Positions 1-32,204 of a stretch of 32,204 nt of DNA are shown here, one piece after another; position 1 is the first letter of the stretch, and each line of letters opens with the position of its first letter. The notes beneath the pieces are model-generated. The model searched no databases and was not told where the DNA came from. It saw only the letters and a list, made by a program, of their open reading frames with translations. A program made the position numbers and the translations under genes. The stretch is from a virus. Location: positions 1 through 32,204 of the IMG/VR virus record IMGVR_UViG_3300009703_003284. One strand, given 5' to 3'.

Positions 1-227
1 AACTTGACGAAGGTCAAGATTGCCGTCCCGGTCATATATGGAATGATAAAGCTGGCAAATGTGTTAAGAAGCCAAAAGACGAGCATGATGCTGATATGAG
101 AGCAGCAAATGCACAAACAGCTTCCATGGCTGGTTATAACCCGATAGACGAATCTAAGAAGAAAAAATCCCGTAAGAAGGGTGGTACCTACGGGATGGGC
201 GATTCGCACGCCGGAGACGATGACTGA
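1..227 (+). CDS. C-terminal end of a small basic phage protein (partial)
   Basis: An open frame (first full codon at base 3) runs in from the left edge and stops with TGA at 225-227, giving about 74 C-terminal residues. It holds two cysteines 12 residues apart in a C-x-P-G-H-x-W-x(5)-G-x-C arrangement, then a lysine-rich stretch (four lysines, S, R, KK) and an acidic end (GDDD). The Cys/Gly/Trp pattern resembles small Cys-bracketed motifs seen in phage structural or secreted proteins, but I do not recognise the family. It converges on phoH. The 5' part lies outside the window, so neither its length nor its function can be judged. Confidence 0.55.
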   Translation, partial: LDEGQDCRPGHIWNDKAGKCVKKPKDEHDADMRAANAQTASMAGYNPIDESKKKKSRKKGGTYGMGDSHAGDDD

Positions 228-236
228 GCTTAATTA

Positions 237-254
237 AATAGGCGGTCGTCTATT
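237..254. terminator. possible bidirectional terminator between convergent genes
   Basis: An inverted repeat AATAGGC / GTCTATT (7 pairs, one of them G-T) with a GGTC loop sits exactly in the 25-bp gap between the upstream plus-strand gene and the minus-strand phoH stop. It is followed by an AT-rich stretch rather than a clean T-run, so its terminator strength is uncertain. The placement is the main argument. Confidence 0.35.
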
Positions 255-1023
255 ATATATGTTTAACCTTCTTAACTATATACTTACATAGTTCAGATCT
301 CATAATATCATCTTCATCGAATGCAAAGGTATGTATACCTCTCGCTTGACTCTCTTGATCTGTAAACGTTTTGTATAGTTTCTCAAATCCACCAATCTGA
401 TCTCTATTTCTTAAGTCAGTTTGCATAGGATCTGCTAATACAAAACAACGACTACCTTCACCAAGACGTGTTAATACTGTTGTTATCTCTTTCAGAGAGC
501 TGTTTTGTGCCTCATCAAGTATAATGCATTTACTTTTCCAGTTCATACCTCTAGCAAAGTTTACAGGAAACATACTTATACGCCCTTCCTGTTCCAATTT
601 CTCTGCTCTAATTGTAGGTAATAATTCGTCTAATTTATCCAAGAACGGTAAATTATAAAATCTTAGTTTATCTTCAGCTGTACCTGGTAAATATCCAAGC
701 TTGCTATCAGAAGATTCAACCGCAGATCGGAGATACATAATATCGCTAATAGCTTTCATATTAAGCAATTGTAATCCACAATATACTGACAATAGAGATT
801 TTGCTGTACCAGCAGGTCCATTGACAAATACAATTCGTGTACTGTGATTTAACGCAATCTTAAAAAAATCTTTCTGTTTATCTGTCCATGGTAGTTGATT
901 TACTTTAATAGTACGTTTAATTGGATTAGGATTTTCCCATACATCTTCTGGTGAAAATGTATCATCGATAATTTCCCGAGCTTCGACTTTGTCGCGAGCT
1001 CGAGAACTACGTTTTCTTTTCAT
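253..1023 (-). CDS. phoH: PhoH-like P-loop ATPase
   Basis: 256-residue PhoH-family ATPase. Walker A is GPAGTAKS (residues 69-76), Walker B is IILDEAQN (167-174), and the ADPMQTDL segment typical of PhoH follows near 197-204. The N-terminus is basic (RKRSSRARDK). PhoH is one of the commonest accessory genes of marine phages. It has been linked to phosphate starvation and RNA metabolism, but its role in infection is unsettled. The gene stands alone on the minus strand, back to back with the sugar island. A late-type AATAAATA box lies 7 nt before its ATG. The family assignment is firm; the function is not. Confidence 0.92.
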   Translation of the reverse strand: MKRKRSSRARDKVEAREIIDDTFSPEDVWENPNPIKRTIKVNQLPWTDKQKDFFKIALNHSTRIVFVNGPAGTAKSLLSVYCGLQLLNMKAISDIMYLRSAVESSDSKLGYLPGTAEDKLRFYNLPFLDKLDELLPTIRAEKLEQEGRISMFPVNFARGMNWKSKCIILDEAQNSSLKEITTVLTRLGEGSRCFVLADPMQTDLRNRDQIGGFEKLYKTFTDQESQARGIHTFAFDEDDIMRSELCKYIVKKVKHI

Positions 1024-1030
1024 CTATAAT

Positions 1031-1038
1031 TATTTATT
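1031..1038 (-). promoter_or_regulatory. T4-late-like promoter box before phoH
   Basis: On the minus strand the octamer AATAAATA (7 of 8 to the T4 late consensus TATAAATA) ends 7 nt before the phoH ATG. With T4-like geometry, transcription would start within 1-3 nt of the start codon. Similar octamers precede the gp15-, gp20- and baseplate-type genes in this window, which supports it. Confidence 0.45.
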
Positions 1039-1041
1039 CTC

Positions 1042-1069
1042 TTGATTATTAAAACATATACTATATAAT
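1042..1069 (+). promoter_or_regulatory. sigma70-like promoter giving a near-leaderless mRNA for the sugar operon
   Basis: TTGATT at 1042-1047, a 16-bp spacer, and a perfect TATAAT at 1064-1069. The ATG of the first glycosyltransferase is 7 nt further on, so the expected transcription start falls on or next to the start codon. AAGG lies only 2 nt from the ATG, too close to act as a normal ribosome-binding site. Confidence 0.65.
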
Positions 1070-1076
1070 TAAGGTA

Positions 1077-1889
1077 ATGGGTAAAATTGGATTAGGTATT
1101 ATTACGTGTAATCGTGAAGATTTTTATAAGCAATGTTTAGATAGCATACCTACAGATGTGGTTGATGTATTAGTTACTATTAATGATGGAAAACCGTATG
1201 AAGGTGTATACGACAGCCATGAATATATACAACATGAAAAAAATAAAGGTGTAGGTGTCACTAAAAACCAGGCAATGAAATATCTTTTAGATAATGATTG
1301 CGAACATGTATTTTTAATTGAAGATGATATTATTATAAAAGACAAAAACGTTTTCAAAAAATATATCGATACGGCTAAAGCGTCTGGTGTATGGCATATG
1401 ATGTTCGGTTACCACGGACCTGCAAACAAAACACCAGACAAAAAACCAAATCCAAAATTAGTCGTCGACTATGGTGAGCATAAAATCGCTTTTAATCATA
1501 ATTGCGTAGGAGCGTTTTGCTATTACCATAAAGGTATTTTGAAAAATGCTGGTCTAATGGACGAAGCATATAAGAATGCGTGGGAGCATGTAGCACATTC
1601 ATATGATATTGTACGTTTAGGATTGTTACCGGCTTACTGGTGGTGGCCAGACGTAGCTAACAGCTATGAATATCTAGATGAGTTAGCGTGTAGCGAAGAA
1701 AATTCATCTATAAGATGGGAAGATAATACAAAGAGAATCGCTAAATCAGATTGGCAAGAGAACATTTCCAAAGGTGCAGAGCATTTCTATAAAAAGTATA
1801 ATCAATTACCAACAAGTATTCCAGATACTCCAATTGATACTATACAAGAGCGTCTTAAAGTAATAAAGAAGAACTATGCACGACTTTAA
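1077..1889 (+). CDS. GT-A fold glycosyltransferase (GT2-like)
   Basis: 270-residue protein with a nucleotide-sugar-binding Rossmann-like start (LGIITCNRE), the INDG segment typical of GT2-type enzymes, and an acidic metal-binding motif in LIEDDIII (EDD at 82-84) in the place of DxD. The KNKGVGVTKNQAM segment (56-68) before it matches the usual 'N.G...A.N.' part of GT2 domains. There is no signal peptide or membrane segment, so it is a cytoplasmic transferase. Donor and acceptor cannot be read from the sequence. It is the first gene of the sugar operon, directly behind a leaderless-type promoter, and overlaps the next gene by 14 nt, indicating co-translation. Confidence 0.8.
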   Translation: MGKIGLGIITCNREDFYKQCLDSIPTDVVDVLVTINDGKPYEGVYDSHEYIQHEKNKGVGVTKNQAMKYLLDNDCEHVFLIEDDIIIKDKNVFKKYIDTAKASGVWHMMFGYHGPANKTPDKKPNPKLVVDYGEHKIAFNHNCVGAFCYYHKGILKNAGLMDEAYKNAWEHVAHSYDIVRLGLLPAYWWWPDVANSYEYLDELACSEENSSIRWEDNTKRIAKSDWQENISKGAEHFYKKYNQLPTSIPDTPIDTIQERLKVIKKNYARL

Positions 1890-2697
1890 GGATATAAGCA
1901 TCTTAATTCATGTACAGATTGATGTACAGGATCGCATCGATAATCTTACCGGTGTAATGGATTACTATTATAATAATTGTGAGAATGTTCAATTTGTTAT
2001 CGTAAATGATGATGCCGAGCCGGATAATAGATTGAAGGATCTATATGCTAAATATGGTGATACAAGCAAATTCCTTTTCCAAAAAAACGCTGACATGTAT
2101 CACCGTACCAAAGCTTTCAACCAAGCTTCAACAAATACAGATAGAGATTTTTTAATTGCAGGCGACACCGACGTCATTGTACACCCTACACATTTATTAT
2201 CCTGTGTTGAAATGATGCGTGATGATGAAAATATTGGTGCAATGTATCCATATAATGGACTATTCATACATGTAAGCGATAAGCATAAACAAACAATTTT
2301 AGAAACACATAATATAGATTTTTTAGATCAATATATACCTGACAAAGAACATCAAATACCAAATTATGAAAATGATGATATATTAGTTGCTCATCATCAG
2401 AGTCAAGGTGGGTGCAATATGTTTAGACATAAGCATTGGAAAACATTTAATGGTTATAATCCAGGTTTTATTGGCTGGGGATCAGAAGATAATGAAATAA
2501 ATCACCGCGTTCAAGTTATGGGATTTTTATTTGAACGCTATATGAACCCTACAGCTATTGCTTGGCATTTACCGCATCATAATACAGTAAGAGATAAAGA
2601 ACCATATTGTAGTAGAAATGATAGACTATGTAATGCAATTTCAACAATAAGAACAAAAACAGAAATGGAGAAATATATATCAACATGGAAGCTCTAG
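1876..2697 (+). CDS. GT2/GT7-like glycosyltransferase (galactosyltransferase-type)
   Basis: 273-residue GT-A enzyme. It has a VNDDAEPD donor-site segment (43-50), a DTD metal-binding motif (97-99) and a C-terminal acceptor-site signature G-G-x-x-M-F-R (178-184) with GWGSED (200-205). Together these are typical of the GT7 C-terminal domain found in beta-1,4-galactosyl/GalNAc transferases and chondroitin-polymerase-like proteins. A late His-rich segment (HLPHH, near 226-230) may bind metal. It starts inside the end of the previous gene and overlaps the following epimerase by 13 nt. The fold is secure; the sugar transferred is not known. Confidence 0.82.
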   Translation: MHDFKDISILIHVQIDVQDRIDNLTGVMDYYYNNCENVQFVIVNDDAEPDNRLKDLYAKYGDTSKFLFQKNADMYHRTKAFNQASTNTDRDFLIAGDTDVIVHPTHLLSCVEMMRDDENIGAMYPYNGLFIHVSDKHKQTILETHNIDFLDQYIPDKEHQIPNYENDDILVAHHQSQGGCNMFRHKHWKTFNGYNPGFIGWGSEDNEINHRVQVMGFLFERYMNPTAIAWHLPHHNTVRDKEPYCSRNDRLCNAISTIRTKTEMEKYISTWKL

Positions 2698-3605
2698 TAA
2701 CAGGCGGTGCTGGGTTTATAGGTAGTAATTTAGTTGACGAATTACTTCGATTAGGTTGGAATGTAGCTGTTGTTGACAGTGAAGCTTCAGAATCTAATGA
2801 ACAGTTCTTTTGGAATCAAAAAGCTGAAAATTACAAGTATGACATTACAGATTACAGGGGATTAAATTCTGTATTTGAACGTCATAATTTCGATTATGTA
2901 TTTCACTTAGCTGCAGAGTCGAGAATACAGCCTGCAATTGAAAATCCAATACGATGTACTAACGTTAATGTAACGGGTACTTGCAATGTATTACAATGTG
3001 CTCGTGAGCATAATGTAAAACGAGTTATGCATTCATCGACGTCATCAGCATACGGCTTGACTGAAATATCACCTCAGACTGAAGATTTACCAGTAGATTG
3101 TCTTAATCCATATTCCGTTACAAAAGTAGCAGGTGAGTCGTTATGTAAAATGTACTATGATTTATTCGGTGTTGAAACAGTTATATTTAGATATTTCAAT
3201 GTATATGGTTACCGTCAACCAACGAAAGGTGCATATGCACCAGTAGTTGGTCTTTTCTTAAAGCAATTTAAGGAGGGTAAGTCAATGACGGTTGTAGGAG
3301 ATGGTGAACAAAGAAGAGACTATACAAGCGTTAACGATGTTGTACAAGCAAATATAAAAGCAGCACTTACAGAAAATAAAGGCGCCTTAGGTAATATTAT
3401 TAATGTAGGTACAGGTATTAATCATAGCGTATTAGAACTCGCGAAAATAATTGGTGGTGAGATCGAATTTATTCCTGCAAGAAAAGGTGAAGCTAAAGTT
3501 ACTCTAGCTGATAATACAAGAGCAAGAGAATATCTCGGATGGAACCCTACAGGTAGTTTAGAACAATATATAACCGAACAATTAAATGATAACATCAAGA
3601 CTTAA
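2685..3605 (+). CDS. NAD-dependent sugar-nucleotide epimerase/dehydratase (GalE-like)
   Basis: 306-residue extended SDR. NAD-binding TGGAGFIGS at 6-14, the FHLAAES segment (73-79), a Ser/Thr-rich catalytic segment SSTSSAYG (117-124), the Tyr/Lys pair Y143-x3-K147 (YSVTK), and RYFNVYG further on, all typical of UDP-glucose 4-epimerase and UDP-glucuronate epimerase-type enzymes. The length fits the short bacterial WbpP/GalE-like group. It probably supplies a UDP-hexose for the neighbouring transferases, but substrate choice (Glc/Gal, GlcNAc/GalNAc, GlcA/GalA) cannot be read. It overlaps both neighbours. Confidence 0.88.
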   Translation: MEALVTGGAGFIGSNLVDELLRLGWNVAVVDSEASESNEQFFWNQKAENYKYDITDYRGLNSVFERHNFDYVFHLAAESRIQPAIENPIRCTNVNVTGTCNVLQCAREHNVKRVMHSSTSSAYGLTEISPQTEDLPVDCLNPYSVTKVAGESLCKMYYDLFGVETVIFRYFNVYGYRQPTKGAYAPVVGLFLKQFKEGKSMTVVGDGEQRRDYTSVNDVVQANIKAALTENKGALGNIINVGTGINHSVLELAKIIGGEIEFIPARKGEAKVTLADNTRAREYLGWNPTGSLEQYITEQLNDNIKT

Positions 3606-4419
3606 AGGCGGACTAGGTAATCAAATGTTTCAAATAGCTGCTGCGTATGGGACAGCTAAGTTACATAACACTGATATGGCAATTGATCTGTCTATTAAAC
3701 ATCATAGCGGACAAGGTCACCCACATAAAAAGTATGATGATAATTTATATAAATATATTCCTAGATTTGAGTTCAAAAATACGGAGTATGATATGTATAA
3801 TGAGCCTAATTTTAGTTATGATGCTATACCTAAGCCTATTGATGGTCGCCATATGATACTAGATGGCTATTTTCAAACCGAAAAATACTTTGAGCATTGC
3901 AAAGAAGGCATTAAAACTTTATTTCATATACCTGACGATATAAAGCAAGGCGTTAAAGAGAAACTAGATAAAATTAAAAATCATTTTAATAGAGATAAAG
4001 CGGTTTGTATACATGTTCGTCGAGGTGAGTATCTAAAATTACCCAATATTCATCCTGTACAGACAAAAGATTTCTTTGTAGATGCAATGTCCCAGTTTGA
4101 TTATTCATCTGTCGTATACGTTGTTATATCTGATGATATTGATTGGTGCGTAGAGAATATTAATTATTATAAGACAGCGTTTTGTAACACGGGGTATTCC
4201 TATGATACAGAGCCTGTAACAGACGATCTAAACGAATTATTTGATATGTATTTAGCAAGTCAATGCGACGGCAATATTATTTCAAATAGTAGCTTTGGTT
4301 GGTGGGGAGCATGGCTCAATACAACGGATAATAAAGTTATTGCTCCAAGTAAATGGTTTGGCCCTGATGGCCCACAAGATCACGGAGATGTATATGCACG
4401 GGAATGGATTAAACGTTAA
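3586..4419 (+). CDS. GT11 alpha-1,2-fucosyltransferase-like enzyme
   Basis: 277 residues, full length for bacterial GT11. It starts with the family signature GGLGNQMFQ (8-16), carries the donor-binding HVRRGEY (143-149) and ends with SNSSFGWWGAWL (233-244), all diagnostic of alpha-1,2-fucosyltransferases. The classical reaction moves L-fucose from GDP-L-fucose to a galactose 2-OH. Because this island also encodes a GDP-mannose 3,5-epimerase but no visible GDP-fucose pathway (no Gmd/Fcl pair), GDP-L-galactose is a plausible alternative donor; that is inference. It overlaps the upstream epimerase by 20 nt. Confidence 0.93.
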   Translation: MITSRLKGGLGNQMFQIAAAYGTAKLHNTDMAIDLSIKHHSGQGHPHKKYDDNLYKYIPRFEFKNTEYDMYNEPNFSYDAIPKPIDGRHMILDGYFQTEKYFEHCKEGIKTLFHIPDDIKQGVKEKLDKIKNHFNRDKAVCIHVRRGEYLKLPNIHPVQTKDFFVDAMSQFDYSSVVYVVISDDIDWCVENINYYKTAFCNTGYSYDTEPVTDDLNELFDMYLASQCDGNIISNSSFGWWGAWLNTTDNKVIAPSKWFGPDGPQDHGDVYAREWIKR

Positions 4420-4672
4420 AGCTGGTGAACGATATAAATGTAGGAACCCTAAGGGGTGTGATACATTTGTAAAATCACCAATGGTTGTATGCACGGGATG
4501 TGGATACATACAAACAGCAAAAGCAAGAAAGATAGATAAGGAGCTTACAGAGAAATTACGATCAGGAAAATATGAAAGCAGCAATACTAAAGCACTTAGA
4601 CGAGCCGCTAGAACTGATAACAACGGATATCCCCCAGGACCTTTATATCGGACAGGTTACGGTTCAAATTAA
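4394..4672 (+). CDS. small zinc-ribbon protein of unknown function
   Basis: A frame of about 92 residues with a C-x(5)-C ... C-x2-CG knuckle (KC-RNPKG-C, then CTGCG), followed by a basic region. The four cysteines look like a zinc ribbon. It fills the gap between the GT11 gene and the dehydrogenase, overlapping the former by 26 nt and running about 100 nt into the latter in another frame. ATG codons at 4388 and 4394 are both possible starts; an upstream in-frame ATG at 4295 would lie deep inside the GT11 gene and is unlikely. The coding case rests on the Cys pattern and on the gap it fills. The function is unknown. Confidence 0.5.
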   Translation: MHGNGLNVKAGERYKCRNPKGCDTFVKSPMVVCTGCGYIQTAKARKIDKELTEKLRSGKYESSNTKALRRAARTDNNGYPPGPLYRTGYGSN

Positions 4673-5573
4673 AGTAGCGGGTATTTGCGGTGCACAGCTA
4701 TTAGAGATTGGTGGCCATAAAGGTAATGGCAAATTTTTACCTCATATGATGGGTCATGAAGGTGGCGGTATCGTCGAAGCCATTGGGCCCGGTGTCACTA
4801 AAGTTAAGCCAGGTGACAGAGTAGTTATGCATTGGAGACCTGGTAGTGGAATAGAAGCACCTTTTGTGAAGTATGGTGATGTTGGTGCAGGTAAAGTAAC
4901 GACGTTTAGCGAAAAGGCTGTTGTATCAGAGAATCGATTAACACCAGTCAAAGATGCAGTACCATTTGAACTGTGCTCACTATTAGGTTGCGGTATTACT
5001 ACTGCATTTGGTGTTATTAACAATGATGCTAAAGTAAAAATGGGCGAAAGTGTGCTCGTTTTAGGGTGTGGAGGTGTAGGTCTTTCTATAATTAAGGGTG
5101 CATCGCTAGTCGGTGCAGCTCCTGTTACGGGATATGATATTTCTGATAAGAGAGACTTATCTGTACGCCATGGAGCTGATATTTTTCATACAAATTGGGA
5201 GTCGATTTCTGATAGTAATGATGTTATAATAGATACAGTTGGACATCCTGAATTATTTGCAAAAGCTATTAAAAAATTAGGCCCATCTGGTAGATATATT
5301 ATGGTTGGTCAACCAAAACCAGGTACAGATATATCAATTACTGATGCATATAATATGTTTGCAGGTACAGGTAAGACAATAATGGCAACACAAGGCGGCC
5401 AAACTAATCCTGATACGGATATACCGCGATATATTAGCATGTTTTTGAATGGTCGCTTTGATTATAGGGAGCTTATAACACATAGATATAAATTAGAAGA
5501 TGTCAACGAAGCGATTGATGTAGTTAGAAGAGGAAACGCAGGGAGAGTTTTATTAAACATTAACGATGAGTGA
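4572..5573 (+). CDS. zinc-type medium-chain dehydrogenase (MDR/alcohol dehydrogenase family)
   Basis: 333-residue MDR protein. Catalytic-zinc candidates are C39 (AGICGAQ), H62-E63 (GHEGGG) and C140 (LLGCG). The NAD(P) Rossmann motif is GCGGVG (165-170), followed by YDIS with an Asp that favours NAD. The lobe that carries the four structural-zinc cysteines in classical ADHs is present in length but lacks those cysteines, so only the catalytic zinc is expected. It lies directly before the two transketolase halves (8-nt overlap), which suggests oxidation or reduction of a sugar or polyol made or used by them. Substrate unknown. Confidence 0.85.
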   Translation: MKAAILKHLDEPLELITTDIPQDLYIGQVTVQIKVAGICGAQLLEIGGHKGNGKFLPHMMGHEGGGIVEAIGPGVTKVKPGDRVVMHWRPGSGIEAPFVKYGDVGAGKVTTFSEKAVVSENRLTPVKDAVPFELCSLLGCGITTAFGVINNDAKVKMGESVLVLGCGGVGLSIIKGASLVGAAPVTGYDISDKRDLSVRHGADIFHTNWESISDSNDVIIDTVGHPELFAKAIKKLGPSGRYIMVGQPKPGTDISITDAYNMFAGTGKTIMATQGGQTNPDTDIPRYISMFLNGRFDYRELITHRYKLEDVNEAIDVVRRGNAGRVLLNINDE

Positions 5574-6300
5574 ATTAAACGAGAGATCTAAACAAGTTAG
5601 ACGTGATACTATTACACTTTCTAAAGCAAATGGTGGATATCATTATGGTGGTACATTTTCATGCACCGAAATTTTAATTAATTTATATGATCATGTACTT
5701 CAACCAGCAGATAGATTCATTTTAAGTAAAGGACACGCGTGTTGGTCGTATTATGTGTTGTTGCGTGAACGTGGATACGACCCTCCCTTAGAGGGACACC
5801 CTCACCGTGATGTACATAACGGGGTACATTGGACAACTGGAAGTGAAGGCCACGGTCTACCTGCAGGTTTAGGTATGGCTTGGGCAATGAAACGCAGCGG
5901 ATCACCAGGTAGAGTATTTGTATTAATGGGAGACGGTGAATGCCAAGAAGGTACAACATGGGAATCCTTATTAACAGGGGCACATCAAGGACTAGATAAC
6001 GTCGTTGCCATTGTTGATAATAATAAAATTCAAGGCTCAGGGTTTGTCAACGATATTTTACCTGTGAGCGCGTTAAAAGACTCGGCGGCATCTATTGGTT
6101 GGTACGTTACTGATGTAGATGGTCACGATAATGATGCGCTTGTCACTGCCTTGACACATGAATCTTTCAATAAACCTCACTTAATAATCGCAGACACGAT
6201 TAAAGGTAAGGGTGTTAGTTATATGGAAGGTCAACCTAAGTGGCACGCCAATTGGCCAGACCCAGAACACGAAGCAAAAGCTTTGGAGGAATTACAATGA
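5566..6300 (+). CDS. transketolase-like N-terminal (ThDP-binding, PP) subunit
   Basis: 244 residues corresponding to the pyrophosphate-binding half of split transketolases. The thiamine diphosphate/Mg motif GDG (122-124) to NN (152-153) is intact, as are SKGHA (54-58), SEGHG (93-97) and IKGKGVSYME (212-221). A separate gene encodes the pyrimidine-binding half with a 4-nt ATGA overlap, so the two form a heteromeric enzyme. The usual reaction transfers a two-carbon ketol unit between sugars. In a glycan cluster such pairs can make branched-chain or chain-altered sugars. This is an accessory sugar-building enzyme rather than a pentose-phosphate housekeeping gene, judging by context. Confidence 0.88.
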   Translation: MSELNERSKQVRRDTITLSKANGGYHYGGTFSCTEILINLYDHVLQPADRFILSKGHACWSYYVLLRERGYDPPLEGHPHRDVHNGVHWTTGSEGHGLPAGLGMAWAMKRSGSPGRVFVLMGDGECQEGTTWESLLTGAHQGLDNVVAIVDNNKIQGSGFVNDILPVSALKDSAASIGWYVTDVDGHDNDALVTALTHESFNKPHLIIADTIKGKGVSYMEGQPKWHANWPDPEHEAKALEELQ

Positions 6301-6779
6301 GACGAGCATTTGGTAAAACAATAGTTAAATTAGCGGAAAAGGATCCTAATATTATTCTTATCTCTGGAGATGTTGAGCAAGAAATGGATGAATATAAAGA
6401 TCGCTGGCCTGATAGGTATATTAATGCAGGATTATGCGAACAGACAATGATTAGTATGGCGGCAGGCATGGCAGCAGAGGGTCTCAGGCCAGTTGTTTAC
6501 TCTATAACACCATTTTTGATTGAAAGACCTTTCGAACAAATTAAAATAGACATTGACGAGCAATGTTTGCCTGTTATGTTAGTAGGTAACTCTGACTATC
6601 CCACTCATGGACCTACTCATAGACCGTTAAATGCTGAAGGATTGGTAGGTCTATTCAAAAATATAATGGGATATTTTCCGAGAAATTTATTTGAAACTGA
6701 AAAAGCTATGCTTGACGCATACTTAATGAAGAAGCCATCAATTATTTGTATTAAAAAAGAAGGTCTGCCATTTATATAA
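6297..6779 (+). CDS. transketolase-like pyrimidine-binding subunit, lacking the C-terminal domain
   Basis: 160 residues starting MRRAFGKT. It has the Pyr-domain hallmarks GLCEQTMISMAAGMA (45-59) with the catalytic glutamate E48 that activates ThDP, and THGPTH (103-108) with active-site histidines. Split transketolase C-subunits are normally around 300 residues because they carry a third domain; here the protein stops right after the Pyr domain (KPSIICIKKEGLPFI). The start is set by the ATGA overlap with the PP subunit and a GGAGG ribosome-binding site; in-frame codons upstream would give a longer, unconserved start. The missing domain is not needed for ThDP chemistry in some relatives. Confidence 0.85.
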   Translation: MRRAFGKTIVKLAEKDPNIILISGDVEQEMDEYKDRWPDRYINAGLCEQTMISMAAGMAAEGLRPVVYSITPFLIERPFEQIKIDIDEQCLPVMLVGNSDYPTHGPTHRPLNAEGLVGLFKNIMGYFPRNLFETEKAMLDAYLMKKPSIICIKKEGLPFI

Positions 6780-7459
6780 TGAGTAAAGTCGCGCTAATAA
6801 CAGGATCTAGTAGAGGTCTCGGTGAACAGTTAGCATATAAGCTAGCTGAGCGCGGTTATAAGCTCTATATACACGGTAGAGATGAAAAGAATCTCGCGAT
6901 ACTACGTCAGAAAATCAAATCAACATACAATGTGTATTGCGAATACATCGTAGCTGATCTAAAAACTAAAACTGGCGTTGAAGTTATTAAGCAATATTTT
7001 ACAAAACCTATAAGCGTGTACATTAACAATGCAGGTATATATCAACATGGCGATATAATTGACATGTCTGACGACGAAATTGTCGATGTTGTTAATGTAA
7101 ATATGCTTCATCCTATATTAATAACAAAGCACGCATATAAAACTTTTAAGAAGAATAATAAAGGTACTATTATTAACATTAATTCCGTTGCAGGTAAAAC
7201 GGGAAACCCTAACGAGTCAATTTATTGTGCATCAAAATTTGGTCTAAGAGGCTTTACATCATCATTGCAAATGACTTGCGCACCAGTAAAGGTTATTGAT
7301 GTGTATCCAGCCGGTATTAAAACAGATATGACAAAGCATAGAGATGATCATAATAATTTTATTGACCCAGATGAAGCGGCTGATGTTATTTGCTCGTCAT
7401 CTTTAGACTATACAACATTTAGGCCAGCAGAATTAGAATTAAGAAGGATGAAATACTAA
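6779..7459 (+). CDS. classical short-chain dehydrogenase/reductase
   Basis: 226-residue SDR. Cofactor motif TGSSRGLG (8-15), NNAG (83-86), catalytic S136 (INSVAG) and Y149-x3-K153 (YCASK), then the PAGIKTDM segment. HGRDEK near 32-37 has an Arg after the second strand, which often goes with NADP(H). It overlaps the transketolase subunit (TAATG) and the next gene (TAATG), so it is firmly inside the operon. It probably reduces a keto-sugar or sugar nucleotide, perhaps the product of the transketolase pair; this is inferred from position only. Confidence 0.88.
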   Translation: MSKVALITGSSRGLGEQLAYKLAERGYKLYIHGRDEKNLAILRQKIKSTYNVYCEYIVADLKTKTGVEVIKQYFTKPISVYINNAGIYQHGDIIDMSDDEIVDVVNVNMLHPILITKHAYKTFKKNNKGTIININSVAGKTGNPNESIYCASKFGLRGFTSSLQMTCAPVKVIDVYPAGIKTDMTKHRDDHNNFIDPDEAADVICSSSLDYTTFRPAELELRRMKY

Positions 7460-8184
7460 TGAGAGAGGAAATAATCTTTAGTCAACCATGGGGAGGTCTT
7501 GGAGACAACTTACAGTTTTCAACTTTACCTAGATTGTATCATCAAGCCGGTTACGATTTTTATATTAGCAATCAAAATACATTGCGTAATTCTGAAATAT
7601 TTAACATGGTTTGGGAAAGTAACCCATATGTAAAAGGTGTATCTGATGAGCCACCGAATGCTGGTTACCCGGCACATCCAGCTGATAGAGGCGATTTTAA
7701 GGAATATAATATTATAACAGCGTGGGAAAAATCTCACGGCTTTGAAGATGGTCGCCCATTCAAAACACCTGAGCTGTATCACATACCGGAAATTGTAGAG
7801 TCAGTTAGAGGCAAAACAATTATTGAGCTAGGCGCAGTATGCCTTGAAGGTAAATATGATATGCAAAAAGTAGCGGAATATATTGATAAGAACTACAAAG
7901 ACGACTATCCGCTATTAATTTCAAGAAAAGACAACCCTAGATTGCATAATACATTTGGTGCTAAGGTAGTTGATCACGTTATAGAGTATGACAAGTATCA
8001 AGATTATCTTAATATATTAAGTTCTTGTAGAAATTTAGTGTGCTTATTTAGCGGTACCGCTGCAGTAGCGTCCGCGCTAGACCCGCATGATATGATTGAT
8101 AAAAAATGTTTATATCACAGAAGTAATTTTGGTGATATGGGGTCAACATTTATATTTGAAAATTTTGAATTTATTGAGTTATGA
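7459..8184 (+). CDS. GT9-like (ADP-heptose transferase fold) glycosyltransferase candidate
   Basis: 241-residue protein beginning with WGGLGDNLQFSTLPRLY (11-27), the GGLGDxL loop typical of GT-B enzymes of the GT9/heptosyltransferase type. The C-terminal half has an SGTAAVASAL segment (198-207) in the position of the donor-binding 'sGtaaiA.al' of that group. It is shorter than standard heptosyltransferases (about 320-350), as is common in phage and marine versions. No membrane segment. It is likely a cytoplasmic glycosyltransferase; donor unknown. Confidence 0.68.
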   Translation: MREEIIFSQPWGGLGDNLQFSTLPRLYHQAGYDFYISNQNTLRNSEIFNMVWESNPYVKGVSDEPPNAGYPAHPADRGDFKEYNIITAWEKSHGFEDGRPFKTPELYHIPEIVESVRGKTIIELGAVCLEGKYDMQKVAEYIDKNYKDDYPLLISRKDNPRLHNTFGAKVVDHVIEYDKYQDYLNILSSCRNLVCLFSGTAAVASALDPHDMIDKKCLYHRSNFGDMGSTFIFENFEFIEL

Positions 8185-9014
8185 TTAATATAAACTTGTT
8201 TGATAAAAATTTCGTTCACTCTATAAGTGAAGATGGATTTGATACTTGCTCAGCTGGTAGAAAGCCTACAAAAGTAGAATGGGTACGTAACAATTTTATG
8301 TGGGAAGGTGTAACAGTCTTTACTGATTGGTTTTTCCCTGCAGATGTTGTTAATGAGGTAGAGACAACACATAAAGTAGCCTGGTTGGTTGAACCTAAAT
8401 CTATACATCCTTGGGCATATGAACAAATCGTCAATATAGAAGATAAGTTTGACCTAGTGTTAACACATGATGCGGATTTACTTAAAAGAGGTCCAAAGTA
8501 TAAACGGAGCGTTGTAGGGTCGTTAAGAGTACCTGATGATCAACAAAAGGTATATGATAAAAATAAGCGAGTATCTATAATAGCATCCGATAAGAATCAT
8601 ACCGAAGGTCATCAATTAAGGCATGAATTAATTAGAATATGCCCTCAATTAGATGCATGGGGATCTGGTTATAAAAAGTTTGACTCAAAGCTAGATCCGT
8701 TAAAAGATTATATGTTTTCAGTCGCAGTTATGAATAGTCGAGTTGACAACTATTTTACTGAAGTATTAACTGATTGCTTTGCAGTAGGTACAGTTCCAAT
8801 CTTTTGGGGTACGCCAAACATTGATGAGTTTTTTAATGCAGATGGTATTATTCAATTTGCAAATATCGAAGAATTTAGTAAAGTAAAATTGAGCGAAGAA
8901 GAGTATAATAATATGCTCCCTGCAGTACAGGATAATTTTGAGAGAGTTCAAAATTATAAATCGACAGACGATATAATCGCGCAAACATTAATAGATCATT
9001 TTAATATAACATGA
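8181..9014 (+). CDS. GT10-like fucosyltransferase family protein
   Basis: 277 residues. The C-terminal donor-binding signature of GT10 (alpha-1,3/1,4-fucosyltransferases) is clear from 177 to 218: YMFSVAVMNSRVDNYFTEVL, then TDCFAVGTVPIFWGTPNIDE; compare the family pattern FENS...YVTEKL.DA...G.VPV..G.PNI. The conserved E194 and the G-x-P-N-I loop (209-214) are present, while the family's Asn-Ser is kept as N185-S186. The N-terminal half (acceptor side) is divergent. As with the GT11 gene, GDP-L-fucose or GDP-L-galactose are the expected donors. Overlaps both neighbours by 4 nt. Confidence 0.78.
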   Translation: MININLFDKNFVHSISEDGFDTCSAGRKPTKVEWVRNNFMWEGVTVFTDWFFPADVVNEVETTHKVAWLVEPKSIHPWAYEQIVNIEDKFDLVLTHDADLLKRGPKYKRSVVGSLRVPDDQQKVYDKNKRVSIIASDKNHTEGHQLRHELIRICPQLDAWGSGYKKFDSKLDPLKDYMFSVAVMNSRVDNYFTEVLTDCFAVGTVPIFWGTPNIDEFFNADGIIQFANIEEFSKVKLSEEEYNNMLPAVQDNFERVQNYKSTDDIIAQTLIDHFNIT

Positions 9015-9844
9015 GTAAAATAGCAGTTTTAGGTTCAAGCGGTCAAATAGGTACATATTTAGTACAATATTTGAAGGGTAAAGGTCACGTAGTAGATGGT
9101 TACGATTGTGTACCAGGTGAAACAACAAATATGGTTTCTGATTTAAGACATACAACTCCTGATCTTTCAGAATATAGTTTTGTATATTTTCTCGCTTTCG
9201 ATGTAGGCGGTTCACGGTACCTTAAAACATATCAACATACACCCGCGTTTATGAACAATAATATGAGACTAATGGCAAATGTCTTTGATGAATTGCAACA
9301 TTCGAAAACGCCATTTATTTTTGCATCGAGTCAAATGGCGAGTATGTCATATTCTCCATATGGATTATTAAAACATATTGGTGAAGTGTATACCCGCGCA
9401 CTAAACGGGATGACAGTTAAGTTCTGGAATGTATATGGTATTGAGCATGATCTGGAAAAAGCTCATGTTATTACAGATTTTATTCTTAAGGCAAAAGCTG
9501 GTAAGATCGATATGATGACTGACGGGACTGAAGTAAGACAAATGCTATACGCTGAGGATTGCTGTGAATGCTTAGACATTTTATCTGAAAAGTATGATGA
9601 TATCGATAGAGATCAACAATTACATATTACAAATTTTGAATGGAATACTATTCTAGAGATTGCAGATCATATTGGTAGTCATTTTGATGATTGCGTCATT
9701 GAACCTGCTAAGTCGAAAGACGAAGTTCAAAAAGATGCTAGAAATGAACCAGACGATTATATATTAAATTTCTGGAAACCTAAGACATCGTTAAAAGATG
9801 GTATATCGGCGATTGTTGAATACTATAATGAACATCAAGCCTAA
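9011..9844 (+). CDS. NAD-dependent epimerase/dehydratase (extended SDR), divergent
   Basis: 277 residues. Nucleotide-binding GSSGQIG at 8-14, catalytic Y117-x3-K121 (YGLLK), a FWNVYG segment matching the 'R..N.YGP' position, and a MLYAEDCCECLDIL segment matching 'f.yV.D.a.a...a'. The LAFDVGGSRYL segment (61-71) replaces the usual 'LAA' loop and resembles that of GDP-mannose epimerase-type enzymes ('AADMGG'). It likely acts on a nucleotide sugar, but I cannot name the reaction. The 3' end overlaps the methyltransferase start by 17 nt. Confidence 0.78.
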   Translation: MSKIAVLGSSGQIGTYLVQYLKGKGHVVDGYDCVPGETTNMVSDLRHTTPDLSEYSFVYFLAFDVGGSRYLKTYQHTPAFMNNNMRLMANVFDELQHSKTPFIFASSQMASMSYSPYGLLKHIGEVYTRALNGMTVKFWNVYGIEHDLEKAHVITDFILKAKAGKIDMMTDGTEVRQMLYAEDCCECLDILSEKYDDIDRDQQLHITNFEWNTILEIADHIGSHFDDCVIEPAKSKDEVQKDARNEPDDYILNFWKPKTSLKDGISAIVEYYNEHQA

Positions 9845-10733
9845 AAATATTACAACTACCCTTTGTTGGCGGCGATCATTTTTTCGTACAATTAACCCCG
9901 ATGATATTAAACAGAAAGGTGACGTATATCAATTTGGTGTCTTTGATGGCAGTTCTATGAGAATAATCGCTCAGGAGCTTTGTAACTTGAATATTCCAAT
10001 AAACAATTTTTTTGGGTTCGATGTGTTCACTGGTATGCCCGAAGAGGAGGGCGAGGAATTAATGAACGAAGACTGGGCACCGGGTAATTTTAATCTAGTA
10101 AAGCACGGTAAACGTTTTGGTATAAAATCAGATAATGTAGACGATATTGTTCAAGAGATAGAAAAGAGTATTGAGAATATATTTTTTATAAATAATATGC
10201 CTATACCTAATGTACGTATATTTGCTGGATTAGTGCAGGAAACATTGACCGAAAACCTACTACAGCATTTTACTATAAAAGAAGCATCATATGTTGACGT
10301 TGACTTTGATTTGTATTCGTCGAGTAAATACGGTTTATCAGAACTTTTAAGACACAATATAATCACGCGCGACACTCTCGTTGGATATGACGACTGGGGA
10401 GGTAAGCCAGGGTATAATAAATTTGAAACTGGAGAGAGCCGCGCTCACCAAGAAGTTTTTGAAGCTAATAATATAAATACGAACTTAATTTTTCATACAG
10501 CTGCAGGTGAGGGTAGTTGCCAATCAAACTTAGTTAACAATGTTGTCGATGTGGATACGTATAGAACAAATGGTAAAATGGTCAAATTAGGTAATCCTGA
10601 TTGGAAATGGGGAGATGTAGAAGACATACAGGCTGTATGGGTTGTTGATTCGAAAAGAACCGTAAAGGTTACTCATATTGAATCGGATCTAAGAAACAGG
10701 CTCGGTGAGCGGTTAATGAAAAGTAGTAATTAA
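9828..10733 (+). CDS. TylF/MycF-like SAM-dependent O-methyltransferase
   Basis: 301 residues from the ATG at 9828, chosen because it overlaps the upstream stop by a normal amount; an upstream ATG at 9798 would add 10 poorly conserved residues. SAM-binding strand VYQFGVFDGSS (33-43), FGFDVFTGMPEE (62-73), then a metal-binding acidic segment VDVDFDLYSSS and GYDDWGG. This order (glycine-rich loop, F-FDSF-G-PE, DxD-LY, DDW) is that of the TylF/NovP/MycF sugar O-methyltransferases. It probably methylates a hydroxyl on the sugar made or transferred by this island. It is the last gene before an internal promoter. Confidence 0.75.
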   Translation: MNIKPKNITTTLCWRRSFFRTINPDDIKQKGDVYQFGVFDGSSMRIIAQELCNLNIPINNFFGFDVFTGMPEEEGEELMNEDWAPGNFNLVKHGKRFGIKSDNVDDIVQEIEKSIENIFFINNMPIPNVRIFAGLVQETLTENLLQHFTIKEASYVDVDFDLYSSSKYGLSELLRHNIITRDTLVGYDDWGGKPGYNKFETGESRAHQEVFEANNINTNLIFHTAAGEGSCQSNLVNNVVDVDTYRTNGKMVKLGNPDWKWGDVEDIQAVWVVDSKRTVKVTHIESDLRNRLGERLMKSSN

Positions 10734-10736
10734 TAG

Positions 10737-10764
10737 TTGCAATCACTTAAAGATATATTACAAT
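10737..10764 (+). promoter_or_regulatory. sigma70-like promoter giving a near-leaderless mRNA for the GDP-mannose epimerase gene
   Basis: TTGCAA at 10737-10742, a 16-bp spacer, TACAAT at 10759-10764, then 7 nt to the ATG at 10772. No Shine-Dalgarno sequence precedes the start. The 38-bp gap between genes is filled almost completely by the promoter. Confidence 0.6.
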
Positions 10765-10771
10765 ACTGTAT

Positions 10772-11818
10772 ATGAAGACAGCATTAGTTTGTGGAGCAGG
10801 TGGATTTATTGGTAATCATCTGGTGTCGCGTCTTAAAAAGGATGGCTACTGGGTCCGTGGTGTTGATCTAAAGGAACCCGAGTATGGTAAGACAGAGGCG
10901 GATGAGTTTATTTCAGGTAACGTAGCTGATTTACGCGTACATGACAATGTACGACGGGCGGTTCGTTTTGATGGCGAGCAAGGTAATTTCTATAATTCTG
11001 TACCAGATAGGTATCGTCAACCATTTGACGAAATTTATCAATTAGCTGCTGATATGGGCGGTGCCGGGTTTATTTTTACAGGCGAAAATGATGCTGATAT
11101 TATGCATAATTCTGTCTCTATTAACCTAAATGTTCTTGAAAGTGTTAAGGAATTAAATCAGGAAAAGGCTGAGAATAAAACAAAAATATTTTATAGTAGC
11201 AGTGCATGTATGTACCCTGAACATAATCAATTGGATCCTGATAATCCTAACTGTGCAGAGGACACTGCATATCCAGCTAACCCAGATAGTGAATATGGTT
11301 GGGAAAAATTGTTTAGTGAGAGATTGTATGCAGCTTATAGTCGCAACCATGACATACCTGTTCGTGTCGCAAGGTTTCATAATATTTTTGGCCCATTGGG
11401 TACATGGGATGGCGGTAGAGAAAAAGCTCCAGCTGCTATTTGTCGAAAAATTGCAAAATTAAATGAAAGCAATGAAATCGAAATATGGGGCGACGGCAAC
11501 CAAACAAGAAGTTTCTTGTATGTCGATGAGTGCGTCGAAGGTATTCGCAGACTTGTAGACTCCGATTTTCCTGGCCCCGTTAATATTGGCTCAGATGAAA
11601 TGGTAACGATTAACCAGCTGGTTGATTATGTAGCAGAAATTGCTGGAAAGCCTGTAACGAGAATGCATATTCCCGGGCCGTTAGGTGTTGCAGGTAGAAA
11701 CTCTGACAATAATCTAATACAAGAAAAGATTGGATGGGCTCCTAATTATCCGTTAAAAGACGGACTGGCTCATACATATAAATGGATACAAGAACAAGTT
11801 GATTCTCAGCAACAATAG
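10772..11818 (+). CDS. GDP-mannose 3,5-epimerase
   Basis: 348-residue extended SDR closely patterned on plant-type GDP-mannose 3',5'-epimerase (EC 5.1.3.18). NAD motif GAGGFIG (8-14); LAADMGGAGFI (91-101); SSSACMYPE with C146; Y175-GWE-K179; HNIFGPLGTWDGGREKAPAA (203-222) with K218; WGDGNQTRSFLYVDEC (239-254). C146 and K218 match the epimerisation acid/base pair and Y175/K179 the redox pair of the Arabidopsis enzyme. It would convert GDP-D-mannose to GDP-L-galactose (and possibly GDP-L-gulose). It stands behind its own leaderless promoter and close to a phosphomannomutase that feeds the same pathway. Confidence in the family is high. Confidence 0.9.
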   Translation: MKTALVCGAGGFIGNHLVSRLKKDGYWVRGVDLKEPEYGKTEADEFISGNVADLRVHDNVRRAVRFDGEQGNFYNSVPDRYRQPFDEIYQLAADMGGAGFIFTGENDADIMHNSVSINLNVLESVKELNQEKAENKTKIFYSSSACMYPEHNQLDPDNPNCAEDTAYPANPDSEYGWEKLFSERLYAAYSRNHDIPVRVARFHNIFGPLGTWDGGREKAPAAICRKIAKLNESNEIEIWGDGNQTRSFLYVDECVEGIRRLVDSDFPGPVNIGSDEMVTINQLVDYVAEIAGKPVTRMHIPGPLGVAGRNSDNNLIQEKIGWAPNYPLKDGLAHTYKWIQEQVDSQQQ

Positions 11819-11826
11819 CATATAAT
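11799..11826 (+). promoter_or_regulatory. sigma70-like leaderless promoter for the DUF366-like gene
   Basis: TTGATT at 11799-11804, 16-bp spacer, perfect TATAAT at 11821-11826, then TCGTGT and the ATG at 11833. The -35 lies inside the end of the upstream coding region. The stretch from -10 to ATG (TATAATTCGTGTATG) is almost identical to the one at 18844-18858. Confidence 0.7.
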
Positions 11827-11832
11827 TCGTGT

Positions 11833-12423
11833 ATGATTATTAACGATATTAGTCTTTACGACGGTAATATTATTCATGATAGGTTTGCCTACAAGTTCTT
11901 TCGCAATAAGACACTTCCTATAGGTAATATTCTCGCATTCCGTGCGCCCATGACAGTGGAAGCAGATGGTATGATTGACTTAGAAGATACTCTAAAGAAT
12001 GATTACATTTACAGCGAAGATGCAATTAATTTTGTATGGGAAATACCTGGATTGGACGCATTTGGAGCGGTCGCGTGGCAAAGACTATTTAATACACAAA
12101 TTGCTAATATATTAAGTACACAATATCTCAACGCTCCAATTGAAGTTGATGGCGACGACTTACTTGTACATAAAGAGTTTGAGCAGCATGGCATTATTCA
12201 ACCGAAAGGCAAATGTAGCGTTAGCATTACATACTCAAAAAATGGTGCCGCGTTAGGTCATACAGCTATTAATGTAACTGCTGGACGTAAAGCTCCTGCA
12301 TTCGCATATTCTACAAATTTGTCTGATGAGGATTGTGATAAGTTTATGAAAGAAGTAATTGACGTATTTTATCATATGAACGATGATATGTTTATTGCAA
12401 CTACTAAAATTATTATTAAGTGA
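11833..12423 (+). CDS. DUF366-like protein (biotin/lipoate-ligase-like fold suspected)
   Basis: 196 residues. From memory of the family, the order AFRAP...MIDLED (residues 35-51), then IYSEDAINFVWEIP (59-72), then QRLF (83-86) follows the DUF366 (COG2029) pattern 'AF.GPc.V....MVDLED...N..I.S..mlHFi.E.....QRLL', and the later SVSITY...HTAINV and AYSTNLSD segments also fit. DUF366 proteins are thought to be distant relatives of lipoate/biotin ligases but have no assigned role. Position between a GDP-sugar epimerase and a phosphomannomutase gives no clear hint. Its stop overlaps the next start (TGATG). Confidence 0.55.
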   Translation: MIINDISLYDGNIIHDRFAYKFFRNKTLPIGNILAFRAPMTVEADGMIDLEDTLKNDYIYSEDAINFVWEIPGLDAFGAVAWQRLFNTQIANILSTQYLNAPIEVDGDDLLVHKEFEQHGIIQPKGKCSVSITYSKNGAALGHTAINVTAGRKAPAFAYSTNLSDEDCDKFMKEVIDVFYHMNDDMFIATTKIIIK

Positions 12424-13157
12424 TGAACTTTTTATTTGATGTCGATGGTACTCTAACAGTGTCTCGAACTCAAATGGACAAATCATTTACTGTATCGTTT
12501 CTTGATTGGATGTCTGATAAATCAGTTTATTTGGTAACCGGTAGTAATATAGAAAAGACATTACAACAAATACCACAAAGTATCGTATCGCGATGTACCG
12601 GTATATTTTCATCTATGGGAAATGTGTTACATGTTGACGGTGAAATAGTTTATATAAACGATTTCAAAATAGATGATTCAATATTAATGAATATTAATGG
12701 TAGATTATCTAGCTCTAACTGTCCTCAGGAATATAGAGCTACAAAGCACTATGAATTTCGACCGGGTATGCTAAATTTTAGCTTTTGCGGGAGAGATGTA
12801 ACCCGTCAACAGAGAAAACAATATAATAAATGGGATACAAAACATGGTGAACGCGCTCAATTTGTTGAATGGTTTAATGAACAATATGGTAGTGAAAATT
12901 TAGAAGCTTGTTTAGGCGGAGAGATCAGCGTAGATATTCAGCCAGTCGGTTCTAATAAATCTCTCGCCGTTAAATGGGTAGCTGAAAATGATAATGGCAC
13001 AATTATCTTTTTTGGTGATAGATGTAGTATAGGCGGTAATGACTATGCAGCGCGAGAGTATATAGACAATAACAAATTAGGTAAATGGTTTCAAGTTAAA
13101 TCGCCTAAAGAAACATTACAAATATTAAATGACTACGATTTTTCAGTTTATAAATGA
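12423..13157 (+). CDS. eukaryote-type phosphomannomutase (HAD superfamily)
   Basis: 244 residues. HAD motif I is DVDGTLT (6-12) with the nucleophile D6 and acid/base D8; VTGSN (38-42) is motif II; a cap domain holds RPGMLNFSFCGRD (113-125), the substrate-binding 'R.GM.N.SP.GR' signature; GGEISVDI (165-172); K179 is motif III; GDR (198-200) with GGND (204-207) is motif IV. This is the alpha-PMM family of eukaryotes and scattered bacteria (EC 5.4.2.8), not the unrelated bacterial ManB fold. It converts mannose-6-P to mannose-1-P, the precursor of GDP-mannose used by the upstream epimerase. The GDP-mannose pyrophosphorylase step is not in the window. The ATG at 12423 is preferred over an in-frame GTG one codon earlier. 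Confidence 0.88.
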   Translation: MNFLFDVDGTLTVSRTQMDKSFTVSFLDWMSDKSVYLVTGSNIEKTLQQIPQSIVSRCTGIFSSMGNVLHVDGEIVYINDFKIDDSILMNINGRLSSSNCPQEYRATKHYEFRPGMLNFSFCGRDVTRQQRKQYNKWDTKHGERAQFVEWFNEQYGSENLEACLGGEISVDIQPVGSNKSLAVKWVAENDNGTIIFFGDRCSIGGNDYAAREYIDNNKLGKWFQVKSPKETLQILNDYDFSVYK

Positions 13158-13527
13158 CGTCTTATGGTATAAGAAATCTAATTTATTAGATAACGTTGAC
13201 ACTGAGTCTTCATATAACAATTATATGGTTACTCGATGGTTAAGTATGTACTCTCCTGGCGTTGCGAACATTGTTAATCTTACTGTAAATAAATACTCAT
13301 CTATTTTTGAAACAAAACAGGATCATTACAAATTTTTAGTCAATATGGTACCTAGATCAAAAATATACCGTATTAATTATATCAAGAAAGGTACTAAGAA
13401 ATCTAAAGATGATAAAGAGATTATCACTCAGCTAGCTAAACATCTTGAACTTTCGCAGAGAGAGATTAGATATTATATAGATACCGGTAGTATAAACTTA
13501 ACAGACTATAAAAAATTATGGGAATAG
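13129..13527 (+). CDS. gp62-like sliding clamp loader small subunit
   Basis: 132 residues. NNYMVTRWLSMYSPG (30-44) and the segment FLVNMVPRSKIYRINYIKK (69-87) match the small clamp-loader subunit of T4-like phages ('Y.A..PR..RY.KW.K'), followed by an I-x-x-L-A-K segment and REIRYYI as in the T4 protein. It is shorter than T4 gp62 (about 187), as in marine relatives. With gp44 it would load the gp45 clamp on DNA; gp44 is not in this window. It overlaps the phosphomannomutase end by 29 nt, marking the point where the accessory sugar island meets the phage core. Confidence 0.72.
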   Translation: MTTIFQFINDVLWYKKSNLLDNVDTESSYNNYMVTRWLSMYSPGVANIVNLTVNKYSSIFETKQDHYKFLVNMVPRSKIYRINYIKKGTKKSKDDKEIITQLAKHLELSQREIRYYIDTGSINLTDYKKLWE

Positions 13528-13985
13528 TAAATCACTTACAAGCCAATGCGGAATCAAATGACAGAGGGTTAATTGATCTCGACACATACAGAAATGACAA
13601 TTTCGCGCTTTTTGGGTTCAAGTTGTCCAAAGTGTTCGACGACATTTTGCTCGTACAATATGCCGATTTGGCTGACGAGACGGGCGATACTGTTATGCGT
13701 AACGGGGTAGCTATCCCGTTAGCTCATGTACAAAAAGCATGGCGTATCGGTAAAGTTGTCCTTGCAGGTCACAAATGTCAGCAAACAAAGGTTAACGACT
13801 ATGTTTGCTTTCCGAGCGATAAAGGAATCCCTTGCAGCAACCTTGATGTTGACAATGTTGGTGTTTTGAAAGATGCAATTTTCTTAAATGAAGAGCGCGT
13901 TTTCGGTGTATGTAAGCCTGTTGAAAATGAAAGTAAGCCTAGGAACACTCGCAAGACTGCTGGACGAAAACGTCGCGGAAATTAA
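13518..13985 (+). CDS. GroES-like co-chaperonin candidate (gp31-type)
   Basis: 155 residues. The order of elements suits a GroES fold: FDDILLVQY (residues 40-48), a loop then RNGVAIP (61-67, mobile-loop-like), WRIGKVVLAG (75-84), KVNDYVCFP (91-99), and FLNEERVFGVC near the end (compare GroES 'D.v.V', 'GI.IP', 'G.V.AvG', 'V..GD.V.F', 'i..E.dI.A'). A basic tail (RNTRKTAGRKRRGN) follows. T4 gp31 is the classic phage GroES substitute needed for capsid folding. This assignment rests on pattern only; it could be another small beta-barrel. The tail overlaps the next gene by 59 nt. Confidence 0.5.
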   Translation: MGIVNHLQANAESNDRGLIDLDTYRNDNFALFGFKLSKVFDDILLVQYADLADETGDTVMRNGVAIPLAHVQKAWRIGKVVLAGHKCQQTKVNDYVCFPSDKGIPCSNLDVDNVGVLKDAIFLNEERVFGVCKPVENESKPRNTRKTAGRKRRGN

Positions 13986-14304
13986 ATTCGTACGTCGAAA
14001 TCCGAAGCCTGGGCAGCCCGCGACGCGTCGTATGCTGTGTACGAATAGCTCTGATCTTTTATATTCCACGAAAGGTCAAATGGCATTAAACTTTCGCGGA
14101 ACATCTAGGCCTCCAAAGTATAATCCCGCTCAAAAAAATCTTCATATTACATGGGATATTTTTATGCAAAATTATAGAACTATTAGTTTAGACAGTTGCG
14201 ATCTAATAAGTGTAATACCAGCTGACGATCAATTTTGGAATTACTTTACAGAAAATCTCGCAGGAATGTCATCAACAGACAAGCAGGCGTTTATGAATAC
14301 TTAA
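13927..14304 (+). CDS. WYL_2/DUF2693-like SH3-barrel phage protein
   Basis: 125 residues from the ATG at 13927 (MKVSLGTLARLLDEN); an ATG further up at 13888 would add 13 residues lying wholly inside the previous gene. The pattern L...L.E.VAEIKFVRR...RRMLCT, then ITWDIFMQNYRTISLDSCDL, fits the WYL_2 (formerly DUF2693) family of small phage proteins with a Sm/SH3-like barrel ('V.F.K.dG..R.M.cT', 'vWD...k.wRsf..d'). These are common in T4-like phages and have no proven role; nucleic-acid binding is often guessed. Confidence 0.6.
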   Translation: MKVSLGTLARLLDENVAEIKFVRRNPKPGQPATRRMLCTNSSDLLYSTKGQMALNFRGTSRPPKYNPAQKNLHITWDIFMQNYRTISLDSCDLISVIPADDQFWNYFTENLAGMSSTDKQAFMNT

Positions 14305-14305
14305 A

Positions 14306-14647
14306 ATGCATTTAGATAATTTACAGGATAAACTGACAAGTCTTTTACAAAAAGACGTACAGTTTAATTTTAAAACCAAAACTCTCAAAGAAGGTAAGAT
14401 ATTACTTTTCAATGTAAAGGATTTCTATATTACATTTACATTAAAAACAAAAAAAGATCTAGTAAAAACATACGAAATACCAATGCCTTTTGATGTGTTT
14501 ACGCAAGGTCGCTCAGTTGTATTCGATTATAGTGTGAGACATATATCAAAAAACGATATAATGGTCCAAACATTAATTACCCTACTTCAAAATAAAATAG
14601 GCAAGAAATCAAAGTTTTTTAATAATACGTTAACTATTGAGTACTGA
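14306..14647 (+). CDS. conserved-looking phage protein of unknown function
   Basis: 113 residues, not recognised. It has a short amphipathic N-terminal helix (LDNLQDKLTSLLQK), a beta-rich middle with alternating hydrophobics (ILLFNVKDFYITFTLK), and a lysine-rich profile. No cysteines, signal peptide or membrane segment. It begins one base after the preceding stop and ends just before the late-type box of the gp15-like gene, so it belongs to the core block. It may be a small nucleic-acid-associated or assembly protein, but nothing specific supports that. Confidence 0.65.
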   Translation: MHLDNLQDKLTSLLQKDVQFNFKTKTLKEGKILLFNVKDFYITFTLKTKKDLVKTYEIPMPFDVFTQGRSVVFDYSVRHISKNDIMVQTLITLLQNKIGKKSKFFNNTLTIEY

Positions 14648-14654
14648 ATAAATA
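14647..14654 (+). promoter_or_regulatory. T4-late-like promoter box before the tail sheath stabiliser
   Basis: AATAAATA, 7 of 8 to the T4 late consensus TATAAATA, placed 6 nt before the GTG start at 14661. With T4 geometry the transcript would begin within a base or two of the start codon. The box overlaps the stop of the previous gene. Confidence 0.55.
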
Positions 14655-14660
14655 CTTGTA

Positions 14661-15326
14661 GTGAACGTACAACCGTATTATTTCGAAATAAAAGACATGG
14701 TCACGCAATTTGTGGCTGCTTTTGATGATATTATTATCAATAGATATAATCGTTCTCGCGAGGTTGTCGACAAGATACAAGTGAGATATCTATATGCTCC
14801 GAAATCGCGTGTATTAAATGATATAGTAAATAAAGCACAGCATATTACTGTACCGGCAGTTTCAGTATCAATCGCATCTGTCGAGCGTGATGAAGAGAGA
14901 GTTTTTAATAAAATTACCGGATTTTATGACGCGATGCCCAGTATAGGTACTACAGAGTACCTACCGTCACCAGTACCTATTAATATCGGTGTAAATATGT
15001 CGATTATAACAAAATATCAAACTGATATGGATCAAATTCTCTCCAATTTCATACCATATTCAAACCCATATATTGTTATTTCATGGAAAATACCATCTGA
15101 CCTCAGCAACAGAACAACTGAAATACGTTCTGAGGTCGTATGGGGCGGTAGTATGAGTTTAGATTATCCTACCGAACTTGACGCTAACACAACAGCGAGA
15201 ATTACAGCTGATACAAACTTTACAATTAAAGGATGGGTATTCCCATATGCAGCTAATTTAAGCGGCTCCAACATATTTACAGTTACTACAAACTTTACAC
15301 CACTTACAGGATTTGATTACGTATAA
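14661..15326 (+). CDS. gp15-like tail sheath stabiliser / tail completion protein
   Basis: 221 residues, GTG start. Segments match T4 gp15 in order: FDDIIINRYNR (near 20-30), IQVRYLYAPKSRVL (38-51; 'vPi.Yaske.f'), a VPAVSVSIAS strand (63-72; 'lPri...l'), PSPVPINIGVNMSIITKYQT (101-120; 'psP....yelsi.TryedD'), MDQILSNFIPYSNPYI (122-137; 'm.QIve.ilPyF.P') and an FTIKGWVFPY segment near the end ('f.v.GW.yPp'). In T4, gp15 caps the tail tube and sheath and joins tail to head. It is followed by another small gene and the portal. Start is fixed by the late box and the lack of an upstream in-frame ATG. Confidence 0.8.
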   Translation: MNVQPYYFEIKDMVTQFVAAFDDIIINRYNRSREVVDKIQVRYLYAPKSRVLNDIVNKAQHITVPAVSVSIASVERDEERVFNKITGFYDAMPSIGTTEYLPSPVPINIGVNMSIITKYQTDMDQILSNFIPYSNPYIVISWKIPSDLSNRTTEIRSEVVWGGSMSLDYPTELDANTTARITADTNFTIKGWVFPYAANLSGSNIFTVTTNFTPLTGFDYV

Positions 15327-15817
15327 TGCACGACGAACCAACATATTTCTCTTCATTATCAACTGTAACCGCAGCGCGAGTTGACACTACAAGTACTACA
15401 ACTTTATTAGCTCGGCCACAAATATCATATATTAAACCTCCTTTTCGTGGTCAAATCTTTGGCGACGCTCCTAGATGTAAAGTTGGATTTGATACTCGCT
15501 TACAAATAATAGGTACTCATCTCGATTATGATCATACAACAGTATATCTAAGTGCTGCGCCAAATGTTTATACTAACCACTTAAGCGCCGTATCTGCGTT
15601 TAATTTATTTGAAAATGTACGTTCATTATCATCAACATATCCTGCATTTTCAGGTTATAGAATAGACGATTTTCATGTAGATAATGCGACAACAATATCT
15701 ATTATTATAAGTGCAGCACAAAATACTGGTAAAGCTGAGCTTATTATTGCTAATAACGGCGGATATGCGACTTTATTTGAAGATACATCTGCTAGATTAG
15801 TCAGTTTTGAATCATAA
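15326..15817 (+). CDS. probable virion protein between gp15- and gp20-like genes
   Basis: 163 residues, not recognised with certainty. The middle and end look like an immunoglobulin-like IPT/TIG module: PRCKVGFDTRLQIIGTHL, then TTVYLSA, then ISIIISAAQNTGKAELIIAN. Thr/Ser-rich start; no cysteine pattern or membrane segment. Its place between two structural genes, with a 1-nt overlap to the sheath stabiliser, suggests a neck, tail or decoration protein. The alternative is a small cement-type head protein. Confidence 0.6.
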   Translation: MHDEPTYFSSLSTVTAARVDTTSTTTLLARPQISYIKPPFRGQIFGDAPRCKVGFDTRLQIIGTHLDYDHTTVYLSAAPNVYTNHLSAVSAFNLFENVRSLSSTYPAFSGYRIDDFHVDNATTISIIISAAQNTGKAELIIANNGGYATLFEDTSARLVSFES

Positions 15818-15822
15818 ATATT
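15815..15822 (+). promoter_or_regulatory. T4-late-like promoter box before the portal gene
   Basis: CATAAATA (7 of 8 to TATAAATA), ending 11 nt before the portal ATG at 15834. The first three bases of the previous gene's stop region are shared with the box. Expected leader is about 6 nt. Confidence 0.55.
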
Positions 15823-15833
15823 TGTAATACATC

Positions 15834-17663
15834 ATGGCAGAATACGGATCAGGCGGTACAAACAGGGAAAATACATTCGGCAGAAGCTTGATGTCTTATA
15901 TTAAGCAGTCAATGCCATACGGTCAACCGTATGATGTGATGCAAAACATCGAACAGATCAACCCAAAGTATACAGACTTTTACAAAGCTGGTACGAGACG
16001 GGATGAACTCATCTCCAAGCACTCGATTTTTACAGATAAAAATGGTCAGCGTGAAGATCATCCGATGGGAGGTATTGCTGTTGACAAAAATTACCACTCA
16101 TTCATGTATGCTAATGTAGATTATGACAAATCTAAACGCTTACGTGATTACAGAGTAATGGCGCAATTTTCAGAAGTAGCAGATGCATTAGATGAAATTT
16201 GTGATGAATGTATTAACGTTGACGATGAAGATAGAATTGTACGTTTAGAGTTAAAAGATCACGATCTAGATACAAATATCTCTCATGAAATACATCAAGA
16301 ATTTGAAAAGTTTACCCAGCTATATCAATTTGATACAAGAGGGTGGGAATATTATAGATCTCTTCTAGTAGACGGGGAAGTCTATTTTGAGCATGTAATA
16401 CATAAAGATCATAAAGATGCAGGTATTTTAGGTATTATACAAATGCCTTCAGAGCTTTTAGATCCAATATATGACAATATACAAAATTTAATGATTAAAG
16501 GTTTCTTGTTACGGAAACCTAAAATAGAAAAAGACGTCAATCAGGGAGCAGGTGGTCAAAGCGGTGGAAGTACGAAAGAAGATATAGAACATATACCGTT
16601 TGATAAAAACCAAGTTACATACGTCAATAGTGGTATTTGGAATGAGACGAAAACTCTTAGAATGCCCTTTATTGAAAATGCGCGTAGAGCATATCGACAG
16701 TTGTCTTTAATTGAGGATGCAATTATTGTATATAGATTGGTAAGAGCTCCTGAGCGCTTAGTGTTTAACGTTGACGTTGGCAACATGGCACCTCCCAAAG
16801 CAGAAGCTTATTTAAGAAAGCTAATGCAAAATTATTGGTCTCGAAAAACATATGATTCGAACCAAAGTATGACAGTACAAGCATTCAATCCACAGTCAAT
16901 GCTTGATAGTTTTTGGTTTGCTAAACGTCAAGGAAGTGACGGTACCGATGTGCGAGTGTTAGAAGGAGGCAAAAACTTAGGTGAGCTTGATGACTTAAAA
17001 TACTTCCAACAAAAATTATATCGAGCCCTTAAAGTACCGATTGAAAGATTGAATCCAGAAGCTCAAGCAGATTCAGGTCAAGGAGCTACCATATTAAGAG
17101 AGGAATTAAAATTTGCGAGATTCATTATTCGCTTACAAGAACAATTTGCTAAAGGTGTTAAAGAAGCATTTGTAACACATCTTAAATTAAAAAATATGTG
17201 GCAAGATTTTGACCTTAAAGAGCAAATTGTTCACATATTTTTTACACCTCCAACCAATTTCCATGAGCTTAGAAATCAACAAATTTTAGAGCTTAAATGG
17301 AACAACTACAATACAGCTATCGCTAACCCGCTAATCTCTGATACATATGCAAAGAAGAGATTCTTGAAAATGACGGACCGCGAAATTAAACTTAATAGAG
17401 AGATGCTCAGAAAAGATAAAGCTCTTTCTTGGGAGGTTGCTCAAATTGAAGCTAACGGTCCTAACTGGAGAGAAGCTTTCGAACAACAACCAGCTGAGCC
17501 AGGAATGGCTGATCCAGGTATACCTGGTGGAGCGCCGATGGGTGGAGGAATGCCACCTGACTTTGGCCCAGCGCCTCCAATCGAAGGTGGCGAAGTAGCT
17601 CCTGATATAGCTCCGGGCGGAGACACTGCTTTACCGGCGCCACCGCCACCTCCCGCAGTATAA
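15834..17663 (+). CDS. gp20-like portal protein
   Basis: 609 residues. Strong pattern match to T4-type portals: RDYRVMAQFSEVADALDEIC (residues about 103-122), YYRSLLVDGEVYFEHVI, the YVNSGIWNE segment, AYRQLSLIEDAIIVYRLVRA followed by PERLVFNVDVGNM, the 'Y.k.LyralkVP..RL' segment (LYRALKVPIERLNPE), and an 'R.EikF.kFi.rLq..Fa' helix (LKFARFIIRLQEQFAKG). The portal forms the dodecameric ring at the capsid vertex through which DNA is packed. The last ~70 residues are a low-complexity Gly/Pro tail ending PPPPPAV, longer than in T4, likely disordered. It is behind a late-type box. Confidence 0.93.
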   Translation: MAEYGSGGTNRENTFGRSLMSYIKQSMPYGQPYDVMQNIEQINPKYTDFYKAGTRRDELISKHSIFTDKNGQREDHPMGGIAVDKNYHSFMYANVDYDKSKRLRDYRVMAQFSEVADALDEICDECINVDDEDRIVRLELKDHDLDTNISHEIHQEFEKFTQLYQFDTRGWEYYRSLLVDGEVYFEHVIHKDHKDAGILGIIQMPSELLDPIYDNIQNLMIKGFLLRKPKIEKDVNQGAGGQSGGSTKEDIEHIPFDKNQVTYVNSGIWNETKTLRMPFIENARRAYRQLSLIEDAIIVYRLVRAPERLVFNVDVGNMAPPKAEAYLRKLMQNYWSRKTYDSNQSMTVQAFNPQSMLDSFWFAKRQGSDGTDVRVLEGGKNLGELDDLKYFQQKLYRALKVPIERLNPEAQADSGQGATILREELKFARFIIRLQEQFAKGVKEAFVTHLKLKNMWQDFDLKEQIVHIFFTPPTNFHELRNQQILELKWNNYNTAIANPLISDTYAKKRFLKMTDREIKLNREMLRKDKALSWEVAQIEANGPNWREAFEQQPAEPGMADPGIPGGAPMGGGMPPDFGPAPPIEGGEVAPDIAPGGDTALPAPPPPPAV

Positions 17664-17665
17664 CG

Positions 17666-17694
17666 TTGCAACTTCCACTGTTGTTATCTATAAT
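17666..17694 (+). promoter_or_regulatory. sigma70-like leaderless promoter before a GTG start
   Basis: TTGCAA at 17666-17671, 17-bp spacer, perfect TATAAT at 17689-17694, then ACTAAC and the GTG start at 17701. There is no Shine-Dalgarno sequence in between. The -35 overlaps a small palindrome (GTTGCAAC, 17665-17672). Confidence 0.65.
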
Positions 17695-17700
17695 ACTAAC

Positions 17701-18255
17701 GTGAGTAAGAATAACTACGTTTGCATTATTACAGGTGTATCGAAATATCTCCCTCCGAGCATAGCAGAAAAAAAGATAGAGAAGTTCGGCTCGGTAAAGG
17801 AATTTCGAAAACATTATATCTCACCTTCAGCTGCTAAGCTACTTAGAGCCGGTGAAGCTATTGCAGACGTTCGCGAAGCTTTAGGTGGTACAGAGTTGCC
17901 AGACGTTGATCCTCATATTTTAACAAAGCTAAATTTGCTTAGAAAAAAGAAAGGGTTACGCGCCTTAGAAGCAGAAGAGAAACAAAGACGAGATGCATAT
18001 CTCAGATCTAAAGAATATAGAGAGAAAATAGATCAGATTAAAATTGACCGGGATAATTGGTCAGACCGCCAATATATAGAGTACGCAACCGGCGGTCCAG
18101 ATAGATGTCAAACCGAACTTGGAGGTACTTGTGCACGCCCAGATATATATCTATCCTGGAATAGTAAAGCATGTGACGGGTGCAATTATTATGACCATTG
18201 TTTGTGCGCTAATAAGCGGTTATCACATGAAAAGAAGAAGAGAAAGCGGAAATGA
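17701..18255 (+). CDS. Cys-rich basic protein, paralogue of the next gene
   Basis: 184 residues, GTG start set by the promoter and by absence of an upstream in-frame start. Residues 8-62 share a domain with the following protein (C-x2-TG, KKIEK-x-GS, YI, A-x2-LL, G-x6-R-x2-L). A charged helical middle (about 75-120) follows, then a C-terminal cluster of six cysteines (136, 144, 158, 161, 167, 169) that looks metal-binding, and a KKKRKRK tail. The sequence suggests a small nucleic-acid-binding protein; this is inference. I do not know the family. Confidence 0.7.
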   Translation: MSKNNYVCIITGVSKYLPPSIAEKKIEKFGSVKEFRKHYISPSAAKLLRAGEAIADVREALGGTELPDVDPHILTKLNLLRKKKGLRALEAEEKQRRDAYLRSKEYREKIDQIKIDRDNWSDRQYIEYATGGPDRCQTELGGTCARPDIYLSWNSKACDGCNYYDHCLCANKRLSHEKKKRKRK

Positions 18256-18602
18256 GTAAAACGAGAAAATTAACGTGTAATGTTACAGGTAAGACGCTTT
18301 TTGCCGGCAAAGCATACTATAGTAAAAAGGTAGAAAAAGCGGGCTCTGAGGAGATTCTACACAATACGTATATATGTAAGGAAGCTAAGGACCTTCTTAA
18401 AAAAGGCTATACAGTTGATGAAACGAGACAGACTCTAAATATTGATACTAGTATAGCTTGTACCATAACAGATGATGAAGTTAAAGACCTCGTGCATGCG
18501 GATACAATGAGAATAAATACTACAGAAGCTCCGAGATTAGGAGTTATTAAGACGGATCCAGACGTCGCAAAATTTATAAAGAGTTTAATGGAGGATAATT
18601 AA
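18252..18602 (+). CDS. small protein sharing an N-terminal domain with its upstream neighbour
   Basis: 116 residues, ATGA overlap with the previous gene. Residues 9-63 align without gaps to residues 8-62 of the preceding protein, with the same spacing of C-x2-TG, KK-(I/V)-EK-x-GS, YI, A-x2-LL and G-x6-R-x2-L (17 identities in 55 positions by my count). The C-terminal part (AETDDEVKDL-type acidic stretch, then TDPDVAKFIKSLMEDN) is unrelated and acidic, unlike the basic Cys-rich end of the partner. Function unknown; a tandem duplication that has diverged. Confidence 0.7.
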   Translation: MSKTRKLTCNVTGKTLFAGKAYYSKKVEKAGSEEILHNTYICKEAKDLLKKGYTVDETRQTLNIDTSIACTITDDEVKDLVHADTMRINTTEAPRLGVIKTDPDVAKFIKSLMEDN

Positions 18603-18820
18603 TGTATACAGTACACGACACAGGACAAGGAATGTTAAAAATCGTAGACGCATCGCGAGGTATTCAAGCTGGCGTCATTTCACCAAGAGGTAAAGTAATT
18701 ACACCTCCCGTTGTTAACGGCAATCAAGTATCGTTTGTCGTACAACACCCGGATGGTACTAAAATGGGAACGACTCATAAATTACCAACAGGTCAATTGA
18801 TAAATCAATTTAGAGTTTAA
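18602..18820 (+). CDS. small beta-rich protein of unknown function
   Basis: 72 residues with a GGAG ribosome-binding site before the ATG, overlapping the previous stop by one base. Alternating hydrophobic and polar residues with several Gly turns (HDTGQGMLKIVDASRG, ISPRGKVITPPVVNGNQVSF, HPDGTKMGTTHKLPTG) suggest a small beta barrel. No family recognised. It ends just before the -35 of the next promoter, so it is probably the last gene of this small operon. Confidence 0.6.
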   Translation: MYTVHDTGQGMLKIVDASRGIQAGVISPRGKVITPPVVNGNQVSFVVQHPDGTKMGTTHKLPTGQLINQFRV

Positions 18821-18821
18821 C

Positions 18822-18849
18822 TTGATAATAACAGACATTAAGATATAAT
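18822..18849 (+). promoter_or_regulatory. sigma70-like leaderless promoter
   Basis: TTGATA at 18822-18827, 16-bp spacer, perfect TATAAT at 18844-18849, then TTGTGT and the ATG at 18856. It is nearly the same module as at 11799-11832. This position makes the ATG at 18856 the likely start rather than the in-frame TTG at 18850. Confidence 0.7.
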
Positions 18850-18855
18850 TTGTGT

Positions 18856-19422
18856 ATGAGTGTCGGGTTAGAATTAGTTGACCAGCCGGTAACAATAAAA
18901 AAATATAAGATATACGATATACAATCGTTACCTAAAATTATTTTAGGTCTGCGAGTTAAGAATCGGTTTGATGAAAGTCGTGTTACAATTAAACGAAAAT
19001 ATAAGCCATCGCTTATTTCACATTTTAAGACAGACAAGCAACTTGAGCCGGTTTTTTTATATGGCATTGAAATATCTCCTATTGATAAATATTCACCTTT
19101 ACTCGAGATTGTAACCAAGCACGCCGTATGCGACCCTGCAGTTATTCAAAGTGTAAATGTTGAGACGTATACAAACATTTTATCAGAGTTCGGTCTTTCG
19201 TGTAATACTAATTTTAAGTATCTAAGCGACGGAGTTTATCCGATAGATATACAACATTTAAGTGCACTTTCGAAAACAGATATGTCAGGAGAAATTCAAT
19301 CCGGGTTTAGATCAATGGTAAAGAAAAGCGAATTACCCTGGTATATGAATACATTAAATTTCAATATATTTATATTAGCTAAGTCTTCTGGATACAATAA
19401 AGATTACTCACTAAATACATAG
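18856..19422 (+). CDS. protein of unknown function upstream of nrdA
   Basis: 188 residues from the ATG at 18856. Not recognised. The N-terminal half is strand-rich and basic (VTIKKYKIYDIQSLPKIILG, RVTIKRKYKPSLISHF); residues about 60-95 contain YGIEISPIDKYSPLLEIVTK. No cysteine motif, signal peptide or membrane segment, so a cytoplasmic or virion-associated protein. It has its own leaderless-type promoter and lies 11 nt before nrdA. There is no evidence for a function. Confidence 0.65.
   Translation: MSVGLELVDQPVTIKKYKIYDIQSLPKIILGLRVKNRFDESRVTIKRKYKPSLISHFKTDKQLEPVFLYGIEISPIDKYSPLLEIVTKHAVCDPAVIQSVNVETYTNILSEFGLSCNTNFKYLSDGVYPIDIQHLSALSKTDMSGEIQSGFRSMVKKSELPWYMNTLNFNIFILAKSSGYNKDYSLNT
19410..19417 (+). 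promoter_or_regulatory. possible late-type box before nrdA
   Basis: ACTAAATA (6 of 8 to TATAAATA) ends 16 nt before the nrdA ATG. Weaker than the boxes in front of the structural genes and listed only because of its position. A late promoter for ribonucleotide reductase would be unusual. Confidence 0.25.
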
Positions 19423-19433
19423 TACGACAGTTA

Positions 19434-21698
19434 ATGAAAGTTTATAAACGTGACAGTCGCGAAGAAGCATTTGATAATGAGAAGATACATGAAGTTTTAT
19501 TTTGGGCAACCGAAAATATAAACGGCGTAACAGTAAGTGACATCGAAATCAAAGTTGCACCGCAATTTTTCGATGGTATTACTTCCGACGGTATCCATCA
19601 AATCCTAATTCAAGGCGCGGCAGATATGATAACGGAGAAGACTCCGAATTATCAGTTTGTTGCTGCTAATCTATTAAACTTTTATCTTCGCAAAGAGGTC
19701 TTCAATACTTCAGATAATATGCCTACACTTAGAAGTGTAATTAAGCGAAATGTTGAAGATGATATATATGATTCAATAATTTTAGACAAGTATACTAACG
19801 ACGAGCTTAAAAAATTAAACAACATTATAAAACACAGACGAGACTACAATTTTGTATATGCAGGGTTGCAGCAGTTAATTGACAAATATCTCCTTAAAGA
19901 CCGCACTACAGGAAAAATTTATGAAACGCCTCAGTATATGTACATGCTTATCTGTATGACATTGATGGCTGATGTTGAAGATAAAATTAAGAGGTTAAGG
20001 TTAATTAAAGATTTGTATAACGATATGTCTATGTTTAAGATAAGTTTGCCTACGCCCATTATGTGCGGAGTACGGACCCCTTCTAGGCAGTATTCTAGTT
20101 GTACGTTAATTGATGTTGGTGATAACTTACCTAGCATTTTTCATTCTAATACTGCAGTGGGATATTACACCGCTAACAGAGCAGGTATTGGTTTGAATTT
20201 TGGTGAAATCAGGGGGGTAGAATCCAAAATTCGAAACGGTGAGGTAGTACATACTGGAGTCATCCCGTTCTTAAAAATGTTCGAGTCTACGACTAAGTCT
20301 TGTACTCAGAACGGTGTTCGTGGTGGTTCCAGTACTACCCACTTTCCGTTTTGGCACAAAGAGATCGAAGATATTTTAGTTCTTAAAAACAACAGAGGAA
20401 CAGATGATAATAGAGTTAGAAAAATGGATTACTCTATTCAATTTTGCAGACTGTTCTATCGGAGATTTGTCGAAGATAAACATATAACGTTATTTTCGCC
20501 ACATGAAGTACAGGACTTATACGAAGCTTTCGGTCACGATAATGATAGATTTGATGAATTGTACGAGCACTATGAGCGGTCAAGAACAATTTGGAAACGA
20601 AAGGTAAAAGCAAGAGATTTATTTTCGCAGTTTGCTCAGGAGAGAATTGAAACAGGTAGGATGTACGTTATGAATATTGATCACTGTAACGATCATAGCT
20701 CATTTCATGATAAGATTAAAATGTCTAATTTGTGTCAAGAAATAACGCTACCTACAACACCGATGCAGCATATTGATGACGGTGATGAAACTGATTCTGA
20801 GATTGCGTTATGTGTATTGTCTGCTGTAAATGTTGGAGCTTTACGGTCGTTAGACGAGCTTGAAGATGTTTGTGCAAATATAGTACGATCGTTAGACGCA
20901 GTAATTGAGCATCAATATTATCCTGTCAATGCATCCAAAAAAATGCTTAAAAGAAGGAGTATTGGCGTGGGTATAACTAACTTAGCATACTATTTGGCTA
21001 AGCATGGTACGCGCTATGATGACCCGGCAGCGTGTACAGTAGTAGATGAATTAATGGAGCACATACAGTACTATATGATTAAGGCGTCTGTTGAGCTCGC
21101 TAAAGAAAAAGGGCCATGTGAATGGTTTGATCGTACCAAGTACTCAAAAGGAATTTTACCTATCGATACATACTGTAAAGCGGTTGACAAATTAGTAAAA
21201 CGTAAATTGACTCTACCGTGGGAAAAGCTACGAAAACAGATTAAAGAGCATGGTATGAGAAACTCAACATTAACTGCGTTAATGCCTTGCGAATCGAGCT
21301 CCTTAGTTACTAATTCAACAAATGGAATAGAACCTCCTCGTGGCTTATTAACTATTAAAAAGTCGAAACATGGGTTAATTCCCCAGGTTGTACCGGAGAT
21401 TTACACACTACGAAACAAATATACATTAGCATTTGAGATGGAAAATAATAAAGGTTATACTAATATATGTGCCGTGATACAAAAGTATATTGATCAGTCG
21501 ATATCGGGCAATCACTACTATAATTTTGCAAAATATGAAACAGGAAATTTACCAATGTCTGAAGTAGTGCATGACTTATTATACTCATATAAGGTTGGGT
21601 TAAAGACATTATATTATGCAAATACGGAGGACGGTAAAACCGACAAACATATAGAGGATGAAGATACAGACTGTGCTGGTGGAGCATGTAAGCTATGA
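19434..21698 (+). CDS. nrdA: ribonucleoside-diphosphate reductase, alpha subunit (class Ia)
   Basis: 754 residues, normal for class Ia. An N-terminal ATP-cone-like segment (VYKRDSREEAFDNEKIHEVL) is followed by the catalytic barrel. QYSSCTLIDVGD holds the first redox cysteine, SNLCQEITLP the radical-site Cys with N-x-C-x-E, ALCVLSAVNVG the second redox cysteine, and PCESSSLVTNSTNGIEPPR the substrate-binding loop. The C-terminal tail ends DCAGGACKL, the Cys pair that passes electrons from thioredoxin or glutaredoxin. Makes deoxynucleotides for phage replication. Overlaps nrdB by 4 nt. Confidence 0.97.
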   Translation: MKVYKRDSREEAFDNEKIHEVLFWATENINGVTVSDIEIKVAPQFFDGITSDGIHQILIQGAADMITEKTPNYQFVAANLLNFYLRKEVFNTSDNMPTLRSVIKRNVEDDIYDSIILDKYTNDELKKLNNIIKHRRDYNFVYAGLQQLIDKYLLKDRTTGKIYETPQYMYMLICMTLMADVEDKIKRLRLIKDLYNDMSMFKISLPTPIMCGVRTPSRQYSSCTLIDVGDNLPSIFHSNTAVGYYTANRAGIGLNFGEIRGVESKIRNGEVVHTGVIPFLKMFESTTKSCTQNGVRGGSSTTHFPFWHKEIEDILVLKNNRGTDDNRVRKMDYSIQFCRLFYRRFVEDKHITLFSPHEVQDLYEAFGHDNDRFDELYEHYERSRTIWKRKVKARDLFSQFAQERIETGRMYVMNIDHCNDHSSFHDKIKMSNLCQEITLPTTPMQHIDDGDETDSEIALCVLSAVNVGALRSLDELEDVCANIVRSLDAVIEHQYYPVNASKKMLKRRSIGVGITNLAYYLAKHGTRYDDPAACTVVDELMEHIQYYMIKASVELAKEKGPCEWFDRTKYSKGILPIDTYCKAVDKLVKRKLTLPWEKLRKQIKEHGMRNSTLTALMPCESSSLVTNSTNGIEPPRGLLTIKKSKHGLIPQVVPEIYTLRNKYTLAFEMENNKGYTNICAVIQKYIDQSISGNHYYNFAKYETGNLPMSEVVHDLLYSYKVGLKTLYYANTEDGKTDKHIEDEDTDCAGGACKL

Positions 21699-22768
21699 AG
21701 AATATTATTAATAAGAAAAATGTTGATACAACTAAGCAGCCATTATTTTTTGGTGAAGGATTAAACTTACAGCGGTACGACAAATATCGATATAAAAAGA
21801 TATTTGACTTATTTTTACAACAAATGTCGTTTTTCTGGCGACCGGAAGAGGTTGACTTGAGCGGCAAAGAGAAGAACGATTTTTTATCACTTACAGATCA
21901 TGAAAAGTTCATTTTTACAAAAAACTTATCGTATCAAATTTTACTGGATTCAGTCCAAGGTCGAGGAATCGGTCACTTATTACATGACTGTTCTAATCCG
22001 GAATTTGAAGCATATTGCAAGTCGTGGGAATTTTTTGAAACAATTCATTCATACTCATACACGTATATAATTAAAAACGTTTATCCTAATCCATCCGATG
22101 TTTTTGATGCTATTTTAACAGATAAAGAAGTGTTAAAACGAACCACATCTGTTACAAAATACTATGATGATTTAATTAACAATATAGATGAAAAGGATAT
22201 CAATAGTCGAAAGAAAAAATTATATTTGACATTGGTTAGTATTAATATATTAGAGGGAATTAGGTTTTATGTGTCGTTTGCTTGTGCGTATGCAATGGCT
22301 CAAAATAAAAAGATGGAAGGTAATGCAAAAATTATTTCCCTTATAAATCGCGACGAAAACTTGCATTTAGCATTTACACAAAACATACTAAAATATCTTA
22401 GAGACAACAAGGATGAAGGGTTTCAGCACATTGTAAAAGAGTGTGAAGAGACTGTAAGTAAAATGTTTGAAGATGCTGCAACCGAAGAAATGGAATGGGC
22501 TCAATATCTTTTCAAAGATGGTTCTATTTTAGGATTAAACGAAACTATCCTAGTACAATACATGAAACATCTTACTAATAAGAGAATGAAAGCTGTAGGC
22601 GTTAAACCTATCTTTCCTGAAACGCCTAACCCGATTAACTGGATTCAAAACTGGACTGAGAGTAAGCGAGTTCAAAACGCGCCTCAAGAAACAGAGATTG
22701 AATCGTATAAGATTGGATCATTTGACCAAAATATTAGCGATATTAACGTTGATGAATTTGACTTTTAA
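21695..22768 (+). CDS. nrdB: ribonucleoside-diphosphate reductase, beta subunit (class Ia)
   Basis: 357 residues. Diiron ligands are visible in order: D in LLDSVQG, E and H in FFETIHSYSYTYII, E in ILEGIRFYV, and E and H in NRDENLHLAF. The radical tyrosine falls at the expected spacing (seven residues after the first helix Glu: E-T-I-H-S-Y-S-Y). The extra Tyr two residues before it replaces Arg of the E. coli enzyme. The C-terminus (DINVDEFDF) is the acidic/aromatic tail that docks to NrdA. Translationally coupled to both nrdA and the dCMP deaminase gene. Confidence 0.97.
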   Translation: MKNIINKKNVDTTKQPLFFGEGLNLQRYDKYRYKKIFDLFLQQMSFFWRPEEVDLSGKEKNDFLSLTDHEKFIFTKNLSYQILLDSVQGRGIGHLLHDCSNPEFEAYCKSWEFFETIHSYSYTYIIKNVYPNPSDVFDAILTDKEVLKRTTSVTKYYDDLINNIDEKDINSRKKKLYLTLVSINILEGIRFYVSFACAYAMAQNKKMEGNAKIISLINRDENLHLAFTQNILKYLRDNKDEGFQHIVKECEETVSKMFEDAATEEMEWAQYLFKDGSILGLNETILVQYMKHLTNKRMKAVGVKPIFPETPNPINWIQNWTESKRVQNAPQETEIESYKIGSFDQNISDINVDEFDF

Positions 22769-23196
22769 TGCCTAGCCAACAAAAATTAGATTCTGCATAT
22801 ATGGACATTGCTACCAGATGGGGCAAAATGTCTCATGCCCGTCGTAAGCAGGTAGGATGTATTATTGTCAAGGATGGCCAGATTATTTCAGACGGGTATA
22901 ATGGGACACCGAATGGTTTTGATAATAATTGTGAATTTGAAACAAGGTTTGGATACGAAACTAAACCTGAAGTGTTGCATGCTGAAACCAATGCACTAAC
23001 TAAACTTGCTAAAAGTACGCAAAGCAGTAAAGACGCTACAATGTACATTACATTATCACCATGTTTTGATTGTGCTAAGCTAATTATTCAAAGCGGGATC
23101 AAACGTGTTGTCTATGCTGAAGAATATAAAATAACTACAGGTATCGACTTGTTGAAGCAAGCAAAAATATCAGTGTCTTGTGTTAAGATCCTTTAA
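22768..23196 (+). CDS. dCMP deaminase
   Basis: 142 residues. Zinc-site motifs HAE (71-73) and PCFDC (98-102), a TRWGKMSHARRKQVGCIIV start typical of deoxycytidylate deaminases, and GYNGTP (44-49) for nucleotide binding. It converts dCMP to dUMP, feeding dTMP synthesis. It follows nrdB with a 1-nt overlap, making a nucleotide-supply operon. Its 3' end overlaps the end of the convergent minus-strand gene by 27 nt. Confidence 0.93.
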   Translation: MPSQQKLDSAYMDIATRWGKMSHARRKQVGCIIVKDGQIISDGYNGTPNGFDNNCEFETRFGYETKPEVLHAETNALTKLAKSTQSSKDATMYITLSPCFDCAKLIIQSGIKRVVYAEEYKITTGIDLLKQAKISVSCVKIL

Positions 23197-23880
23197 TTTC
23201 TCTTGATGTACTCGTACATAATCTAAAGCAGATACAGCTATTGTGTTATTATCGATACGGTAGTTTAACCCAAAGGATCCTGCTTGATGATGCCATGTTT
23301 GACCTTGATATTCAAAATCAGGTGTTGCATATATCCATTGCATACCCGTTAAATAATCCTCTGAATGTTGGGTAAAATCGGCGGGAGTGTACTTTGTATT
23401 AAGGCCGGATTGAGTTATTGTCTCTTCTGTAATATCAGTAAACGTTTCTTTTTCTCCAGTCCATTCGCCACATAGAAACCAGAAATCAGACGACGAAGAT
23501 CTAGCGGTATCATAGTCATATAACCGCCAGCGCTCTAAAGTCCAGTTACTTAAGTTACTCGTTCTATCATCTGGATCAGCGTATACTTCCGTAGCACATA
23601 ATGTATATGCACCAGTGTCGTGTGTTAATTGTGACCTCCACTCAAATCTAATATCACCGTCTGGAGTTTTCTCAGTTTCATTGTTATTTAAGTATTCTGT
23701 ACGCTTCTCTAAGTATTCATCCATGACTCGCTTTGACGGGTTGAATACCTGTGACCTAATACCCGCCTTTATGTTGCTCAAGTCTGTATTGTCTTGCCGT
23801 ACATGAGTAATACTTAGCTCTGTATTGTCAAGCTCCTGTGCATTGCTTGTAAGTGCCTCTTTGAACGTAAAGTAACTCAT
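23170..23880 (-). CDS. probable virion/baseplate-associated protein of unknown function
   Basis: 236 residues. No family recognised. Acidic, Thr/Asn/Asp-rich, with many aromatic residues (WRLYDYDTARSSSSDFWFLC, then MQWIYATPDFEYQGQTWHHQ), a composition common in phage tail and fibre proteins. It lies directly downstream of the gp5-like gene on the same strand (15-nt gap) with a TAGAAATA late-like octamer before its ATG, so a structural role is likely. It overlaps the dCMP deaminase end antisense by 27 nt. Confidence 0.65.
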   Translation of the reverse strand: MSYFTFKEALTSNAQELDNTELSITHVRQDNTDLSNIKAGIRSQVFNPSKRVMDEYLEKRTEYLNNNETEKTPDGDIRFEWRSQLTHDTGAYTLCATEVYADPDDRTSNLSNWTLERWRLYDYDTARSSSSDFWFLCGEWTGEKETFTDITEETITQSGLNTKYTPADFTQHSEDYLTGMQWIYATPDFEYQGQTWHHQAGSFGLNYRIDNNTIAVSALDYVRVHQEKLKDLNTRH

Positions 23881-23890
23881 TTTAATATAT

Positions 23891-23898
23891 TATTTCTA
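23891..23898 (-). promoter_or_regulatory. T4-late-like promoter box
   Basis: Minus-strand TAGAAATA (7 of 8 to TATAAATA) ends 10 nt before the ATG of the gene starting at 23880. It overlaps the end of the gp5-like gene. Confidence 0.35.
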
Positions 23899-26289
23899 AC
23901 CAAGCGTTTCTCCAACCTCAAATAAACCACCACCGGCAGGTCCATGTGATACAGGCGCAGGAGGCGTCTTGAAAGATTGTTCTGCATTGGTCGCAACTTG
24001 ACGTACAGTATTACTATCTTCAGTTAAGCTCAACGGCAAATTCTTAAATAAATGCTGATGCTCGTATGTGTACAGCGACATTGGCGTTGGCACAGCATAT
24101 ACCGGCCAAGAGTGCATACACCCCTTACAATCTCTACCAACCGCTCTACCAATAAGCATGCCACCTACTAGTTGGCCGTATGCTAAAGTAGATTCTGTTT
24201 CTTGAATTTCTGCAGGAGCAGTGACATGATGAACACTTAGCTCACCTTCAATATGCGCCGAGCCTCCCACAATAATATTTTGACTAATACCTAAATTGCT
24301 ATCAACTAGTACTTGTTTATAATTCTTCTGACGTAAGCTTAATATGTCAGCAACAATATTAACTCTACCACTAGTTATGTTTATTTCATTGTTTGACGAT
24401 ATATTGACTTGATCGCCAGCAATGTTAGTTATGGTTCCACTTATATCGACTGGCCCAACAGATTTCATCGCTATACCACCAGCTCCAACAACGCAATTAA
24501 ATCTATTGTTACAAGTTAGATTATAAGACCCGCCTGGTAAATCATCTACATGAACGTATTCAACCAATGGGGAAGTAGAAAATGATGTAACGACGCCTTC
24601 TTTGAAAACTTTAACTTCGCTATTAACCATTTTACCGACAGGGTCAATTCTTACGCTTGGAAAGTCATTAAACAACAAACCTATAATTTCATTTTTATGC
24701 TTAGTTATGTGAGAAATCTCACTTCCGCCTAATCCTAATTTCTTTTCTATTAGAGCTAAGTCAGATATGGTTGACCGTAGTTTGGCTTTAATAAGAGCAT
24801 CTTTATTTTGATTGTCCCAGTTACCTTCCAAGCTACTAGGGCTCAATCCTGTACCATTACAAACAGGGCATGGCCCACTCCCTAAGAAGTTTTTGGGGTT
24901 AACATCAGGCTCTTTAAGGTCAAAATTAGACAGGCCCATAACATTACCGATTACGCCTGCAAATTTAATTAAACTTATAGGTGCTATAGTTGATATAGAT
25001 TTTGTAATTAGACCTGAGAGCTTCTTATTATTTACATTCCAATAAAATGGCTTACCTCTAGACCGACTACATAACGGGCAAGGAGCTGGAGTACCAGTCT
25101 TTTGCTGGCCAGGCGATTGATGCTGAACAACCCCGTTTAATACATAATCAGCACGTTTAAGCTCGAACAGTTGCTTTATATCTGCTAACTCATTTGCCTT
25201 AGCATACCACTCTTTGAACGCTTCTTTATTAAAAGTACCTACTTTTTTATACAAATCGCCTCGTACAATATAATCATGATCAAATTCTACATGCGTATTT
25301 TTATGGCCTCTAATTGTTTCGAAATCGTCCCCTTGAACTAATCTATTAAAGTCATTAGCGGCAAATTCTTTTGTTACGTAATTACTAAACTCATTGAACG
25401 ACCCTGAAAAGTGAGTCATTCTCAACAACTCTCTATTATCAGTATTAACGATCTCTATAGTACCGCCCTTTTGGTTCAGGACAAATTTATTTCTATATGT
25501 TTCAGTATTATGATTGTAAGTTGGATCGTCAACTAAGCTTTTATTTTCGTAGGTATTAGGGTAGTCAACGCCGTCTTCGTTGTCAGTCGACTCATATATT
25601 GCTCTCCAATCCTCTATACCATGAGACACAGCAAAATAAATAGGTGTCTGTACATCGCCGCCTGCAAAAAATATCCAAACATGTGACCCTACATTTGGTA
25701 CAGAAAATGAACCTTTAGCACTATTACTATAACTGTGTGGCTTATATGAAAAGGAATGCTTGTTAATGCGATTCGGGCCACCAAACTTAGTCGCGTCGTT
25801 AAATGCATCACCAACCTTTAACTCATCAACTTCATATACCCTCGCAGGTTTTTCTCCAATGCCTTCAACATTAAGAGAATATTTTGTCTCTATATGGTCT
25901 TTTTCGGAGCTTGGTGAATTTATATCTTTTGGTCTACTACTGTCTGATATTGTGCCGACTTTCTCTCTAGCGTTATATCTACCAGACCCAGAGGCTCCAA
26001 CGAGAGGTGCTGCACAATCTGCCCATGGTAATAATAATTTTAAGTCGTCAACAATCGCCGTCAAATCTGAATTAATATTATCTCCAATAAATTTGAATGA
26101 CTTATCTTTAATAACTTGATCCCAACCTTCATATACGGAAGGCGTTACATGAGGAACGAAAATTTTAACACGACCACGATTTTCTGGATCGTTATTTTGA
26201 ACAACAATGCCTAGATAATTTCCAAAACGTCCAGTACTACTAGACGCTCTTCCTGACGAACCAATGGGATTATTGCTTGACCTACTCAT
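23896..26289 (-). CDS. gp5-like baseplate hub / tail spike protein with Cys-knuckle insert
   Basis: 797 residues. The N-terminal YLGIVVQNNDPENRGRVKIF (25-44) plus SFSVPNVGSHVWIFFAGGDV (194-213) and TPIYFAVSHG form the OB-fold of gp5/VgrG-type hubs. Residues about 600-690 are a repetitive beta-helix (GGIAMKSVGPVDISG, DQVNISSNNEINITSG, VNIVADI) as in the T4 needle. No T4-type lysozyme segment is visible; the middle holds CPLC (404-407) and CPVCNGTG (474-481), a DnaJ-like zinc-knuckle pair. A third CxxC (CKGC, 721-724) lies near the end. It would form the membrane-piercing spike. Overlaps the upstream gene by 4 nt. Confidence 0.85.
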   Translation of the reverse strand: MSRSSNNPIGSSGRASSSTGRFGNYLGIVVQNNDPENRGRVKIFVPHVTPSVYEGWDQVIKDKSFKFIGDNINSDLTAIVDDLKLLLPWADCAAPLVGASGSGRYNAREKVGTISDSSRPKDINSPSSEKDHIETKYSLNVEGIGEKPARVYEVDELKVGDAFNDATKFGGPNRINKHSFSYKPHSYSNSAKGSFSVPNVGSHVWIFFAGGDVQTPIYFAVSHGIEDWRAIYESTDNEDGVDYPNTYENKSLVDDPTYNHNTETYRNKFVLNQKGGTIEIVNTDNRELLRMTHFSGSFNEFSNYVTKEFAANDFNRLVQGDDFETIRGHKNTHVEFDHDYIVRGDLYKKVGTFNKEAFKEWYAKANELADIKQLFELKRADYVLNGVVQHQSPGQQKTGTPAPCPLCSRSRGKPFYWNVNNKKLSGLITKSISTIAPISLIKFAGVIGNVMGLSNFDLKEPDVNPKNFLGSGPCPVCNGTGLSPSSLEGNWDNQNKDALIKAKLRSTISDLALIEKKLGLGGSEISHITKHKNEIIGLLFNDFPSVRIDPVGKMVNSEVKVFKEGVVTSFSTSPLVEYVHVDDLPGGSYNLTCNNRFNCVVGAGGIAMKSVGPVDISGTITNIAGDQVNISSNNEINITSGRVNIVADILSLRQKNYKQVLVDSNLGISQNIIVGGSAHIEGELSVHHVTAPAEIQETESTLAYGQLVGGMLIGRAVGRDCKGCMHSWPVYAVPTPMSLYTYEHQHLFKNLPLSLTEDSNTVRQVATNAEQSFKTPPAPVSHGPAGGGLFEVGETLG

Positions 26290-27260
26290 ACTGCTACACC
26301 AGCTTGGTTAAAAAAACTGTCAACAGACTTCGCCGACCTGCCTAAAGTTTGTTGTAAACTTTCAGCAGCTACATCCTCAGCAGCCTCATGCGCTAAAACA
26401 GTTAAAAGCTCTCCTGTGCTGTCTGGTTGATCAGCATCATAAACATCTTTTGGTGATCGGTTTAGAGCGTTTTGCTTTAGAGGTTTAACACCGTCAACTA
26501 ATTGCCACGTTTTATCGGTTTGTAATTTTTTAGTTAACGTCGGCGACAAACGAGTTACTTTTGGAGGGCTGTTGTGCGACGGGCATATTTCTCTAACTTT
26601 AGCTGTTATTTTTTGCTTAAATTGACCTATCTGTTGCAGTTTTATTTTTTGGAATAAAATTAAATTAATCTCATCTTCAATATCAAGCTGAAAGTCTCTT
26701 CGTAAAATGCCAATTTTACTTTTTATATACCCTTCAAGATCTAGCAATATAGATATTGCTTCATTTTTAGTTATCAGCTCAGTTAAATATCTGTCAATAC
26801 AATCTTTTATTTCATTAACAATCTGACGCTCAATTCCTAAAATATATTCTTTAACACGCTCTTCAACATTTCTAGTACCTGTTACGATTTCAGTAATTTC
26901 GTTAATGTTAATACCTGTTACTTCATCTAACACCCGACTTAAATTGTCATTTTCAAATGGATTAACGAGCGCTGATGTAAACGACGAGACTGTAAAGTTA
27001 GGAGAAATTGGTATATTTTTAATATTAACAAAGATTGGATTATCGGTATTAAAAGTTAATGCCTTACCAATTTGCGGATCAAAACCATTAACAGTTGTTG
27101 AAAATGACTCAGCAAATTTATCGAATGTTTGAAATGTATTTAGATCCTTTAAGCCGCCACCAACACCTCTAAATACATCACTAATATTAGTGTGTATAAA
27201 CCCACCTTCAATAAACTGATTTTTAGTAGCCGTGTAAGCTTTTGAGAGTAAACCTAACAT
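26286..27260 (-). CDS. probable baseplate or tail protein upstream of the gp5-like hub
   Basis: 324 residues, family not recognised. A Gly/Asn-rich N-terminal part, then a long helical, charged middle (about residues 125-230, with heptad-like stretches such as IERQIVNEIKDCIDRYLTEL) that may form a coiled coil, then a Pro-containing, Ala-rich end. The 4-nt overlap with the hub gene and a GATAAATA late-like box before its ATG place it in the tail/baseplate set. It may be a baseplate wedge or tape-associated component; this is inference from neighbourhood. Confidence 0.65.
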   Translation of the reverse strand: MLGLLSKAYTATKNQFIEGGFIHTNISDVFRGVGGGLKDLNTFQTFDKFAESFSTTVNGFDPQIGKALTFNTDNPIFVNIKNIPISPNFTVSSFTSALVNPFENDNLSRVLDEVTGININEITEIVTGTRNVEERVKEYILGIERQIVNEIKDCIDRYLTELITKNEAISILLDLEGYIKSKIGILRRDFQLDIEDEINLILFQKIKLQQIGQFKQKITAKVREICPSHNSPPKVTRLSPTLTKKLQTDKTWQLVDGVKPLKQNALNRSPKDVYDADQPDSTGELLTVLAHEAAEDVAAESLQQTLGRSAKSVDSFFNQAGVAV

Positions 27261-27269
27261 ATATAATAT

Positions 27270-27277
27270 TATTTATC
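27270..27277 (-). promoter_or_regulatory. T4-late-like promoter box for the baseplate operon
   Basis: Minus-strand GATAAATA (7 of 8 to TATAAATA), ending 9 nt before the ATG at 27260. It shares the 72-bp divergent spacer with the sigma70-like promoter of dpdA, so one short region would drive late transcription to the left and early transcription to the right. Confidence 0.45.
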
Positions 27278-27297
27278 TTGGAATCTTTAGATTACAC

Positions 27298-27326
27298 TTG
27301 ACATTCCACTGTGTATACACTATCAT
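27298..27326 (+). promoter_or_regulatory. consensus sigma70-like leaderless promoter for the DNA-modification cassette
   Basis: Perfect -35 TTGACA at 27298-27303, 17-bp spacer, TATCAT at 27321-27326, then CATTGT and the dpdA ATG at 27333. This is the best -35 of the six leaderless-type promoters in the window. It implies strong expression by unmodified host polymerase. Confidence 0.72.
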
Positions 27327-27332
27327 CATTGT

Positions 27333-28163
27333 ATGAAGTTACAAGTTTCACATGAGTCACCGATTCAATTATTTCAGGAGTCATTGGAATACAACGATTA
27401 TCAATACTGTTTGGTTCACTTGATGGAGGAAAGTCCCGAATATCGAGATTGGTTTATGACTGTCAATAAACGATTCGGCGCTGATGTATTGTTGGACAAT
27501 AGTATCTTTGAATTAGGAGAAGCTTTTGACCCACAGAAGTATGCATATTGGCTGACAGAGATTAACCCTAATTATTACATCGTACCAGATGTATTAGAAG
27601 ACGCTAACGCTACAATGGAGAAATGGAATGAATGGGAAATGTCATGGAAGCCTGATCATCCTGCTCTAAAAATTGGCGTAGTGCAAGGTAAAACATGGCA
27701 AGATTTAATCGATTGTTATAAATGGATGTCTAGTGAAGCTGATTATATTGCCATTAGTTTCGATTACTCATACTATCAATATACTGGTCTTGGCGACACA
27801 AAACTTCAAAAATGGTGCTCAGGTAGACAGCGATTCATCCAACAGCTAATTGATGAAGGTATTTGGAACTGGAATAAACCTCACCATTTACTTGGATGTA
27901 GCTTAGCAAAAGAATTTAGGTATTATGTTGATAAACGAATTACTAATATACGTAGTTGCGACACTAGTAACCCTATCGTGGCTGCGCTCAAAGGTTTAAG
28001 ATATAATGGCGATTTAGGTCTCCAAGAAAAGCCGTCAACAATGCTATGCGATTTAATTAATGCAAATGTTGATACAGATACACTTGAACTCGCGCAGTAC
28101 AATACTACAATGTTTAAGCACATCTTAGGACGGTATGAAGAAAAAGAATTATCCTTGGTCTGA
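27333..28163 (+). CDS. dpdA: DpdA-type DNA guanine transglycosylase (7-deazaguanine insertion)
   Basis: 276 residues, a short TGT-fold enzyme of the phage DpdA group. Diagnostic segments: LLDNSIFELGE (53-63; D55 is the likely base-binding Asp), PDVLED (85-90), GVVQGK (115-120), HLLGCSLAKEF (185-195) and SCDTSNPIVAA (208-218; D210 is the likely nucleophile). The zinc-binding Cys set and C-terminal domain of bacterial tRNA-guanine transglycosylase are absent, as expected for DpdA. It would exchange guanine in DNA for preQ0 or preQ1, protecting the phage from restriction. It heads a cassette ending with queF and stands behind a strong promoter. DpdA subfamily not determined. Confidence 0.85.
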   Translation: MKLQVSHESPIQLFQESLEYNDYQYCLVHLMEESPEYRDWFMTVNKRFGADVLLDNSIFELGEAFDPQKYAYWLTEINPNYYIVPDVLEDANATMEKWNEWEMSWKPDHPALKIGVVQGKTWQDLIDCYKWMSSEADYIAISFDYSYYQYTGLGDTKLQKWCSGRQRFIQQLIDEGIWNWNKPHHLLGCSLAKEFRYYVDKRITNIRSCDTSNPIVAALKGLRYNGDLGLQEKPSTMLCDLINANVDTDTLELAQYNTTMFKHILGRYEEKELSLV

Positions 28164-28500
28164 TCCAATTGGTGAGACTAATCATTACTACGTGTATAAA
28201 GATAAGTATCCTGTCGCAGAAGGTCACCTACTCTTTGTACCAAAAGAAGATCTAGCGTGTTATCTAGATAAATGCTTTCTTGGTGCATATGCGCAAGGAC
28301 AAGGTTTAGTTAAAGAAGGGTTTTGTGATGGTTTTAATATTGGGATGAACATGGGCGAACATGCAGGTCAAACAATTATGTATCCACACATTCATCTTAT
28401 ACCCAGAAACGAAGGCGATTTGGGTAGATATGAAAATGGTACACCATATGATCCAACAGGAGGCGTTCGCAATATATTCCCCGGGAAAGGAAAGTATTAA
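28135..28500 (+). CDS. HIT-family protein
   Basis: 121 residues. The histidine-triad region reads M-Y-P-H85-I-H87-L-I-P-R: the second (nucleophile) and third histidines are kept but the first is tyrosine. The upstream EGHLLFVPKE (29-38) is the usual 'GH.LivPk.H' strand, with E-D in place of the final His. HIT enzymes hydrolyse or transfer nucleotides (NMP from dinucleoside or AMP-linked substrates). It overlaps dpdA by 29 nt, so it is co-translated with it. Its role in the cassette is unknown: nucleotide-conjugate hydrolysis during base modification is one option, general nucleotide salvage another. Confidence 0.8.
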   Translation: MKKKNYPWSDPIGETNHYYVYKDKYPVAEGHLLFVPKEDLACYLDKCFLGAYAQGQGLVKEGFCDGFNIGMNMGEHAGQTIMYPHIHLIPRNEGDLGRYENGTPYDPTGGVRNIFPGKGKY

Positions 28501-28706
28501 TGAAATATACATTTGTTAAATTCAAAGACGCAACATATGACGATAAAGCAGACATTTGGGTACGCCGAGATACGGTACAATATGTTAAAGAACATCCAAA
28601 GTATTCTGGGTCAATTATATGTTTAATACATGATACTGTAATCGTTGCAGAATCACCCGAAGAGGTTTTTAGAAGGTTAAATGTTAAAGTAGAGAATAAT
28701 ATATGA
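28500..28706 (+). CDS. small protein of unknown function in the modification cassette
   Basis: 68 residues with an AAAGGA ribosome-binding site, one-base overlap with the HIT gene and ATGA-type overlap with the formyltransferase gene. Beta-rich, with IWVRRDTVQYVKEH and SIICLIHDTVIVAESPEEVF; the last part resembles small phage beta-barrel proteins with a C-terminal helix. No family assigned. Tight packing argues for a role together with its neighbours. Confidence 0.6.
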   Translation: MKYTFVKFKDATYDDKADIWVRRDTVQYVKEHPKYSGSIICLIHDTVIVAESPEEVFRRLNVKVENNI

Positions 28707-29248
28707 ATTGGATAGCGTTTTTTTCACAAACAGGATCTGAGATAGTTAATATTTCAGAAAAGATTGGTCGCTGGCCTGATCTTATTGTAACAAATCGCGA
28801 AAGCGGTTTTGATAAAATTAACTCTAAAATCTCGGAGAGGTTGAACGCTGGTAAACAGCGTATGCTTCTCGTTGAGAAAAAACCATCTGTACAAAGATAT
28901 CATGAAGCTATTAGAGACGGTAGTGTAGTAACATTACATGGTTGGTTAAGAATTGTACCTGAAGAGATCTGTGATAAGTATGAAATCTATAATGGTCACC
29001 CTGGCCTTATTACCGAGTATCCAGAATTAAAAGGCAAAGATCCTCAAGAGAGAGCATTTGAAGGTAAGTATAAACTTGCAGGTAGCGTTATTCATGAAGT
29101 AGTACCTGAAGTTGATGCCGGTAAGATATTATATGAGCATGCGATTAGCATTGAAGGATTAACATTAGATGAAGTTTATAGTTCATTACATAAAGTCTCG
29201 ACAGATTTATGGATTGATTTTTTAAGTAAAAAACTAAATGGGGCATAA
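28703..29248 (+). CDS. formyltransferase, candidate dPreQ1 formyltransferase (DpdN-like)
   Basis: 181-residue single-domain 10-formyl-THF-dependent formyltransferase. The catalytic triad of the family is intact: N97 and H99 (IYNGHPG) and D138 (VDAGKI). LHGWLRIVPEEI (78-89) matches 'lagyMrIls', and GSVIHEVVPEVDAGKI (127-142) matches 'G.TvH.V.e.vDaG.Ii'. It lacks the PurN ribonucleotide-binding N-terminal signature and the Fmt C-terminal domain, so a purine-synthesis or tRNA role is unlikely. Next to dpdA and queF, the best explanation is formylation of 7-aminomethyl-7-deazaguanine (preQ1) in DNA, the step proposed for DpdN. Assignment to DpdN is by context, not by sequence search. Confidence 0.78.
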   Translation: MNWIAFFSQTGSEIVNISEKIGRWPDLIVTNRESGFDKINSKISERLNAGKQRMLLVEKKPSVQRYHEAIRDGSVVTLHGWLRIVPEEICDKYEIYNGHPGLITEYPELKGKDPQERAFEGKYKLAGSVIHEVVPEVDAGKILYEHAISIEGLTLDEVYSSLHKVSTDLWIDFLSKKLNGA

Positions 29249-30158
29249 AGAACATTTAGACGATTTTCAGATCAACGAAATATTGGATGGATGCGAATTG
29301 CAGCTTATCCAATACATGGATAATGTATTTACCGACTATCGTAAGGGTGTTGCAAAGATGGTACCGAAAGTATATTTAACGCAGCCAGATGGTGACTATA
29401 GGGCTATGCCAGCGTCGTGGTTAGCGTTCGCTGGTATTAAATGGGTAAGCGTATATCCTAAGAATTCAGAGTTAAATCTCCCGACAGTTGGTGGCACATT
29501 AATATTAAACGATTCCGGTACTGGAACTAAATTGATATCTATGGACTGCGGGGTATTAACTGCGTATAGAACAGCAGCGGTTAGCGCTTTAGCAGCTAAG
29601 TACATTCTACCTAGAGATAGTGTTAATACTATTTCGTTTATAGGCTGCGGAGTTCAATCTAAATTACATCTAAAGATGTACATGTCTGTTTTTCCATATT
29701 TAGATACAGTTAAATTATATGATAAAAACTTCGAACAGGCTGAGTCGTATATGACCGACAGGGACATAAAATGTATACCATGTAAAAGCGTACAGGAAGT
29801 TTGCACCGGTAGTAGTCTTATAACAACACTTACACCATCTACAATACCAATATTGAACCGCAGCGATCTAGATTTAACGAGTGCAGTGCTAATTAACGCC
29901 ATTGGAGCTGACGCTGAAGGTAAGCGAGAGCTGAGCGATGATATTTTACATGACTGTCAACTTATTGTTGACGATTACGAGCAAGCTTCACATTCTGGAG
30001 AAATGCAATATAAAAATGACTTGCCGTACCTTACGTTAGACCATATAATTACTGACGGAATTGCAAACCCGAAGAAGTTAACTGTATTTGACTCCACTGG
30101 TGTTGCTATTGAAGACATTGCTATTGGGAGATTTATTTATGAAAAATATTACGGCTGA
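29238..30158 (+). CDS. ornithine cyclodeaminase / mu-crystallin family enzyme
   Basis: 306 residues, full length for the family. Conserved residues of characterised ornithine cyclodeaminase are present at matching positions: RAMPA (55-59), K68 in GIKWV, LILNDSGTG (88-96), R111 in TAYRTAA, NAD-binding GCGVQ (136-140), D225 in GADAEGKREL (223-232), and DSTGVAIED (285-293). The family includes ornithine cyclodeaminase, alanine and other amino-acid dehydrogenases and ketimine reductases, all acting through an imine with NAD(P). Its presence between the formyltransferase and Nmad1 genes (11-nt and 20-nt overlaps) suggests an NAD(P)-dependent C-N bond step in base modification. No such role is described to my knowledge. 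Confidence 0.85.
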   Translation: MGHKEHLDDFQINEILDGCELQLIQYMDNVFTDYRKGVAKMVPKVYLTQPDGDYRAMPASWLAFAGIKWVSVYPKNSELNLPTVGGTLILNDSGTGTKLISMDCGVLTAYRTAAVSALAAKYILPRDSVNTISFIGCGVQSKLHLKMYMSVFPYLDTVKLYDKNFEQAESYMTDRDIKCIPCKSVQEVCTGSSLITTLTPSTIPILNRSDLDLTSAVLINAIGADAEGKRELSDDILHDCQLIVDDYEQASHSGEMQYKNDLPYLTLDHIITDGIANPKKLTVFDSTGVAIEDIAIGRFIYEKYYG

Positions 30159-30477
30159 AATTGAAAAGTCATATCCAGAAACGTGTAAGGAATTCAAAAA
30201 AATACAAAGGGAACAATATGAGACTTTTTGCAAAAAGCAGTTTGATTACGGGCAACACAACATCACTTTGGGAATGGATCTCTCTGATCCTGACAATGCC
30301 CACCTTTCTATTACTGCAATTATTATACGTATTAATGATAAGATTCAGAGATTGTTTAACTTGGTTCTCAAGAGAAAAACAACAGCTCAAAACGAACCAG
30401 TAGAAGATGCGTTCAAAGATTTATCTGTGTATGGTATAATTGCACAGATTGTTTCTAACGGGAAGTGGGGTAAATAA
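30139..30477 (+). CDS. Nmad1 / DUF1599-like nucleotide-modification-associated protein
   Basis: 112 residues from the ATG at 30139; an in-frame start at 30088 would lie 70 nt inside the OCD gene. The pattern C-x(5)-DYG-x(4)-L (FCKKQFDYGQHNI), INDKIQRLFNLV, then NEPVEDAFKDLSVYGIIA fits DUF1599, renamed Nucleotide modification associated domain 1, a MazG-like all-alpha family ('K..dYG', 'R..dKi.Rl.nl', 'E...Dt..DLa.Y..i'). Such proteins are suspected to act on (deoxy)nucleotides in phages with modified DNA. It supports reading the whole region as a modification cassette. Confidence 0.68.
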   Translation: MKNITAEIEKSYPETCKEFKKIQREQYETFCKKQFDYGQHNITLGMDLSDPDNAHLSITAIIIRINDKIQRLFNLVLKRKTTAQNEPVEDAFKDLSVYGIIAQIVSNGKWGK

Positions 30478-30481
30478 TTAT

Positions 30482-30643
30482 ATGTTGTGAAAGTGGCTTA
30501 AGAAAGATTCTGGTGGTAGGGATCAAGTAGAACGATTTATTGATCGGCATAATCATAAGTTAGAAGTAATTAGAACTATAGGTTCAATAATTGCTGCTAC
30601 TACGGGTTTGCTTGTATTTTTACGTATTTTTAATTTTATATAA
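30482..30643 (+). pseudogene. small one-pass membrane protein frame with in-frame TGA at codon 3
   Basis: ATG-TTG-TGA at 30482-30490 is followed in the same frame by about 50 codons that look coding: KWLKKDSGGRDQVERFIDRH, then a hydrophobic segment (SIIAATTGLLVFLRIF) and a stop that overlaps the next ATG (ATAATG), as real genes here do. A W codon (TGG) would need one base change to become this TGA. No other ATG, GTG or TTG in frame precedes the conserved-looking part. It may be a nonsense-mutated gene, a sequencing error, or start at a non-standard codon. TGA is used as a normal stop elsewhere in the window. Confidence 0.4.
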
Positions 30644-31203
30644 TGAAGATTAGTTTTACAGGTACAGGATGTTCTGGTAAAAGTACATTACTTAAAATGT
30701 GCCAGGATTATTATGGCGACAAGTTTCAATATATAACTGAAGTAACTAGACCTTTAGCTCGTAAAGGTTTGCCTATTAACGAGTCTGGCGGCGACGAAAC
30801 TCAAATGGCTATAATTGATGCTCATATTGAAAATAATAAATTAGATAATGTTATTATGGACCGGTGTATTGTTGATGGATATGTATATACTAATTGGCTG
30901 TATGGTCGTGATAAGGTTCATGATACAACATATACATACGCTTGGGAAACGTTTAATGAAATTTTTGAGAACTTAGATATAATTTTTTATTGCGAGCCTC
31001 TATCAATGAAGAGTGATGGAGAGAGGAGCACAAATACGGAGTTTCAAAAAGATATTGATGATATGATGAAATATATTCTATTTGAAGATCCATGGAAAAA
31101 TTATAATCAAAAAGTTATTCGTTTAGAAAATAAAAGTGTTGATAAACGTTTTCAAGATATTAAAATAGCTATTAAAGAACATGAGCACACAGCAATTGGA
31201 TAA
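30643..31203 (+). CDS. P-loop nucleoside/nucleotide kinase-like ATPase
   Basis: 186 residues. Walker A GTGCSGKST (7-15) sits at the extreme N-terminus. A DRC segment (VIMDRCIVDGYVYTNWLYGR, 69-88) holds the 'DR..dg..Y' motif of NadR-, deoxynucleoside- and thymidylate-kinase-like proteins; IIFYCEP is the following strand. A lid-like stretch with basic residues (SDGERSTNTEF, near 122-132) comes next. A substrate cannot be assigned; a (deoxy)nucleotide or nucleoside precursor is likely. It lies directly before queF (23-nt overlap), so a role in supplying or salvaging the modified base is possible but unproven. Confidence 0.75.
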   Translation: MKISFTGTGCSGKSTLLKMCQDYYGDKFQYITEVTRPLARKGLPINESGGDETQMAIIDAHIENNKLDNVIMDRCIVDGYVYTNWLYGRDKVHDTTYTYAWETFNEIFENLDIIFYCEPLSMKSDGERSTNTEFQKDIDDMMKYILFEDPWKNYNQKVIRLENKSVDKRFQDIKIAIKEHEHTAIG

Positions 31204-32107
31204 TTCGAGAGTTTCACGTCACTTAGGTCAAAGTAGTTCTTACGCGCGTGATTATGACCCGTCACTTTTAGTCCGTGAACCGCGCGCTAGTAACAGAGAT
31301 TATCTCGATCTTGACAATAATAATTTACCGTTTTGCGGATATGATATCTGGAATGCATATGAAATTTCCTCTATGACCGAAAATGGTCGCCCAGTTACTG
31401 CTATTGCGAAAATCATGTATCCGTGTGATAATGATTATATTGTTGAATCAAAATCAATTAAATTATACTTCAATTCTTATAATATGGCTCGTTTAGGGTC
31501 TACCGGAGCTGAATGTTTAGGAGAGATTAAAGAACGTTCTGAGAAAGACCTCTCTGAGCTATTAGAAACAAATGTAGTAGTGACATTGTTTAACCCTGGA
31601 GACGTGGAGAGAACACAGATTGAACCTTATTTCACTACAGGATATACTACTGTAGAAGATGATGATGAAATGATGGATAAGATTATGTTCTCTAAGTTTA
31701 GTGAGTCGCCGGATATTCTCAAAGGACCATACGGTCTCACAACTAAAGGTCATCTTACATTATACAGATACCGGAGTAGCCTTCTCAAATCTAACTGTCG
31801 TGTAACTAATCAACCTGATTGGGGCGATGTTTATATTCATATGAAAACTAATAAAGCTCTTAGTAAAAGCTCATTAGCGCAATATATTGTATCGTTTAGA
31901 GATGAGTGTCATTTCCATGAAGAGATTTGTGAATGTATCTATAAGCGCCTCTGGGATTTGTATGAACCAACTGAGCTTGCTGTAACTTGTTTGTATGCTC
32001 GTAGAGGCGGTATTGATATTAATCCTACTAGAGTATCTCATGTAGACTTATTGAATGATCGATTGATTGATCCTGATATTCCGTTTACTAAGACTCCAAG
32101 ACAATAA
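31181..32107 (+). CDS. queF: QueF, NADPH-dependent 7-cyano-7-deazaguanine reductase (bimodular)
   Basis: 308 residues, the long two-module form like E. coli QueF. SLLVREPRASNRDYL (28-42), FCGYDIWNAYE (51-61), ESKSIKLYFNSYN (89-101, substrate and cofactor binding), LLKSNCRVTNQPDWG (201-215) with nucleophile C206 and D213, SFRDECHFHEE (238-248) with H246-E247, and ARRGGIDINP (273-282). It reduces preQ0 to preQ1 with two NADPH. In a phage carrying dpdA it most likely feeds DNA modification, not tRNA queuosine. The genes for making preQ0 (folE, queD, queE, queC) are not in the window and must come from elsewhere in the genome or from the host. Confidence 0.95.
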   Translation: MSTQQLDNSRVSRHLGQSSSYARDYDPSLLVREPRASNRDYLDLDNNNLPFCGYDIWNAYEISSMTENGRPVTAIAKIMYPCDNDYIVESKSIKLYFNSYNMARLGSTGAECLGEIKERSEKDLSELLETNVVVTLFNPGDVERTQIEPYFTTGYTTVEDDDEMMDKIMFSKFSESPDILKGPYGLTTKGHLTLYRYRSSLLKSNCRVTNQPDWGDVYIHMKTNKALSKSSLAQYIVSFRDECHFHEEICECIYKRLWDLYEPTELAVTCLYARRGGIDINPTRVSHVDLLNDRLIDPDIPFTKTPRQ

Positions 32108-32118
32108 GTTATATAACC

Positions 32119-32151
32119 AAAAAAAAGAACCCACCCCCGAAGGGATGGGTT
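32119..32151 (-). terminator. intrinsic terminator on the minus strand with UUCG loop
   Basis: Read on the minus strand: AACCCATCCC, loop TTCG, GGGGTGGGTT, then C and eight T. The stem is 10 bp with one U-G pair, closed by the very stable C(UUCG)G tetraloop, and ends in a clean U-run. On the plus strand the same place has an A-C mismatch and no U-run, so it serves mainly a minus-strand gene to the right, though it may also slow transcripts leaving queF. Confidence 0.82.
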
Positions 32152-32175
32152 GTGATTTGTCTGTATCGAAGTCTT

Positions 32176-32204
32176 TTAGAGGTATACGCTCTGGTTGCCC
32201 GGAG
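32176..32204 (-). CDS. possible 3' end of a minus-strand gene (partial)
   Basis: On the minus strand one frame enters from the right edge and ends with TAA at 32178-32176 after PGNQSVYL, 25 nt before the UUCG terminator. With only eight codons in view the call rests on the terminator. It means the cassette ends at queF and a convergent operon begins. Confidence 0.3.

Follow-up and report, generated by a model that had tools for sequence, protein, structure and literature searches.

A split transketolase-type pair without the third domain, beside an MDR dehydrogenase in a marine virus glycan cluster

Introduction

What use would a marine virus have for a transketolase (TK) that is split over two short genes and stops before its third domain? 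This question is raised by the window, by which we mean the whole 32,204-nucleotide stretch of IMG/VR record IMGVR_UViG_3300009703_003284. A first-pass annotation had seen there a four-gene module for a rare branched or chain-altered sugar, an interpretation that is partly supported as a whole. We see about an even chance that the two halves, PP and Pyr, are a split two-domain TK-type thiamine-diphosphate (ThDP) carboligase that makes an unusual glycan sugar together with the flanking dehydrogenases, MDR and SDR.

Gene layout of the locus

The four genes MDR, PP, Pyr and SDR are present in the order first described, with glycan genes on both sides:

1077-4419, + strand, glycan genes upstream of MDR, including two putative glycosyltransferase ORFs
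2685-3605, + strand, GalE/LegB-like epimerase, upstream of MDR
3586-4419, + strand, GT11 fucosyltransferase-like, upstream of MDR
4572-5573, + strand, MDR, zinc alcohol dehydrogenase superfamily, 333 aa; Pfam ADH_N and ADH_zinc_N; PHROG 2640
5566-6300, + strand, PP subunit of the split transketolase, 244 aa; Transketolase_N, 1.3e-23
6297-6779, + strand, Pyr subunit, 160 aa; Transket_pyr only, 3.4e-20; catalytic Glu48; loop DYPTHGPTHR
6779-7459, + strand, SDR, 226 aa; adh_short, 2.3e-43; TGSSRGLG and YCASK motifs in the translation
7459-11818, + strand, glycan genes downstream of SDR, five ORFs
7459-8184, + strand, conserved ORF "GTx", which recurs in related cassettes
8181-9014, + strand, GT10-like, downstream of SDR
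9011-9844, + strand, epimerase, downstream of SDR
9798-10733, + strand, TylF-like, score just under its cut-off
10772-11818, + strand, epimerase-like, downstream of SDR

Coordinates and Pfam matches agree with a split TK pair framed by MDR and SDR through overlapping starts and stops. The end of MDR (5573) and the start of PP (5566) overlap by 8 nt, the ATGA at 6297-6300 holds both the PP stop and the Pyr start, base 6779 is common to the Pyr stop and the SDR start, and base 7459 to the SDR stop and the start of the next gene. For Pyr, the start is the ATG at 6297, and a mechanical call of GTG at 6240 was set aside.

A Pyr subunit without the third domain

The Pyr protein consists of one whole Pyr domain with nothing beyond it. 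As the first-pass annotation had noticed, its 160 residues end right after the domain: Transket_pyr is the sole Pfam match, and it covers residues 1-157 of 160 and positions 5-172 of the 174 of the profile. The single-chain model (pLDDT 89.1) has a complete Pyr fold, close to DXS and split-TK chains (Foldseek TM 0.84-0.86). A profile search for Transketolase_C, the third domain (TKC), found none in the whole 32,204-base record (0/1) and none in 20 related viral records, which are fragments (0/20), while the control genomes were positive in 14/14. A third domain supplied in trans was thus looked for in these same records and rejected.

A tree was built from 72 Pyr domains after removal of rows more than 90% identical; in it the window falls in a clade of 54 members, none of which carries TKC, as judged by length and, for the locus L065, by Pfam. 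The refuting case named in the first-pass annotation, relatives that have the third domain, thus does not hold for these 54. Lengths in this clade are 155-175 aa in 53 of the 54, the remaining member, L065, being a fusion to a SIS domain. Across rows of 66-100% identity, the window's copy counted, the length is 158-164 aa in 50 of 53, a conservation beyond what chance would give. TKC does occur in more distant relatives such as L126, so the absence is a family trait of the closest 54 and does not extend to all relatives. Pyr is therefore not a truncation, and we find it hardly credible that the gene has decayed or been cut short, or that the assembly is wrong here: Pyr is indeed shorter than the Pyr chain of the solved split TK, but the near-constant length recurs on many contigs, the catalytic residues are invariant, and the odd member is fused to a different domain.

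Sulfopyruvate decarboxylase ComDE is likewise built from a short Pyr chain and a short PP chain and lacks a third domain, although it belongs to the decarboxylase family and not to the Transket_pyr family. A close likeness is the split-gene TK of Carboxydothermus hydrogenoformans (PDB 6yak/6yaj, PMC7661550), which also carries PP and Pyr on separate chains, is the best PDB sequence match of both profiles, and has the same Pyr fold. It differs in that its C chain is Pyr 1-162 plus TKC 164-312 (PMC7661550), whereas in the window the second chain ends after Pyr; it also keeps an EDGxxHQ loop that is three residues longer than that of the window Pyr.

A conserved donor side and a remodelled acceptor side

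PP is clearly better matched by the TK type than by the E1_dh type, since it scores 83.9 bits with Transketolase_N against 25.8 bits with E1_dh (cut-off 22); it does not have the E1_dh-type PP domain of the alphaKADH2/E1-type enzymes. It had been called a normal PP half, which stands for the fold (single-chain model, pLDDT 90.1) and less so for some loops, which are shorter than in E. coli TK. PP retains the GDGE...N cofactor motif of transketolases together with H26, H57, H78 and H227, and the catalytic Glu of Pyr is E in 72/72 tree rows. Among the donor and catalytic residues, H26, H66, D155, N185 and H261 are kept in 24/24 rows and H100 in 23/24, and in the Pyr clade E411 is kept in 54/54 and H473 in 53/54. 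The alignments A1-A3 (24, 24 and 18 rows) hold chosen representatives and not all loci.

The acceptor side (E. coli numbering) is different: D469, S385 and H461 are each kept in 0/54, with S385 opposite a gap in 54/54, and the phosphate-end residues of E. coli TK, S385, H461 and R91, are not retained. Among 18 rows further away, most of which are long forms, D469 is kept in only 1, so the acceptor-site changes are common to distant relatives and are not a mark of this module, which counts against the pathway that we prefer. We take D469 to be the Asp through which TK recognises the 2-hydroxyl of an aldose acceptor. Variants of transketolase at D469 are treated in PMC10787763.

Two readings are touched by these residues. 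The same transfer of a two-carbon (C2) unit could be made onto a terminal aldehyde, giving an octose-like chain extension and leaving the ketone unbranched; aldehydes are the normal TK acceptors and the catalytic residues are intact, but with D469 lost in 54/54 and an oxidoreductase partner that is near-constant (see below), we regard it as distinctly improbable. An auxiliary gene serving the pentose phosphate shunt of the phage is very improbable: viral tkt reads in viromes have been interpreted in this way (PMC4053976), but the glycan-cluster setting, the loss of acceptor and phosphate-end residues and the constant MDR neighbour speak against it. The claim that the module is not for central metabolism is supported by its setting and its remodelled acceptor site.

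The MDR and the exchange of its carboligase

MDR is the key partner in the cassette. Its positions C39, H62 and C140, which we take to be the catalytic zinc ligand positions, are invariant in 18/18 rows, and the window protein is 53% identical to those of the cyanophages S-SM2 and P-TIM68. A scan for MDR that was blind to the ThDP enzyme kept 80 of 268 loci, giving 52 non-redundant viral loci. In 51 of these a ThDP carboligase lies close downstream, while in the remaining one the contig ends; an oxidoreductase adjoining a ThDP carboligase, as keto-sugar C2 branching calls for, is found in the window too. The carboligases are 40 single-chain E1-type two-domain enzymes, 7 E1 alpha/beta pairs and 4 TK pairs. 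A better description of what is conserved is an MDR joined by a ThDP carboligase, whichever of these three builds the latter has.

TK-type and E1-type enzymes have been exchanged repeatedly in this slot. Mapping the ThDP type on a tree of 95 MDR rows requires about 14 changes, at least 10 of which (under the E1F label) are forced by well-supported branches; partial ORFs, rows above 93% identity and two rows whose ThDP enzyme has no assigned type were left out of this tree, which is why the window's own MDR is absent from it. The loci L020 and L201 give a clean swap of one E1-type gene for a 188-aa gene plus PP and Pyr: they are colinear on both sides of it, with DNA identities of 81% and 78%, and their MDRs are 91% identical. 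L114 and L284 have MDRs that are 96% identical and carboligases that differ. A radical SAM gene accompanies 10 of the 15 TK-pair loci without a nearby MDR and 0 of the 26 with one, although one of the former, L094, was so scored solely since its MDR sits just past 5 kb.

S-SM2 and P-TIM68 carry, in the same slot, a "Transketolase central region-containing protein" that also lacks a third domain, in cassettes that hold a kinase, an epimerase and a nucleotidyltransferase. Their enzyme differs: it is a single polypeptide of about 400 aa whose PP half is of the E1_dh type, and it resembles the window PP and Pyr only marginally.

Neighbouring genes and a possible heptose route

"Four-gene module" was too narrow a description: MDR and SDR do recur with the TK pair, but relatives add a PfkB/HldA-like kinase, an HldC-like nucleotidyltransferase, an HldD-like epimerase, HAD and cupin. 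SDR lies within 5 kb in only 25 of 41 TK loci, and among E1-type loci in 8 of 28; HldA-like kinase, HldC and HldD genes occur in 21, 9 and 10 of the 41 TK loci. These counts take complete ORFs, non-redundant at 95%, with at least 4 kb on each side, and leave out the E1-type rows from the MDR scan and, through limits on score and length, the most divergent short Pyr rows (<140 bits) and L065. The fullest order is that of L057: GmhA-like SIS, c4, HldA, MDR, PP, Pyr, SDR, HldC, HldD (c4 being a neighbour gene product of about 270 aa). In L065, Pyr is naturally fused to a SIS_2 domain that shares 48% identity with a SIS protein of a phage, and SIS also occurs in L111 and L128. SIS was considered as a constant partner and dismissed: it is found in a minority of loci and absent from 13 of the 14 viral records examined, which are fragments.

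These neighbours count against a branching pathway and fit a ketose-phosphate or heptose route, which is the main rival: the TK pair would supply sedoheptulose 7-phosphate or a close analogue to an NDP-heptose-type route (SIS isomerase, HldA-like kinase, HldC-like nucleotidyltransferase and HldD-like epimerase), with MDR and SDR acting elsewhere on the sugar. The L065 fusion, the L057 cassette and the Hld-like counts are all consistent with it. We nevertheless consider it rather unlikely, given the scarcity of SIS, the missing phosphate-end residues, and the replacement of the pair in the same slot by E1-type enzymes, which are normal users of 2-oxo acids; hosts also make sedoheptulose 7-phosphate already. 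HldA-, HldC-, HldD- and sometimes GmhA-like genes link the relatives' cassettes to the ADP/GDP-heptose pathway (GmhA, HldA/HldE, HldC, HldD), whose canonical route uses, to our knowledge, neither an MDR nor a dedicated transketolase. In the window record, a fragment, a profile search found neither PfkB nor CTP_transf_like (0/1), that is, neither the kinase nor the nucleotidyltransferase of an NDP-heptose route; this absence, and that of SDR from part of the loci, also count against the pathway that we prefer.

A proposed branching pathway

We infer for this preferred pathway the assembly of PP with Pyr, the donor, the acceptor, the order of the steps and branching over simple chain extension. 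PP and Pyr would assemble, likely as PP2-Pyr2. MDR would oxidise one hydroxyl group of a sugar, giving a ketone; the TK pair would move a C2 ketol (hydroxyacetyl) unit onto the carbonyl so made, and SDR would reduce the newly added keto group. The product would be a branched or chain-altered glycan sugar attached by the neighbouring transferases, and in relatives the HldA-like kinase and HldC-like nucleotidyltransferase would activate the sugar. E1-type (alphaKADH2) and split-gene TK are two among several ThDP families that have been tied to keto-sugar C2 branching, the role of the latter, with a dedicated oxidoreductase, being a proposal only (PMC12247030). The split-gene TKs proposed for miharamycin and amipurimycin, and alphaKADH2, likewise place an oxidoreductase with a ThDP carboligase in a sugar pathway, but these TKs belong to Streptomyces secondary metabolism, their role is proposed, and they are likened here by their description and not by sequence (PMC12247030).

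More tentatively, it is possible that phages carry a sugar-branching cassette with an exchangeable carboligase, TK-type (hydroxyacetyl) or E1-type (acetyl), which would each have lost the third domain independently and swap beside the same MDR, the TK version being a natural family of ketone-accepting transketolases.

Occurrence and significance

When PP and Pyr were compared by tblastn with 50,697 phage records, all matches fell below 60% identity, mostly in unannotated or bacterial-looking records, and PHROGs gave no match for PP and one weak match for Pyr. The literature covered, which takes in few subscription journals, describes no phage transketolase without a third domain and no such cassette. 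The viral gene set is widespread, and its most probable role is the addition of a two-carbon unit to an unusual sugar.

The family is a compact, well-conserved two-chain candidate, and the question is directly testable because natural gene swaps set almost identical MDRs beside one or the other enzyme type. It also bears on the function of TKC, as two ThDP lineages that occupy a single slot of the pathway manage without it. It points to an undescribed sugar in the glycans of marine phage or host surfaces. If the reading with an exchangeable carboligase is true, a one-gene swap would let a phage lineage change the C2 branch on its glycan, and ketone-accepting transketolase activity, so far only proposed, would have a natural family.

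The split transketolase of the window

The window, a virus record of 32,204 bases, carries T4-like genes, and its portal protein shares about 32% identity with cyanophage gp20. The first-pass annotation had claimed a split transketolase (TK) framed by two dehydrogenases with overlapping genes, and this arrangement is indeed present at 4572-7459, where short overlaps couple the four genes:

4572-5573, MDR (zinc alcohol dehydrogenase superfamily), inside the glycan cluster
5566-6300, PP subunit of the TK, Transketolase_N (Pfam)
6297-6779, Pyr subunit of the TK, Transket_pyr alone (Pfam)
6779-7459, SDR (short-chain dehydrogenase), inside the glycan cluster

The AlphaFold models of PP and Pyr are both good (pLDDT 90.1 and 89.1). 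The Pyr model matches, over its full length, the corresponding domain in DXS and in the Carboxydothermus split TK (Foldseek TM 0.84-0.86), and the protein ends where the linker to TKC, the usual third domain, is expected to start. A DUF366 protein (11833-12423; Pfam 1.5e-22) closes the glycan cluster on its downstream side.

The missing third domain is a family trait

Relatives were collected in viral scans (41, 14 and 76 loci, partly overlapping) and in a pattern-limited scan of cellular genomes (9 loci). No TKC domain was found in the window or in 20 related viral records. Pyr is 158-164 aa long in 50 of the first 53 rows, window included, the other three being less than 40% identical. In a tree of 72 Pyr domains, the window falls within a 54-member clade (SH-aLRT 100) made of 53 short proteins, ending after the Pyr domain, and one archaeal protein of 331 aa, whose additional part is a SIS_2 domain and not TKC. 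This composition argues against the idea that close relatives carry the third domain and that the window copy is a truncation. The SIS part of the archaeal fusion (L065:6000-6995, Pacearchaeota MAG) shares 48% identity with a SIS protein from a phage. Since the short/long label needs 4 changes on this tree, the short forms are probably of more than one origin. Among 297 genomes of the family to which L062, a Pelagibacteraceae genome, belongs, 9 encode the short form. These score 207-272 bits in frames of 163-180 aa, of which one contains an internal stop codon in its matched part, and they are clearly separate from the long forms, which reach at most 127 bits.

The active site

Residues are numbered after E. 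coli TktA, by alignment of 24 PP and 54 Pyr rows. H26, H66, D155, N185 and H261 are conserved in 24/24 PP rows, and H100, engineered to change the TK donor (PMC10787763), in 23/24. In Pyr, E411 is conserved in all 54 rows, and H473 and R358 in 53 each. D469 and H461 are conserved in 0/54, S385 aligns to a gap in 54/54, and R91 to a gap in 24/24 PP rows; D469, S385 and R520, with H461 and R358 nearby, are positions engineered to change the acceptor (PMC10787763). We infer that in the short-Pyr TK pair the ketol donor side is normal and the acceptor side altered. As identical acceptor changes occur in 18 more distant Pyr rows, mostly long forms (D469 conserved in 1/18), they look older than the loss of the third domain and independent of it. 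The window enzyme is a transketolase relative by its PP and Pyr domains, yet it has neither TKC nor the acceptor residues of the transketolase family, and for this reason we file it as a TK variant, a two-domain split TK.

One slot, several carboligase types

In the cyanophages S-SM2 and P-TIM68, an MDR 53% identical to that of the window precedes a gene annotated "transketolase central region-containing protein", after which come kinase, epimerase and nucleotidyltransferase genes. This E1-type thiamine diphosphate (ThDP) carboligase has E1_dh and Transket_pyr on one chain and, like the window enzyme, no TKC (4/4 tested). Among E1-type proteins of 388-419 aa, the GDG and PVAE motifs are conserved in 71/71 unique sequences, and all 28 non-redundant E1-type loci have both MDR and kinase. 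A scan with MDR only kept 80 of 268 loci (52 non-redundant), those nearest to the query, so that the shares are not population frequencies: downstream of MDR lie the E1-type gene in 40, an E1alpha/E1beta pair in 7 (the sole E1beta chain tested, L263, has TKC), the TK pair in 4 and a contig end in 1. On the MDR tree, a quick tree with some long branches, carboligase type needs 14 changes against a shuffled mean of 35.8, at least 10 being forced for the E1 label.

Two related loci, L020 and L201, show the carboligase swap itself. Their DNA aligns at 81% identity as far as the MDR stop; next, one locus has a single 1,200-base gene where the other has a 188-aa gene, PP and Pyr, and beyond the swap the DNA aligns again at 78% across kinase, HldD, HldC, HAD and cupin. 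Chimeric assembly is disfavoured, because both arrangements have close copies in contigs from other samples. The constant element of the cassette is an MDR together with a ThDP carboligase. In the public annotations of S-SM2 and P-TIM68 the E1-type gene is listed without interpretation, and a literature search, with most subscription journals outside its coverage, found no description of a two-domain split TK family or of a carboligase swap.

The "phosphoheptose isomerase" label (S-SM2, L159:18012-18323; P-TIM68, L160:13505-13843) looks wrong, since both genes are without a SIS domain and resemble the cassette's small HAD family; the S-SM2 gene also has a weak HAD-type hit. P-TIM68 gp190 (L160:10017-11225) is annotated from 10080 (381 aa), while the reading frame already opens at 10017 (402 aa), as in relatives.

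Neighbouring genes

The neighbourhood was surveyed in 41 non-redundant loci of the short-Pyr type that have 4 kb of sequence on each side: PP is near in 41, MDR in 26, SDR in 25, an HldA-like kinase in 21, c4 (a gene of about 270 aa) in 18, HldD in 10 and HldC in 9; MDR, SDR and kinase are near 0/11 long-Pyr loci. The order MDR-PP-Pyr-SDR, uninterrupted by other cassette genes, occurs in L018, L057 and L058. Phage megaproteins joining GT9-like, FkbM-like methyltransferase and SDR domains adjoin MDR-PP-Pyr (L001:1478-3994, L013:526-3942), and a Pelagibacteraceae glycan locus (L062:4223-8471) has the PP and Pyr pair side by side with MDR, E1-alpha and an E1-beta-like chain.

A radical SAM gene lies within 5 kb in 10/15 short-Pyr loci without MDR there, versus 0/26 with MDR; such genes adjoin MDR-less TK pairs in L120, L121, L122, L124, L128, L061, L110 and L095. 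Since radical SAM enzymes that oxidise sugars exist, one reading is that this gene may offer a second route to the keto sugar. L120 also has reversed HldE-like genes and, presumably, a NeuB-like gene. Two phages with a PfkB-type kinase also carry a GHMP-type kinase (L111:9151-10095, Pfam GHMP_kinases_N; L112:11530-12477, by eye), which may be a heptose kinase, and this co-occurrence suggests two sugar pathways within one cluster.

Branching or supply

The enzyme types in the slot match two families to which C2 branching of keto sugars has been ascribed. For alphaKADH2 this role has experimental support, whereas for split-gene TK, acting with an oxidoreductase, it is so far only proposed (PMC12247030). 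In the simplest scheme, MDR would produce a ketone, the ThDP enzyme would add a C2 unit, and SDR would then carry out a reduction. The main alternative is that the TK pair supplies a ketose phosphate to a heptose-type pathway, as favoured by the natural Pyr-SIS fusion and by the HldA, HldC and HldD neighbours; the window record, itself a fragment, contains no kinase or nucleotidyltransferase. Branching and supply could also both hold, in succession: a heptose-type sugar could be built, activated and afterwards branched.
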